DNA of 64,000 bases from Helicobacter pylori (GTDB lineage Bacteria > Campylobacterota > Campylobacteria > Campylobacterales > Helicobacteraceae): the NCBI RefSeq assembly GCF_900120335.1, contig NZ_LT635477.1:186001-250000 (forward strand), given 5' to 3'. Of this stretch, positions 1 to 64,000 are shown in pieces; position 1 is the first letter of the stretch; each line of letters opens with the position of its first letter. The translations under genes were made by a program, and so were the position numbers. A model generated the notes under the pieces. That model ran no database searches, was not told where the DNA came from, and saw nothing but the letters and a program-made list of their open reading frames with translations.

Positions 1-2
1 AT

Positions 3-158
3 AACGCCAAAGAATCTTTTAATAAGGCTACGGATAAGGGCGTAGAAGCTTTAAAAGAAAAGGCTAAAGATTTGCCTAAAAACATGCTAGAGCCAAAACA
101 CAATAAACCCAACCAAACCCCACCAATCCCAACCCCATCTAATAAAGAACCCCTATAA
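3..158 (+). CDS. CvpA-like membrane protein, C-terminal end only
   Basis: This is an open frame running in from the left edge of the window and ending at the TAA at 156-158. Only about 51 residues are visible. They are a Lys/Glu/Ala-rich, hydrophilic, probably helical stretch followed by a Pro/Asn-rich tail ending in PSNKEPL. No domain can be recognised from this piece alone. The gene that normally lies before lysS in H. pylori (HP0181) is annotated as a CvpA (colicin V production) family membrane protein, and a charged cytoplasmic tail after the membrane helices would fit. The stop lies 9 bases before lysS, so the two are probably co-transcribed. The family assignment rests on synteny only; the open frame itself is certain. 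Confidence 0.6.
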   Translation, partial: NAKESFNKATDKGVEALKEKAKDLPKNMLEPKHNKPNQTPPIPTPSNKEPL

Positions 159-167
159 AGGCACAAC

Positions 168-1673
168 ATGTTTTCTAACCAATACATCCAACAACGCATC
201 CATAAAGCCAATAGCTTGAGAGAAGAAGGCAAAAACCCTTATAAAAATGGCTTGAAACGAAGCCTCACCAACGCCGCTTTTTTAGAAAAATACGTTTATG
301 TTAAGGATTTAGAAGAGCCTAAAGACAAAGAAAAATGCGAGAGCGTTGTAGGGAGGGTCAAGCTTTTGCGTTTAATGGGTAAGGCATGTTTTATTAAAAT
401 TGAAGATGAAAGCGCGATTTTACAAGCTTATGTTTCGCAAAATGAATTGAACGATGAGTTTAAAAGCTTGAAAAAGCATTTAGAAGTGGGCGATATTGTG
501 TTGGTGAAAGGTTTCCCTTTTGCTACCAAAACCGGTGAATTAAGCATTCATGCCCTAGAATTTCACATTTTAAGCAAAACCATCGTGCCTTTGCCTGAAA
601 AATTTCATGGACTGAGCGATATAGAATTGCGTTACCGCCAACGCTACTTGGATTTGATCGTCAATCCTAGCGTTAAAGATGTGTTTAAAAAGCGCAGTTT
701 GATTGTCTCTAGCGTGCGGAAATTTTTTGAAATGGAAGGGTTTTTAGAAGTGGAAACCCCTATGATGCACCCCATTCCTGGCGGGGCGAACGCAAGGCCT
801 TTCATCACTTATCATAACGCCTTAGAAATTGAAAGGTATTTGAGAATCGCCCCAGAATTATACCTTAAACGCTTGATTGTAGGGGGGTTTGAGGCGGTGT
901 TTGAAATCAATCGTAATTTCAGGAATGAGGGCATGGATCACAGCCATAACCCCGAATTCACGATGATTGAGTTTTACTGGGCGTATCACACTTATGAAGA
1001 TTTGATTGAACTCAGTAAGAGGTTATTTGACTACTTGCTAAAGACTTTAAATTTAGATTCAAAAATCATTTATAACGATATGGAAGTGGATTTCAACCAA
1101 ACGAGCGTGATTTCCTATTTGGACGCTTTAGAAACAATAGGGGGCATCAGTAAGGATATTTTAGAAAAAGAAGACGGGCTTTTGGCTTATTTGTTAGAGC
1201 GAGGCGTTAAAGTAGAGCCAAACCTCACTCATGGCAAGTTACTCGCTGAAGCGTTTGATCATTTTGTAGAGCATAAGCTTATTAACCCCACTTTTGTAAC
1301 CGAATATCCCATTGAGATTAGCCCTTTAGCCAGACGCAACGATAGTAACCCTAATATTGCTGACAGGTTTGAATTGTTTATTGCAGGTAAAGAAATCGCT
1401 AATGGTTTTAGCGAGTTGAATGACCCATTAGATCAACTAGAGCGCTTTAAAAATCAAGTGGCTGAAAAAGAAAAAGGCGATGAAGAAGCCCAATACATGG
1501 ATGAAGATTATGTGTGGGCCCTAGCCCATGGAATGCCCCCCACTGCAGGGCAAGGCATAGGCATTGACCGATTAGTGATGCTGCTCACTGGAGCTAAAAG
1601 CATTAAAGATGTGATTTTATTCCCAGCGATGCGTCCTGTTAAAAACGATTTTAATGTTGAGGGTGAAGAATAA
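168..1673 (+). CDS. lysS: Lysyl-tRNA synthetase, class II
   Basis: It charges tRNA-Lys with lysine in the cytoplasm. The 501-residue length is normal for bacterial class II LysRS. An N-terminal OB-fold anticodon-binding domain lies at about 55-140. The class II catalytic core follows, with motif 2 at about 241-270 ([15 protein letters not shown]) and motif 3 near the C terminus ([12 protein letters not shown]). The residues expected for lysine and ATP binding appear intact. The ATG at 168 follows the previous stop by 9 bases with only a weak ribosome site. The TAA stop shares its last A with the glyA ATG (TAATG), which implies translational coupling. Nothing odd was seen. Confidence 0.97.
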
Positions 1674-2923
1674 TGGCTTATTTTTTAGAACAAACGGATA
1701 GTGAAATCTTTGAGTTTATTGTTGAGGAATTTAAACGCCAAAATGAGCATTTAGAAATGATAGCGAGCGAGAATTACACTTTTCCTAGTGTCATGGAGGC
1801 TATGGGGAGTATTTTAACGAATAAATACGCTGAAGGCTATCCTAACAAACGCTACTATGGAGGCTGTGAAGTGGTGGATAAAATAGAAAGCCTAGCCATA
1901 GAAAGGGCTAAAAAGCTTTTCAATTGCCAGTTCGCTAACGTGCAAGCGCATTCAGGCTCACAAGCCAATAACGCTGTCTATCACGCCCTTCTAAAGCCTT
2001 ATGATAAGATTTTAGGCATGGATTTAAGCTGTGGAGGGCATTTAACGCATGGCGCTAAAGTGAGTTTAACCGGCAAGCATTACCAGAGCTTTTCTTATGG
2101 CGTGGGTTTGGATGGCTATATTGATTATGAAGAGGCGCTAAAAATCGCTCAAAGCGTTAAGCCACAAATCATTGTGTGCGGGTTTTCAGCCTATCCAAGG
2201 GAGATTGATTTTAAGAAATTTAGAGAAATCGCTGATGCAGTGGGGGCGTTACTACTAGGCGATATAGCCCATGTGGCAGGGCTTGTGGTCGCTGATGAGC
2301 ATGCCCATCCTTTCCCGCATTGCCATGTGGTTTCAAGCACCACTCATAAGACCTTAAGAGGGCCTAGAGGAGGGCTTATTTTAACCAATGACGAAGAAAT
2401 AGCGGCTAAGATTGACAAAGCGATTTTTCCAGGAACTCAAGGCGGGCCTTTGATGCATGTAATTGCTGCTAAAGCGGTGGGGTTTAAAGAGAATCTAAAA
2501 CCAGAATTTAAAGCTTATGCAAAATTAGTGAAATCTAACATGCAAGTTCTCGCTAAAGCGTTAAAAGAAAAAAACCACAAATTAGTGAGCGGTGGCACTT
2601 CTAACCATTTGCTTTTAATGGATTTCTTAGATAAGCCTTATAGCGGGAAAGACGCTGACATTGCCTTAGGGAATGCTGGGATCACCGTGAATAAAAACAC
2701 CATTCCTGGCGAAACGCGCAGCCCTTTTGTAACGAGCGGGATAAGGATTGGCTCAGCGGCATTGAGCGCAAGAGGTATGGGAGCTAAAGAATTTGAAATC
2801 ATAGGGAATAAAATATCAGATATTTTGAATGATATTAATAATGTTAGTTTGCAATTGCATGTGAAAGAAGAATTGAAGGCCATGGCCAATCAATTCTCTG
2901 TGTACCACCAACCCATTTTTTAA
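1673..2923 (+). CDS. glyA: Serine hydroxymethyltransferase
   Basis: A PLP enzyme that interconverts serine and glycine and charges tetrahydrofolate with one-carbon units for purine, thymidylate and methionine synthesis. The 416-residue length is standard. The PLP-binding lysine is K226 in [14 protein letters not shown]. The N-terminal signature ASENYT (about 31-36) and the glycine-rich GTQGGPLMH loop are present. It overlaps lysS by one base and is followed 10 bases later by HP0184, so the three form an operon. A complete, ordinary copy. Confidence 0.97.
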
Positions 2924-2933
2924 GGGAGTCAAG

Positions 2934-3476
2934 ATGACAGAAATGGAATTAAAGCTCATTAAAATAGACACAAGCCATTATTTTGAAAAAAAACCAGGCT
3001 TGGGGGAGAGAATGGATTATGCGGGTCGTTGTTATTATAATAAATTCCAAAGAGTGAATGCCATGCTCACAAGCTCGCTCATTCAAAAGCATTTGAAAAG
3101 GGAAATAGAAATCGCGCACAACCTCATCTTGCGTAACGATAAGGTGGAAAACATTGTGTTTGATTATAACGGGAGGAATCCAGAGCGTTTTTATCATAAG
3201 GCGCAGTTATTGCTTCGTGAAGAGGGTTTTATGAATTTTACCGCTTATAACACGAAAACGCCAGGGCATTTGCATTTGTATGTGCATAAGGGGCATACGG
3301 AATTGGGCGAGGGCGAGAGGTTGATTAAAACTTTGTCCATGAAATTAGTGCAAGGGTTGCCTAAAGAATGGAGGATATTCCCCAGCAACGAATGGCCTAA
3401 GGAATTTAATATTTTAGCTTTACCTTATGAAGTGTTTGCAAAAGAGCGAGGAAGCTCTTGGGCGAAGCATTTATAA
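2934..3476 (+). CDS. DUF1882-family protein (HP0184-like)
   Basis: A 180-residue soluble protein with no signal peptide or membrane helix. It belongs to a small family of unknown function restricted to Helicobacter and Campylobacter relatives (DUF1882, from memory). The sequence is basic with many aromatic residues ([11 protein letters not shown] near the N terminus, [13 protein letters not shown] near 105). The C-terminal half, with an [20 protein letters not shown] stretch, looks like a mixed alpha/beta fold. The AAGGGAG ribosome site at 2924-2930 fixes the ATG at 2934. It is the third gene of the lysS-glyA operon. Function is unknown; operon position is weak evidence for a link to translation or one-carbon metabolism. 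Confidence 0.85.
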
Positions 3477-3497
3477 CCATTTTTGAAAGGATTTTTA

Positions 3498-4325
3498 ATG
3501 TCAGAAAAAGAAAGACTGAATGAAGTGATTTTAGAAGAAGAGAATAATGGGAGCGGCACTAAAAAGGTGTTTTTGATCGTGGCTATAGCCATTATCATTT
3601 TGGCGGTGCTTTTGATGGTGTTTTGGAAAAGCACGAGAGTCGCTCCTAAAGAGACTTTTTTACAAACCGATAGCGGCATGCAAAAAATAGGCAACACTAA
3701 AGATGAGAAAAAAGACGATGAGTTTGAAAGCTTGAATATGGATTCTCCCAAACAAGAAGACAAGTTAGACAAAGTGGTGGATAATATTAAAAAACAAGAG
3801 AGTGAAAATTCTATGCCCATTCAAACCGATCAAGCTCAAATGGAGATGAAAACAACAGGAGAAAAACAAGAATCTCAAAAAGAATTAAAAGCTGTTGAGC
3901 CTATTCCCATGAGCGCTCAAAAAGAATCTCAGGCTGTGGCTAAAAAAGAAACCCCCCACAAAAAGCCTAAAGTAGTGCCAAAAGATAAAGAAGCGCATAA
4001 AGATAAAGAAGCACATAAAGATAAAGCTACGCATGCGGCTAAAAAAGAGCCTAAAGTTAAAAAAGAAGCCCATAAAGAAGTTTCTAAGAAAGCTAATTCT
4101 AAAACCAATCTTACTAAAGGGCATTATTTGCAAGTGGGGGTTTTTGCGCACACGCCCAACAAAGCCTTTTTACAAGAGTTTAATCAATTCCCCCATAAAA
4201 TTGAAGATAGGGGGGCTACTAAACGCTACCTCATAGGCCCTTATAAGAGCAAGCAAGAAGCCTTAATGCATGCCGATGAAGTCAGTAAGAAGATGACTAA
4301 ACCGGTTGTCATAGAAGCGCGTTAA
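3498..4325 (+). CDS. SPOR-domain membrane protein with lysine-rich linker
   Basis: A 275-residue bitopic inner-membrane protein. A short cytoplasmic N terminus is followed by one membrane helix at about 24-43. A long Lys/Glu/Ala/His-rich periplasmic linker comes next, then a C-terminal SPOR domain at about 200-272 (GHYLQVGVFAHTPNKAF ... YLIGPYKSKQEALMHADEV). SPOR domains bind denuded peptidoglycan at division sites, so a septal or wall role is inferred. I start it at the ATG at 3498 because GAAAGG at 3485-3490 is a good ribosome site; an upstream TTG at 3483 overlaps that site. The linker contains three 18-bp repeats at 3981-4034. A strong hairpin terminator follows the gene. Confidence 0.85.
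   Translation: MSEKERLNEVILEEENNGSGTKKVFLIVAIAIIILAVLLMVFWKSTRVAPKETFLQTDSGMQKIGNTKDEKKDDEFESLNMDSPKQEDKLDKVVDNIKKQESENSMPIQTDQAQMEMKTTGEKQESQKELKAVEPIPMSAQKESQAVAKKETPHKKPKVVPKDKEAHKDKEAHKDKATHAAKKEPKVKKEAHKEVSKKANSKTNLTKGHYLQVGVFAHTPNKAFLQEFNQFPHKIEDRGATKRYLIGPYKSKQEALMHADEVSKKMTKPVVIEAR
3981..4034 (+). repeat. Three 18-bp tandem repeats in the SPOR gene linker
   Basis: Three consecutive 18-bp units at 3981-3998, 3999-4016 and 4017-4034 encode KDKEAH, KDKEAH and KDKATH. Units 1 and 2 differ by one base; unit 3 differs in the second half. The repeat keeps the reading frame, so copy-number change would alter only linker length between the membrane and the SPOR domain. Confidence 0.9.
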
Positions 4326-4335
4326 GGGCTTTGCG

Positions 4336-4377
4336 AACTTAAAAGAGTTACTACCTCTCTTTTAAGTTTATTTTTTA
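4336..4377 (+). terminator. Rho-independent terminator of the lysS-SPOR operon
   Basis: A perfect 12-bp stem, AACTTAAAAGAG at 4336-4347 and CTCTTTTAAGTT at 4357-4368, closes a 9-nt loop. It is followed by TATTTTTT. It lies 11 bases after the stop of the SPOR gene, as expected for the end of the operon. Confidence 0.88.
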
Positions 4378-4455
4378 AAAACCCCCTAGCTTTTTAATAA
4401 AGAATGCACCCACCACCGCTACAAACTCCCTAAAATTCGCATTTTAAGGAATCTT

Positions 4456-4717
4456 ATGCTACAAGACAGATTTAGATATGGTTACGAGTGGGAAATTGAC
4501 GGCGTAAAACTTAGAGTAGTTGTAGATAGGACAAAAGATAAGCATTTAATTTTTGATTATTACTCAAACAGAAATCTAGTAGAAAATAAACCCACATGCC
4601 GAACACGCAGAGAATAAATTAGACTTATATGAACTAGACATTAGCGAAAATGATTTAATAACGCAAGAATTAACGAACAAAGAATTAGCAGATGAATTGT
4701 TTGAAAAAAGGCACTAA
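4456..4717 (+). pseudogene. Frameshifted small ORF of unknown function
   Basis: An ATG at 4456 with AAGGA at 4446-4450 opens a 53-codon frame (MLQDRFRYGYEWEIDGVKL...) that stops at 4615-4617. The frame one base later is open across the end of this ORF and continues as AEHAENKLDLYELDISEN... to a TAA at 4715-4717. That second piece has no start of its own. Deleting one base near 4583-4595 joins them into an 86-residue acidic/aromatic protein with no signal peptide. This suggests a recently broken gene, but a 53-residue product, a sequencing error, or chance cannot be excluded. I do not recognise the family. Confidence 0.5.
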
Positions 4718-5016
4718 CCCCCTTTAAGCCCCTTATAACCGATGCAAGTATCAAAATGAGTTGGTGCTGAAAACAATGCAAAAAATGACTAGAATGAAAC
4801 GATAAGGGTAGTCTAATCCATAGAAAAACAGCAAAATCTCAAAATAGCGATAAAACATCAATCATGAGCTTGAGCGCTAGACATGCTTAATAAAACCAGT
4901 GTGTGGTGGGATTGCTATAAAAACAAATACAAGAAGCAAAAATAAAACAAGCAAAAAACATTCAAGCTATCCTACAAGCCAAAGAGCGCTATCTCAATAG
5001 GTTTTTTAAAATTAGC
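4718..5016. other. Gene-poor region before the UPF0114 gene
   Basis: About 300 bases with no convincing ORF on either strand, many stops, and no strong hairpin. The composition is A-rich on the plus strand. It may be decayed coding sequence linked to the frameshifted ORF upstream, but nothing supports a specific identity. Confidence 0.4.
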
Positions 5017-5022
5017 TATAAT
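5017..5022 (+). promoter_or_regulatory. Predicted -10 box for the UPF0114 gene
   Basis: A perfect TATAAT 38 bases before the ATG at 5061. H. pylori sigma-80 promoters depend mainly on this box. It implies a transcript start near 5030 and a leader of about 30 nt. Confidence 0.6.
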
Positions 5023-5060
5023 CAAGGGTTTAAAAATAATCCTTAAAAAAGAGTTTTAAC

Positions 5061-5594
5061 ATGTTGGAAAAACTGATTGAAAGAGTGTTGTTTGCTACTC
5101 GTTGGTTGCTAGCCCCTTTGTGTATTGCCATGTCGTTAGTGTTAGTGGTTTTAGGCTATGTGTTCATGAAAGAGTTGTGGCACATGCTCAGCCATTTAGA
5201 CACCATTAGTGAAACGGATTTAGTCTTATCGGCCTTAGGCTTGGTGGATTTGTTGTTCATGGCCGGGCTTGTTTTAATGGTGTTGCTCGCCAGTTATGAA
5301 AGCTTTGTTTCCAAATTAGACAAGGTGGATGCTAGCGAAATCACTTGGCTAAAACACACGGATTTTAACGCCTTAAAGTTAAAGGTTTCCCTTTCCATTG
5401 TAGCCATTTCGGCGATTTTTTTGCTCAAACGCTACATGAGTTTAGAAGACGTTCTATCTAGCATTCCTAAAGACACGCCTTTATCGCATAACCCTATTTT
5501 TTGGCAAGTGGTGATCCATTTGGTGTTTGTGTGTTCAGCGCTTTTAACCGCTGTTACCAATAACATCGCTTTTTCGCAGAAAGAAAGGCATTGA
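5061..5594 (+). CDS. UPF0114 (YqhA) family membrane protein
   Basis: A 177-residue integral inner-membrane protein. Hydrophobic helices lie at about 12-34, 58-78, 112-124 and 148-166, the usual four-helix layout of the UPF0114/YqhA family. The N-terminal ERVLFATRWLLAPL is characteristic of the family, whose function is not established. It has its own TATAAT promoter and stands alone on the plus strand. Its stop is only 6 bases from the convergent PLD gene, so the two transcripts probably overlap at their 3' ends. Confidence 0.85.
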   Translation: MLEKLIERVLFATRWLLAPLCIAMSLVLVVLGYVFMKELWHMLSHLDTISETDLVLSALGLVDLLFMAGLVLMVLLASYESFVSKLDKVDASEITWLKHTDFNALKLKVSLSIVAISAIFLLKRYMSLEDVLSSIPKDTPLSHNPIFWQVVIHLVFVCSALLTAVTNNIAFSQKERH

Positions 5595-5600
5595 AAGCGT

Positions 5601-7109
5601 TTAAAGTTCTCTTTCAGGAAGGACTTTAGACCATTCTTTAATCAAACGCAAAAAGAAAGAGGTATCAGGCGAGTTTTTTTCATGGATTAAGATGCCTTCT
5701 TCTGTAGCTTCCCAAATAACTCTATGCCGATACAAGACTAAATGCCATGCTTGTTGGGCATGATCTTTAAGCGACAAGCGCACCCTTTTAGCAAAAGACG
5801 GGTTGTCAAACAAGACTGCGCTTTCAGTGTTAATATATGCAGAGCGCGGATCAATATTAAAACTCCCTAGAAGCGTTAGGGCATCATCAAAAACAATTGT
5901 CTTGCCGTGTAAGGAATGTTTGGTGCTAAAGCGCCCTTTAATCTGGCGGTTGAAAAAATCGTTTCGTATTTCATAGACATTTGCGCCCATTCGCACTAAT
6001 TGGTTGCGATACCTTTCCCACGCCCCATAGACCACTATCGCATCAGTAGATGAAAGGGAATTGGTAAGGATGTTCAATTCAATCCCCTTAGAAATTTGAT
6101 TTTTAAAGATTTTCATCATCTTTTTGCCTGGAATAAAATACGATGAAGCGATAAAAACGGAGTCTTTGGCGTTTTTAAGGGCTTTCTCAAAAGCGATTTT
6201 GATAGGCGAATACAAGGGCGTGTCAATTTTTTTGGGTGAATCGGCTAAAAAAATGGCATTCCCATAATAAATGGGGTATTGGTATTTTTGGAAGCGTTCT
6301 ATAAAATCATTGACTTTTTTTTCAAACTGGTTTTTGTCTTCAGCGCTGATAGGGATTTTTTCATGGAGCTTGGCGATTTCTTTAACGTTGTTTTTGAGTC
6401 TTTTATGGGTTCTTAACAATGAAACAGGGATAGAGCGGTGGAATCGCCAATAATTTTCAAAGCTTTCTTTGGCTTTTGAAGCAACCCCCCCAAAAAACAA
6501 AGCGTCTAAATCTAAAAAATTCGTGTCTAAATCGTTATCAAAATAATTGTCCCCAATGTTGCGCCCCCCTATAATGACAGCGAAATTATCCACGATGAAA
6601 AGCTTGTTGTGCATGCGTTTTTTAATGCGTTCATAATCCGCAAGCATTTCAAAATAACGCAAGCCTTTATTGCGGATATAGTAGGGGTTAAAGATTTTCA
6701 CTTCAATGTTTTTATGGAAATTTAAAAGCATGATGTCTGAAAAATCTGAATCTAACCCGTTGTCATCTAAAAGGATGCGCACTTTTACCCCACGATTGGC
6801 CGCGTTTAAAAGTTCTTTAGCGATCACTTGAGAAGAAAGGTCGTTTTTATAGATATAAGTTTGCATGTCAATGCTTTTTTGGCTCATTCTAATAAGACCC
6901 ACTCTGTGCAACAAGGCATCAAAGCCGTCTTCTAAAAGAATGGCCGCGCTATGGTTAGGGTTTTCTTTTAAATTTTTGGTGTACAAACTCCCAATGGTGG
7001 TAGTGCAGGGATCATAAGAGATAGGGGGGTTTGAAATGGGAGTCTTATAGACTAACCCAAAACACCCATTAAAAAAAAAGACGCTTAAAAAAACTAAAAA
7101 GATTTTCAA
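5601..7109 (-). CDS. Phospholipase D / cardiolipin synthase-like lipoprotein
   Basis: A 502-residue PLD-superfamily protein with two HKD motifs: HNKLFIVDNFAVIIGGRNIGDNYFD in the first half and HGKTIVFDDALTLLGSFNIDPR in the second. This is the arrangement of cardiolipin synthases and related phosphatidyltransferases. The N terminus (MKIFLVFLSVFFFNGC) is a lipoprotein signal with Cys16 as the likely acylation site. That would place the enzyme in the periplasm, anchored to a membrane, unlike classical cytoplasmic-facing Cls. It follows frdB by 21 bases on the same strand and may be read through from the frd operon. The substrate is inferred from the family. Confidence 0.85.
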   Translation of the reverse strand: MKIFLVFLSVFFFNGCFGLVYKTPISNPPISYDPCTTTIGSLYTKNLKENPNHSAAILLEDGFDALLHRVGLIRMSQKSIDMQTYIYKNDLSSQVIAKELLNAANRGVKVRILLDDNGLDSDFSDIMLLNFHKNIEVKIFNPYYIRNKGLRYFEMLADYERIKKRMHNKLFIVDNFAVIIGGRNIGDNYFDNDLDTNFLDLDALFFGGVASKAKESFENYWRFHRSIPVSLLRTHKRLKNNVKEIAKLHEKIPISAEDKNQFEKKVNDFIERFQKYQYPIYYGNAIFLADSPKKIDTPLYSPIKIAFEKALKNAKDSVFIASSYFIPGKKMMKIFKNQISKGIELNILTNSLSSTDAIVVYGAWERYRNQLVRMGANVYEIRNDFFNRQIKGRFSTKHSLHGKTIVFDDALTLLGSFNIDPRSAYINTESAVLFDNPSFAKRVRLSLKDHAQQAWHLVLYRHRVIWEATEEGILIHEKNSPDTSFFLRLIKEWSKVLPEREL

Positions 7110-7130
7110 AAACGACCCACTAAAAAGAAA

Positions 7131-10005
<2,875 letters not shown>

Positions 10006-10014
10006 TTTCTACCC

Positions 10015-10782
10015 TTATTCTTTGTGGAATTTCCCATCAGCTTCTATGGCTTCTTGCATGGTTTTAATGCCATTGTCTTTATTTTCTAAACCTTTTTTAA
10101 TGTAAGCCCCATAGGTGCAAAGCCCTAAAACAATAAAAAACACGCTCATCGCCCATTTGACTTTTCTCAAGCCTTGAATGCTCACGTTCTTAAACCACCC
10201 CCATTTGATCGCTAAGCGATACAACCCGATAGAGCCATGCAATTCTACGGCAAACAATAAGAAGATATACAAAAGCCAAAAGTTTTGCGTTACAAAACGA
10301 TAGCTTGAGCCATGAGGCCCAATACTTTCAGGCTCTGTGAGCATGACAAATAGGTGGATACTCGCTAAGAAAAACATCGCAAACCCGGTTAAGGCTTGGA
10401 TAAACCACAAACTCGTATCGCCATGCTTCATCAAATGCTTATGGGTTTTAAAAACCTTGTATTGCCTATAATTGATAGGGAATTTTCTCAAGGCTAAAAA
10501 AGCATGCGCAACCAAAATAAGAATAACCCCTGCTGCAACCACGCTCACAATAGCCGGCTCGCCCGCTTTCAAAAACAGGCTCCCTTCAAAAAATTTCGCC
10601 ACTTTATACATGGCTTCATCGCTAATCAAGATGCTTGAGACCAAAAACATGTGCGCTATCATAAAGAGTGCTAAAATCAAGCCTGTAGCGCTCTGTAAAA
10701 AGTCTAGCTTAGCGTAAATACCGCTCTTTTTAAGCCCTTTACTGGCGCCATAATAACCCTCTATAATCTCTTCTTGTTGCAT
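10015..10782 (-). CDS. frdC: Fumarate reductase cytochrome b subunit
   Basis: A 255-residue diheme cytochrome b that anchors the complex and takes electrons from menaquinol. It has five membrane helices at about 30-50, 75-100, 123-145, 165-190 and 205-228, with histidines placed in or near the helices as in the Wolinella enzyme. I start at the ATG at 10782 because TTTTAGGAGC lies 8 bases upstream. The longer frame, which begins with an upstream alternative codon, lacks a ribosome site and adds 18 residues. It is the first gene of frdCAB. A TAAAAT box at 10849-10844 could be the promoter. Confidence 0.95.
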   Translation of the reverse strand: MQQEEIIEGYYGASKGLKKSGIYAKLDFLQSATGLILALFMIAHMFLVSSILISDEAMYKVAKFFEGSLFLKAGEPAIVSVVAAGVILILVAHAFLALRKFPINYRQYKVFKTHKHLMKHGDTSLWFIQALTGFAMFFLASIHLFVMLTEPESIGPHGSSYRFVTQNFWLLYIFLLFAVELHGSIGLYRLAIKWGWFKNVSIQGLRKVKWAMSVFFIVLGLCTYGAYIKKGLENKDNGIKTMQEAIEADGKFHKE

Positions 10783-10843
10783 AAAAACTGCTCCTAAAAA
10801 CTCAAATTTAACCTGAATCGCTTGACGCAAAAACACTGCCCTA

Positions 10844-10849
10844 ATTTTA
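10844..10849 (-). promoter_or_regulatory. Possible -10 box for the frdCAB operon
   Basis: TAAAAT on the minus strand, 62 bases upstream of the frdC ATG, with no better box between it and the gene. It is a near-consensus -10 but A+T-rich chance matches are common here. Confidence 0.4.
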
Positions 10850-10955
10850 CTACATTTGAAATAATTTTTCTTAATAAACCGATCTTAAATTGGGAAAAAA
10901 ATTCAATTCAAGGGGGCTATTGTTTAAAATTTACATTTTTTAAACGCTATATAGG

Positions 10956-10961
10956 TATAAT
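10956..10961 (+). promoter_or_regulatory. Predicted -10 box for tpiA
   Basis: A perfect TATAAT 38 bases before the tpiA ATG, preceded by GG and A+T-rich sequence. It implies a start near 10968. It faces away from frdC in a divergent intergenic region. Confidence 0.7.
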
Positions 10962-10999
10962 AAGGGATAGTTACCACCTAATAAAATAAGGATCATTCA

Positions 11000-11704
11000 A
11001 TGACAAAAATTGCCATGGCTAATTTCAAATCCGCTATGCCTGTTTTTAAAAGCCATGCGTATTTAAAAGAATTAGAAAAAACTTTAAAGCCGCAGCATTT
11101 TGATAGGGTGTTTGTGTTCCCTGATTTTTTGGGGTTATTGCCTAACGCGTTTTTGCATTTCACTTTAGGAGTGCAAAACGCTTACCCTAAAGATTTGGGG
11201 GCTTTTACCGGTGAAATCACTTCCAAGCATTTAGAAGAATTAAAAATCCACACGCTTTTAATAGGGCATAGCGAGAGGCGAGCGCTTTTAAAGGAAAGCC
11301 CTAGCTTTTTGAAAGAAAAGTTTGATTTTTTTAAAGATAAAAATTTTAAAATTGTCTATTGTATTGGCGAAGATTTAACGACCAGAGAAAAGGGCTTTAA
11401 GGCTGTAAAGGAATTTTTAAGCGAGCAATTAGAAACTATCGATCTCAATTATTCCAATTTGATTGTGGCTTATGAGCCTATTTGGGCGATTGGCACTAAA
11501 AAAAGTGCGTCTTTAGAAGATATTTACCTCACGCATGGTTTTTTAAAACAAATCTTAAATCAAAAAACGCCTTTATTGTATGGGGGGAGCGTGAATATAC
11601 AAAACGCTAAAGAAATTTTAGGGATTGATAGCGTGGATGGTTTATTGATCGGGAGCGCGTCTTTGGAATTAGAAAATTTTAAAACAATCATTTCATTTTT
11701 ATAA
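11000..11704 (+). CDS. tpiA: Triosephosphate isomerase
   Basis: Interconverts dihydroxyacetone phosphate and glyceraldehyde 3-phosphate. The catalytic residues are visible: N8 and K10 (ANFK), H90 (IGHSERR) and E159 ([11 protein letters not shown]). The phosphate-binding GGSVN is near the C terminus. At 234 residues it is about 15-20 shorter than most bacterial TIMs, as known for this genus. AAGGA at 10988-10992 supports the ATG. It heads a run with fabI (9-base gap) and lpxD. Confidence 0.96.
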
Positions 11705-12546
<842 letters not shown>

Positions 12547-12547
<1 letters not shown>

Positions 12548-13557
12548 TGAAATTAAGCGAATTGTTGAGCGCCTATTCTATTGAAACGGAATTTTCAAAC
12601 GATTTTGAAGTGCATGCATTAGCGGAATTGGATAAGGCCACGCCTAATGATATTAGCTATATTGACCAAGCGCGTTACCTTAAACTTTTAAAAGATTCAA
12701 AAGCCGGGGCGGTATTTATCCGCAAAAAAGAATCTTCTAAAGTGCCTAAAAGCATGCAAGCTTTAGTCGTGGATAACCCGCATTTAGCTTTCGCTAAAGT
12801 TTCGCATGCCTTTAAAATCCCTTTTTTTAAAAACCCACAAAGCGTGAATGAGCCTAAACATTTTGAAAAAGTAACGATCATGCCTAATGTTGTGATTGGA
12901 GAGGGCGTAGAAATTGGCGAAAATTCTTTGATTTATCCGGGCGTGGTGATCGCTGATGGGGTGAAAATCGGTAAAAATTGTATTTTGTATCCTCGTGTGA
13001 TCTTGTATCAAAACACGATTTTAGAAGACAATGTCATCATCCATGCGGGCAGTGTGATCGGAGGCGATGGCTTTGGTTATGCGCACACCGCTTTAGGAGA
13101 GCATGTCAAAATTGAACATGTGGGGATTGTTAGGATTCAAAAAAATGTGGAAATTGGTGCTAACACGGCGATTGATAGGGCGGTGTTTGGCGAGACTTTG
13201 ATTAAAGAGGGCGTTAAGATTGATAATCTGGTTCAAATCGGGCATAATTGCGTTTTAGGCGAACACAGCATCGTTGTCTCTCAAGTGGGCTTGAGCGGAT
13301 CTACAACCACAGGCCGTAATGTGGTTTTTGGCGGGCAAGTGGGCATTGGGGGGCATTTGCATGTGGGTGAATTCACTCAAATTGGGGGTAAAAGCGCGGT
13401 GGGTAAAGACTTGCCCCCTAATACCAATTTTGCCGGAGCGATCCCTGCTATGGAAATCCATGAATGGCACCATTTTTTAGCCCATTTAAGAACGAATTTT
13501 AGGAAACAGCAAAAAACGAGTTTGTTGCAAAAAGCTAAAGGGTTTTTTAAGTCTTAA
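12547..13557 (+). CDS. lpxD: UDP-3-O-acylglucosamine N-acyltransferase
   Basis: Adds the N-linked hydroxyacyl chain to UDP-3-O-acylglucosamine in lipid A synthesis. The 336-residue protein has an N-terminal uridine-binding domain (1-100) and a left-handed beta-helix built from isoleucine-patch hexapeptides ([19 protein letters not shown] and on). Catalytic histidines lie in the HVGIVRIQ and IGHNC region. I use the ATG at 12547, which shares its first base with the fabI stop (TGATG), rather than the TTG three bases earlier. Confidence 0.95.
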
Positions 13558-13571
13558 AGAATGAAATAAGC

Positions 13572-13577
13572 TATAAT
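13572..13577 (+). promoter_or_regulatory. Predicted -10 box for metK
   Basis: A perfect TATAAT in AAGCTATAATAAGC, 46 bases before the metK ATG and just after the lpxD stop. It suggests metK is transcribed separately from tpiA-fabI-lpxD. Confidence 0.65.
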
Positions 13578-13622
13578 AAGCCCATTTTGAACACCAACGA
13601 TTATTTTAATAAGGACAATACG

Positions 13623-14780
13623 ATGAAAGATAGTTTTCTTTTCACTTCCGAATCAGTAACCGAAGGGCATCCTGACAAAATGGCTGATCAAATCAGCGAT
13701 GCGGTTTTAGATTACATTATTGAGCGGGATAAAAAAGCCAAAGTCGCATGCGAGACTTTAGTTTCTAATGGCTTTTGCATGATCACTGGCGAGTTAAAAA
13801 CTTCTGTTTATGCCCCTATGCAAGAGATTGCAAGAGAAGTGGTTAAAAAAATTGGCTATACAGACGCCCTTTATGGCTTTGATTACAGGAGCGCGGCGGT
13901 TTTGAATGGCATTGGCGAGCAAAGCCCTGATATTAATCAAGGCGTGGATAGAGAAGATGGCGAGATTGGGGCAGGGGATCAAGGGCTTATGTTTGGTTAT
14001 GCGTGCAAAGAGACTGAAACGCTCATGCCTTTACCCATTCATTTAGCGCACCAACTCGCTTTCGCTTTGGCTCAAAAAAGAAAAGACAACACCTTGCCTT
14101 TTTTAAGGCCTGATGGCAAGTCTCAGGTGAGCGTGCGTTATGAAAACAACAAGCCTGTAAGCGTTGATACGATTGTCATTTCCACCCAACACTCCCCAGA
14201 AGTTTCACAAAAGCATTTAAAAGAAGCCGTGATTGAAGAGATCGTGTATAAGGTTTTACCCAAAGAATATTTGCATGACAATATCAAGTTTTTTATAAAC
14301 CCTACAGGAAAATTCGTCATCGGTGGGCCTCAAGGCGATGCGGGCTTGACGGGCAGAAAAATCATTGTGGATACTTATGGAGGGTTTTGCCCGCATGGAG
14401 GAGGAGCGTTTAGCGGGAAAGACCCTAGCAAGGTGGATAGGAGCGCGGCTTATGCGGCCCGCTATGTGGCTAAAAATTTGGTAGCAAGTGGGGTTTGCGA
14501 TAAAGCGACCGTGCAGCTTGCTTACGCGATTGGGGTGATAGAGCCGGTTTCTATTTATGTGAACACGCATAACACGAGCAAGTATTCAAGCGCGGAGTTG
14601 GAAAAATGCGTGAAATCGGTTTTCAAACTCACGCCAAAAGGCATCATTGAAAGCCTGGATTTGTTAAGGCCCATTTATTCGCTCACTTCAGCTTATGGGC
14701 ATTTTGGGCGCGAATTAGAGGAATTCACTTGGGAAAAGACTAACAAGGTTGAAGAGATTAAAGCGTTCTTTAAGCGTTAA
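13623..14780 (+). CDS. metK: S-adenosylmethionine synthetase
   Basis: Makes S-adenosylmethionine from methionine and ATP. The protein is 385 residues from the ATG at 13623, the usual family length. A longer frame from 13587 would begin before the ribosome site (AAGGACAA) and adds 12 residues with no family match. Signatures include [10 protein letters not shown] near the N terminus, [11 protein letters not shown] in the ATP/metal site and [16 protein letters not shown] at the phosphate loop. It has its own promoter upstream and ndk promoter downstream. Confidence 0.97.
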
Positions 14781-14817
14781 AAAAATATTTTAAGGGTAAT
14801 ATTTTAGAAAATTTTTG

Positions 14818-14823
14818 TATAAT
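14818..14823 (+). promoter_or_regulatory. Predicted -10 box for ndk and the rpmF-plsX-fabH run
   Basis: A perfect TATAAT in TTTTGTATAATC, 24 bases before the TTG start of ndk. The TG one base upstream gives an extended -10. The predicted leader is only about 17 nt. Confidence 0.7.
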
Positions 14824-14846
14824 CAACAATTCACAAGGAGTTTAAA

Positions 14847-15260
14847 TTGAAACAAAGAACGCTGTCTATTATTAAACCGGATGCGCTTAAGAAAAGAGTG
14901 GTAGGCAAAATCATTGATCGCTTTGAGAGTAACGGCTTGGAAGTGGTGGCCATGAAACGCTTGCATTTGAGCGTTAAAGACGCTGAAAACTTTTATGCGA
15001 TCCACAGAGAGAGACCCTTTTTTAAAGATTTGATAGAGTTTATGGTGAGTGGTCCGGTGGTGGTTATGGTTTTAGAAGGTAAAGACGCGGTGGCTAAAAA
15101 CAGAGAGCTTATGGGAGCGACTGATCCCAAACTCGCTCAAAAAGGCACTATCAGAGCGGATTTTGCTGAGAGCATTGACGCTAATGCGGTGCATGGGAGC
15201 GATAGCTTGGAAAACGCACACAATGAAATCGCTTTCTTTTTCGCCGCTAGAGAGTTTTAA
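14847..15260 (+). CDS. ndk: Nucleoside diphosphate kinase
   Basis: Transfers the gamma phosphate of ATP to other NDPs through a phosphohistidine. The 137-residue length is standard. The active-site histidine is in [12 protein letters not shown]. The start is a TTG at 14847, supported by AAGGAG at 14835-14840 and by alignment of [12 protein letters not shown] with the family N terminus. No ATG is suitably placed. It starts a run of closely spaced plus-strand genes. Confidence 0.96.
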
Positions 15261-15278
15261 GATTTAAGAGCGTTTTAA

Positions 15279-15641
15279 TTGAGCACGCAATTTGAAATGC
15301 GTAAAATCGCTTTTAATACGCCTAAAGTCTTTTCTTTAGAGCATGAGGGAGTGGTTTTAGAGGGTGAAATCGTGCGGGTGGGGGCGAAATTGTTCCGCTT
15401 GAAAGCGCACCTTAAGGGTGAATTGATGCTTATTTGCGATACAAGCGGTAAAGAGTTTAAAAAAAGCCTTGATGAGTCGTTGGTTTTGCATATTTCAGAC
15501 GGGTTGTGGGATACGCAAAGCCAAAGTTTGGATTTTGATAATTTAGACGTTATTGAATCTTTCAATGGTTTTATTGATTTGAGCGAAATTTTACGCTCTG
15601 AAGTGGAGTCTATTAAATTAGACTACCATTATGCAGATTGA
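15279..15641 (+). CDS. YceD-like DUF177 protein upstream of rpmF
   Basis: A 120-residue acidic soluble protein. Its position directly before rpmF and plsX is the hallmark of the DUF177/YceD family, whose E. coli member affects 23S rRNA accumulation. Visible features include a central beta-rich segment (GEIVRVGAKLFRLKAHLKGELMLICD) and an acidic C terminus. The start is uncertain: the TTG at 15279 has TAAGAG nearby, while the ATG at 15297 (MRKIAFNTP) lacks a good site. Function is inferred from context and from the shape of the sequence. Confidence 0.8.
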   Translation: MSTQFEMRKIAFNTPKVFSLEHEGVVLEGEIVRVGAKLFRLKAHLKGELMLICDTSGKEFKKSLDESLVLHISDGLWDTQSQSLDFDNLDVIESFNGFIDLSEILRSEVESIKLDYHYAD

Positions 15642-15656
15642 AATAAAGGAGAATTT

Positions 15657-15803
15657 ATGGCAGTACCTGATAGAAGAGTGAGTAAAACAAGAGCGGCAAA
15701 AAGACGCACGCATTATAGCGTTAAGTTGGCTAAACCTGTGAAAGCCAAAGATGGCACTTGGAAGCTCCCCCATCATATTAACAAATTTACTAAAGAATAC
15801 TAA
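15657..15803 (+). CDS. rpmF: 50S ribosomal protein L32
   Basis: A 48-residue basic ribosomal protein. The N-terminal [19 protein letters not shown] is the L32 signature. It lacks the zinc-binding cysteine pairs found in many L32 proteins, so it is the C-minus form. AAGGAG at about 15646-15652 supports the ATG. It is coupled between the YceD-like gene and plsX, the conserved bacterial arrangement linking ribosome and lipid synthesis. Confidence 0.96.
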
Positions 15804-15840
15804 TATAAAAGCTATCTTTAGTGATAGAAAGTATTTTAAA

Positions 15841-15860
15841 GGATTGCAACGGATTGCAAC
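15841..15860 (+). repeat. 10-bp tandem duplication before plsX
   Basis: GGATTGCAAC occurs twice in direct succession at 15841-15850 and 15851-15860, in the short gap between rpmF and plsX. It lies 20 bases before the plsX start and may affect its leader. Confidence 0.85.
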
Positions 15861-15880
15861 AAGCCTTTTAAGGACGCATG

Positions 15881-16900
15881 ATGAAAATTGTAATAGACTT
15901 AATGGGGGCTGACCATGGGGTTTTACCCATTATTGAGGGAGTCTCAAGGGCTTTAGAGAATAAGAGTTTTAGCGTGGTTTTAGTGGGGGATAAAGACAAA
16001 GCGACCCCTTTTATTTCTAAAGAGTTAGCCAGCAAAGTGGAAATGATCCACACGCAAGATTACATTAAAATGGAAGAAGCCGCCACGGAGGCGATTAAGC
16101 GTAAGGAATCTTCCATTTACTTGGGTATGGATATTTTAAAAAATGGGGCTGACGCTTTGATTTCAGCGGGGCATAGCGGAGCGACTATGGGTTTAGCGAC
16201 CTTGCGTTTAGGGCGTATCAAGGGGGTTGAAAGGCCCGCTATTTGCACTTTAATGCCTAGCGTTGGCAAACGCCCTAGCGTGCTGTTAGACGCAGGAGCG
16301 AACACGGATTGCAAGCCTGAATATTTGATTGATTTTGCTCTCATGGGGTATGAATACGCTAAAAGCGTGTTGCATTATGACAGCCCTAAGGTGGGTCTTT
16401 TGAGTAATGGCGAAGAAGATATTAAAGGGAATACGCTCGTTAAAGAAACGCATAAGATGCTGAAAGCTTATGACTTCTTTTATGGCAATGTGGAGGGGAG
16501 CGATATTTTCAAAGGGCTTGTGGATGTAGTGGTTTGCGATGGCTTTATGGGGAATGTGGTCTTAAAGACAACAGAAGGGGTCGCTAGCGCGATAGGCTCT
16601 ATTTTTAAAGATGAAATTAAAAGCTCTTTTAAATCTAAAATGGGGGCTTTGATGCTTAAGAACGCGTTTGGTATTTTAAAACAAAAAACCGACTACGCTG
16701 AGTATGGGGGAGCGCCGCTTTTGGGCGTGAATAAAAGCGTGATCATCAGCCATGGCAAGAGCAACGCTAGAGCGATTGAATGCGCGATTTATCAGGCTAT
16801 TAGCGCTGTTGAAAGTCAGGTTTGTTTGAGGATTACTCAAGCGTTTGAGAGTTTGAAATCTCAATCTTTTGAGAGCCAAAGCGATCAACAAGACGCCTAA
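15881..16900 (+). CDS. plsX: Phosphate acyltransferase PlsX
   Basis: Converts acyl-ACP and phosphate into acyl-phosphate for phospholipid synthesis. The protein is 339 residues from the second of two adjacent ATGs. AAGGA at 15870-15874 is 6 bases from the ATG at 15881 but only 3 from that at 15878. The N-terminal [13 protein letters not shown] and the [10 protein letters not shown] and [13 protein letters not shown] segments are typical of PlsX. The C terminus is Ser/Gln-rich. fabH follows after 23 bases, as in many bacteria. Confidence 0.95.
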
Positions 16901-16923
16901 AAATAACTATGTAAAGGGATTGA

Positions 16924-17919
16924 ATGGAATTTTACGCCTCTCTTAAATCCATTGCGATGCATGTTCCAAGCGAGCGTGTGAAAAATGCAGAGTTCCAACA
17001 ATTTTTGGATACCAGCGATGAATGGATAGAAAAAAGGACCGGTATCAAAGAACGCCGTTTCGCTAACGATGAAGAAAAAAGCAGCGATTTAGGGGTAATA
17101 GCGGCTAAACAGGCCATAGAGAGAGCGCATTTAACCCCACAAGACATTGATTTGGTGGTTGTGGCGACTTTAAGCCCTGATTTTTTGGCCATGCCTTCAA
17201 CCGCTTGCGTGTTGAGCACGAAATTAGGCATTGAAAACAAGCCAGCGTTTGATATTTCAGCCGCTTGCACGGGTTTTATTTACCTCTTATCGGTGGCTAA
17301 GGCTTATGTTGAGAGCGGGATGTATGAAAATGTGCTGATTGTGGGGGCAGAAAAAACGAGTAGCGTGTTGGATTTTAAGGATAGGGGGACTTGTATTTTA
17401 TTTGGCGATGGGGCTGGGGCGTGCGTGATAGGCAGGACCAAGCGTTTAAAAGAAAGCGTTTTAGACGTGCAGATTTCAGCGAATGGGAATTTTTCTAATT
17501 ATCTCTATACGCCAAGGACTCTAAAACCCACGCCCTTTAATTCTAAAGAAGAAACTTTAGAGCCTTTTTTGCGCATGAAAGGCAATGAAGTGTTCAAACT
17601 AGCGGTAAAAACGCTTTTAAAAGATGTGGAAACGATCTTAGAAAAAAACGCTCTCAAACCTGAAGATGTGCGTTTGTTTATCCCGCATCAAGCTAATTTT
17701 AGGATCATTCAAGCGGTGCGAGAGCATTTGGATTTTAAAGATGAGCAAGTGGTTTTAACCGTACATAAATACGGCAACACTTCAGCAGCCAGTATCCCTA
17801 TGGCCATGTGTGAAGCTTATGAAGAAGGGCGTTTGAAAAAGGGCGATTTAATGCTTTTAGACGCTTTTGGTGGGGGATTGACTTGGGGTTCAGCGTTGGT
17901 GTATTTTGGAGGAAGTTAA
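16924..17919 (+). CDS. fabH: 3-oxoacyl-ACP synthase III
   Basis: Condenses acetyl-CoA with malonyl-ACP to start fatty-acid synthesis. The 331-residue protein has the catalytic triad C115 (AACTGFIYL), His in IPHQANFR (about 256) and Asn in GNTSAAS (about 286). The ATG at 16924 follows AAAGG. It is the last known metabolic gene of the ndk-yceD-rpmF-plsX-fabH run and is followed 23 bases later by a small exported protein. Confidence 0.96.
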
Positions 17920-17942
17920 GAAAAGATTGAAGGAATATTTTG

Positions 17943-18245
17943 ATGAAAAAGGTTGTTTTTTTATTGTTAGTCATGCTAGGGGGTTTAGAAGCGCAAAGTG
18001 ATTATTGTAGTGATCATTGTGAAGGCACGCCAGATAGCCGTATCCCTCCTATGGGGTTTCATTTCAGTTTTGTGCATTCAGTGAAATATTATTTGCAAGA
18101 TCCGCAAGAGCGCGATCACAAGCTTAAAAAATGCCACAAAGCCTTTGATTCGACGCTTAAGGTTAATTTTATCACGAAGTCTTTTAAAAAGGATTGCAAG
18201 CATGCGCAAATGGCTTTAGAGCAAGCTCAAAAAGAAACTCCATGA
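17943..18245 (+). CDS. Small exported cysteine-containing protein
   Basis: A 100-residue protein with a clear signal peptide (MKKVVFLLLVMLGGLEAQS, cleavage probably after EA). The mature part has four cysteines (C...C in SDYCSDHCEG, then two further on), is basic, and contains PPMGFHFSFVHSVKYYL. Periplasmic, with disulfides likely. AAGGA at 17930-17934 selects the ATG at 17943 over the TTG at 17940. I do not recognise a family. It may be co-transcribed with fabH. Confidence 0.75.
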   Translation: MKKVVFLLLVMLGGLEAQSDYCSDHCEGTPDSRIPPMGFHFSFVHSVKYYLQDPQERDHKLKKCHKAFDSTLKVNFITKSFKKDCKHAQMALEQAQKETP

Positions 18246-18308
18246 AGGGGTTTCTTTAGGAATGTTATTTCCTATAGCAGAAATTATTTTTAAAGTAAAA
18301 GATGAATA

Positions 18309-18550
18309 ATGTCTAAAGGTGGCATTCTAGTTTTTTTAATACCTATTGTTCTTATTGGGTTAGTATTAACAGTTATTAGAGCTACTATAATGGCATTTAG
18401 AGGCGATACTGATGACGATGAAGTTGAGAGTGATGGGTTTTTAGTAGAATATAATTCGTTGAATATCTCGGCTCTATTCTAGTTACTATAATAATATTTT
18501 TTCCTTATATAATTGGACCAATTATTGTCATAATATTTATACTTATCTGA
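18309..18550 (+). pseudogene. Small two-helix membrane protein ORF, broken by a 14-bp duplication
   Basis: The ATG at 18309 opens a 57-codon frame ending at 18480-18482. It encodes one hydrophobic helix (GGILVFLIPIVLIGLVLTVI) and an acidic loop (GDTDDDEVESDG). A second frame, open from 18455 to the TGA at 18548-18550, encodes another helix (ITIIIFFPYIIGPII-like). At the junction GTAGAATAT (18444) and GTTGAATAT (18458) are 14 bases apart. Removing one 14-base unit fuses both parts into a 75-residue two-helix hairpin protein. The structure suggests a broken small membrane protein. A functional 57-residue one-helix product remains possible. No family was recognised. Confidence 0.55.
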
Positions 18551-18730
18551 GTTAGGTTATATAAGCTTCTTTAACTTTATAAGATGAATAACTGACTATT
18601 ATTTTTTATATTTTTTTGAACCCAATTCTTCCAATGATTAGTAGCGTCTCAACTAAAAACGCAGAAACTCAACCAACAACCCATTGAGAACCCAATATAG
18701 AAATTAATATTTTTTAGTCTGTTTTTTTAA
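18551..18730. other. A+T-rich intergenic sequence
   Basis: No ORF of useful length on either strand and no strong hairpin. It separates the broken membrane ORF from the dispersed repeat copy at 18731-18870. Confidence 0.4.
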
Positions 18731-18870
18731 AAATAGGGCTTTGGTTGCTTGGTTTGATAGCAAAACTCTTAAGGGGATAGGGGGATATTTTGCACTTTAA
18801 TACCCCTTTAATCCCCAACTAAATCCCCCCTAACCCTCTAAGACCGCATTACAAGAAGCTATCGTTTGCT
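18731..18870 (+). repeat. Dispersed intergenic repeat, copy A
   Basis: Similar by eye to 44510-44660 (same strand) and to the reverse complement of 55301-55425. Shared elements in order are GGTTGCTTGG-like sequence, a G-run followed by ATTTTG, a C-rich block, and CGCATTACAAGAA-CTATCG (20 of 21 bases shared with copy B). It lies between the 3' ends of convergent genes and holds no ORF. Confidence 0.65.
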
Positions 18871-18951
18871 ACGAAAACTTTTATATTAAAAAATGTTTTT
18901 AGCATTTTTAAATTTTATCCCCAACACCCCATTAGAACAAAGACCAAATTT

Positions 18952-19335
18952 CTATTTGGAAAATTTATGGTAATACTCGCCCTTGTCCGTGATGATTTTA
19001 ACTTCTAACAATTGGTTAGGCTTGCAATCCAGGCGGTAAAATATTTGTTGCGAATACTTTAACTCATGATCAAAGAGTTTTTCTTTTTTAAACTTATCGC
19101 CAAATTTGGGTTCTACTTTTTTAGTCGCTTCGCATGAATTTCCCCTATTGACAATAAGGTTTTTAATCACCACCGGTTCATCGTTCATAGAAGTGATACT
19201 TAAAAGACTAGAGTCCGTCATTTTCCCCATGAATTTCCCCCCAGTCGCGCGATAATCCAGCTTGAAATCCAAATCCTTTGCCCCCACACAAACACCGCTT
19301 ATCATTAGCAGGCTTAAACACATTTTTTTAAACAT
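18952..19335 (-). CDS. Exported protein of unknown function
   Basis: A 127-residue protein with an N-terminal signal peptide (MFKKMCLSLLMISGVCVGA, cleavage near residue 19-20). The mature domain is lysine-rich with two cysteines (NSCEA and RLDCKPN) that could form a disulfide. The alternating LEVKIITDKGEYYHKF ending suggests beta structure. AAGGA at 19345-19341 selects the ATG at 19335; a TTG just upstream is less likely. Probably periplasmic. No family was recognised, and it stands between accessory DNA and the OLD-like gene. Confidence 0.75.
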   Translation of the reverse strand: MFKKMCLSLLMISGVCVGAKDLDFKLDYRATGGKFMGKMTDSSLLSITSMNDEPVVIKNLIVNRGNSCEATKKVEPKFGDKFKKEKLFDHELKYSQQIFYRLDCKPNQLLEVKIITDKGEYYHKFSK

Positions 19336-19412
19336 CAAAATCCTTTCAATAATAGTATTTGTGGGGTATTATAATCAAATTTGATATACCCTTTTTTAAT
19401 CGTTTGTTGCGT

Positions 19413-20840
19413 TTAGTTTTTGATCAAGTTTGTAGCCCATGCAATCCATTTGAATAATTTTAAAAAATTTCTTTTTGTTTGTTTTTCTATCGCATCTTCT
19501 CCGCCATACAAAAGCCTTGTTTTAAAAGCCATGCTCAATTCCATTCGCTTATTTTTAGCGTATTTTTTTCTATCGTTTGCGCTGAAACAATCTTCAATTT
19601 GTTTGAAATGCCTGTCGCAGTCTGAGAGTTGTAGGATGGTGATGGGATCATGCATTTCTTCATTAGCCCTTTTAAATCGTTCACTCGTTGCTTGTTGGTT
19701 AAAAACGCATTTTCTGTCATCATCTATCAAAACAATGGGGTTGTTGTCTAACTCGCAAAGTTTTTTAATGGTTTCTTTCATAGCGTTTGGATTGTTTTTA
19801 AGCCCTGAAATGGGTAAGAAAGTGAAAGGAATGGGGTTGTCCTTGTATTCTTTGTAACGCTCATTAAAATACAATTTAAAAGCGCTCAAATAACAATAAT
19901 CCGTGATGCCTTCTACAAAGATGATTCGGTGTTTTTGGGGGTTATGAAAAACATGCTGACCCACCCCTAAAGAGCGTTTGATTTTATCCAAGGCGTCAGA
20001 GTCTTTGCCCGCATTATTTAGGGGATAGTTAAAGTGATTCTTAATCGCAGAGCCTTCTGTTTCTTTTTCTACAATCCTTATTTCATCTAAATGATCCGTA
20101 TCCACTAAAAAGGGGTCATGGGTGGCTAAAACAAAGGTAACATGATTTTTATGAGCGTATTCTTTTAAAAACTTCCTGAATTCCTTTCTGGCTGGCACGC
20201 TCAAATGAGTGGCTGGCTCGTCCATGACATAGATAATATTCTTGTTAAGGCTAAAATGTGATCCCACATTATAAAGAAAACCAAACATGAAATTAAACGC
20301 CCATTGGAAGCCGGTGCTTTGCTGGCTTAAGATGATTGGCTCATTTTGATTATCAGATTTTCTGCAATCATGAATTTCAAGTTTTATTTCATATGCCGTA
20401 GATTCCTTTGAATAATCATAAAATTTATTGTTGTGCCGGACACGAATTTTTAATTGGTAACTATCTTGAGAACTATCTTCAGCGATCGCTAAAAGCCTGT
20501 TAAATTCTTTTGTAATTAAAGAATCTATTTTTAATTGCATGTTGTATTCCAAGATTTCTGCAAGATTTTCTAAGATTTCTGTAAAACTTACTTTAAATAA
20601 AAGGTGGCTTGTGTCTTTTTTAAAAAATTCAAATTGACATACATTGTTATTGCATTCGCCTTTTACTTCAGTTGAAAGATATTTTGATTGTTTGATCTCT
20701 TTTTGATCTCTTTCTTGTAAGTATTTTTCAGGGATATTGAACGATTTTTCAGAATCATAAATTTCTAAATCATTATTCTTATCAAACATTATTATTTGTA
20801 ACGCTTGACCATCTTTTAAAATGCTCAAAAAAAATTCCAA
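19413..20840 (-). pseudogene. OLD-like ATPase/TOPRIM gene, 3' part (C-terminal half)
   Basis: This 475-codon frame carries the second half of an ABC-type ATPase and a TOPRIM domain. Visible motifs are a signature-like LSQQSTGFQ (171-179), Walker B with catalytic glutamate (IIYVMDEPA, 202-210), a switch histidine (VLATHDPFL, His241), then TOPRIM FVEGITD (E310) and LIDDDRK (372-376), with a QIEDCF acidic motif near 415. This is the layout of OLD-family nucleases, which act in defence and DNA processing. It has no start with a ribosome site (the first codon is a TTG) and lacks Walker A. It is continuous with the upstream frame if a T8 tract gains one base. Confidence 0.75.
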
Positions 20841-22477
20841 ATTGTATTAGGGTGAAAGTCCATTTTCCTAAATAATGAATTTCTAAAGAACCAATCCGAT
20901 TGGTTAAATTCAGAAGGGGAAGAATAACCAAAGAGAGTGAATAATGCAGTCTTAAGGTTATTATCTGTGATTTTTGGCTCTTTGTATTCTTTCATGATTG
21001 GCACGAATTTTTCAAATTGATGAGATAAACCATTATTTAGATGAAAGTTAAACGCTGTATAGGGGTTACACTCTCGGCAATATTCTGCGAACTCAGAAAC
21101 ATTTTTGCTTTGTTTGAATTTTTCCTTGTTTGCTTCAAATTTATCCTTGATTTCACCAATATTTTTAGGGAACAAATAAATGCCACTTTCATTATCTAAA
21201 ATTTTTATACTCTCCCATAAAGATCTTTGTATTGGTTCAAAAAGATTGCTGTATCTGTATCGCACAATTTCTGAATTGACTAATAAATCTATCTGTTTCA
21301 AATAAAACTGACACATCATGTATTTAATATCTTTAGACACATCATTAACGGCATGACTTTCTATATAATTTTTGCATATTTGTTGGATATTATCCAACAA
21401 AACATCATAATTAAACTCTAGCACTTTTTGATTTTTGCAGTCATTTCCAATTTCTTTTATCCATGATTCTTTTTTTCGCTCAAAATCCTTTTTTATTTCA
21501 TCATGTTTTTTAATATTTGATTCAAACTCATTAAATTGCCGTTTAAAATTTTCATTGATAGGGTATTTTTCGTCTATTTCTTTAATAATATCCTTAATTT
21601 CAGTTTTTGGTGTGAATTTTGTAAAGTCGGTAGTCTTAAAAATTTCATCTAAACTTTTTAGCTTTTTTAAGATGTCTTCATTTTGTGGTTTGATTTCACC
21701 TTCACTAAATCCTTTAAAATGAGCATAAATTTTTGCTAATTGATTTTGTTTGTGTTGCCCCATGACGAAAAATTCATCTGTGTTGTATTTTTTATTAGGC
21801 GTATTGCACTTTATGATTTCTTTAATGCACTGACAAAAATTTTTAACCAATTGATTGTTGCCACTTAAATGTTTGATTAATTTTTTGAAAAGCAGATTAT
21901 TGGTTGCGTTGGCATATTCAGTTACAAGCTCGCTCAATTTTAATTTATCTTTATAAAAATCTAAAAATGATTCTAATAAATTGTAAGAAGCTATAAGATT
22001 TATAAAATCACTCACAAAAGTGCAAATATTTGAATAGTCGTCATTGTTAATGGGAATAGAAACGAAGTTACTGCATTGTTCCCCTAAAGCTTCTACATGT
22101 TTTTCAAAAGGATAGCTGATTAGCGTTTTTGATAATTCCTTTAAATTATGACTGACTTCTTTAGATTGGATCCTCAAATCCACGCAAGAAAAACCTGTGA
22201 TTTTGTGATCAAGGCTTGTTTCTTCTTCTAAACTTAAAAGGGTGTCTTTTTCATGGTCTTTGAAATAATCTTCCTCACTGCAAAGTTTGACATCCGCATC
22301 ATTAAAGATTTTCAAAGCTTCTAAAACATTGCTTTTACCGACATTATTTTCCCCCACTAAAACCACCAACCCCCCATGTTTTTCATCAAAACTTGAATTT
22401 AAAAGCAATTCTGTAGGCGAGTTTTTACCCAAATTCCTAAAATGGTGCAATTTCAAAACACGCTTATAAAATTCCAT
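20825..22477 (-). pseudogene. OLD-like ATPase/TOPRIM gene, 5' part (N-terminal half)
   Basis: This 550-codon frame begins at an ATG at 22477 with AAAGGA 6 bases before it. It encodes RecF-like strand 1 ([15 protein letters not shown]) and Walker A GENNVGKSN at 42-50. A long, charged, largely helical insertion follows, with probable coiled-coil segments near 290-350. It ends NTIWNFF at a TGA just after a run of eight T (coding strand). Adding one T gives NFFLSILKDGQ and joins the frame to the 3' part, for a protein of about 1,020 residues. The low G+C and lack of a pathway link to neighbours suggest acquisition. A split two-protein ATPase is possible but less likely. Confidence 0.75.
20827..20834 (-). 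repeat. T8 tract at the OLD-like gene frameshift
   Basis: Eight consecutive A on the plus strand (T on the coding strand) immediately before the stop of the 5' frame. T9 or T6 would put both halves in one frame. Short homopolymers of this kind are prone to slippage. Confidence 0.8.
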
Positions 22478-22507
22478 GCTCTATCCTTTAAAAACGCAAA
22501 CTTAATT

Positions 22508-22513
22508 TATAAT
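22508..22513 (+). promoter_or_regulatory. Predicted -10 box for mrp
   Basis: A perfect TATAAT 61 bases before the mrp ATG, in the short divergent region shared with the OLD-like gene. Confidence 0.6.
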
Positions 22514-22573
22514 GCAAAATTAAACAAAACATGCTATAAAGAAATTTCAAATACTATCATTTTAAGGATTAAA

Positions 22574-23680
22574 ATGCTCACCCAAGAAGATGTCTTAAAC
22601 GCGTTAAAAACGATCATCTACCCTAATTTTGAAAAGGATATTGTCAGCTTTGGTTTTGTTAAAAACATCACCTTGCATGACGATCAATTAGGGCTTTTAA
22701 TAGAAATCCCCTCAAGCTCTGAAGAAACGAGCGCGATTTTAAGGGAAAATATCTCCAAAGCGATGCAAGAAAAAGGCGTGAAAGCTTTGAATTTGGATAT
22801 TAAAACCCCACCTAAACCGCAAGCCCCAAAGCCCGCCACTAAAAATCTGGCTAAAAACATCAAGCATGTGGTCATGATAAGCTCAGGCAAGGGCGGTGTG
22901 GGTAAAAGCACCACCAGTGTGAATTTAAGCATCGCTTTAGCGAATTTAAACCAAAAAGTGGGGCTACTAGACGCTGATGTGTATGGCCCTAATATCCCCA
23001 GAATGATGGGCTTGCAAAACGCTGATGTGATCATGGATCCTAGCGGTAAAAAACTCATTCCTTTAAAGGCTTTTGGCGTTTCTGTGATGAGCATGGGGCT
23101 TTTGTATGATGAGGGGCAGAGTCTCATTTGGAGAGGGCCCATGCTCATGCGAGCGATTGAGCAGATGCTAAGCGATATTATTTGGGGGGATTTAGATGTG
23201 CTGGTGGTGGATATGCCCCCAGGAACAGGCGATGCACAGCTCACGCTAGCCCAAGCCGTGCCTTTGAGCGCAGGAATCACCGTTACCACGCCTCAAATAG
23301 TGAGTTTAGATGACGCTAAACGGAGTTTGGACATGTTTAAGAAACTACACATTCCTATTGCGGGCATTGTAGAAAATATGGGGAGTTTTGTGTGCGAGCA
23401 TTGCAAGAAAGAGAGCGAGATTTTTGGCTCAAATTCCATGAGTGGATTATTAGAGGCTTATAACACGCAGATTTTAGCCAAGCTCCCTTTAGAGCCTAAA
23501 GTGCGTTTAGGGGGGGATAAGGGTGAACCGATTGTGATCTCTCACCCTGATAGCGTGAGTGCTAAGATTTTTGAAAAAATGGCAAAGGATTTGAGCGCTT
23601 TTTTAGACAAGGTGGAAAGGGAAAAACTAGCCGATAACAAGGACATCCAGCCCACGCAAACGCATGCTTATTCGCATTAG
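22574..23680 (+). CDS. mrp: Mrp/ApbC iron-sulfur cluster carrier ATPase
   Basis: A 368-residue P-loop ATPase that binds and transfers Fe-S clusters. The N-terminal MIP18/DUF59 domain spans about 1-85. A deviant Walker A follows, [11 protein letters not shown], typical of the MinD/Mrp group. A CEHCKKES Cys-x2-Cys motif binds the bridging cluster in the homodimer. AAGGA at 22564-22568 selects the ATG at 22574; an open frame extends 44 codons further upstream but has no family similarity. It is a likely partner for clusters made by NifS/NifU, encoded 16 kb away. Confidence 0.95.
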
Positions 23681-23711
23681 TTTTGAAAGACCGCTTTTTT
23701 AAGAAAATACC

Positions 23712-23730
23712 GCTTGACTTAGCGTCAAGC
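23712..23730. terminator. Bidirectional terminator between mrp and the glycosyltransferase
   Basis: A perfect 7-bp stem, GCTTGAC at 23712-23718 and GTCAAGC at 23724-23730, with a 5-nt loop. It is followed by CCTTTTGTG on the plus strand and by GGTATTTTC on the minus strand. It lies between convergent genes. Confidence 0.7.
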
Positions 23731-23739
23731 CCTTTTGTG

Positions 23740-24932
23740 TTAAATTTTAAAAAATACTTTTAGCATTTTTTTAACCAATCGCTTCACTTTTCGTTTAACT
23801 TTAAAAAGCAAAAATCCTGCAAGGAGTTTAGAAGAAAGCCTGGGCAGAAGGAATTCAAAAGAATACCGCTTGTCTGAAAAAGATAAGGCTTTCTTAAGAG
23901 CGTGGATTTCTTGGGTTTCTTTGTCTTTGTTTTGAAGGGATTCAAAGAGGCGAACTAAAAAGGGAGCGTTAAAATAGGCGTCTTTAAAAGGCGTTTGGAT
24001 CAAAATTTCATGCCATTTTTTCGCGCCAATGACGCTTAAGAGTTTCCAGGGTTTATCGCCCCAAAAATGCAGCATGCGCGCTTCTTTAATGCTAGGGAAT
24101 AGGGGCGTATCAAGGAAGCTAGGGTGGGCGTTGTAAGAATAAGGCAGTTCTAAAATCCTACCACGGCACACAAAACACAAAGCGTCTTGATCGCTAAATA
24201 AAAGTTTTTCGTTTTTCAAAATGAAAAAGGCAATCAATTGGTTTTCCAGATTTTCTTCACGCCACAATTTTAAATTTAAGGCTAAAAACCCTGCGTTAAA
24301 GTAGTTGTCAAAAAGGATTTGCGCTTCTTCTAAATTAGGGAAAGCGTCAGCAACGCCGATAGTTTTTGCGTGCATTTGGCGTAATTCGTATAAATCCTTA
24401 GCCGAATTCCTGTTCATAGCGATCAAATCTTTTTCCCTCACAGCCCCAAAATAATGCGCTTCAAGGGGGATAAAAAAGCTCTCGCTAATATCATCCACAA
24501 ACAAAGTGTCCACATCAAACATGATCATCTTATCGTATTGGGGGAAAAGGGAAGCGAAAAAGAAACGGCACATGATCATTTTAGAAAAGCGTTTTTGCGA
24601 AAAAGAATTGAGTTTTAAATACAATTTTTTAATCTCATTAGCTATTGAAGCATCAAGCTTGTAATGATTGTGGCGTGGTTCTAATTTCTCACTAGAAAGG
24701 GTAATATCCAAAAACTCTATACTGGAAAAAGCGCTAAGAGGAGCGATCGTTTCTTCTAATTTGGCTATATTTTCAGCGCTTAAATCCTCCACTAAACAAT
24801 GGATTTGATAAAAGAGTTTTACTCTCTCTCTCTCTCTCGTTTGGCGTGCGCTAGCATGGAATACAAACTCACGCCAGCAGGGATACAATAATTATTATCA
24901 AAAGCCACCACAATAGGGATAATCTCTTGCAT
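23740..24932 (-). CDS. Phase-variable family 8 glycosyltransferase, currently OFF
   Basis: A GT8-type glycosyltransferase of the RfaJ group, likely acting on lipopolysaccharide. The metal-binding DxD motif is in MIMFDVDTLFVDD. The true N terminus is MQEIIPIVVAFDNNYCIPAG from the ATG at 24932. After 31 codons it enters eight AG units and then reads TAA, giving a 37-residue peptide. The remaining frame from 24839 down to 23740 is intact. Loss of one unit (7) or gain of two (10) restores a 396-residue enzyme. H. pylori has paralogues of this type (HP0159, HP0208, HP1416), which this most resembles. The sugar transferred cannot be told from sequence. Confidence 0.85.
24822..24838 (-). repeat. AG8 phase-variation repeat
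   Basis: Seventeen bases of alternating C and T on the plus strand; on the coding strand this is G followed by eight AG units. It lies within codons 32-37 of the family 8 glycosyltransferase gene. The present length puts the ATG out of frame with the rest. Confidence 0.95.
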
Positions 24933-25002
24933 GCGCAGTCCTTAAATCTTGAAATTGAACCCGCTTTTTGTAAAAAAGAGTGGGTGGTTTGTCATTTTAT
25001 CG

Positions 25003-25016
25003 TTTTTTTTTTTTTT
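25003..25016 (+). repeat. T14 tract in the hofA promoter region
   Basis: Fourteen consecutive T between the divergent glycosyltransferase and hofA. It ends 41 bases before the predicted -10 box CATAAT at 25058-25063. Its length is likely to vary, with an effect on promoter strength. Confidence 0.9.
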
Positions 25017-25057
25017 CAAAACAACAATGAGCAAGCGGTTTGCGAGTTTGTTTATGG

Positions 25058-25063
25058 CATAAT
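25058..25063 (+). promoter_or_regulatory. Predicted -10 box for hofA
   Basis: CATAAT followed by A+T-rich DNA, 20 bases before the presumed GTG start. It sits 41 bases after a T14 tract, giving about -53 to -66 for that tract relative to the predicted start. Confidence 0.5.
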
Positions 25064-25083
25064 ATTAAACTACAATAAAAAAG

Positions 25084-26451
25084 GTGTTTGGTAAAAGGGT
25101 GCTTAATCAAAAAGTTTGGTTAGGGTTTTTGGCTTTGCATGGGGTTTTCCTCAATGCTTTTGAGTATCAAATCAGCGCGAGAGTGGGATCGTTTTCGCGC
25201 ATCGCTTTGAACCAATCGGTTATCAATTCCAAAAAAGGGATTTACCCTACAGGGAGTTATGTAACCACTACCGGGGCCTTACAAGTTGATGTCAGTTTGC
25301 TCCCTAAAGGGATTGAAAACCATAAATTGGGTTTTGGGGTGGGGGGCGAGATCGGGGCGTTAGCGTATGATTCCACGAAGTTTTTGATTGATGAAGCCAA
25401 CCCTAAGGCAGGGTTTCAGCCGGCGAACTGGTATTACATGGGGCGATGGGAGGGCTATTTGATGCAACACAGCCAAAATTGGACCAGAGAGCAAAAGGCT
25501 CAAAACGCCAGGCTTTATGTGTTATATAACTTGTATTTAGATTATCAATATAAGGACATTTTTGGGATTAAACTAGGGCGTTACCCTTCTAAAGCTTTGT
25601 TTTTGAGCGGGTTTAATCAAGGGTTTGAGCTTTTTTACCGGTGGAAAAAGTTTAGAATAGAGTGGTTTAGCACCTTTGGAAGGGCTTTAGCCAATGAGCA
25701 ATACATTAGGGATTTTTACGCTCCTGTCAATTACAAGCAAAAAACCAACTACGGCATGCACAATTTCAACCTTATTTACGAAAATAAATACATTAGGGTT
25801 GCGCCTTTTATTTGGTTTTACCCTAAGAATTTTAACGCTCCTGGATTTGAAATCACCCATGACACAAAGTCTTATTGGAAATCTCTTTGGCGCATCCAAA
25901 CGACTTTTTACGCATGGTTTCCTCTCTATAGCGATTATCTGTCTAAAGATTATTATAGGGCCGCTTTAGTGGGTAAAAAAAGCGCGGCTTTGTTTGTGTT
26001 TCAAAGAGTGAATTTCCGCTCTTATCGTTTTGGCTGGAGCGCGTATAAGAATTTTGGGAACGCGAGCGTTCAATTAGGCTGGAATGGCTCACCCATTGAT
26101 CCTTTTTATGACACGAAAGATGACACCCCTTATGAAGACGCTTATTCCAATTTTTACAACGCTAATTCCATAACGATTAACGCTTTTGTAGGGAAAAGTA
26201 TTAAGAATCTTTTGGTGCAATTGTATGGGAAATTGACCTATTCCCCAAGGGCTGATTCGCAAAGCTTAGGGGTTACTCTCAAATATAATATTAAAAAACA
26301 TATCTATTTCATGCTAATGGTTAATGGCTATCAAATCATGATGCATAAGGGTTATAAGGTAGGGTTTTTTACAAGCGGTTATAACCCTGATTTCGCTCAA
26401 ACCATTCAAAATAGAAGCTATTTGATGAGTTATATGAGTTATCATTTTTAA
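25084..26451 (+). CDS. hofA: Hof-family outer-membrane protein
   Basis: A 455-residue outer-membrane beta-barrel protein of the H. pylori Hof family. A signal peptide covers about the first 25 residues (VWLGFLALHGVFLNA, cleavage near FEYQISARVG). The rest is rich in aromatic, alternating strand sequences and ends with the terminal Phe (MSYMSYHF) needed for BAM-dependent insertion. The start is uncertain: the GTG at 25084 lacks a clear ribosome site. A CATAAT box is at 25058. It has no partner genes. Family naming is from memory, supported by the WYYMGRWEGYLMQHSQNW-type segment; the pore or adhesin role is inferred. Confidence 0.8.
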   Translation: MFGKRVLNQKVWLGFLALHGVFLNAFEYQISARVGSFSRIALNQSVINSKKGIYPTGSYVTTTGALQVDVSLLPKGIENHKLGFGVGGEIGALAYDSTKFLIDEANPKAGFQPANWYYMGRWEGYLMQHSQNWTREQKAQNARLYVLYNLYLDYQYKDIFGIKLGRYPSKALFLSGFNQGFELFYRWKKFRIEWFSTFGRALANEQYIRDFYAPVNYKQKTNYGMHNFNLIYENKYIRVAPFIWFYPKNFNAPGFEITHDTKSYWKSLWRIQTTFYAWFPLYSDYLSKDYYRAALVGKKSAALFVFQRVNFRSYRFGWSAYKNFGNASVQLGWNGSPIDPFYDTKDDTPYEDAYSNFYNANSITINAFVGKSIKNLLVQLYGKLTYSPRADSQSLGVTLKYNIKKHIYFMLMVNGYQIMMHKGYKVGFFTSGYNPDFAQTIQNRSYLMSYMSYHF

Positions 26452-26518
26452 GAAATTAAACATCCTTTCATGCGATTTTTTAAGCCATAGCATACCCCTT
26501 TAAAGCGCGCTTTTATTG

Positions 26519-26524
26519 TATAAT
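26519..26524 (+). promoter_or_regulatory. Predicted -10 box for htpG
   Basis: A perfect TATAAT with a TG one base upstream (TTGTATAAT, extended -10), 29 bases before the htpG ATG. It is preceded by a T-rich stretch. Confidence 0.7.
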
Positions 26525-26553
26525 CTTAAAAATTTTATTAAAGGAAAAGTTCA

Positions 26554-28419
26554 ATGTCTAATCAAGAATACACCTTCCAAACTGAAATCAACCAGCTTTT
26601 GGATTTGATGATCCATTCTTTGTATTCTAATAAAGAGATTTTTTTAAGGGAGTTGATTTCTAATGCGAGCGACGCTTTGGATAAGCTGAATTATTTGATG
26701 CTAACCGATGAGAAATTAAAAGGGCTGAATACCACGCCTAGCATTCATTTGAGTTTTGATAGCCAGAAAAAGACCTTAACGATTAAAGACAATGGTATAG
26801 GCATGGATAAAAACGATCTCATCGAGCATTTAGGCACGATCGCTAAATCAGGCACGAAGAGTTTTTTGAGCACTTTGAGTGGGGATAAGAAAAAGGATAG
26901 CGCCTTAATTGGCCAATTTGGCGTGGGCTTTTATTCGGCGTTCATGGTAGCGAGTAAGATTGTCGTTCAAACCAAAAAAGTTATCAGTCATCAAGCTTAT
27001 GCATGGGTGAGCGATGGTAAGGGCAAGTTTGAAATCAGCGAATGCGTCAAAGAGGAGCAAGGCACAGAAATCACCCTCTTTTTAAAAGATGAAGATTCTC
27101 ATTTTGCGAGCCGTTGGGAGATTGATAGCATTGTTAAAAAGTATTCTGAGCATATCCCTTTCCCTATTTTTTTAACTTACACCGATACGAAATTTGAGGG
27201 CGAAGGGGATAATAAAAAAGAAGTTAAAGAAGAAAAATGCGATCAGATCAATCAAGCGAGCGCTTTATGGAAAATGAATAAGAACGAATTGAAAGACAAG
27301 GATTACAAAGACTTTTACCAATCGTTTGCGCATGATAACAGCGAGCCTTTGAGCTATATCCATAATAAAGTGGAAGGCTCTTTAGAATACACGACGCTTT
27401 TTTATATCCCTAGCAAAGCGCCCTTTGATTTGTTTAGGGTGGATTATAAAAGCGGGGTCAAACTCTATGTTAAAAGGGTGTTTATCACTGATGATGACAA
27501 AGAATTGTTGCCGTCTTATTTGAGGTTTGTTAAAGGCGTGATTGACAGCGAAGATTTGCCCTTGAACGTGAGCCGTGAAATCTTACAGCAGAATAAGATT
27601 TTAGCCAATATCCGTTCGGCTTCAGTGAAAAAGATTTTAAGCGAGATTGAAAGGCTGAGCAAGGATAAGGAGAATTACCATAAATTCTATGAGCCTTTCG
27701 GGAAAGTGTTAAAAGAAGGCTTGTATGGGGATTTTGAAAACAAAGAAAAACTTTTAGAATTGTTGAGATTCTATTCTAAAAACAAAGGAGAATGGATTTC
27801 TTTAAAAGAATACAAAGAAAATTTAAAAGAAAATCAAAAAAGCATTTACTACCTTTTAGGCGAAAATTTAGACTTACTAAAAGCGTCCCCCATTTTGGAA
27901 AAATACGCTCAAAAAGGCTATGATGTTTTGTTATTGAGCGATGAAATTGATGCGTTTGTGATGCCAGGCGTGAATGAATACGATAAAACGCCCTTTAGAG
28001 ACGCTAGCCATAGCGAGAGCTTGAAAGAGCTTGGTTTGGAAGAAATCCATGATGAGGTAAAAGATCAGTTTAAAGATTTAATCAAAGCGTTTGAAGAAAA
28101 TCTTAAAGATGAGATTAAGGGCGTAGAGCTTTCTGGTCATCTCACTTCAGCGGTGGCTTTAATAGGCGATGAACCAAATGCGATGATGGCTAATTGGATG
28201 CGTCAAATGGGGCAAAGCGTGCCTGAAAGCAAGAAAACTTTAGAATTAAACCCTAACCATGCGATTTTGCAAAAACTCTTAAAATGCGAAGATAAAGAGC
28301 AGTTGAGTGCTTTTATCTGGTTGCTTTATGATGGGGCGAAGCTTTTAGAAAAAGGGGTTTTAAAAGACGCTAAAAGCTTTAATGAGCGTTTAAATAGCGT
28401 GCTATTGAAGGCGTTGTAG
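26554..28419 (+). CDS. htpG: Chaperone HtpG (Hsp90)
   Basis: A cytoplasmic ATP-dependent chaperone dimer. The 621-residue length is normal. The GHKL nucleotide-binding domain has ELISNASDALDKL (about 32-44, catalytic Glu and Asn), DNGIGM and the GQFGVGFYSAFM lid motif. The middle domain contains the conserved arginine in NVSREILQ. The C-terminal dimerisation domain is complete. AAAGGA supports the ATG. A single-gene transcript is suggested by the promoter and the following terminator. Confidence 0.97.
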   Translation: MSNQEYTFQTEINQLLDLMIHSLYSNKEIFLRELISNASDALDKLNYLMLTDEKLKGLNTTPSIHLSFDSQKKTLTIKDNGIGMDKNDLIEHLGTIAKSGTKSFLSTLSGDKKKDSALIGQFGVGFYSAFMVASKIVVQTKKVISHQAYAWVSDGKGKFEISECVKEEQGTEITLFLKDEDSHFASRWEIDSIVKKYSEHIPFPIFLTYTDTKFEGEGDNKKEVKEEKCDQINQASALWKMNKNELKDKDYKDFYQSFAHDNSEPLSYIHNKVEGSLEYTTLFYIPSKAPFDLFRVDYKSGVKLYVKRVFITDDDKELLPSYLRFVKGVIDSEDLPLNVSREILQQNKILANIRSASVKKILSEIERLSKDKENYHKFYEPFGKVLKEGLYGDFENKEKLLELLRFYSKNKGEWISLKEYKENLKENQKSIYYLLGENLDLLKASPILEKYAQKGYDVLLLSDEIDAFVMPGVNEYDKTPFRDASHSESLKELGLEEIHDEVKDQFKDLIKAFEENLKDEIKGVELSGHLTSAVALIGDEPNAMMANWMRQMGQSVPESKKTLELNPNHAILQKLLKCEDKEQLSAFIWLLYDGAKLLEKGVLKDAKSFNERLNSVLLKAL

Positions 28420-28423
28420 GAAA

Positions 28424-28442
28424 AAACCCTTTTTAAGGGTTT
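28424..28442 (+). terminator. Terminator after htpG
   Basis: A perfect 8-bp stem, AAACCCTT at 28424-28431 and AAGGGTTT at 28435-28442, with a TTT loop, 5 bases after the htpG stop. The U-tract is poor, so efficiency is uncertain. Confidence 0.55.
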
Positions 28443-28580
28443 GAAAACTGCTTAAACCCTTCAAACACCAATCTCAAAACGGCACTTGGAATGAACGGGT
28501 TCGATAAAAGCTTCTTTATAATTAAAAAGATTGGTTCGTAGGGTTTATGTTTTCCTTAAAATATAAAAAGCGTAAAAGCC

Positions 28581-28601
28581 AGCTAAACGCAGCGTTTAGC
28601 T
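28581..28601 (-). terminator. Terminator after hcpA
   Basis: A 10-bp perfect inverted repeat, AGCTAAACGC at 28581-28590 and GCGTTTAGCT at 28592-28601. Read on the minus strand it lies 15 bases after the hcpA stop and is followed by GGCTTTTACGCTTTTT. Confidence 0.7.
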
Positions 28602-28615
28602 TAACTTTATTGAAA

Positions 28616-29368
28616 CTAAAGCTCTATTTTTAATTCCTTGAGAGCGTCGCATGCTTCTTTAACGCTTGATTTGCAGCCTTTTTTAAAGTTTTCTACCGCT
28701 TGCTTTTCGTCCTTTGCTGTACCTTGAGCGTTGTATTGCATAACCCCTAAATTATAACACCCCCTACCATCTTTTAATTCGCATGCTTTAGAATAACGAA
28801 CGATAGCCTCCTTAAAATTCTTTGCCACACCATACATGTATCCTGCATTAATACACCCGGGGCTGTCTTTTAAATCGCAAGCTTTTTCATACAAATCAAG
28901 AGCCTTTCTTAAATCCTTAGGCGTGCCTACGCCATAATGGTGTAGGCTTCCCAATACCGTGCACCCTTCAGCATGGTTCAATTCACAAGATTTAGAGTAA
29001 TATTGTGAGGCTTTTTTGGCGTCTTTAGAAACGCCTTGTCCGTTATAGTATAAATTTCCTAGTAGGCGACACCCATAACCATCATTTAATTCACAACCTT
29101 TAGTGTAAAATTGAATGGCTTTTTTCAAGTCTTTTCCCACTCCTTTCCCTTCTTCATAAAACGCCCCTAAAAAAACACACCCAAAACCTTCTTTTAACTC
29201 ACACGCTTTTTCAAAATGCGCTTTAGCTTGAGCGAAATCTTGTTTCTTCACGCTTTCTATACCTAAATTAACAAGTTCTTTAGCGTCTGGCTCTGCCATT
29301 AACCCTCTTAAACACAACGCGCCCAAACACAAGACCCCAAAAAGGGTTTTTTTAACACTCCCTAGCAT
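28616..29368 (-). CDS. hcpA: Sel1-like repeat secreted protein HcpA
   Basis: A 250-residue cysteine-rich secreted protein. A signal peptide (about 1-25, [18 protein letters not shown]...GLMA) is followed by Sel1-like repeats. There are six Cys-x7-Cys pairs, such as CELKEGFGC and CELNDGYGC, each stapling a helix pair by a disulfide. H. pylori Hcp proteins of this kind are exported, immunogenic, and HcpA was reported to bind beta-lactams. A second family member, hcpE, is at 56 kb in this window. It has its own TATAAT at 29410-29405. Its partner in the cell is not known. Confidence 0.92.
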
Positions 29369-29404
29369 GATATATCTCTTATTAAAAAAATGTAATCCTT
29401 TATA

Positions 29405-29410
29405 ATTATA
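29405..29410 (-). promoter_or_regulatory. Predicted -10 box for hcpA
   Basis: A perfect TATAAT on the minus strand, 36 bases before the hcpA ATG and downstream of the candidate RNA terminator. It shows hcpA need not depend on the promoter at 29.66 kb. Confidence 0.6.
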
Positions 29411-29461
29411 ATCAAATATTGACGATTAAAGCCTTATTAAATGCCATTTTATTGGTGAAAT

Positions 29462-29648
29462 AAAAAAATAATTGAGAATTGCTTCTCTTTTAAGCGCGTT
29501 CCAACGCTTGATCTGGATTGCCATGCGATAGGGGATACTAGTGAGAAGCTGTATTAAAAGAGTTTGTTTTAAAAAGTTGATTGAGCCACCCCTTTAAGAG
29601 TGGCTTGGTAAAAACCTCTTAAGAAATTCACCAAAGGTTGCAAAATGG
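29462..29648 (-). ncRNA. Candidate small RNA with consensus promoter and terminator
   Basis: About 187 nt transcribed from a near-perfect promoter at 29683-29655. The sequence contains a 7-bp hairpin GCCACTC/GGGTGGC with a 6-nt loop at about 29585-29604, and a UUGGU/ACCAA pairing just before it. It ends in the stem GAGAA/TTCTC with a GCAA loop at 29474-29487, followed by AATTATTTTTTT. No ORF with a ribosome site lies inside; the best is a 32-codon frame that runs through the terminator. I considered tmRNA, RNase P, 4.5S and 6S RNA and saw none of their diagnostic sequences. It could instead be a long leader of hcpA. Confidence 0.65.
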
Positions 29649-29654
29649 GGAGAG

Positions 29655-29683
29655 ATTATAGCAAGCTTTGGTTATTTTGTCAA
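29655..29683 (-). promoter_or_regulatory. Consensus sigma-80 promoter of the candidate RNA
   Basis: TTGACA at 29683-29678 and TATAAT at 29660-29655 on the minus strand, with exactly 17 bases between. A full -35 consensus is rare in this genome, where most promoters have only a recognisable -10. It faces away from dapE into a stretch with no ORF. Confidence 0.8.
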
Positions 29684-29814
29684 GCATTGCCCCACTCTTA
29701 TAACAAGGTTGCAACAAATGGGTTGCAAGCGTGCTTAAAGCTTGAGCTGGTATCGGCTAAAAAGGCGTTGGCGTTAAAAACAAAAACCCACTTAAAACGA
29801 TTACTTTATTTCAT

Positions 29815-30981
29815 TTATTTTTCGCTCAAATCCTCCAAAACCCCCAAAAACACTTTTTCTAAAAGCTCTAATTCCTTCAAGCTCACCCTTTCATCAATGG
29901 CATGGATCCTGTCATTAATGGTGCCAAATTCCACCACTTCTATGCCATGAGCGCTAAAAAATCGCGCATCGCTCGTGCCGCCTTTGGTGTTTAAAAGGGG
30001 GGTGGTGCGACATGTTTTTAAAATATTTTCTTGTAAAACGCTGGTAAGCTTTGAATGAGAAGCCGTGATGAAAGGCGAACTGCTTGATTCTAATTCTAAA
30101 GTATAAGGCAAATCTTTCAAAACCTTTTCTAAATATTCTTTCAAACTCTCTTGGGTGGTTTTTAAAGAATGGCGCGTATTAAAGGTAATTTCTACGCTCG
30201 CTGGAGTCACATTATTAGCCCCTAACCCTGCATGCAAGTTGGTGATGACTAATTTTGAAGGGTCAAAACACTCATCGCCATTGTCTAAATGAACTCCTGA
30301 AATTAAGGGCAAAACCGAAGCGAGCGTATCAATAGGGTTTTGGCATTTTTGCGGGTAAGCCACATGCCCTTGAACGCCTTTTAAAATGAGTTTGCCATTA
30401 ATGGAGCCTCTTCGGCCAATTTTGATGCTATCGCCTAAGACTTTTTCGCAAGTGGGTTCAGCCACAATCGCCATATGGGGCAGCAAATCCTTTTCTTTGA
30501 GTTTTTCTAGCATGAGCTTAGTGCCAAAAATCCCTGGTCCTTCTTCATCGCTCGTGAGTAAAATAGAAAGCAAAAAAGGGGTTTTAGGGTTAAAATTTAA
30601 ACTCGTGCTCAAAAACGCCCCCACGCCCCCTTTCATGTCTTGCGCCCCACGGCCGTATAAAAACCCTTCTTTAATGATGGGCTTAAAGGGATCGCTTTGC
30701 CAGTTGTTCCCAGGAGGCACGACATCAATATGCCCTGCAAAGCAAAAATGCAAGGGCTTAACATTTTCTTTTACATGCTTTTCTTTTGCATGTTCTTTTT
30801 CTGCATGTTTTTTGAGGGGGTTAAAAATGCGGTATAAAAAAAGGTTTTTCACGCCATTTTCCCCACACTCTAGGGTTTTAAAAGTAGGAAAAAGCGATTT
30901 AATGTATTCAAAAATACCGCATTCTTTGGGCGTAATGGTGGGGTAGCTGATGAGCTTTTGGGTGATTTCTAAAGCGTCCAT
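29815..30981 (-). CDS. dapE: Succinyl-diaminopimelate desuccinylase
   Basis: A zinc M20-family hydrolase that releases diaminopimelate for lysine and peptidoglycan synthesis. The 388-residue protein has the metal ligands in [19 protein letters not shown] (catalytic and bridging Asp) and TSDEEGPG (catalytic Glu). The GTSDARFF segment near the C terminus lies at the active site. A charged insertion (about 55-75, H/K/E-rich) consists of three 5-residue repeats and is not part of the usual fold. It lies 11 bases after mnmG on the same strand, so the two are probably co-transcribed. Confidence 0.95.
30771..30815 (-). repeat. Imperfect 15-bp repeats in dapE
   Basis: Three imperfect 15-base units on the minus strand encode a run of H-A/V-K/E pentapeptides ([15 protein letters not shown]). 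The frame is preserved, so copy number would change only the length of a charged surface loop. Confidence 0.65.
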
Positions 30982-30991
30982 TAAAAATCCT

Positions 30992-32857
30992 TTAAGAGTT
31001 TTTCCGCAAATGGATATACAAATGCAAAACGTCTAAATTCGCCGGGGTGATCCCACTGATTTCTGAAGCTTCAAAAAGGCTTTTGGGGCGGAATTTTTCT
31101 AATTTTTCTACCGCTTCTAAGCTAAGGCCTGGAATGCCTTTAAACACAAAATGTTTAGGGATAGACACCTTGAGCATGCTATCCATTTTAGCGATATTTT
31201 CGTGTTGTTTTTCAATATAAATATTATACTTGCATTCAATTTTAATCTGCTCTAAAACCCGCTCATTCAAGGGGGCTAAAAAGCTAAAAAAGGAGTGCAT
31301 TTTTTCTAAATTAAAACTATCGCGCGCTAAAAGGCTGACGCCATCAACCTTGTCATTGATAGGGTTTTCATCTAATTCATTCAAGCGTTTTAATACTTCT
31401 TTGCTAGGGGTAAGGACGCATTCTTTAAGGCGTTTCAAGTTTTCTTGTATTGCTTGTTTGTCTTTTTTCAATTCCTTATAAAAATCCTGTTCCATAAGCC
31501 CTAAACGATAGGCATGCTCGCCTAACCTAAAAAGCGTGTTGTCTTCTCTTAAAAGCAAGCGGTATTCGGCCCGGCTAGTAAACATTCTGTAAGGCTCATT
31601 CGTGCCTTTAGTAACCAGATCATCAATCAAAACGCCGATATAGGCTTCATTGCGCTTTAAAATAAAGGGGGCTTGATTCTTTAAGGCTAACACCGCATTA
31701 ATCCCAGCCATAAGCCCTTGAGCCGCCGCTTCTTCATAGCCGGTAGTCCCATTGATTTGCCCGGCCAAATAAAGCCCTTTGATTTTTTTGGTTTCTAAAG
31801 CGTGGGTCAATTCTGTGGGCTGGATGAAATCATACTCTATCGCATAGCCATAACGCGTGATGAGCGCGTTTTCTAAGCCTTTGATAGAATGAATGACCTT
31901 TTCTTGCACGTCTAGGGGTAAAGAGGTGCTTAAGCCGTTGATATAATATTCGCTTTTATGAATGGTTTGAGGCTCTAAAAACAGCTGGTGGCGTTCTTTT
32001 TCGCTAAAGCGGTTGATTTTATCTTCAATGCTAGGGCAATACCTAGGGCCTATGCCTTCAATTTGACCGCTAAAAAGGGGGGCTCGGTGGAAATTATCCC
32101 TAATGATTTGGTGGGTGATAGGGTTAGTGTAAGTGATGAAACAAGAGAGTTGGGTGGGGTTAAAATCTTTGGTTTTATAGCTGAAATAGGGAGGGTTTGC
32201 ATCCCCAAAATGCTCTTCTAAGCCTTCAAAATCAATGCTATTGCCGGCCACTCTTGGGCAAGTGCCGGTTTTTAACCTCTCCACCTTAAAGCCAAGCTCC
32301 CTTAAATTCAAGGCTAAAGAATTGGAAGCGTTTTCCCCAAAGCGCCCGTTTTGGTTTTGGTGTTCGCCAATATGCACCACCCCTTTTAAAAAAGTGCCTG
32401 TGGTGATGATCACTTTTTTAGCTCTGTAAGTGTTATTAATGTTCGTGGTTACGCCCACTACCTCATCGTTTTCAAGGATTAAACTTTCGGTCATTTCTTG
32501 AGAGACGCTCAAATTAGGGGTGTTTAAAACGAGATTTCTTGCAAAAATGCGGTAAGTATCCATATCAATTTGCGCTCTAGTCCCCCTAACCGCTGGCCCT
32601 TTAGAAGCGTTTAACACACGATATTGCAAACCGCTATGATCTGTAATAATCCCCATAGCCCCTCCTAACACATCCACTTCTTTAGTCAAATGCCCTTTAC
32701 CCAAGCCTCCAATAGCTGGATTACAGCTCGCTAAACCGATCGTGTCTATGAGCATGGTGATTAAATGCACTCTAGCCCCCATTTTAGCCGCAATCAAGCT
32801 CGCTTCAATACCCGCATGCCCCCCACCAACCACTAAAATATCACTTTCTTTTACCAC
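30992..32857 (-). CDS. mnmG: tRNA uridine 5-carboxymethylaminomethyl modification enzyme MnmG
   Basis: The FAD-dependent partner of MnmE that modifies the wobble uridine of several tRNAs. The 621-residue length is standard. The N-terminal FAD motif is [10 protein letters not shown] (about 10-19). [11 protein letters not shown], which carries the catalytic cysteine, is near 270, and the C-terminal helical domain used to bind MnmE and tRNA is intact. It is first of the mnmG-dapE pair. mnmE is not in this window. Confidence 0.96.
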
Positions 32858-32952
32858 TCTTTTTCCTGTTTTGATTTTATTTTTCTAAAACCCTAGTTTT
32901 AAAAAGGTTTTATTGTAGCATGTAGGTTAGTAATTTTAAAGGGTAAAATAAA

Positions 32953-34599
32953 ATGGAAAATCATTCGCATGCCGATACGAACGCTGATGACAAAAGCACC
33001 AAGATCGTTCGTTTGTTTGGTCTCATAGGGGGAGCGTTAATCGCGCTTATTATCTATTACGCTTTAGACGCTCAAATGCCTCATATTGTAGAAGAAATCC
33101 CCAAGCTCAGTTCTTTGAATTATAAGGCGATGCCTGTTGTGGCTGGGGTGGCTGTTTTAATGGGGATATGGTGGATGACTGAAGCCATTGACTTGCCCGC
33201 AACCGCACTTTTACCTTTGGTGCTTTTTAGCGTCTTTAGCGTGGATCAATTCTCTAGCGTTAGCGCTTCTTACGCATCGCCCATTATCTTTCTTTTTATG
33301 GGAGGGTTTATTTTAGCTTTAAGCATGCAAAAATGGAATTTGCACACGCGCATCGCTTTAAGCATTATTTTATTAGTAGGCACAAGCCCAAGGAGGTTGA
33401 TTTTAGGTTTCATGATAGCCACAGGATTTCTGTCTATGTGGGTGAGCAATACCGCAACGGCGGTGATGATGTTTCCTGTTGGCATGAGCGTTTTGCAATT
33501 AGTCGCTAAACTTGTGGGTAAAGAAAACGCCTCTCATGCATTCTACAAAAAAGAAGAAATCACCAAAGCGCATGGGGGTATTATGGGCAATATCGTGCAT
33601 AAGGGTAAGGACATCGCTCAAGTGATTCAAGAAAAGACCACCATTTATCGCACGAATTTCAGCATTTGCTTGATGCTTGGCATCGCTTATTCGGCTTCTA
33701 TTGGCTCTTTAGGCACTCTGATTGGCACGCCCCCTAACGCTTTATTAGCCGGCTATATGAAAACCGCTTTCAATATTGAAATTGATTTCGCTCAGTGGAT
33801 GGTGTTTGGGACGCCGTTAGCCTTTATCATGCTCATTTTATCGTGGCTCTTGCTCACTTATGTGATTTTCCCTTTAAAGATTAAAGAAATCCCAGGGGGT
33901 AAGGAAGTCGTTAGATTAGAGTTAAACAAACTAGGCCGTTTGAGTCAGGCGGAAATCTCGGTGGGCGTTATTTTTATCCTAGCGTCTTTAGGGTGGATTT
34001 TTTTAGATACGATTTTAAAATCTTGGGGCATTAAGATAGATAAGATTGATTCAGTGATCGCTATGGGGGTTTCTGCGCTTTTATTCATTTTGCCCGCTAA
34101 CAATCAAGGCGATAGGCTCATTGATTGGGGTGTTGCTAAAAAACTCCCTTGGGATGTGTTGCTTTTATTTGGCGGTGGGTTAGCTTTGAGCGCGCAATTT
34201 TCTAAAACCGGGTTGAGCTTGTGGATCGGGCATTTGGTTTCTGGCTTTTCGCATTTACCGATTTTATTCATCATTGTCATGGTAACTTTAATGGTCATTT
34301 TCTTAACCGAAATCACTTCTAACACCGCCACCGCTGCGGCGTTTTTGCCGGTGATTGGGGGAGTGGCGATGGGCATGGGTTATGAAAACCACCAAAGCTT
34401 GTTATTGACCATTCCTGTAGCTTTGAGCACGACTTGCGCGTTCATGCTCCCTGTGGCCACCCCACCGAATGCGATAGCTTATGGCTCTGGGTATGTTAAA
34501 ATAACGGATATGATTAAAGCCGGCTTGTGGCTTAATTTAGTGGGCGTTGTTTTGATTAGCGCGTTTAGCTATTTTTTAGTTTCGCTGATATTTAATTGA
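32953..34599 (+). CDS. DASS-family sodium/dicarboxylate symporter
   Basis: A 548-residue inner-membrane transporter with about 12 hydrophobic helices. The two SNT motifs of the DASS (SLC13) family are clear: SNTATAVMMFP in the first half and SNTATAAAFLP in the second. The associated TPPNALLAGYM and TPPNAIAYGSGYV segments are also present. These form the sodium and carboxylate sites, so import of a C4-dicarboxylate such as succinate, malate or fumarate is likely; the exact substrate is inferred. A histidine-rich N terminus (HSHADTNADD) is unusual. cdsA follows after 12 bases and is probably read from the same transcript. Confidence 0.88.
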   Translation: MENHSHADTNADDKSTKIVRLFGLIGGALIALIIYYALDAQMPHIVEEIPKLSSLNYKAMPVVAGVAVLMGIWWMTEAIDLPATALLPLVLFSVFSVDQFSSVSASYASPIIFLFMGGFILALSMQKWNLHTRIALSIILLVGTSPRRLILGFMIATGFLSMWVSNTATAVMMFPVGMSVLQLVAKLVGKENASHAFYKKEEITKAHGGIMGNIVHKGKDIAQVIQEKTTIYRTNFSICLMLGIAYSASIGSLGTLIGTPPNALLAGYMKTAFNIEIDFAQWMVFGTPLAFIMLILSWLLLTYVIFPLKIKEIPGGKEVVRLELNKLGRLSQAEISVGVIFILASLGWIFLDTILKSWGIKIDKIDSVIAMGVSALLFILPANNQGDRLIDWGVAKKLPWDVLLLFGGGLALSAQFSKTGLSLWIGHLVSGFSHLPILFIIVMVTLMVIFLTEITSNTATAAAFLPVIGGVAMGMGYENHQSLLLTIPVALSTTCAFMLPVATPPNAIAYGSGYVKITDMIKAGLWLNLVGVVLISAFSYFLVSLIFN

Positions 34600-34611
34600 T
34601 TAAGGAAAAAA

Positions 34612-35411
34612 GTGAAAGAAGAGTTATTTAAAGAAAAGTCTCGTTACATTACAGGGGTTGTTTTAATCGTTGTGGCGGGCTTGATTTTGTATGCGGACAA
34701 TTTGTTGTTGTTTTGGGCTGTTTTGGGGGGATTTATGCGGTAGGGTTTTTTGAAGCGTTAAGGTTGTTCCAGGTCAAAGCGAGCTTTAGCTTGTATCTCA
34801 TTTTAGTGTTGTCATGGGTAGCGGCGTATTTTAACGGGCATCCTGTAGAATGCGCTCTTATTAGCGCCATGGTCATGGCTAGCGTCATCGCTTATCAAAA
34901 AGCGCACCACAGCGAAGCCATTTTACCCTTTTTGTATCCGGGCGTTGGGTTTTTTGCGCTTTTTGGGATTTATAAGGATTTTGGCGCAGTGGCGATCATC
35001 TGGCTTTTAGTGGTGGTGGTCGCAAGCGATGTGGGGGCGTTTTTTGGAGGCAAGCTTTTAGGCAAAACCCCTTTCACAGCCACTTCGCCGAATAAAACCT
35101 TAGAGGGCGCGTTGATTGGCGTTGTTTTGGCGAGCGTTTTTGGATCGTTTGTGGGCATGGGGAAATTGAGCGGAGGCTTTCTTATGGCGCTTTTATTCAG
35201 TTTCTTAATCGCGCTTATGGCGGTATTTGGGGATTTGTATGAAAGCTATTTGAAAAGAAAAGTCGGGATCAAGGATAGCGGTAAGATTTTACCCGGGCAT
35301 GGGGGCGTTTTAGACCGATTGGATTCCATGCTTTTTGGGGCTTTAAGCTTGCATGCGTTGTTGTATTTTTTGGAAATTTGGAAAGAGACGGCGGTGTTTT
35401 TAGGGGATTGA
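34612..35411 (+). pseudogene. cdsA: Phosphatidate cytidylyltransferase, frameshifted at a G6 tract
   Basis: The normal gene starts at the GTG at 34612 (AAGGA at 34602-34606) and encodes KEELFKEKSRYITG... with an N-terminal membrane helix. After 43 codons it stops at 34741-34743. The rest is in the next frame (...GGIYAVGFFEALRLFQ to 35411) and includes the CDP-diglyceride synthase signature near the C terminus (KRKVGIKDSGKILPGHGGVLDRLDS). Seven G instead of six at 34725-34730 would give an uninterrupted 266-residue protein. The enzyme makes CDP-diacylglycerol for all phospholipids and should be essential, so a sequencing error, slippage or translational frameshift is likely. Confidence 0.9.
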
Positions 35412-36518
35412 ATGGTTGTTTTAGGAAGCACCGGCTCTATTGGGAAAAACGCCCTTAAAATCGCAAAAAAATTTGGCGTAGAAATAGAAGCCTTAAGCTG
35501 TGGGAAAAATATCGCTTTAATCAATGAGCAAATCCAAATTTTCAAACCCAAGAAAGTGGCGATCTTAGATCCTAGCGATTTGAATAATTTAGAGCCTTTG
35601 GGTGCGGAAGTGTTTGTAGGGCTAGACGGCATTGATGCGATGATAGAGGAGTGCGTTTCCAATTTAGTCCTTAACGCCATTGTGGGCGTAGCCGGATTGA
35701 AAGCGAGCTTTAAAAGCTTACAAAGGAACAAAAAACTAGCCCTAGCGAATAAAGAAAGTTTAGTGAGCGCGGGGCATTTGTTAGACATTTCCAAAATCAC
35801 GCCCATTGATAGCGAGCATTTTGGTTTGTGGGCGTTGTTGCAAAACAAGACTTTAAAGCCTAAATCCTTAATCATTAGCGCGAGTGGGGGGGCTTTTAGG
35901 GACACGCCCTTAGATCTTATCGCTATTCAAAACGCGCAAAGCGCGCTCAAGCACCCTAATTGGAGCATGGGGGATAAAATCACCATTGATTCAGCGAGCA
36001 TGGTCAATAAGCTTTTTGAAATTTTAGAAACTTATTGGCTTTTTGGCGCGTCTTTAAAGATTGACGCGCTGATTGAAAGAAGTTCTATCGTGCATGCTTT
36101 GGTGGAATTTGAAGACAACTCTGTCATCGCGCATTTAGCGAGCGCGGACATGAAACTACCCATAAGCTACGCCATTAACCCTAAACTAGCTTCTTTGAAC
36201 GCTTCCATTAAACCCTTAGATTTATACGCTTTAAGCGCGATTAAATTCGAACCCATTAGCATGGAGCGCTACACTTTGTGGCGTTATAAAGATTTGTTGT
36301 TAGAAAACCCAAAGCTTGGCGTGGTGCTGAATGCGAGTAATGAAGTGGCGATGGAGAAGTTTTTAAATCAAGAAATCGCCTTTGGAGGCTTTATCCAAAT
36401 CATTTCTCAAGCTTTAGAATTGTATGCTAAAAAATCTTTCAAGCTCTCTACTTTAGATGAAGTGCTAGCGTTAGATAAAGAAGTTAGGGAGCGTTTTGGA
36501 AGTGTGGCGAGAGTGTAG
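35412..36518 (+). CDS. dxr: 1-deoxy-D-xylulose 5-phosphate reductoisomerase
   Basis: Converts DXP to MEP in the non-mevalonate isoprenoid pathway using NADPH and a divalent metal. The N-terminal GSTGSIGKNALKIAKK is the NADPH loop. The catalytic core includes ANKESLVSAGHL and TIDSASMVNKLFE. The 368-residue length is slightly short for the family but all domains are present. The ATG at 35412 directly abuts the cdsA stop, so translation is coupled. Its product feeds the polyprenyl synthase encoded at 62 kb. Confidence 0.95.
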   Translation: MVVLGSTGSIGKNALKIAKKFGVEIEALSCGKNIALINEQIQIFKPKKVAILDPSDLNNLEPLGAEVFVGLDGIDAMIEECVSNLVLNAIVGVAGLKASFKSLQRNKKLALANKESLVSAGHLLDISKITPIDSEHFGLWALLQNKTLKPKSLIISASGGAFRDTPLDLIAIQNAQSALKHPNWSMGDKITIDSASMVNKLFEILETYWLFGASLKIDALIERSSIVHALVEFEDNSVIAHLASADMKLPISYAINPKLASLNASIKPLDLYALSAIKFEPISMERYTLWRYKDLLLENPKLGVVLNASNEVAMEKFLNQEIAFGGFIQIISQALELYAKKSFKLSTLDEVLALDKEVRERFGSVARV

Positions 36519-36572
36519 TATAATAAGGTTTTGCTTGCGGTAGCGTTTTATATTTTTAAATTGGGAGTTTTT

Positions 36573-37735
36573 ATGGGGTTAAAAAATAAAATCAAGGGTT
36601 TTGTTAAAGAGAGAATGCCTTTTATAATGAGGTGCGTTCGTGGTTTTAAGGGGGCAAAAAACGCCCATGAAAGTGCTCATGATAGGGACGCTCATTGTGG
36701 AATCAATCATGAAATTAAGGAAATGTTAGAGGCTAAAAAACTTCATTCTCTTCAAGAAAAAGCTTTATTCAACCATGATTATCAAGAAAGCGTGTTTTTA
36801 GCTATCGCTTCTTTAAATAATGAAAGTTTCATTGAATACAATAAGAGTATTTATAAAAATAGTTCTCTTAATTATAATTATGGGGGGGGGGGCATTTAGA
36901 AGATAGGGTTATCCATCCCACTTTAACTTTACCCAATCCCACGCATTCGGGTTATTTTGACTATGATAAAAGAAGTCAAAACCCTAAAAGCCCTTTAAAC
37001 CCATGGGCTTTTATCAGGGTCAAAAACGAAATCGTTACTTTAGAAGAGAGTTTGTTTTCTATGCTTCCTGCCGTTCAAAGGGGGGTCATTGGTTTTAATG
37101 ATTGCGATGATGGCTCTAAAGAAGTGGTTTTAGAGTTTTGTAAAAAGTTCCCCTCATTCATCCCTATTAGCTATCCTTATGAAGTCATTCTAAAGGATTG
37201 CCCGAGTTTGTGGCACCAACTTTATCACTATTATAATTATACGCTTTCTTTTATCCCTAAAAATGAATGGGTAGTAAAAATTGATTGCGATCATATCTAT
37301 GACGCTAAAAAGCTTTATGAAAGTTTTTATATCCCTAAGAGCATTAAAGAGGTTGTGATGTATTCGCGCATTAATTTTGTGGTGCGAGATTTTGAAGTGT
37401 TTGTTCGTAATGATGGGGATTTTGGGTTTTTAGACGCATGGGGGGATCATTGGTTATTGTATAACGATTGCGAGCCTTTTGAAATTTGGCGCTACAATGA
37501 TGAAAGTTATGAAGTCCTAAAGCTTAAAGATAAACACCACATTAAAGATAAGGAAATGGTGCAATGGCACTTCCCTTTAGCTAAAAAGAGGCGAAACGCT
37601 ATCGTTTATGACGATTTGATCCCTTTAAAAGAATTTAAAAAACGCCATGCCGATTTGATAGGCACAAGGATTGAAGAAAGCATGTTAGATGAAAAGAGGA
37701 TTTTAGAGGTATATCAAAAATTCCGCTTGCCTTAA
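36573..37735 (+). CDS. Phase-variable glycosyltransferase (poly-G), currently OFF
   Basis: Resembles the H. pylori HP0217 group, annotated as a beta-1,4-N-acetylgalactosaminyltransferase for glycolipid or LPS decoration; the sugar is not shown by sequence. The ATG at 36573 has GGGAG 6 bases upstream. Translation reaches a G11 tract at 36882-36892 and stops at 36897-36899 after 108 residues. G12 or G9 restores [16 protein letters not shown]... and a 387-residue enzyme with a DCDHIYD metal motif. The 3' frame is intact to 37735. It lies after dxr by 54 bases. Confidence 0.85.
36882..36892 (+). repeat. G11 phase-variation tract
   Basis: Eleven consecutive G within the glycosyltransferase gene, following codons for NYNY. 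At this length the downstream frame is lost. Long G tracts in H. pylori surface genes slip during replication. Confidence 0.95.
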
Positions 37736-37765
37736 ATCAATCATCGTTTTTGCTTCCATGCTCTA

Positions 37766-37795
37766 TTTGTAGGTTCATTGAATTAAACCTACAAA
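37766..37795. terminator. Bidirectional terminator between convergent genes
   Basis: A perfect 10-bp stem, TTTGTAGGTT at 37766-37775 and AACCTACAAA at 37786-37795, with a 10-nt loop. It is placed between the 3' ends of the glycosyltransferase and the PEBP gene. Confidence 0.7.
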
Positions 37796-37803
37796 CAAGC
37801 AGT

Positions 37804-38355
37804 TTATTTCCTTACAAACTGTTTGTATAAAAATTCCTTTCTCCCTATGGCGATGATATGGTTGCGCATTTTGTCATGCAAATCGCCTAAGAAAAAAGGG
37901 GCTTTTAATTCCAGTTTAGGAATGTCTAGGGCATACACTTGAATTAAGTAATGGTGATCACCATTAGGGGGCATGGGGCCGATATAGACGCTATTGTTGA
38001 GATTGGAGCGTTGTTTTTCGCTTTCATTAAGAGGGGAACGGATAAAGCCTTGAGTGAGCGAATTGACCCCTTGAACAATCCTTTTATCCATCATGGAAGC
38101 GTTTTCTTCTAAGACATTGTAAGAAATATTGCCCACGACCCAATGGACAAACGGCATGCCGCACACTTTTTGCGCGTCATGATCTATTAATTCTAAAGCG
38201 TAGCTTTTAGCGCCTTCCACTTTTTGCCATGAGATTTTAGGCGAATAAGTGGGTAAGCCGTTTGAATTGAGAAACGCTTTAGGAGCGTTACCGCCAAATT
38301 TAGCGTCCAAATACCCTTGCGAATCGGTTTGAATCATCACTTCAAAAGTTTTCAT
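37804..38355 (-). CDS. PEBP (YbhB/YbcL) family protein
   Basis: A 183-residue cytoplasmic protein of the phosphatidylethanolamine-binding family. The ligand-pocket motifs are DHDAQ...PFVHWVVGNI (about 58-77) and GPMPPNGDHHYLIQVYALD (about 125-143). The bacterial members have no settled function. No signal peptide is seen. It stands alone on the minus strand. The start at 38355 (MKTFEVMIQTDSQG) aligns with family starts. Confidence 0.88.
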   Translation of the reverse strand: MKTFEVMIQTDSQGYLDAKFGGNAPKAFLNSNGLPTYSPKISWQKVEGAKSYALELIDHDAQKVCGMPFVHWVVGNISYNVLEENASMMDKRIVQGVNSLTQGFIRSPLNESEKQRSNLNNSVYIGPMPPNGDHHYLIQVYALDIPKLELKAPFFLGDLHDKMRNHIIAIGRKEFLYKQFVRK

Positions 38356-38445
38356 TTTAAGACCTTTTTCTTTGAAATCGTTTTGTGTTTTCTTATTGTA
38401 GCATGATCATAAAAATACATCTTACTTTGGAGCATGATATTAGAA

Positions 38446-38464
38446 TAATCATTTTTAATGATTA
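38446..38464. promoter_or_regulatory. Palindrome upstream of the HTH gene, Fur-box-like
   Basis: A perfect 8-bp inverted repeat, TAATCATT/AATGATTA, with a 3-nt centre, in a very A+T-rich stretch 37 bases before the HTH gene. It resembles Fur-type operators. A regulator binding site is inferred only. NifS expression in H. pylori is reported to respond to iron and Fur, which makes the position of interest. Confidence 0.4.
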
Positions 38465-38500
38465 AATAGTTATTTATTTTTACTAGTTACCATTGAACGC

Positions 38501-38962
38501 ATGGAAAGTAAAATAAATCGTTTGAGTGCCAAAATAGACGCACTATTGGAACAGCAAAAAAGAGTGATTTCTTTACTAGAAACTTATTTGAGCGTTTATC
38601 CCGCCCAAGAGGCTTCAAATAAGTTTTTTAAAGGCGTTAGTCAAGGGATGGAGTTAGCCCCAGAAATCGCGCAAGAAGATGAAGAAAAACGCCTTTATGT
38701 GTTGCAATATTTAAGCCATGTGGATATTACTAAAAACAAGCAAGACTCCCAGCTCAAAAAAGATTGTTTGGAATTTATCCAAAGGTTTAATGTCCCAAAG
38801 CCCATTATCGTTACCGCTCTTTATAATCTTAAGGGCATTAAGCCCACGAAAAAAGAAGTCGCGAAACAATTGCAAAAACTCTATGTGTGGGAGAAGCGTT
38901 ACCAACAAGGGGGGATAGACGCTTTGAAAGACAGGCGTGGGAGACCCCTTAAAAAACCTTAA
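38501..38962 (+). CDS. Small DNA-binding-like protein with HTH segment
   Basis: A 153-residue soluble protein. The N terminus is a heptad-like helix (ESKINRLSAKIDALLEQQKRVISLLETYL), suggesting coiled-coil dimerisation. The C terminus, KPTKKEVAKQLQKLYVWEKRYQQGG followed by IDALKDRRGRP, resembles helix-turn-helix domains at the start of some transposases. No catalytic DDE part is present. It precedes nifS by 136 bases in the same direction. It may be a regulator or a domesticated remnant; I cannot decide between these. Confidence 0.7.
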   Translation: MESKINRLSAKIDALLEQQKRVISLLETYLSVYPAQEASNKFFKGVSQGMELAPEIAQEDEEKRLYVLQYLSHVDITKNKQDSQLKKDCLEFIQRFNVPKPIIVTALYNLKGIKPTKKEVAKQLQKLYVWEKRYQQGGIDALKDRRGRPLKKP

Positions 38963-39043
38963 GCGACAATAGCGTTTCTCAAAATGTTTTTTAAAATTCA
39001 TCTTATTTTTAAGTTAAAATTAAGAAAATATCTTGTATTTAAT

Positions 39044-39049
39044 CATAAT
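39044..39049 (+). promoter_or_regulatory. Predicted -10 box for nifS
   Basis: CATAAT 50 bases before the nifS TTG start, in A+T-rich DNA. It suggests nifS-nifU can be transcribed apart from the HTH gene. Confidence 0.45.
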
Positions 39050-39059
39050 TTAGACCTAG

Positions 39060-40262
<1,203 letters not shown>

Positions 40263-40283
40263 AAAGAACATAAAGGAATCAAA

Positions 40284-41264
40284 ATGGCAAAACATGATTT
40301 AGTGGGATCGGCTCTTTGGGACGCGTATTCTAAAGAAGTTCAAAGGCGCATGGATAACCCTACGCATTTAGGGGTCATCACAGAAGAGCAGGCTAAAGCC
40401 AAAAACGCTAAGCTCATTGTGGCGGATTACGGTGCAGAAGCATGCGGAGATGCGGTGAGGTTGTATTGGCTTGTAGATGAAAGCACGGATACGATTATTG
40501 ACGCGAAGTTTAAAAGCTTTGGTTGCGGGACAGCGATCGCAAGCTCAGACATGATGGTAGAATTGTGTTTGAATAAAAGAGTCCAAGATGCGGTAAAAAT
40601 CACGAATTTAGATGTGGAAAGAGGCTTAAGAGACGACCCAGACACGCCGGCGGTGCCTGGGCAAAAAATGCACTGCTCCGTGATGGCGTATGACGTGATC
40701 AAAAAAGCTGCCGGCATGTATTTAGGGAAAAACGCTGAAGATTTTGAAGAAGAAATCATCGTGTGCGAGTGCGCTAGGGTGAGTTTAGGCACGATTAAGG
40801 AAGTGATTAGGCTTAATGATTTAAAAAGCGTTGAAGAAATCACTAATTACACCAAAGCCGGTGCGTTTTGTAAAAGCTGCGTGAGACCGGGAGGGCATGA
40901 AAAAAGGGATTATTACCTGGTGGATATTCTTAAAGAAGTGCGCGAAGAAATGGAAGCTGAAAAACTTAAAGCCACCGCTAACAAATCCCAAAATGGGGAA
41001 TTGGCTTTCAGGGAAATGACTATGGTTCAAAAGATTAAAGCGGTGGATAAAGTCATTGATGAAAATATCCGCGCTATGCTTATGATGGACGGAGGGGATT
41101 TAGAGATTTTAGACATTAAAGAAAGCGATGATTACATTGATGTGTATATCCGCTACATGGGGGCATGCGATGGGTGCATGAGCGCGACTACCGGGACATT
41201 ATTTGCCATTGAAAACGCTTTGCAGGAATTATTGGATCGCAGTATCAGGGTGTTACCGATTTGA
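40284..41264 (+). CDS. nifU: Fe-S scaffold protein NifU
   Basis: A 326-residue modular scaffold. The N-terminal IscU-like domain (about 1-140) has its three cysteines around ACGDAVRLY, FGCGTAIASS and KMHCSVMA. The central BFD-type [2Fe-2S] domain has CECARVS and FCKSCVRPGGHE (about 155-205). The C-terminal NifU domain has GACDGCMSATTGTL (Cys-x2-Cys, about 293-296). All three parts are intact. It forms a bicistronic unit with nifS. Confidence 0.96.
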   Translation: MAKHDLVGSALWDAYSKEVQRRMDNPTHLGVITEEQAKAKNAKLIVADYGAEACGDAVRLYWLVDESTDTIIDAKFKSFGCGTAIASSDMMVELCLNKRVQDAVKITNLDVERGLRDDPDTPAVPGQKMHCSVMAYDVIKKAAGMYLGKNAEDFEEEIIVCECARVSLGTIKEVIRLNDLKSVEEITNYTKAGAFCKSCVRPGGHEKRDYYLVDILKEVREEMEAEKLKATANKSQNGELAFREMTMVQKIKAVDKVIDENIRAMLMMDGGDLEILDIKESDDYIDVYIRYMGACDGCMSATTGTLFAIENALQELLDRSIRVLPI

Positions 41265-41297
41265 TTTGTTCTTTTTAGGGGGTGAAAGCCTTTTTGA

Positions 41298-41340
41298 GCG
41301 AGCGCTAATAAACTTAAAATGAGGAACGATTAGCGCTTGC
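41298..41340. terminator. Inverted repeat after nifU
   Basis: A 9-bp perfect stem, AGCGCTAAT at 41301-41309 and ATTAGCGCT at 41329-41337, which can extend by further G-C pairs outside. The loop is 19 nt and the U-tract is poor, so it may be a terminator or a processing hairpin rather than a strong stop. Confidence 0.5.
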
Positions 41341-41417
41341 AACATTATTCATTATACGCTACTTTTATGCTAACATGCTATTTTGAAGCGATTTGCGATG
41401 ATGATTGAAGGAACTTG

Positions 41418-41654
41418 ATGGAAAAGACAGAAAACACAGATGAAACTCGCTTAAGGGGAACTAAAAATAAACTAGGACGCAAACCAAAAGCAGACGCTAA
41501 TAAAAAAACTCGCGCGGTAAGCTTGTATTTTTCTGATGAGCAATACCAAAAACTAGAGAAAATGGCTAACGAAGAAGAAGAAAGCGTGGGATCTTATATC
41601 AAACGCTATATTTTGAAGGCTTTAAGAAAAATAGAACAAGGTGGTGCTTTATAG
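41418..41654 (+). CDS. Ribbon-helix-helix protein (HP0222-like)
   Basis: A 78-residue protein with a disordered basic N terminus (RGTKNKLGRKPKADANKK) and a ribbon-helix-helix fold (RAVSLYFSDEQYQKLEKMANEEEESVGSYIKRYI). RHH proteins bind DNA as dimers through the beta ribbon, here TRAVSLYF. A structure of the H. pylori homologue with this fold has been reported, from memory. AAGGA at 41408-41412 selects the ATG at 41418 rather than the TTG before it. There is no partner toxin next to it, so it is probably a stand-alone regulator. Confidence 0.85.
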   Translation: MEKTENTDETRLRGTKNKLGRKPKADANKKTRAVSLYFSDEQYQKLEKMANEEEESVGSYIKRYILKALRKIEQGGAL

Positions 41655-41765
41655 CTTTTAACTTGTTTTTAGTTTAACTCCACGAGTTCCACTATAAAGC
41701 AAAATGATTAAAAACCCCATTTTTATCTGGTCTTTAGCTGTGTGATTTTAAAAAAGAGTGGTATT

Positions 41766-43112
41766 TTGGCTAAAAAAACTTCTTTATTTGAGTGTCAGCA
41801 TTGTGGTTTTACAAGCCCTAAGTGGCTAGGAAAGTGCGTTCAGTGCAACGCATGGGAGAGTTTTGTAGAATTGAACCAAACCCAAAAGGAAGTTTTACAT
41901 GCGCTTAAAAAACCGCTCCCACAAGCGCAAAAAAGCGTTTCTATCGCTGAAATTGAGCATGAAGAAGTCATTAAGTTTTCTTCCACTCAAAGCGAGTTGG
42001 ATATTGTTTTAGGTGGGGGGATCGCTAAAGGGGGGCTGTATTTAGTGGGGGGGAGTCCTGGGGTGGGGAAATCCACTCTGCTTTTAAAAGTGGCTTCTGG
42101 CTTAGCCAAAAACCAGCAAAAGGTTTTGTATGTGAGCGGGGAAGAGAGCTTGAGCCAGATTAAAATGCGCGCCACTAGATTAGATTGCATAGAAAAAGAA
42201 TTGTATCTGCTCAATGAAATCAATTGGCCTGTGATTAAGGCTAATATGGAGAGCGAAAATTATTTTGCTTGCGTGATTGATTCCATCCAAACGCTTTATT
42301 CGCCAGAGATTTCTTCAGCGCCCGGCTCTATTTCGCAAGTGCGAGAGATCACTTTTGAGCTCATGCGTTTGGCGAAAACAAGAGATATTGCTATTTTTAT
42401 CATCGGCCATATCACTAAAGAAGGGAGCATCGCAGGGCCTAGAGTGCTAGAGCATATGGTGGATAGCGTGCTGTATTTTGAAGGCGATCCCAGTAGGGAA
42501 TTAAGGATTTTAAGGAGTTTTAAAAACCGCTTTGGCCCTACGAGTGAAATCGGCTTGTTTGAAATGAAAGAGCAGGGTTTGGTGAGCGCCAAAGAAGCTT
42601 CAAGCTTGTTTTTTTCTAAAGAAGAGCCTATGGAAGGGAGCGCGATTACCATCACTTTAGAAGGCTCAAGGGCGTTGATTTTAGAGATTCAGGCGTTGGT
42701 GAGCGAGTGCAGTTTTGGAGCGCCCAAACGATTAGCGAACGGGTTTGACACTAACCGCCTTAACATGCTTATTGCTTTATTGGAAAAAAAGCTAGAAATC
42801 CCCTTAAACCGCCATGATGTGTTCATTAATGTGAGCGGAGGCATTAAGATTAGCGAGCCGGCTTGCGATTTAGCGGTCATTGCCAGTATCCTTTCAAGCT
42901 TTAAAAACAGAAAAATTGACAATAAAACGGCGTTTTTGGGCGAAGTGAGTTTGAATGGCAGGATTTTAGAAGCCCCTAATTTGAACGCTAGATTGAAAGA
43001 AATGGAAAATTACGGCTTTTTAAAAGCCATTTTGCCCAAAAAACCCAGTCAAAAAACCTCTATCAAATGCTATGAAGCCAATGTGGTGGGTAAGATTGTT
43101 GAGTGGATGTGA
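41766..43112 (+). CDS. radA: DNA repair protein RadA
   Basis: A RecA-like ATPase that processes recombination intermediates (branch migration). The protein is 448 residues with a zinc finger (C10-x2-C13 and C24-x2-C27), Walker A GGSPGVGKST at about 91-100, the KNRFG motif (FKNRFGPTSEIG) and the C-terminal Lon-like domain. I start at the TTG at 41766 because AKKTSLFECQHCGF aligns with RadA N termini; the longer frame adds eight unrelated residues. In naturally transformable H. pylori this protein may also help integrate incoming DNA. Confidence 0.94.
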   Translation: MAKKTSLFECQHCGFTSPKWLGKCVQCNAWESFVELNQTQKEVLHALKKPLPQAQKSVSIAEIEHEEVIKFSSTQSELDIVLGGGIAKGGLYLVGGSPGVGKSTLLLKVASGLAKNQQKVLYVSGEESLSQIKMRATRLDCIEKELYLLNEINWPVIKANMESENYFACVIDSIQTLYSPEISSAPGSISQVREITFELMRLAKTRDIAIFIIGHITKEGSIAGPRVLEHMVDSVLYFEGDPSRELRILRSFKNRFGPTSEIGLFEMKEQGLVSAKEASSLFFSKEEPMEGSAITITLEGSRALILEIQALVSECSFGAPKRLANGFDTNRLNMLIALLEKKLEIPLNRHDVFINVSGGIKISEPACDLAVIASILSSFKNRKIDNKTAFLGEVSLNGRILEAPNLNARLKEMENYGFLKAILPKKPSQKTSIKCYEANVVGKIVEWM

Positions 43113-43193
43113 TTGGAACTTTTGTTACCTAATAAAACAAAGCCTTATTAAAATTTAAACTCAATTTAAAGAACAATTATCATCTTTTTTAGT

Positions 43194-43199
43194 TATAAT
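43194..43199 (+). promoter_or_regulatory. Predicted -10 box for msrAB
   Basis: A perfect TATAAT 36 bases before the msrAB ATG, implying a start near 43206. Confidence 0.65.
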
Positions 43200-43235
43200 G
43201 GCGGACACCATTAAAATTAAAACAAAGGTTATTTA

Positions 43236-44315
43236 ATGAAGGTATTATCTTACTTGAAAATTTTTTATCTTTTTCTACTAATAGGAGCGATCATGCAAGC
43301 GAATGAAAACATGGGGGCTAAACACCCTAAAACCGATGAAAGAGTGATTTACTTGGCTGGGGGGTGCTTTTGGGGGCTAGAGGCGTATATGGAGAGGATT
43401 TATGGCGTTATAGACGCAAGCTCTGGTTACGCTAATGGCAAGACTTCAAGCACGAATTATGAAAAGTTGCATGAGAGCGATCATGCTGAAAGCGTGAAAG
43501 TGATCTATGATCCTAAAAAGATCAGTTTGGACAAGTTGCTGCGCTATTATTTTAAGGTGATTGATCCGGTGAGCGTGAACAAGCAGGGTAATGATGTGGG
43601 CAGGCAGTATCGCACAGGGATTTATTATGTCAATAGCACGGATAAAGAAGTGATAGACAACGCCTTAAAAGCGTTACAAAAAGAAGTGAAAGGCAAGATC
43701 GCCATTGAGGTAGAGCCGTTAAAAAATTATGTGAGGGCTGAAGAGTATCACCAGGATTATTTGAAAAAACACCCCGGTGGTTATTGTCATATTGATTTGA
43801 AAAAGGCGGATGAAGTGATTGTGGATGACGATAAATACACCAAACCAAGCGATGAAGTTTTAAAGAAAAAACTCACCAAACTCCAGTATGAGGTGACTCA
43901 AAACAAACACACTGAGAAACCTTTTGAAAATGAGTATTACAACAAAGACGAAGAGGGCATTTATGTGGATATTACCACCGGCGAGCCATTATTTTCTTCA
44001 GCGGATAAATACGACTCCGGTTGCGGGTGGCCAAGCTTTTCTAAGCCTATCAATAAAGATGTGGTGAAATACGAAGACGATGAGAGCCTTAACAGGAAAC
44101 GTATTGAAGTGTTGAGTCGCATTGGTAAGGCGCATTTAGGGCATGTGTTTAACGATGGGCCTAAAGAATTGGGAGGCTTAAGGTATTGTATCAATAGCGC
44201 GGCTTTAAGGTTTATCCCTTTAAAAGACATGGAAAAAGAGGGTTATGGCGAGTTTATCCCTTATATCAAAAAGGGTGAATTGAAAAAATACATCCAAGAT
44301 AAAAAAACGCATTAA
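43236..44315 (+). CDS. msrAB: Fused peptide methionine sulfoxide reductase MsrA-MsrB
   Basis: Repairs both S and R diastereomers of methionine sulfoxide. The 359-residue protein has an N-terminal hydrophobic segment (about 8-20) and the MsrA domain with the catalytic C44 in [10 protein letters not shown]. The MsrB domain (about 215-345) has SGCGWPSFS and the catalytic cysteine in [11 protein letters not shown]. The fusion is known in H. pylori, where it contributes to resistance to oxidative stress. The signal-like start suggests export or membrane attachment. A single-gene transcript is likely. Confidence 0.95.
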
Positions 44316-44330
44316 GGGGTGATGACTAAG

Positions 44331-44345
44331 CCCCCTAATGGGGGG
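44331..44345 (+). terminator. Terminator after msrAB
   Basis: CCCCC at 44331-44335 pairs with GGGGG at 44340-44344 around a TAAT loop, 16 bases after the msrAB stop. A short U-run (TT) follows. A separate G8 run follows at 44355-44362. Confidence 0.6.
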
Positions 44346-44362
44346 TTAAAATGAGGGGGGGG

Positions 44363-44509
44363 TTAAGCGTTTGGGTTATCCTAAGGACCGCTAAAAACCA
44401 CTAGAAACCGCCTTAAGTGATTTATTTTTAATACCCTTACTTTAAAAACACTCTCTTTTAAGCTTTATGGCTTTGTTCTTAAAATATCAATAACTAAAGC
44501 TTTTTAACT
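44363..44509. other. Intergenic sequence before repeat copy B
   Basis: A+T-rich, no ORF on either strand and no strong hairpin. With the adjacent repeat copy it fills the 0.4-kb gap between the convergent msrAB and TSUP genes. Confidence 0.4.
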
Positions 44510-44660
44510 TTTTTAAAAAATGGGATTTTGGTTGCTTTGTTTTCATTGTTTTATGGTAAAAACTTATTTCCTTAATGAGAATAGGGGGGTATTTTGAAAT
44601 CATTCTCTCTATAATCTCCTTAACCCCCTAAGAACGCATTACAAGAAACTATCGCTTGTT
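44510..44660 (+). repeat. Dispersed intergenic repeat, copy B
   Basis: Matches copy A at 18731-18870. Shared elements are TTTTGGTTGCTT, a G-run then TATTTTG, a TAACCCCCTAAGA block and CGCATTACAAGAAACTATCG. It is A+T-rich and has no ORF. It lies between the 3' ends of convergent genes. Confidence 0.65.
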
Positions 44661-44721
44661 AAAATCAAGCTCTTTGCTATTTGATCTTTAAAAAAAATGC
44701 TTTTGATTTATTTTTAAATTT

Positions 44722-45555
44722 TTAACCCATAATGAGCTTGTGTAAGGTCGCTAAAATGCTTAAAGCATAAATGAGGAGCAATAAGATTTTATGCACCTTT
44801 TCATTAGCCAAAGCAATGAGCTTAATGCCAATGCCCACCCCTAAAAACGCTCCAACACCGGTGATCACCCCGGCTTGAACGCTTATATCATCAAGAACCT
44901 TCCCATTATAAAGAGAAATAACCCCAGATAAAGAAGCGAATACCACAAAAAATAGCCCCAAAGGCACGATTTTTTTAGAATCGTATTTCAAAAAATAGCC
45001 TAAAAACGGCACCATTAAAATCCCCCCACCCATGCCTAGCGGGATAGAAAAGATGCCAGTAACAAAACCGGCGAGCATCAAAACCCCATGCGTTCTATCC
45101 ATAGACACAAAAGGGATTGCGCGCTTTTTTTCGGGCGTTTTGCTATTCGCATGCAAATCAAAATGCATTTCTTCAAAATGCTCTGGTTTCTTGTTGCTAG
45201 AAAAAGCGTATTTGATAAAGGTGTAGCACACCACCACCACAAACACGCTCATTAAAATTTTATCGTTAATGATTTTTAAGATAAAGCTCCCTAAAATCGC
45301 CCCCATTAGCCCTCCAAGCGCAGCAAAGGAGCCTTCTTTCAAATCCAATAAGCCCTTTTTGTAATTGATGATAGAGCCGACCACTGAAGAAAAAAGCATT
45401 TGCATGAGCGAAATACCCACCGCATGGCTATAACTAAAATGGGCAAAAATCGCACTAGGGACGACAATCTCCCCCCCACCAATGCCAAAAAACCCAGCAG
45501 TAATGCCGGTGAATAGCCCCACAAGAGCTAAAATAAACGCTGTTGATTCTTCCAT
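44722..45555 (-). CDS. TSUP-family permease
   Basis: A 277-residue inner-membrane protein with eight predicted helices and the family motif GGGEIVVPSAI near the N terminus plus GGGILMVPFLGYFL in the second half. The two halves show the inverted repeat typical of TSUP proteins (formerly DUF81). These export or import sulfite, sulfoacetate or other sulfur and organic anions; the substrate here is unknown. A His-rich cytoplasmic loop (EHFEEMHFDLHANSK) lies near 125-140. It is monocistronic by appearance. Confidence 0.88.
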   Translation of the reverse strand: MEESTAFILALVGLFTGITAGFFGIGGGEIVVPSAIFAHFSYSHAVGISLMQMLFSSVVGSIINYKKGLLDLKEGSFAALGGLMGAILGSFILKIINDKILMSVFVVVVCYTFIKYAFSSNKKPEHFEEMHFDLHANSKTPEKKRAIPFVSMDRTHGVLMLAGFVTGIFSIPLGMGGGILMVPFLGYFLKYDSKKIVPLGLFFVVFASLSGVISLYNGKVLDDISVQAGVITGVGAFLGVGIGIKLIALANEKVHKILLLLIYALSILATLHKLIMG

Positions 45556-45604
45556 GAAAAACTCCCTAAATTCTAAATTATTACTTTATCAAAAAAGAGT
45601 GATA

Positions 45605-45700
45605 ATCTTTAAAAAATTTTCTTTAATGGTTACAAAAATAGGGTTTTGATTACTTTAATTTTATCGCTTGGGAGCGGTTGCAAGAAATTATCTAGGCTCT
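45605..45700. repeat. Possible weak fourth copy of the dispersed repeat
   Basis: TTGCAAGAAATTATC here resembles ATTACAAGAAACTATC of copies A and B, and AATAGGGTTTTGATTACTTTAAT resembles the part before it. The rest is diverged or missing. It is between tandem minus-strand genes, unlike the other copies. Confidence 0.3.
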
Positions 45701-45745
45701 TTACTGCTTAATTTTAAAAATGCCTTTGAGCGTTTTTTAAACAAG

Positions 45746-45767
45746 CCCCCTTTTTTAAAGAGGGTTT
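45746..45767 (-). terminator. Terminator after hopM
   Basis: On the minus strand an imperfect hairpin CCCTCTTT/AAAGGGGG follows the hopM stop. It is AT-rich in the stem base and followed by CTTG; moderate quality. Confidence 0.5.
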
Positions 45768-47855
45768 TTAGTAAGCAAACACATAATTGAGGAAAAGGCT
45801 ATACATCCTTCTGTATTCTAGTTTCGCGCCCATGAAAGAATAGTAGTTGGTGTTGATTGTGGGGATTTTAAAACCTAGTTCAATGCCATGCTGAGCGGCA
45901 TGATCGCTGTCTTTTTTCTTAGGCCTAGCGAGGTTCATTCTCAAGCCTAAATCAAACAAAAATTGGAAATTAGAAGTGCTGACATTAGCGTTATAAATGC
46001 CATTCATCATGGTCAAATTCACTTGTTGGGAATTAAGCCACGAAGTCCCAGCTAACGCAAAGCCACCAAAAAGCCCCACGGAAAGCTTGTTGTTCTTGCC
46101 TAAGAAATTGGTGTTTTTATCGTTGATGAAGTTATAAAGTGCATCCATACCCACTCCATAAGTCCACACGTCAGAAGCCGAGTTGAAAAAGCTAGATTTA
46201 ATGAACGCATGGTTGTAATCAAAGAAACCATAATACCTTAACCCCCAATTCCTTTTTTTGCCAAAGAATTGCTTATAACCCGCTTGCACGCCGATCCCAT
46301 TCATCGCCCCGTTATTGGTTTGAGAACTGATCATGCCAAAGCGCCTGAAAGGGTTTTTGCCTAATTCTTGCACGGTGGTTTGGAGTTGGCTGTATTTGTC
46401 TGCATTTAAAGAATAAGTGAGCAAACCTTCTGGGGAATTAGGGTTTTGAGTGGAGTGCGTCATGTTTTGAAGAGATTTAGCGTTAGGCAAATTAGAAATA
46501 CCGCTATTGATTGCTGTAGAATCTTTCCCTAAAGTGTTAAGGGCTTCTTTAAAATTCAAAATGGTTTGAGATAAAGCCCTATCCTGATTGACCTGGTTGC
46601 CATAATAAGCGGTGTGTTGCTCCAAAGAGTTTAAAGTTTCTTTCACAAACGCGCAACCTGAACCATAAGTGTTGTCGTTAATCACGCCAGCTGATCCTGC
46701 GGTGCATTCTTCTAGATCTTGTTGGATAGGCCCTTGAATGCTATGGAAATTGTCCGCAACTTGCTTAGCTAAATTTAAAATCTCTGCTTGAGCGTTAGCT
46801 CTATTGAGCATTTCTTGAGCGAACCCTTTGTCTTTAGAAGTGTAGGGGTTGAAATTGTCTGGTTGCGTGATTTGGGTATTTTCATTAGCGTTGAGCTGTT
46901 TGGTTTTTTCTAAAACGGCTTGAGCGTTTTTGATCATCTCGTTAATAGCGTTAAAAGAAGGGCCAAAAATATCCATCACATTCCCGGTCTTGCCGCCAAA
47001 ACCCCATGCCCCACCGCCACCATTCACATGCGGGTTTTGGGTGGTAAGGACATTGATGATAGTAGCGGCTTGCTGTAAAAGGTTTTCAGCGTCATTGACG
47101 CTGCTAATCTTTAGCTGGATTGGGAGTGGAGTCCCGCCTGAATAATAATTGCCATTCCCATCGGGGTAAGTGTATTCTGTTGTAGGGTTTCTTGTGAAAG
47201 TCTGATTGATATTGACTACCATATTTTTAGAGCCGTTCAAGGCAGGCATTCCGCCCCCTTGGTTTTGGTTTAAAGCGGTTTGAATGGTTTGATAAGCGGT
47301 ATTGAGAACCTGGTATTCACTGCTAGATAGAATACCATTGGGCCCTACATTACTAGCCCCATTACAAGTGGTGGTGGTCGTTCCGCTACCGGTGTTGTAG
47401 CTGTAGTTTGGCGTGTTGTCAAACGATCGAACGCCCCCATTTTCTAAATGTTCTGGGCCAAGATTGGGGCCAGGGCCGCAGCTGATCCCAAAGGCTATGA
47501 CTTGCCACATGCCCACAGCGGCGTTGAGCGCTAAAGCCACAGCTTGATAGGCGGGGGAAGTGGTGGTAGCGCTAGTGAGGTTGATCGCGCTTGAGCTTAA
47601 ATTGTCAATCGCGCTTGTGATCGCACTGGGTGTGCTGGCTAGATTGACTAAGGAGTTAAGGTAATTGTATTGGTTTAAAAGGTTGCTCAAGTTATCGTAT
47701 CTGTCCGCAAGATTTTGTAGTGCTCCCGTGTTTTTCACTTGTTGAACCGCTTCACCGATCTGATAGCCCACGCTCATGTAAAATCCGTCGTCTTCAGCCC
47801 TTGATAATGAAGCCATGAGAGAAAGAGAGAGTAAGAGGGATTTTTTGGTTTTCAT
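45768..47855 (-). CDS. hopM: Hop-family outer-membrane protein HopM/HopN type
   Basis: A 695-residue outer-membrane protein. A signal peptide (MKTKKSLLLSLSLMASLSRA) is followed by EDDGFYMSVGYQIGEAVQQVKNTG, the conserved Hop N terminus. A long, variable Asn/Thr-rich extracellular domain follows. The conserved C-terminal barrel (from about 485, NPFRRFGMISSQTNNGAMNGIGVQAGYKQFFGKKR) ends in YVFAY for BAM recognition. Its ends closely match hopA in this window. Hop proteins serve as adhesins or porins. A -10 at 47931-47926 and a T14 tract at 47984-47971 (minus) lie upstream. Confidence 0.88.
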   Translation of the reverse strand: MKTKKSLLLSLSLMASLSRAEDDGFYMSVGYQIGEAVQQVKNTGALQNLADRYDNLSNLLNQYNYLNSLVNLASTPSAITSAIDNLSSSAINLTSATTTSPAYQAVALALNAAVGMWQVIAFGISCGPGPNLGPEHLENGGVRSFDNTPNYSYNTGSGTTTTTCNGASNVGPNGILSSSEYQVLNTAYQTIQTALNQNQGGGMPALNGSKNMVVNINQTFTRNPTTEYTYPDGNGNYYSGGTPLPIQLKISSVNDAENLLQQAATIINVLTTQNPHVNGGGGAWGFGGKTGNVMDIFGPSFNAINEMIKNAQAVLEKTKQLNANENTQITQPDNFNPYTSKDKGFAQEMLNRANAQAEILNLAKQVADNFHSIQGPIQQDLEECTAGSAGVINDNTYGSGCAFVKETLNSLEQHTAYYGNQVNQDRALSQTILNFKEALNTLGKDSTAINSGISNLPNAKSLQNMTHSTQNPNSPEGLLTYSLNADKYSQLQTTVQELGKNPFRRFGMISSQTNNGAMNGIGVQAGYKQFFGKKRNWGLRYYGFFDYNHAFIKSSFFNSASDVWTYGVGMDALYNFINDKNTNFLGKNNKLSVGLFGGFALAGTSWLNSQQVNLTMMNGIYNANVSTSNFQFLFDLGLRMNLARPKKKDSDHAAQHGIELGFKIPTINTNYYSFMGAKLEYRRMYSLFLNYVFAY

Positions 47856-47925
47856 GTTTTCTCCTTTTATTAGATTTTTGTTGGTTTCACATTCCCATGA
47901 TAGTCATAGTTTATGAAATTTCGCC

Positions 47926-47931
47926 ATTTTA
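47926..47931 (-). promoter_or_regulatory. Predicted -10 box for hopM
   Basis: TAAAAT on the minus strand, 71 bases before the hopM ATG. The T14 tract lies 39 bases further upstream. Confidence 0.5.
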
Positions 47932-47970
47932 CCATAAAATGCTTATTCTTAACTTAAAATTTATATTTTG

Positions 47971-47984
47971 AAAAAAAAAAAAAA
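47971..47984 (-). repeat. T14 tract upstream of hopM
   Basis: Fourteen A on the plus strand, read as T14 in the hopM direction. It sits about -52 to -65 relative to the predicted hopM start. The same length and almost the same spacing occur before hofA. Confidence 0.9.
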
Positions 47985-48095
47985 CAATTTTAAGTATTTT
48001 TTACAATAAAATATCATAGATCTTGATTTAAGAAAAGGGATTTTATCCGGTTTGAAATTGGTTTTTAAATCTTTGGTTACAATCAAGCCATTCTA

Positions 48096-49268
48096 ATGAG
48101 AAAGAAAAGCATGTTGGAAAAGATACAAAAAGAATGGTTGAGCAACATTCAAAAAGATTTGCTGTCTGGTTTTGTGGTGGGGCTTTCTGTGATCCCAGAG
48201 ACGGCCGGTTTTGCGATCATGGTGGGTTTAGATGTGGGCGTGGCGTTTTATACGACCTTTTATATGGCTTTTGTGTTGTCTCTTTTTGGGGCTAGAAAGG
48301 CGATGATTAGCGCAGCGGCCGGCTCAGTGGCGCTCATTTTGGTGGGCGTGGTTAAAAACTATGGGCTTGAATACGCGGGCGTGGCGACTCTTATGGCAGG
48401 AATGTTGCAAATTCTTTTAGGCTATTTGAAAATAGGGAATCTTTTGAGGTTTATCCCCCAATCGGTGATGTATGGCTTTGTGAACGCGCTAGGCATTTTG
48501 CTTTTAACAGAGCAATTCAAATTCCTTGAAAACCAAAATTTAGGGGTGTTTGTCTTGCTCGCTATTGGGATATTGATTATTTACCTCTTCCCTTTAATCA
48601 CTAAAAAAATCCCCTCTAATCTGATTTGTATCCTTGCAGTGAGCGCGATCGCTTTAATTTTTGATACGCATGCGCCGAATTTGGGGAGCATTGAGCAAGG
48701 GGTTTCAGGCTTTCATTTCATCATTATCCCCAAAAATTTGGATTTTAAAATGGTGGCAGGATTGTTGCCTTACGCTCTTTCTTTAGCGCTAGTAGGCACG
48801 ATAGAAAGCTTATTGACGGCTAAAACTTTAGATGTTATTTTAAAAGACGGCGTGAGCGATAAAAATAAAGAAACTAAAGCGCAAGGCTTGGGGAATATCA
48901 TTTCAGGGCTTTTGGGGGGAATGACAGGTTGCGCTTTAGTGGGGCAGTCTATCATTAACGCAAAATCCGGGGCTAAAACAAGGCTTTCTACTTTTTTTGC
49001 TGGCTTTTCTTTAATGGTGCTAATATTAGTGTTTAATGAATACGTGGTTAAGATCCCCATCGTGGCGGTGGTGGCGGTGATGGTGATGATTTCTTTCACC
49101 ACTTTTAATTTCCAATCCGTTATTAATGTTAAAACAATCAAGCTCTATGACACGCTGAACATGCTTTTAGTCGTGGCGGTGGTTTTATACACGCATAATT
49201 TAGCGATAGGGGTTGTGGTGGGGGTTTTAGTCAATGCGTTATGGATCAAATCTAAAGGGATTGCATGA
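48096..49268 (+). CDS. SulP-like anion permease without STAS domain
   Basis: A 390-residue inner-membrane transporter of the SulP group, with the family N-terminal half (DLLSGFVVGLSVIPETAGFAIM) and about ten further helices. Most SulP proteins are over 500 residues and end in a cytoplasmic STAS domain. This one stops after the membrane part (...VVVGVLVNALWIKSKGIA), so it lacks that regulator. Substrate, possibly sulfate, bicarbonate or another anion, is unknown. Either ATG, at 48096 or 48111, could be the start; neither has a strong ribosome site. A TACAAT box at 48078 would favour 48111. Confidence 0.82.
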   Translation: MRKKSMLEKIQKEWLSNIQKDLLSGFVVGLSVIPETAGFAIMVGLDVGVAFYTTFYMAFVLSLFGARKAMISAAAGSVALILVGVVKNYGLEYAGVATLMAGMLQILLGYLKIGNLLRFIPQSVMYGFVNALGILLLTEQFKFLENQNLGVFVLLAIGILIIYLFPLITKKIPSNLICILAVSAIALIFDTHAPNLGSIEQGVSGFHFIIIPKNLDFKMVAGLLPYALSLALVGTIESLLTAKTLDVILKDGVSDKNKETKAQGLGNIISGLLGGMTGCALVGQSIINAKSGAKTRLSTFFAGFSLMVLILVFNEYVVKIPIVAVVAVMVMISFTTFNFQSVINVKTIKLYDTLNMLLVVAVVLYTHNLAIGVVVGVLVNALWIKSKGIA

Positions 49269-49302
49269 AGTTTTATTTTAAAAAGTTGGGTAGCTAGAGA
49301 TA

Positions 49303-49377
49303 TGGCTCCAGATGTAGGATTCGAACCTACGACCAAGCGGTTAACAGCCGCCTACTCTACCGCTGAGCTAATCTGGA
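49303..49377 (-). tRNA. tRNA-Asn (GTT)
   Basis: A 75-nt cloverleaf with encoded CCA. The acceptor stem is TCCAGAT/ATCTGGA, the D-loop is AGCTCAGCGGTAGAGT, the anticodon loop CTGTTAAC has GTT at positions 33-35, and the T-loop is GGTTCGAATCC. It reads AAC and AAU codons. Confidence 0.97.
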
Positions 49378-49400
49378 ATTTCGCTCAAAAACAAAAAGAA

Positions 49401-49429
49401 ATTTTAGTGTGTTTTTTGTAAAAAGTCAA
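49401..49429 (-). promoter_or_regulatory. Promoter of tRNA-Asn
   Basis: On the minus strand, TTGACT at 49429-49424 and TAAAAT at 49406-49401 with a 17-base spacer, 24 bases before the mature tRNA. A good -35 is unusual here and typical of stable-RNA genes. Confidence 0.7.
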
Positions 49430-49456
49430 GTAAAATGATGCCATTATTCATTTGAG

Positions 49457-49501
49457 AGCCAAAAAGTTGGCTTTGTTCTCATTAATTTAGTCAATGAGAA
49501 C
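49457..49501 (-). terminator. Two hairpins after hopA
   Basis: Perfect stems GTTCTCATT/AATGAGAAC (49475-49483 and 49493-49501, 9-nt loop) and AGCCAA/TTGGCT (49457-49462 and 49467-49472) lie between hopA and the tRNA promoter. The first is next to the hopA stop and is probably its terminator. Confidence 0.6.
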
Positions 49502-49511
49502 CGATTTAATA

Positions 49512-50975
49512 TCAATAGGCCAAAACATAATTGAGATACAAGCTATAAAGTCTTCTATAGGCTAATTTAGCGCCCATGAAAGAATAGTAATTCGTGTTGA
49601 TCGTAGGGATTTTCACGCCTAATTCAATGCCATGATGGATCCCTTGAAGCCTTAAGCCGGTATTGAACAAGAATTGGAAATTGGTGTTGTTGATCTTAGC
49701 GCTGTAGGCGCTATTGGTGATTTTTAAATTCGCAGATTGGTTATTAAGCCATGTCGTTCCCGCTAATGCGATGCCCCCAAAAATACCAAAAGAGACTTTG
49801 CGGTTTCGATCGGATCCGCCATTGATGAAGTTCAATAAAAGATCACTGCCCGCGCCATAAGTGAAAACATTGGAAGCGGAGTTAAAAAAGTTGGATTTGA
49901 TATACGCATAGTTGTAATCAAAAAAGCCATAATACCGGATCCCAAAAAATTTATTTTTCCCAAAGAATTGCTTATAGCCTAATTGCACGCCCACGCCATT
50001 CATCGCCCCGTTATTGCTTTGAGAGTTGATTAATCCCACGCTTCTAAAGGGGTTATGACCAAACTCTTTGGTGGTGGTTTGGAATTGAGAATATTGGGTT
50101 TCGTTGAGAGAATAACTATAGCTAGACCGGCTCACCAAACTTTGAAACCCTTTGGAATTAGGCGTTTTTTGAATGGTGTTATAGATGGTTTCTAAATTGT
50201 CCCCTTTGAGATAAGAGATAGTGTCATTGATAACGCTTGAGACTTGATTGAGGTTTTTATTGAAATCAGCGTTGTTAAACGCGCTTTGCTGGTTTTGGGG
50301 ATGGCTTGGGTCGGTTCTTCTGAATTGCTCGGCGGCTTTTTTAGCGCTATCAATCATGCTAGTGATAGCGTTAAAGGTGTTGCCAAAAATATTGCATGCG
50401 TTCCCGCTTGCATTAATGCCCCATGGTTTGCCATTGCCTCCATCTATTCCTGGGCATTGGCTTTGAAGGGTGCTAATAATGGTTTTAGCGTCATCTAAAA
50501 GTTTTGAGGCATCATTATCAATGGTGGTATTATTGTTGGCTGTATTTTTATTTTCTAGGGTGTTTTGGAGCAATTGAGAAGTCGCTTTGAGTTTTTCGTA
50601 TTCGCTAGAAGATAGCGAGTTGTTGGCTAAATTAGAGGCTATCACTTGCCACATGCCCACCGCAGAGCTGAGCGCTGAGGACACGGCTTGATTAGCGGTA
50701 TTGGGGGTCGTTTTCAATCGGCTAGCGGTCTCTTTTAGATTGTCAATCGCTTGAGCGGTGCTTGAATCAGTGTTAGAGGCCGTTTGTTTGAGCTCGTTAT
50801 AGCGGGTTAAAAGGTTGTTCAAATTTTCGTAAGCGTTGGAGACTTTTTGGATTTCGCCGGTGTTTTTCACCATTTGCGCGGCTTCACCGATCTGATAGCC
50901 CACGCTCATATAAGCGCCGTCATCTTCAGCGAAGAGCGATGATGCCATGAGAGAAAGTAAAATCGTTTTTTTCAT
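49512..50975 (-). CDS. hopA: Hop-family outer-membrane protein HopA type
   Basis: A 487-residue outer-membrane protein with a signal peptide (MKKTILLSLMASSLFA) and then EDDGAYMSVGYQIGEAAQMVKNTGE. The C-terminal barrel (NPFRSVGLINSQSNNGAMNGVGVQLGYKQFFGKNK to YLNYVLAY) parallels hopM. The middle region is shorter than in hopM and has two cysteines (SQCPGIDGG and GNACNIFGN) that match a conserved Hop feature. HopA has been described as a porin, from memory. AAGGAACATTTT before the ATG is a good site. A tRNA gene lies beyond its 3' end. Confidence 0.88.
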   Translation of the reverse strand: MKKTILLSLMASSLFAEDDGAYMSVGYQIGEAAQMVKNTGEIQKVSNAYENLNNLLTRYNELKQTASNTDSSTAQAIDNLKETASRLKTTPNTANQAVSSALSSAVGMWQVIASNLANNSLSSSEYEKLKATSQLLQNTLENKNTANNNTTIDNDASKLLDDAKTIISTLQSQCPGIDGGNGKPWGINASGNACNIFGNTFNAITSMIDSAKKAAEQFRRTDPSHPQNQQSAFNNADFNKNLNQVSSVINDTISYLKGDNLETIYNTIQKTPNSKGFQSLVSRSSYSYSLNETQYSQFQTTTKEFGHNPFRSVGLINSQSNNGAMNGVGVQLGYKQFFGKNKFFGIRYYGFFDYNYAYIKSNFFNSASNVFTYGAGSDLLLNFINGGSDRNRKVSFGIFGGIALAGTTWLNNQSANLKITNSAYSAKINNTNFQFLFNTGLRLQGIHHGIELGVKIPTINTNYYSFMGAKLAYRRLYSLYLNYVLAY

Positions 50976-51168
50976 AAAATGTTCCTTAAAGTAATGTTTT
51001 ATTTGTAAAATCGTATCAAATTGAAACTTTATTTACAATGCATTTAAATTGTGCCATAAATTTATTGAATTTTTAATAAAATTGAGCAAAAATTAAGAAA
51101 TTTTGCTTTTTTTTTGGATTTAAAAAAAGATTTTTGATAGTGAAAAATGTTTTGAGTGTTTTTAAATT

Positions 51169-51900
51169 TCACCGCTTAAGGGGATTAGGGCTAAAAATTT
51201 TCAAAGCGTTTTGCAAATCTTCTTTGGTGTCAATGCCCATGCTTTCACTTTGAACGATTTTCACTGCAATCTTTTTTTGGTAATACAAAGCCCTTAATTG
51301 CTCTAATTTTTCTGTATCCTCTAAAACGCAAGGCTTTAAAGCGCATAATTCTTCTAAGATTTCTTTATTGTGGAAGCCATAGATACCGATATGCCCTAAA
51401 AGAGGGGTTTGGCGTTTCACATCAAAATCTCGTAAAAAGGGGATAAGGGAGCGCGAAAAATACAAGGCGTTATTTTGATTGTCTAAAACCACCTTGACTA
51501 AATTAGGGCTTTTGGCTTGTTCTTCATCAATGACTTTAGCGCAAGTCGCCATGAAAGGGGCGTTTTGGGTGGCTTCTAGTAACGCTAAAATGACTTCTTT
51601 TTCTAAAAAAGGCTCATCGCCCTGCAAATTTAAAACCCTTTCATCATTTTTTAACCCTAAAATTTGCGCCGCTTCCAAACAGCGTTCCGTGCCGCTATTG
51701 TAGTGTTTGGAGGTTAGCACCGCTTTAATGCGGAATTTTTGGCACGCTTTCATGATGCTTTCATCATCGCAAGCGACTACGCATTCATCTACTAGATTCG
51801 CATTTTTAGCGCAACGGACTACCATAGGCAAGCCAAAAATGTCTTCTAGCACTTTATTCTCAAAACGACTGGATTTTAATCTAGCAGGAATGATGATCAT
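51169..51900 (-). CDS. kdsB: 3-deoxy-manno-octulosonate cytidylyltransferase
   Basis: Activates KDO with CTP for LPS core assembly. The 243-residue length is normal. The N-terminal [16 protein letters not shown] is the nucleotide-binding signature of the family, and [12 protein letters not shown] near 93-104 is a substrate and metal loop. [14 protein letters not shown] and GIDTKEDL segments are also present. It stands next to the divergent gene for the exported Dsb protein. Confidence 0.95.
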
Positions 51901-52014
51901 CTTTAAACCTTTTTAAGCCTTATGAAAATAGGGGATTTTTATGGTATTATACCCATTTGAAACGCTTATTCCTTTTATTGTAAGGATTTAGGCTATTGAA
52001 CTTTAGGAGTTTTA

Positions 52015-52812
52015 ATGATATTAAGAGCGAGCGTGTTGAGCGCGTTACTTCTTGTAGGCTTAGGGGCAGCCCCTAAACATTCAGTTTCAGCTAATGACAA
52101 ACGGATGCAGGACAATTTGATTAAAGTGATTGAAAAACAAACCAATAAAAAGGTGCGTATTTTAGAGACTAAACCCTTGAAATCCAATCAGGATTTAAAA
52201 ATCGTGGTGGTAGAAGATCCGGACACTAAATACCAAATCCCGCTTGTGGTGAGTAAGGATGGTAATTTAGTGATAGGGCTTGGCGGTATCTTTTTTAGCA
52301 ATAATAGCGAAGACGTGAAGTTGCTCATAGAGACCAATCAAAAAATCCAAGCCCTTAACGCTACGCAACAAAATAGCGCGAAGTTGAACGCTCTTTTTGA
52401 TGAAGTGCCGGCTGATTATGTGATAGAGTTGCCCTCTACTAACGCTGAAAATAAGGATAAAATCCTTTATATTGTTTCTGATCCCATGTGCCCGCATTGC
52501 CAAAAAGAGCTCACTAAACTCAGGGATCACTTGAAAGAAAACACCGTGAGAATGGTTGTAGTAGGGTGGCTTGGGGTCAATTCGGCTAAAAAGGCGGCTT
52601 TGATCCAAGAAGAAATGGCGAAGGCTAGGGCTAGGGGAGCGAGCGTGGAAGATAAAATCTCTATTCTTGAAAAGATTTATTCCACCCAATACGATATTAA
52701 CGCCCAAAAAGAGCCTGAAGATTTACGCACTAAAGTGGAAAATACCACTAAAAAGATTTTTGAATCTGGCGTGATTAAGGGCGTGCCTTTCTTATACCAT
52801 TATAAGGCATAA
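52015..52812 (+). CDS. Periplasmic thiol-disulfide oxidoreductase, DsbG/DsbC-like (HP0231)
   Basis: A 265-residue exported protein. A signal peptide (about 1-26) is followed by an N-terminal dimerisation domain and a thioredoxin domain with the catalytic C159-P-H-C162 and a cis-proline segment GVPFLYH near the C terminus. The H. pylori homologue is reported as a dimeric oxidase (called DsbK by some authors) that forms disulfides despite its DsbG-like shape. It may act on the Cys-rich Hcp proteins encoded in this window. The ATG at 52015 follows AGGAG. Confidence 0.9.
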   Translation: MILRASVLSALLLVGLGAAPKHSVSANDKRMQDNLIKVIEKQTNKKVRILETKPLKSNQDLKIVVVEDPDTKYQIPLVVSKDGNLVIGLGGIFFSNNSEDVKLLIETNQKIQALNATQQNSAKLNALFDEVPADYVIELPSTNAENKDKILYIVSDPMCPHCQKELTKLRDHLKENTVRMVVVGWLGVNSAKKAALIQEEMAKARARGASVEDKISILEKIYSTQYDINAQKEPEDLRTKVENTTKKIFESGVIKGVPFLYHYKA

Positions 52813-52827
52813 TATAAGGCTACTCTC

Positions 52828-53478
52828 ATGAAAAAACCCTACAGAAAGATTTCTGATTATGCGATCGTGGGTGGTTTGAGCGCGTTGGTGATGGTGAGCA
52901 TTGTGGGGTGTAAGAGCAATGCTGATGACAAACAAAAAGAGCAAAGCTCTTTAAGTCAAAGCGTTCAAAAAGGCGCGTTTGTGATTTTAGAAGAGCAAAA
53001 GGATAAATCTTACAAGGTTGTTGAAGAATACCCCAGCTCAAGAACCCACATTATAGTGCGCGATTTGCAAGGCAATGAACGAGTGCTTAGTAATGAAGAG
53101 ATTCAAAAGCTCATCAAAGAAGAAGAGGCCAAAATTGACAACGGCACGAGCAAGCTTATCCAGCCTAATAATGGAGGTGGGGGGAGTGAAAGCTCAGGCT
53201 TTGGCTTGGGGAGCGCGATTTTAGGGAGCGCGGCGGGGGCGATTTTAGGGAGTTATATTGGCAACAAGCTTTTCAATAACCCTAATTACCAGCAAAACGC
53301 CCAACGGACTTATAAATCCCCACAAGCTTACCAACGCTCTCAAAATTCCTTTTCTAAAAGCGCGCCTAGCGCTTCAAGCATGGGTGGGGCGAGTAAGGGA
53401 CAGAGCGGGTTTTTTGGCTCTAGTAGGCCTACTAGCTCGCCGGCGGTAAGCTCTGGGACAAGGGGCTTTAACGCATAA
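52828..53478 (+). CDS. UPF0323 lipoprotein
   Basis: A 216-residue lipoprotein: signal [28 protein letters not shown], with Cys28 the lipidated residue. The mature part is charged, then a short glycine-rich hydrophobic region ([24 protein letters not shown], about 130-153) that could insert in a membrane. It ends in a Ser/Gly/Pro-rich tail ([17 protein letters not shown]). The UPF0323 assignment is by recall. It is separated from the previous gene by 15 bases and from the next by 25, so the four genes from 52015 to 55206 probably form one unit. Function is unknown. Confidence 0.85.
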
Positions 53479-53503
53479 AATCTATTTAATTTAAGGCTAA
53501 AAA

Positions 53504-54676
53504 ATGCAAGTGATTCCTTTAAAACCTTTAGACAATAAGACCTTAGAAGAAATCGGCTTAGATTGGCACACTAATGATGACATGTCATCTTATATCGCTG
53601 ATGAAATGGTGGTTGTTTCTCAAAAAGAAGCGGACGCTTATTATGACGCTTGTAATGAGCTTTATGACATGTTTGTAGAGACGGCTGAAGAGGCCATTAA
53701 AAACGATCGCTTTTTTGAATTGGATATTCCTAACGCGCTCATTCCTATGATCAAACAGAGTTTTGAAGAGGAAGTGCATTGGCATATTTACGGGCGTTTT
53801 GATTTAGCCGGGGGGCTTGATGGCAAGCCCATTAAATTATTGGAATTTAACGCTGATACCCCCACCATGCTTTATGAAACTGCGCTGATCCAATGGGCGT
53901 TACTCAAAGCCAATGGCTATGATGAAAACAAGCAATTCAATAACCTTTATGAAGCGCTTGGCGAGAATTTTAAACGCCTGGTTACTTTGGGTGAAGACAC
54001 GAGCCGTTTTGAAGAGTTGTATGAGGGGTGGAAAATCCTTTTTTCAAGCGTTAGGGGGAATATTGAAGAAGAGCGCACCATGCGTTTTTTGCAAGACGTT
54101 GCTCAAAGCGTGGGGTTTGAAACGGATTTTTCTTACATTGATGAGGTGGAGTTTAATGTAGAAGAGGGCGTGTTTAAAAACGGCTTGAATTATGAGTTTT
54201 TATTCAAATTAATCCCATGGGAAAACATCGCTATTGATGAGCCAGAATTAGCCCTTTTAATGCAAGGCATGATGGAAAATAAAAACACGATTTTTTTAAA
54301 CCCGGCTTATACGATCCTTTTCCAATCCAAGCGTTTTTTAAAACTTTTGTGGGACAGATACCCCAACCACCCCTTATTGTTAGAAACGAGCTATGAGCCT
54401 TTAACCCATAAAAAGCAAATTAAAAAAGTGGCTTTTGGCAGGGAAGGGGCGAATAGTGAAATCTTTGAAGCTTCCATGCAATCGCTTTTAAAAACGGATG
54501 GCGTTTATTCTAACCACAAGCCCATTTATCAAGAGTTTTACGAACTCAATTCGCATAACGGGTTGTATTACCAGCCTAATGTGTTTTTTGCTTATGAATC
54601 TTGCGCGTTAGGGTTTAGAAAAGGGGGGTTGATCTTGGATAATTTTTCTAAATTCGTGAGCCACAGGTTGCAATGA
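53504..54676 (+). CDS. Glutathionylspermidine synthase-like preATP-grasp protein
   Basis: A 390-residue cytoplasmic protein with the preATP-grasp/ATP-grasp fold of the GSP-synthetase family (GRFDLAGGLDGKPIKLLEFNADTPTMLYE at about 93-121 holds metal and nucleotide ligands; VAFGREGANSEIFE near 310 is the other side). H. pylori does not make glutathionylspermidine as far as known, so the amide or peptide bond formed is unknown. The neighbours are an exported lipoprotein and a membrane protein, which suggests a product destined for the envelope. The next gene overlaps its stop by 4 bases. Confidence 0.82.
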   Translation: MQVIPLKPLDNKTLEEIGLDWHTNDDMSSYIADEMVVVSQKEADAYYDACNELYDMFVETAEEAIKNDRFFELDIPNALIPMIKQSFEEEVHWHIYGRFDLAGGLDGKPIKLLEFNADTPTMLYETALIQWALLKANGYDENKQFNNLYEALGENFKRLVTLGEDTSRFEELYEGWKILFSSVRGNIEEERTMRFLQDVAQSVGFETDFSYIDEVEFNVEEGVFKNGLNYEFLFKLIPWENIAIDEPELALLMQGMMENKNTIFLNPAYTILFQSKRFLKLLWDRYPNHPLLLETSYEPLTHKKQIKKVAFGREGANSEIFEASMQSLLKTDGVYSNHKPIYQEFYELNSHNGLYYQPNVFFAYESCALGFRKGGLILDNFSKFVSHRLQ

Positions 54677-55206
54677 TGACGGCAATGATGCGTTATTTTC
54701 ACATCTATGCGACCACTTTTTTCTTCCCTTTGGCGCTTCTTTTTGCGGTTAGCGGGCTTTCATTGCTCTTTAAAGCGCGCCAAGACACTGGCGCTAAGAT
54801 CAAAGAGTGGGTTTTAGAAAAATCCTTAAAAAAAGAAGAACGATTGGATTTTTTAAAAGACTTTATAAAAGAAAACCATATCGCTATGCCTAAAAAGATA
54901 GAGCCTAGAGAGCATAGGGGAGCGTTAGTCATTGGCACGCCTTTGTATGAAATCAACCTTGAAACTAAAGACGCTCAAACAAAAATCAAAACCATTGAAA
55001 GGGGCTTTTTAGGCGCGCTCATCATGCTGCATAAGGCTAAGGTGGGCATCGTGTTTCAAGCGCTTTTGGGGATTTTTTGCGTGTTTTTATTGTTGTTTTA
55101 CTTGAGCGCGTTTTTAATGGTGGCTTTTAAGGACACTAAACGCATGTTTGTAAGCGTTTTAATAGGGAGTGTGGTGTTCTTTGGAGCGATCTATTGGTCT
55201 TTGTAG
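54673..55206 (+). CDS. PepSY-associated-type membrane protein
   Basis: A 177-residue inner-membrane protein. The N-terminal helix (RYFHIYATTFFFPLALLFAVSGLSLLF, about 7-33) resembles PepSY-TM proteins. A periplasmic loop of about 80 residues and a C-terminal pair of helices (about 121-143 and 155-175) follow. Function unknown. ATGA overlap with the ATP-grasp gene indicates translational coupling. It ends the operon; repeat copy D follows. Confidence 0.7.
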   Translation: MMTAMMRYFHIYATTFFFPLALLFAVSGLSLLFKARQDTGAKIKEWVLEKSLKKEERLDFLKDFIKENHIAMPKKIEPREHRGALVIGTPLYEINLETKDAQTKIKTIERGFLGALIMLHKAKVGIVFQALLGIFCVFLLLFYLSAFLMVAFKDTKRMFVSVLIGSVVFFGAIYWSL

Positions 55207-55300
55207 GGTTTAAAAATATCAGCTCTGTTTTGGATATTGGTCATGAAATCTAAAAAAGACCTTTGGGTGTTTTGATAACCAAAATAAAAAAGCTTGCGAA

Positions 55301-55425
55301 AAGCGAGTGATAGTTTCTCATAACGCGATCTTAAGGGATTAGGAGGATTTAGTTTTGGGTTTGAAGAGGGCGTTAAAGCGCAAAATGCCCCCTTATGAGT
55401 TCTAAAAGTCCTATTTTTTAAAAAT
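55301..55425 (-). repeat. Dispersed intergenic repeat, copy D
   Basis: On the minus strand this reads like copies A and B: a G-run then CATTTTGCGCTTTAA, a C-rich block, TAATCCCTTAAGATCGCG and AGAAACTATCAC. It lies between the 3' ends of the convergent HP0234-like and hcpE genes. Confidence 0.65.
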
Positions 55426-55821
55426 TAAAGAATAACTAAACCAACACAAAAAACCTCTAAAACTCGCATCTATCTTTAAACTGAAAGCGTTTTTATCTGT
55501 CTCATCTGACAACAATTTTTAAAAGAACGCCTGAAATTTAACTATTTTTCGTTATTTTTGTCAAGTCTTTTTATAGCGTGCGCATACCGCTCTGTTATCG
55601 TGTGATTCGTATTTATAGCGTGCTTATAATAATAACCACGCCAAAAAGCCATAAATTAAAGCCATTGGAAAAACACAACCAAACGCATATCTATCCCATA
55701 GCGCAAAAACACGCTAAAACGTTTTTATTTCACAGGAGTTTTAAATCTAAAACCCACTTCAAGCTAACCTAACAAAAATTTACACCATAAAAATACACTA
55801 TAAACACAACCAAACAACCGC
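55426..55821. other. Non-coding sequence before the hcpE terminator
   Basis: No ORF with a ribosome site on either strand. A TATAAT at 55625-55630 with GTGATT 17 bases upstream reads to the right and could start a transcript of unknown function. Two direct repeats (TTTATAGCGTGC) are at about 55570 and 55612. Confidence 0.4.
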
Positions 55822-55829
55822 AAAAAACA

Positions 55830-55851
55830 TTCAAAAAGTTTTCTTTTTGAA
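55830..55851 (-). terminator. Possible terminator of hcpE
   Basis: Perfect 9-bp A/T-rich stem TTCAAAAAG/CTTTTTGAA with a TTTT loop; on the minus strand it is followed by TGTTTTTTG, 140 bases after the hcpE stop. Confidence 0.45.
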
Positions 55852-55989
55852 AATAGACAAAGCCCTAAAAACACTAAAGATTGAAAAATTAATAGGGTGG
55901 GTTTCTGCTTTAGCTCTTAAAACAGAGCCAAATTTTTGAAAAGTTTTGAGTTAAATAACAGATGATTTAGGGGGGATTGATTAAGATTT

Positions 55990-57057
55990 TCAATACCCTC
56001 TAAGTTTGGTAAGGTTTTCGCATGCCTGTTTCATGCCCAATTTACAGCCCTTGTCATAAATCATTATGGCGTTTTCTTTATCTTTCATGTTGTAATACAT
56101 GCCCGCTAGAGCGAAGCAACCCACTTCATCGCCCATATCGCAACCTCTTTCATAATTATCAAGGGCTTTCCTCAAGTCTTTTGGAACAGTGTCCCCTTGC
56201 GAATACATAAAGCCCATCCTAGAACAACTCACCGCGCTCCCCATATCGCATTCTTGTTTGAAATAATTGAAAGCCTTTTGAGGGTCTTTTTTGACATACC
56301 TGCCCAACATATACATAGAGCCTAAACTCGCGCAACCACCAGAATTGTTTAAAGCACAAGCTTTTTGCAAATAATCAAACGCCACTTCAAAATCTTCATC
56401 AAGCCCTGCATCGCCATTTTCAAACAAACTCCCTAACGCTCGGCAAGCCTGCCCCTCATTCAATCGGCACGCTTTCAAATAATAGATGACGGCTTTATGG
56501 TTGCTCTGTTTGACTTCTAAAAAGCCTTTTTCATAGGCAGTGCCTAAAACATAACACCCCTTAGCCATATCAAAATTACAGCTTTTTTGATAGTAAGTAA
56601 CCGCTTGAGCGGCATTGCCTTTGATTTTTCTATCATAAATAATGCCTAAATTGTAGCAACTCTCAGGGTGTTTTAAAACGCACGCCTTAGCGTAAGCGTC
56701 AATGGCCTCTTGATAATTTTGAGCCGTTCCTAAACCCTCATCATAAAGCCCCCCTAAGCCAAAACACCCTTCCCTATCATCAGCTTGGCATGCGGTTTTA
56801 TAATATTCTAGGGCTTTTTTATAATCTATTCTAGTGCCTTGCCCGTTTTCATAAATGATTCCTAATTGCGTGCAGCCTTCACTCACCCCATCGTTGCATG
56901 CTTTTTTAAAATAAGACGCCGCTTTAGAATAATTCCCTCTTTTATAGGCTCTTTCACCAATCCCTAAAAAGCTATTGTCTTGTTTCCCCCATAAATGGGC
57001 GTTCAAGCCCCAAAAAAGCAACCCCCCAACTAATATTTTTAAAATTTTGACACTCAT
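55990..57057 (-). CDS. hcpE: Sel1-like repeat secreted protein HcpE
   Basis: A 355-residue cysteine-rich secreted protein. A signal peptide (about 1-25, MSVKILKILVGGLLFWGLNAHLWG) precedes Sel1-like repeats with nine Cys-x7-Cys pairs (for example CNDGVSEGC and CQADDREGC). Each repeat is about 36 residues. The longer repeat array than hcpA (six pairs) suggests a longer superhelix for protein binding. HcpE is a known secreted, immunogenic H. pylori protein whose folding is linked to a Dsb enzyme; the HP0231-type Dsb gene lies 3 kb away. Confidence 0.92.
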   Translation of the reverse strand: MSVKILKILVGGLLFWGLNAHLWGKQDNSFLGIGERAYKRGNYSKAASYFKKACNDGVSEGCTQLGIIYENGQGTRIDYKKALEYYKTACQADDREGCFGLGGLYDEGLGTAQNYQEAIDAYAKACVLKHPESCYNLGIIYDRKIKGNAAQAVTYYQKSCNFDMAKGCYVLGTAYEKGFLEVKQSNHKAVIYYLKACRLNEGQACRALGSLFENGDAGLDEDFEVAFDYLQKACALNNSGGCASLGSMYMLGRYVKKDPQKAFNYFKQECDMGSAVSCSRMGFMYSQGDTVPKDLRKALDNYERGCDMGDEVGCFALAGMYYNMKDKENAIMIYDKGCKLGMKQACENLTKLRGY

Positions 57058-57168
57058 TCTTACCTTCTTTTATAATTTTAATCCTTGAAAGCGTTCAATC
57101 AGACTTTTTTAAATAACAAAAAAAACAAAAACACAACGCCTTATTTTAACATAAATCAAGCGCTTTGA

Positions 57169-57540
57169 TTAAGGCTTGGAAGGATCCTTACGCTCGTCTT
57201 TATGTCCTAAAGAGGTGATATAAAGGTAAATCGCTTGGATTTCTTCTAAATTCAAGTTGTATTTAGGCATCATGCCTTTGCCCAAACTCAAGGCGTCTTT
57301 AAAGGTTTTAAAATCCAAATGGTTGATTTTAGGGGCGTAGAGGATTTTTTTTTCGCCTTTTTCATAATAAAAAGTGATTTCTTGTTGTTCGCCTTTAATG
57401 CCATGGCATTTCGCGCACGCAACACCCCTAGGGTTTTTATAAAGAGCCAGCCCGTATTCCCAATCAGAGATGAAATCCGCTTCTTTAGCATTCAAGCTTA
57501 ACCACCACAAGAACAAAATTGGCGCAATCAATAAACGCAT
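57169..57540 (-). CDS. Monoheme c-type cytochrome
   Basis: A 123-residue exported protein with a signal peptide (MRLLIAPILFLWWLSLNA). The heme-binding motif is C42-A-K-C45-H46 and MMPKYNLNLEEI near 90-101 offers the distal methionine. Length and layout fit a class I periplasmic cytochrome c. Its ATG shares a base with the hemC stop (TAATG), so it is translationally coupled to a heme biosynthesis gene. Electron partners are unknown; cbb3 oxidase is plausible. Confidence 0.85.
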   Translation of the reverse strand: MRLLIAPILFLWWLSLNAKEADFISDWEYGLALYKNPRGVACAKCHGIKGEQQEITFYYEKGEKKILYAPKINHLDFKTFKDALSLGKGMMPKYNLNLEEIQAIYLYITSLGHKDERKDPSKP

Positions 57541-58460
57541 TAAAACAACTGCACCTTTTCTAAAATCTCTTTCGCCCCGCTTTGTAAAAATTCTTCTAAA
57601 AGCTCTTGAATTAAATCAAACGCCTTAGTTTTATCCCCTTGTTTTTCTTTAGTGATGACTTCTTTCCCGTTAGGCAAGCCCAAAACCGCCTGGATTTTAA
57701 CCTCATTGCCCATTAAACTCGCATGCACGCCAATAGGGATCTGACACCCTCCATTAAGCCCCTTAATAAACTCCCTTTCTAAATGGCAGCAAAACGCGCT
57801 TTCTTCATCGTTGAGTTTTTGGAGCGTGATAAAATGCTTGTGGTTTTTGAGCATTTCTACCCCTAAAGCCCCCTGACCCATGCTAGGAATCATTTCTTCT
57901 ACGCTAAAAGCCTTGCGGTATTTCGCCCCTTGAACGTTTAAGCGGCACAACCCGGCTTCAGCCAAAATGATAGCGTCAAATTCACCGCATTCAAGCTTTT
58001 TCAAACGGGTTTGGACATTCCCCCTTAAGCTTTCTGTGTCTAGATCTTTTCGTTTGAATTTGATCTGCATGGAGCGCCTTAAAGAAGTCGTGCCAACCTT
58101 GGCCCCTTTAGGCAAACTCATCAAATCAGGGAATTTCACGCTCAAAAAAGTGTCCCTCACATCAGCCCTTTTGGTGATGCATGCCAAGTCTAACCCCTTT
58201 TCAAACACGACCGGCACATCTTTTAAAGAATGCACCGCCAAATCAATTGCGCCTTTTAAAAGCAATTCTTCCAATTCCTTAGTGAATAGCCCCTTACCGC
58301 CAATCTTATTTAAGGGTGCGTCTAAGATTTTATCGCCCGTGGTTTTAACGATTTGAATCTCGCTTTCCATAGAGCATTCTTTTTTCAAGCGTTCTTTAAT
58401 GTGATTCGCTTGCCATAAGGCCAGTTCGCTCCCCCTAGAGCCAATCACTAAATTTCCCAC
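57540..58460 (-). CDS. hemC: Porphobilinogen deaminase
   Basis: Joins four porphobilinogen units to hydroxymethylbilane. The 306-residue protein has GSRGSELALWQA at the N terminus, RRSMQIKFKR and GNVQTRLKKLE for substrate carboxylates and the cofactor-attaching cysteine in NGGCQIPIG near 235. It lies between proS and the cytochrome c gene, 10 bases after proS. With hemA it gives two heme enzymes in one unit. Confidence 0.95.
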   Translation of the reverse strand: MGNLVIGSRGSELALWQANHIKERLKKECSMESEIQIVKTTGDKILDAPLNKIGGKGLFTKELEELLLKGAIDLAVHSLKDVPVVFEKGLDLACITKRADVRDTFLSVKFPDLMSLPKGAKVGTTSLRRSMQIKFKRKDLDTESLRGNVQTRLKKLECGEFDAIILAEAGLCRLNVQGAKYRKAFSVEEMIPSMGQGALGVEMLKNHKHFITLQKLNDEESAFCCHLEREFIKGLNGGCQIPIGVHASLMGNEVKIQAVLGLPNGKEVITKEKQGDKTKAFDLIQELLEEFLQSGAKEILEKVQLF

Positions 58461-58470
58461 TCAATCCCCC

Positions 58471-60204
58471 TTATTCGCTTTCTAACATTTCTAAAATTTT
58501 TTCTTCTAATTCGGTGTCTTTAAGCGTTTGTTTTTCTAAATTAGCGCGTTTGATGCATTCAAATTCCTTGCTCTCTAAAGTTTGCTTCCCAACAATCAAC
58601 GCTAACCGCTCCCCAATCAATTCAAAATCCCTCATCTTCGCCCCAAAACGAGCGTCTCTGTCATCTAATAGCACATCAATGCCCTTTTGGAGCAGCCTTT
58701 CATACACTTCAAAAGCGAGTTTTTTTTGCGCTTCATCTTTCAGGTTAGAAACCACGATCACCACATCAAAAGGAGCGGTATTTTTCGTCCATACACAGCC
58801 TAGATCATCGCTTTTTTGCTCTAAAATCGCACTGAGCAATCGGCTAATGCCTATCCCATAGCACCCCATTTCAAAAAACCGCTCTTTGCCATTCTTATCC
58901 AAGAAACTAGCCTTCAAACTTTTAGCATAGCCTTGCCCGAGTTTGAAAATATGCCCCACCTCCAAACTCTTATGGTATTTCAACGCTCCTTGACAATTAG
59001 GGCAACAATCGCTCTCTTTAACCTGGACAATATCCGCATAAACAAGGTTTTCAAACCCTTTTAAATCCACGCCCACCGCATGAAAATCCTTTTCATTAGC
59101 CCCAACGATCAAGCAATCGCTATCTTTTAAATCTTCATCAAAGATAATATAACAAACATGTTTTTTCAAGCCATAAGGCCCTATAAAGCCCGCTATTAGC
59201 CCTGCTTTATTTAAATCTTCTTCATTGGCCTCTCTTAATTCCAAAGCGTTCGCCCCTATAATGTTCAAGGCGTTTAGGGCTTTAGTCTCTTCTAAATTGT
59301 CATCGCCCCTAACAAAAAAGCACGCTAGGGTTTCTTTATCTTTGTGGATCACTTTTTTAACAAGCGCTTTTAAAACAAAATAAGGCTCTGTTTTGAAAAA
59401 CTCCGCCACGCTTTGCGCGCTAGTGGTATTAGGGGTAGGGAATTTCGCTAATTGCGCTTTGGGGACATTTAAAGGCTCAGGCCTTTTAGAGCGTTTAGCG
59501 ATTTCAATATTGGCGGCATAATCGCAATTTTGACACACCACGATCGTGTCTTCCCCGCATTCAGTTAAAACGACAAATTCCCTGCTTTTGCTCCCCCCAA
59601 TCGCCCCGCTATCCGCTTCCACAATGCGAAAATCCAAACCCAAATCGCTTAAAATCTCTTTATAAGCGCTCTGCGTGTTTAAAAATTCCTTATCCAAGCT
59701 TTCAGTATCTTCATGAAAGCTATAACCATCTTTCATGATAAATTCCCTCGCTCTCACTAGCCCGAATCGTGGGCGGATCTCATCACGGAATTTCGTGTGG
59801 ATTTGATAGAGATGCACGGGTAATTGCTTGTAGCTTTTGATGAAATTAGCGGCAATTTCGGTGATATTTTCTTCTAAAGTGGGGCTTAAAACAAAATCAT
59901 TGTCTTTTCGGTCTTTAAAAACCAATAATTCCTTGCCGTATTTATCCAAACGGCCTGATTTTTCCCACAAACTCGCCAAAACCACAAAACTCATTAAAAT
60001 ATTTTGCGCCCCATGCTCTTGCATGCGTTTGTGCGTGATGTTTTCTATTTTGTCTAGCACTTTTTTAGCTAAGGGTAGGAAATTATAAATCCCACTGCCT
60101 ACTTGATAAATGTATCCTGCTTGAGCTAAGTGTTTATGGCTTTTTAACACGGCGTCTTTTGGGGGTTCTTTGAGAGTGGGGGCAAAAAGTTTTGAAAATA
60201 GCAT
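58471..60204 (-). CDS. proS: Prolyl-tRNA synthetase (bacterial type)
   Basis: Charges tRNA-Pro. The 577-residue protein has class II motifs 1-3 (motif 2 around [17 protein letters not shown]; motif 3 [13 protein letters not shown]). The YbaK-like editing insertion, about 225-380, clears mischarged alanine. The C-terminal anticodon-binding domain (about 465-577) is present. Transcribed between hemA and hemC with gaps of 3 and 10 bases. Confidence 0.96.
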
Positions 60205-60207
60205 GCA

Positions 60208-61557
60208 TTATTCCTCGTAATATTCGCATTTATAGAGATTCAAATTCTGGACATGGTTAGCGTTAGATTTGTCTAAATTAAACAAGTTTTTAATCGCGCC
60301 CACAAGCACATCGGATTCTTCTTTTTGGGCGTTCTTTTTTAAAGCGATAGTAGGGTGGTGCAAAAAGGTGTTGAATGCGTTGTGCAAGATCTTTTCAATA
60401 TTGCCTTCGTATTCTTTAGGCACGTAGCGTTTTTTGAGCGCCTTTTGCAATTCCTTTTGGGCTGAAATCCTAGCCAATTCCCTTAAATCCTTAATCAAAG
60501 GCTCTACTTCTAAACTTTGGATCCATTGGTAAAATTCCATTGTGGCAAGCCCTACAATCTCATAAGCTTTCGTTCGGCTTTCTTGCCTGTTTCCCACATT
60601 TTCTTTCACCATAGGCTCTAAATCATCCACGCTGTATAAGAAAATATGATTTAGCGTCGGCTTTTCAATATTCCGTGGCACGGCTAAATCAAACCAAAAA
60701 CGCCTGAAAATCGTTTCTTTTAACATGGAATTTCGCACGATAAAATTCGGCGAAGAAGTGGCGCAAAAAAGCAGTTCGTATTCGTTGATATAAGCGCTTA
60801 AGTTTTCTATATTTTGAAAGCCCACTTTTTTAGGCTCTTCTAATTCCTTGACAAAATCTTCAAATTTAGCCGCATTACGCCCTAAAATAAGCACTTCAAA
60901 TTGCTTGTTTAAAAGGTGCTTGATGACTAATTGAGCCATCTCGCCAAGCCCTATCACAAGGGCTTTTTTATCCTTAATCCTTTCTTTTTCAAAAATATTA
61001 AGCGCTTCTTTGACCGCCACTGAAGAGATGGAGACCCCTTGCTTGGAAATGCCGGTTAGATTGCGCACTTTAGCGGCGCATTTGAAAGCAAAATGGAGCA
61101 ATCGGGTTAAATCTTTGGAGCAAAATTTCTCTTCAAAGGCGAATTTATAGGCGTTTTTCATCTGCCCTGTGATTTGAGTTTCCCCCACCACCAAGCTATC
61201 CAAACTGCTGCACACGCTAAAGACATGATGGACGGCGCTTTCATCAGTGTTGATTAAAACGCATTTTTCTAAATCAGACACGCTCATTTTTTTATTTTGA
61301 GCCAAAATCTTTAATAACGTGCTTTTTTGTTCATGAGTATTAGCACCGTGTTTCAGGCTCGCATAGATTTCAAAGCGATTGCATGTGGATAGCACCATGC
61401 ACTCTTTGATATTAGGGCAGTGGGTTTTAATCGTTTGTAAAAATTCTTTAAGCATTATGGGCGAATTGATAGCGAGTTTTTCGCGCATTTCTAAGCTCAT
61501 GCTTTTATGCGTAAAGGCTAGAGTGAAATATTTTGACAAATGAGTTTCTAACTCCAT
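60208..61557 (-). CDS. hemA: Glutamyl-tRNA reductase
   Basis: Reduces glutamyl-tRNA to glutamate 1-semialdehyde, the first step of C5 heme synthesis. The 449-residue protein has the active-site cysteine C59 in LSTCNRFEIYA and the NADPH motif GLGEMAQLVIKHL at about 201-213. The C-terminal dimerisation helix is present. It overlaps the polyprenyl synthase by one base. Confidence 0.95.
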   Translation of the reverse strand: MELETHLSKYFTLAFTHKSMSLEMREKLAINSPIMLKEFLQTIKTHCPNIKECMVLSTCNRFEIYASLKHGANTHEQKSTLLKILAQNKKMSVSDLEKCVLINTDESAVHHVFSVCSSLDSLVVGETQITGQMKNAYKFAFEEKFCSKDLTRLLHFAFKCAAKVRNLTGISKQGVSISSVAVKEALNIFEKERIKDKKALVIGLGEMAQLVIKHLLNKQFEVLILGRNAAKFEDFVKELEEPKKVGFQNIENLSAYINEYELLFCATSSPNFIVRNSMLKETIFRRFWFDLAVPRNIEKPTLNHIFLYSVDDLEPMVKENVGNRQESRTKAYEIVGLATMEFYQWIQSLEVEPLIKDLRELARISAQKELQKALKKRYVPKEYEGNIEKILHNAFNTFLHHPTIALKKNAQKEESDVLVGAIKNLFNLDKSNANHVQNLNLYKCEYYEE

Positions 61558-62480
61558 TAAAAAGTCCTATAAATGACGTCTTGCGCTAGTTTTTCTAAAA
61601 TCAAATTGTTTTCCCCTTTAATGGCTTCAAGGGCCTTTTTAGAATAAACTTGAGCGATCTTAAGGGTTTCTTCTATGATACCATGTTGCTTGAATTTTTC
61701 CTTAGTCCATTCTATGATTTCATGACTATCTTGTTTAAAATAAGAAATTAAAAGCCCTTGTTCATGCGGATTCAATTTTTCATATAAAAGCAAGTAGGGT
61801 AGAGTGGTCTTGCCCTCTTTAAAATCGCTAAAATTGGGCTTACCTAGAGTGTTGGCGTCTTGAGTGATGTCTAACAAATCATCAATGATTTGAAACGCCA
61901 TGCCAAAATGCAACCCAAAATCCGCATACATTTTCGCATCTTTATTTAAAAGAATCGCCATGCTCTTTAAGCTCGCTTCTATGAAATGAGCGGTCTTGTC
62001 TTCTAAAATACGCCAGTATTTTTGTTTGTCGCTATTAAAACATTCCCCCACAAACACGTCTTCAATCTCGCCCCTAGAGAGCCTTAAAACCGCATTAGAG
62101 AGGATTTGAGCGATGGATTCCCCCATTTTAGACAATTCAAAAAAGGCTTTAGAATAAAACACATCCCCAAGCATCACGGCGTTAAAATTCCCAAAAAGAG
62201 CGTTAATGCTAGGGAGCTTTCGGCGCATGGTCGCTTTGTCAATCACATCATCATGCAATAAAGAAGCGGTCTGTATCATTTCTACAATCGCGCACAAATT
62301 GAAGGCTTTATCTAATAAAATAGCGTCTGTTTCTTCGTCTAACAAAGCGAGCATGAGTTTGGAACGCAGCATTTTTGAAGGGCCAATCTTAGAAAACAAT
62401 GCATCTATAAAGCCGCTTTCAATTTCCTTGATCCAAGAAGCGATTTTGTTTTGAATGGCTTGAAGTTGTTTTTCTTGCAT
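61557..62480 (-). CDS. Trans-polyprenyl diphosphate synthase
   Basis: A 307-residue enzyme that adds isopentenyl diphosphate units to an allylic primer. The first aspartate-rich motif is LLHDDVIDKA (D77-D81) and the second is QIIDDLLDITQD near 195-206. The length and motifs fit a long-chain (octaprenyl) type used for menaquinone side chains, but chain length cannot be read from the sequence with certainty. It shares an operon with hemA and precedes it by a one-base overlap. Confidence 0.9.
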   Translation of the reverse strand: MQEKQLQAIQNKIASWIKEIESGFIDALFSKIGPSKMLRSKLMLALLDEETDAILLDKAFNLCAIVEMIQTASLLHDDVIDKATMRRKLPSINALFGNFNAVMLGDVFYSKAFFELSKMGESIAQILSNAVLRLSRGEIEDVFVGECFNSDKQKYWRILEDKTAHFIEASLKSMAILLNKDAKMYADFGLHFGMAFQIIDDLLDITQDANTLGKPNFSDFKEGKTTLPYLLLYEKLNPHEQGLLISYFKQDSHEIIEWTKEKFKQHGIIEETLKIAQVYSKKALEAIKGENNLILEKLAQDVIYRTF

Positions 62481-62489
62481 GCAAATTCC

Positions 62490-62885
62490 TTAAAGATCTT
62501 TAGGAGAAAAAATAAGGGGCATAAGGGCTAAAAGCCTTAAAGTGGCTTTATCTTTTTTAAAATCTTTAAACACAAGCGACAGAGTGCTGTTAGAAGAAAA
62601 GTTTTTTTCAAAAACTTTAAGGTTATAAGTGTTTCTCGCATGATCGGTGTATAAAATAAACTGGTAAGGGAAATGGTTAAAACGCATGTTGATGACTAAA
62701 CCTTTATTAGCGTATAAAGTCCAATAGAGCGTGATTTCTTTGGTTTGTTCATTTGAAGTGTCTTTGATGACGGCTCTAAAGACTTCATCTTTTTTTAATT
62801 CTAGCGTTTTATCTATCCCATAATCAAGCCCAAACGCCTCTAAAAAAAAGAGGAATATCAAGCCATAGCGGATAAGCTCATTCAT
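62490..62885 (-). CDS. Small exported protein of unknown function
   Basis: A 131-residue protein with an N-terminal hydrophobic segment (ELIRYGLIFLFFLEAFG) that is a probable signal peptide. The rest looks beta-rich (VINMRFNHFPYQFILYTDHARNTYNLKVF). I start at the ATG at 62885, which overlaps the end of the preceding gene (ATGAATGA). A GTG two codons earlier is the alternative. No family was recognised. It lies 9 bases before the polyprenyl synthase and may be co-transcribed. Confidence 0.7.
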   Translation of the reverse strand: MNELIRYGLIFLFFLEAFGLDYGIDKTLELKKDEVFRAVIKDTSNEQTKEITLYWTLYANKGLVINMRFNHFPYQFILYTDHARNTYNLKVFEKNFSSNSTLSLVFKDFKKDKATLRLLALMPLIFSPKDL

Positions 62886-63162
62886 TCCCACTAAGAATAT
62901 TCGCCATGGATTGGATCACAATGTCTGTTTTTCTGCTCTCTATTTTTTGTTGCAACTCTTCATCCATTCTTAAAGCTTTAGCGAAAGATTCAAACTTTTC
63001 TTCCAAGTCTTCTTTTTCTATAAAAGTTTCCAAAAGAGCCAAAAGCTCTAAAAGCCTTTCTAGCTCTTTTTTAGAAAGCTTTCTGCTCGCATGAAAAATA
63101 ATGTCATTCCACTTGTCTAAGGGGTTTCCCTCAAAAATTTCAAGCTCGCTGTAATCTCTCAT
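62878..63162 (-). CDS. HP0242-like DUF2018 protein
   Basis: A 94-residue all-helical acidic protein starting MRDYSELEIF and continuing KELERLLELLALLETFIEKEDLEEKF. The homologue is well known as a small intertwined (pseudo-knotted) helical homodimer. AGAAG before the ATG at 63162 supports this start; the longer frame has no ribosome site and would overlap napA. It lies 20 bases after napA. Cellular function is unknown. Confidence 0.85.
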   Translation of the reverse strand: MRDYSELEIFEGNPLDKWNDIIFHASRKLSKKELERLLELLALLETFIEKEDLEEKFESFAKALRMDEELQQKIESRKTDIVIQSMANILSGNE

Positions 63163-63182
63163 GCTGGCTTCTTTTTGATAGC

Positions 63183-63617
63183 TTAAGCCAAATGGGCTTC
63201 TAGCATCCAAATGGATTTTTGCAACTTGGCTAATTGATCGTCCGCATAAGTTACGGTGACTTTATCGCCTTCTTTTTCAGCGGTGTTAGAAAGCTCTTTA
63301 AATTCTTTTTCTAGGTGTTTGTAATCGCCTAGAATTTCTTTAAAGATGTCTTTAGAGTGGAAGCTCGTTTTAGTTTCTTCTTTCACACGAGTGAGTTTGA
63401 GCGCTTCAGATAAAGTCACTAAGGGGTGGTGTCCTAATTGAACGATCCTTTCAGCGAGATCATCAAACATGTCTGCAAACTCTTCATAAATTTCTTCAGT
63501 GGCTTTATGCACATTGAAAAAATCGGTACCTTTCACATTCCAATGGAAGTTATGCACTTTCATAAACAACACGATCGCATCCGCTTGCAAATGTTTTAAA
63601 ATTTCAAATGTTTTCAT
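63183..63617 (-). CDS. napA: Neutrophil-activating protein / Dps-like ferritin NapA
   Basis: A 144-residue Dps-family mini-ferritin forming 12-mers that oxidise and store iron and protect DNA. The ferroxidase ligands are in HNFHWNVKG (His25 region), D52/E56 ([11 protein letters not shown]) and H37. AGGA 6 bases before the ATG at 63617 selects it over the TTG one codon earlier. In H. pylori it is a major antigen that stimulates neutrophils. It precedes the HP0242-like gene and may head that run. Upstream is 226 bases of A+T-rich regulatory sequence. Confidence 0.96.
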
Positions 63618-63790
63618 CAAAAGTCCTTTTTTTTATAAAATGTTTTTAGGCTTTTATTTTCATAAAAACCTTGATCGCTATCCTACACCAAAAGAGTTAA
63701 TGAAAAATTTTTTTTGTCTTATTTTTGTCAAAAACTGATAAACCCTATTTAATTTAATGTTCTTTAATCTTTTTAAAATTTTGTTTTATC

Positions 63791-63820
63791 GTAAAACTCA
63801 TTTTTGTAAAACTCATTTTT
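63791..63820 (+). repeat. 15-bp tandem repeat upstream of napA
   Basis: GTAAAACTCATTTTT occurs twice in succession at 63791-63805 and 63806-63820, in the gap between napA and the kinase gene. It could modulate the distance between a regulator site and the napA promoter or lie in the kinase 3' end. Confidence 0.8.
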
Positions 63821-63842
63821 TAAGGGGGGATAATTATCAAAA

Positions 63843-63998
63843 TCAAGAAGCGTTAAGAATCTTAATTTCAAAGGTTTTTTCTTGATTTTCTAATAGCGCA
63901 ATGCTCCCTTCATGGGCTTTAACGACTTGTAAAGACAGGGCTAACCCTAGGCCATTACCCTTTAATTTAGTGGTTTCAAAAGGCTCAAATAAAGCGCT
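63843..63998 (-). CDS. flgS: Sensor histidine kinase, C-terminal end (FlgS-like)
   Basis: The last 51 codons of a minus-strand gene that continues beyond the window. The visible peptide has the G2-type ATP-lid motif GNGLGLALSLQVVKAHEG, then a short C terminus ending KILNAS. That places it as the HATPase_c domain of a histidine kinase. By synteny it is flgS, which works with FlgR to control the sigma-54 flagellar genes; the motif alone would fit any kinase. Confidence 0.75.
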   Translation of the reverse strand, partial: SALFEPFETTKLKGNGLGLALSLQVVKAHEGSIALLENQEKTFEIKILNAS

Positions 63999-64000
63999 TT

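Follow-up and report, generated by a model that had tools for sequence, protein, structure and literature searches.

The intergenic stretch between dapE and hcpA of Helicobacter pylori probably holds the conserved gene of a stand-alone noncoding sRNA, ~187 nt long and here called RNA1. From its sequence, RNA1 is predicted to be a trans-acting RNA that pairs with mRNAs by means of a conserved linker. The stretch belongs to a window of 64,000 nt (NZ_LT635477.1, 186,001-250,000) from a genome of 1,667,712 bases, labelled G000 below. Most likely, RNA1 serves as a regulatory sRNA in its own right in H. pylori and the surrounding clade. Its promoter and core are conserved in ten genomes, and a sister core, RNA2, is found in the same genome; thus, RNA1 would add a two-member RNA family. 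We infer that both RNAs are transcribed, RNA1 from its consensus promoter to near position 29462, and the ends of both are likewise predicted. The A/C/U-rich linker common to RNA1 and RNA2 would be the part that binds targets. The features are collected in Table 1.

Table 1. Predicted features of RNA1 and its neighbours (window coordinates)
Feature	Position	Strand	Remark
RNA1, predicted small RNA, ~187 nt	29462..29648	-	promoter, terminator-like end, conserved core
Promoter TTGACA-17-TATAAT, TG preceding -10	29655..29683	-	exact pattern match, conserved in ten copies
5' leader, variable between copies	29624..29648	-	identity 0.18
Helix A 5' arm, AGAGGUU	29613..29619	-	
Hairpin GCCACUC..GGGUGGC	29585..29604	-	
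Linker UCAAUCAACUUUUUAAAACAAACUCUUUUAAUAC, conserved, common to RNA1 and RNA2	29551..29584	-	
Helix A 3' arm, AGCUUCU	29544..29550	-	overlaps GCUUCUC (29543-29549), alternative partner GAGAAGC
GAGAAGC, alternative partner of GCUUCUC and terminator stem 5' arm	29481..29487	-	
Terminator-like stem GAGAA-GCAA-UUCUC and T-run	29462..29487	-	stem paired in 10/10 copies
-10 element TATAAT before hcpA	29405..29410	-	region identity 0.86
hcpA (Sel1-repeat protein), gene downstream of RNA1	28616..29368	-	
dapE (M20 peptidase), gene upstream of RNA1	29815..30981	-	

The gene name hcpA is taken over from the initial annotation; the names dapE and dapB and the HP numbers were assigned from gene content. 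By E-value, the hcpA product is closest to PDB chain 1ouv_A. Gene order and orientation (dapE-RNA1-hcpA) are identical in all ten copies of RNA1, the window's included; in the divergent genome G017 (L010), the hcpA site is occupied by hcpA relatives, two hcpA-like frames of ~62% identity lying 3' of RNA1.

The initial annotation was built around a full consensus promoter on the minus strand, which is present and as rare as had been claimed: the exact pattern occurs once in the 64-kb window, compared with 0.01 expected from the mean of shuffles, and three times genome-wide. Looser matches are near chance, with 16 in the window at up to two mismatches (10.2 in shuffles) and 20 in the genome at up to one mismatch (12 for a reversed control pattern). 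It had further been argued that such promoters are typical of stable RNAs. Among the 20 genomic sites, three (L071, L073 and L085) are followed by a tRNA after 22, 13 and 17 nt, and 14 overlap a long frame, counting a spurious 101-codon frame at the RNA1 site; the rule is therefore fair, not strict. L071 is one of the other two exact matches, and the second, L072, lies opposite a long frame. Across the ten RNA1 copies, the -35 element reads TTGACA in eight and TTAACA in two, and the -10 element reads TATAAT in seven and a one- or two-base variant in three. The promoter is exact in five copies and present with small variants in all ten. On sequence evidence, RNA1 has a promoter of its own, as an intergenic sRNA should.

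The ten copies come from a search at the DNA level in 34 Helicobacter genomes, 11 of which matched; the match in G006, 26 bases inside a coding frame, was judged to be chance. Mean identity among the copies is 0.86 in the promoter versus 0.18 in the 5' leader, and further along the predicted transcript it is 0.70 in the hairpin region, 0.79 in the linker, 0.80 in the middle and 0.70 in the segment after the middle. The hcpA promoter and 5' UTR reach 0.86. Six of the ten leaders contain UGCUCCU, a word absent from the window's copy; in G024 (L008), a tandem AATTTATTTA repeat makes the leader longer. A lack of conservation of promoter and terminator among strains had been named as the observation that would speak against a noncoding RNA. 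The promoter is retained in 10/10 copies and the terminator stem pairs in 10/10; over its full extent, the terminator region is conserved no better than the spacer behind it (0.64 vs 0.66), which weighs against RNA1. The noncoding-RNA reading survives this comparison and is, by the sequence, partly supported.

It is quite improbable that the locus is ordinary intergenic DNA, in which a chance consensus promoter stands before a conserved but functionless remnant. The near-chance frequency of looser promoter matches, the mild fold and the frequent alteration of leader and RNA2 agree with that explanation; it sits poorly with a promoter kept across ten genomes while the adjoining leader fell to 0.18 identity, with compensatory changes in helix A and with the existence of a paralogous core.

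This paralogous core, RNA2, was found at 537.7 kb of the window's genome by a DNA search of that genome and by a pattern search. RNA2 lies on the strand opposite dapB, heading towards the dapB 3' end, and in the window's genome it heads no gene. It carries its own TTTTTGCTATAAT and has in common with RNA1 the linker and, after it, the UAUCCC segment, with a different hairpin at the same place. A third candidate core at 866 kb, with three mismatches and within a coding frame, was judged to be chance. The comparison of RNA1 and RNA2 cores used 16 of 20 listed stretches (L038, L039, L040 and L043 were left out, and L035 was missed by the pattern), and a later core set kept 14 of those 16, two being dropped as repeats.

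A genus search with the RNA2 region matched 15 of the 34 genomes, two of them (G001 and G007) over short stretches only, leaving 13. For G016 and G021, the half with the promoter is shown apart from the RNA2 alignment, which comprises 13 of 15 rows. The core is intact in seven of the 13 genomes (G000, G019, G023, G024, G025, G026 and G028) and broken or shortened in the other six; RNA2 is thus dispensable there, which weighs against the reading of RNA1 as a functional RNA. The 3' part is lost in G018 and G022, the end in G020 and the promoter side in G027. In G016 and G021, the core is in two pieces at separate places on opposite strands (G016:C1:712629-712759 and 759110-759279; G021:C1:571903-572025 and 616790-616960; together L046, L041, L047 and L042). 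The pieces of each pair lie ~45-47 kb apart, as if an inversion had broken inside the RNA gene. In G028, the core is complete with a foreign flank in place of the dapB end (L038), and a stretch resembling the dapB 3' end occurs ~3.5 kb from RNA2 (L014). At the start of RNA2 (L031) is a near-perfect hairpin, CTAACTAAAAT..ATTTTAGTTAG. In several genomes, its loop contains CTCCTTTT. Read on the opposite strand, this hairpin precedes GCTTTATT or TTTTATT and could act as a terminator.

The search for further copies employed a sequence-only model of the core common to RNA1 and RNA2. With this model, both RNAs were found in G000, G019, G020, G023, G024, G025, G026 and G028, RNA1 with a partial RNA2 in G021, RNA1 alone in G017, and a single or partial RNA2 in G016, G022 and G027. 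At E<=1, the model gave a match in 34/34 genus genomes, of which the weaker ones, after a gap, were judged to be chance; a match in G007 (E 1.8e-4) was judged by eye to be chance. At E<=0.1, matches occurred in 92 of 121 family genomes, the best outside the genus (E 0.001) again being judged chance. A scan of named genomes gave five matches, none in Helicobacter and all judged chance, in a set from which near genomes may be missing.

The structure of RNA1 was considered next to its sequence conservation. RNAalifold applied to the ten cores recovered the 7-bp hairpin GCCACTC..GGGTGGC and the terminator stem, both present as the initial annotation described them. The stem GAGAA-GCAA-TTCTC spans 29487..29474 and is followed by T7 at 29468..29462. 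It is weak, with two G-C pairs; the terminator scan requires three, so the stem is unlisted. Exchange between G-C and A-U occurs among the copies with pairing kept in 10/10, and 20% of permuted partners are as good as the native ones in a test that ignores relatedness. The fold of the 187-nt RNA is mildly better than that of shuffled sequences (z -1.80, with 9 of 200 shuffles as good; z -0.78 for the opposite strand), and this lack of unusual stability weighs against RNA1.

A longer-range pairing, helix A, was found by hand comparison of its arms, and its pairing counts use hand-set registers. Its seven positions are paired in 5, 10, 9, 10, 10, 10 and 9 of the ten copies, with changes on both sides at three well-paired positions. 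Without set registers, helix A ranks first of 324 six-base window pairs (the 5' arm against the two segments compared), with 93% paired. When partners are permuted among copies, 0.9% of permutations are as good as the native arrangement, in a test that ignores relatedness. Covariation across Helicobacter had been proposed as a check; among the ten copies, both helix A and the terminator stem show compensatory changes. A conserved structure of the kind expected of an intergenic sRNA is present, and single-sequence folds agree for helix A in half of the copies (G028, G026, G019, G020 and G017), showing no such preference in G000, G025, G023, G021 and G024. That the window's own sequence is among the latter counts against RNA1. 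Another helix suggested by RNAalifold, AAGGG:UCCCU, was rejected: permuted partners are as good in 80% of cases, with the native no better, and one pair has a both-side change in three copies. In the ranking without set registers, its windows fall below helix A and lack both-side changes.

In the window's sequence, GCUUCUC favours GAGAAGC over its partner in helix A. As the 3' arm of helix A has this second possible partner in the 5' terminator arm, RNA1 could switch between two folds, one with helix A and one with GCUUCUC:GAGAAGC. This alternative outperforms helix A in the same permutation (0.06% vs 0.9%, relatedness again being ignored), a further point against RNA1 as read here. It is strong in G000, G025 and G023 (-10.9 kcal/mol) and fair in G021 (-7.5 kcal/mol); the remaining six copies have a weak version (-1.9 to -3.7 kcal/mol). 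The alternative helix and the terminator stem exclude each other in the window's sequence because GAGAA is common to both, and the competitor is strong in three to four of the ten copies.

These pairings raise the alternative that the stretch is a regulatory leader of hcpA, in which stopping at the weak terminator or reading through is set by three overlapping helices (helix A, GCUUCUC:GAGAAGC and the terminator). In every copy, RNA1 precedes hcpA on the same strand; in the window, 93 bases separate the T7 end (29462) from the hcpA start codon. The mutual exclusion of two of the helices, the weakness of the terminator, the strength of GCUUCUC:GAGAAGC in the window and two relatives, and native partners of that helix that beat 99.94% of permutations would all suit such a leader. 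We nevertheless regard it as unlikely, since hcpA retains a promoter region of its own (identity 0.86), with a TATAAT at 29410..29405 as the separate -10 that had been annotated, the competing helix is weak in 6/10 copies, and RNA2, convergent to dapB, is the leader of no gene in the window's genome.

RNA1 as a stand-alone sRNA was also compared with known RNAs. Rfam assigns it to no family, in agreement with the initial annotation, which by eye had matched it to none of the common RNAs. At gathering thresholds, the whole window yielded only a tRNA (49306-49377), and a permissive scan of the RNA1 stretch gave a lowest E of 1.5, with no family match to a riboswitch or other cis element. RepG (HPnc5490) and NikS (HPnc4160) are intergenic or short structured H. 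pylori sRNAs that act in trans and are not known to involve Hfq. RNA1, likewise intergenic, has C/U-rich words in the leader of several copies; it differs in having a paralogue elsewhere in the genome. RepG is reported to target a leader sequence rich in G (PMC8322730). The same review states that few H. pylori sRNAs have been analysed in detail and that 60 intergenic RNAs were validated by Sharma et al. 2010 (PMC8322730). RNA1 may already be in that catalogue; a search of open papers, the primary sRNA catalogue aside, yielded no publication about an RNA in the HP0211-HP0212 interval. The action of H. pylori sRNAs is little known. RNA1, with its consensus promoter, paralogue and compensatory helix, offers a concrete target for a knock-out, and the linker common to both RNAs offers a concrete starting point in the search for targets.

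6S RNA was rejected on location. In both H. pylori and C. jejuni, its gene is reported to be located upstream of purD, and the C. jejuni RNA measures 185 nt (PMC3847290). RNA1 is similar in predicted length (187 nt) and in its strong promoter, but in 10/10 copies hcpA or a relative follows where purD would be expected. The 6S model of Rfam gave no match to RNA1, a result that would count if the model detects the 6S RNA of H. pylori.

Coding potential was assessed in the same ten copies. The initial annotation saw no plausible ORF in the ~187 nt; there is in fact a 32-codon ATG frame (29524..29426), which is not conserved. Five copies have ATG as its first codon, whereas four read ATA and one GTA there; no Shine-Dalgarno word directly precedes the ATG, and its 3' part and end differ in frame between copies. 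As is usual for an intergenic sRNA, RNA1 shows no conserved coding frame. The frame opens with basic residues (MAIQLKR..), recognisable in most copies, followed by hydrophobic ones. For these recurring first residues, conservation at the RNA level is the only explanation we can offer. Such a frame could be what remains of an mRNA for a small membrane peptide, for instance that of a type I toxin whose start signals have been lost. The layout also recalls the toxin mRNAs of the genus, which combine a 5' hairpin, a small frame and alternative folds (PMC6733600). RNA1 is similarly structured, with a 5' hairpin and alternative folds, and has C/U-rich words complementary to Shine-Dalgarno sequences. 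It differs in lacking an AapA peptide, a conserved start codon and significant DNA similarity: none of nine AapA1 matches in the genome (E up to 10) falls at RNA1, the best E to aapA loci by DNA is 0.05, and Pfam gives no match for the frame. An aapA/IsoA locus was rejected on these grounds and on the start signals, and with varying frame ends as well, a decayed toxin mRNA is very unlikely.

The aapA mRNAs were also considered as targets. The RNA1 leader contains CAUGCUCCU in three relatives, the exact complement of AGGAGCAUG, a mark of aapA start sites. If RNA1 and RNA2 formed a two-copy trans-acting family that holds down aapA toxin mRNAs, they would provide a general RNA guard alongside the locus-specific IsoA antitoxins; this idea, drawn from sequence complementarity, is a long shot. 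The window's RNA1 lacks UGCUCCU though the genome has nine aapA matches, and G020 carries the word but no aapA match. Duplex energies do not clearly separate aapA from the 52 gene starts of the window: with the window's RNA1 leader, 38% of the 52 starts are at least as good as the median of nine aapA starts. The figure is 12% with the leaders of G025 and G019 (against starts of the window's genome, not their own), 23% with the RNA1 linker, 33% with the RNA2 leader and 4% with the RNA2 linker. In ten genomes, the complement followed by a start codon, AGGAGCATGNNATG, was counted 29 times (reversed control, 0), and 23 of the 29 sites adjoin an AapA match and are aapA starts. Such a combination of Shine-Dalgarno word and start is thus found almost exclusively at aapA genes.
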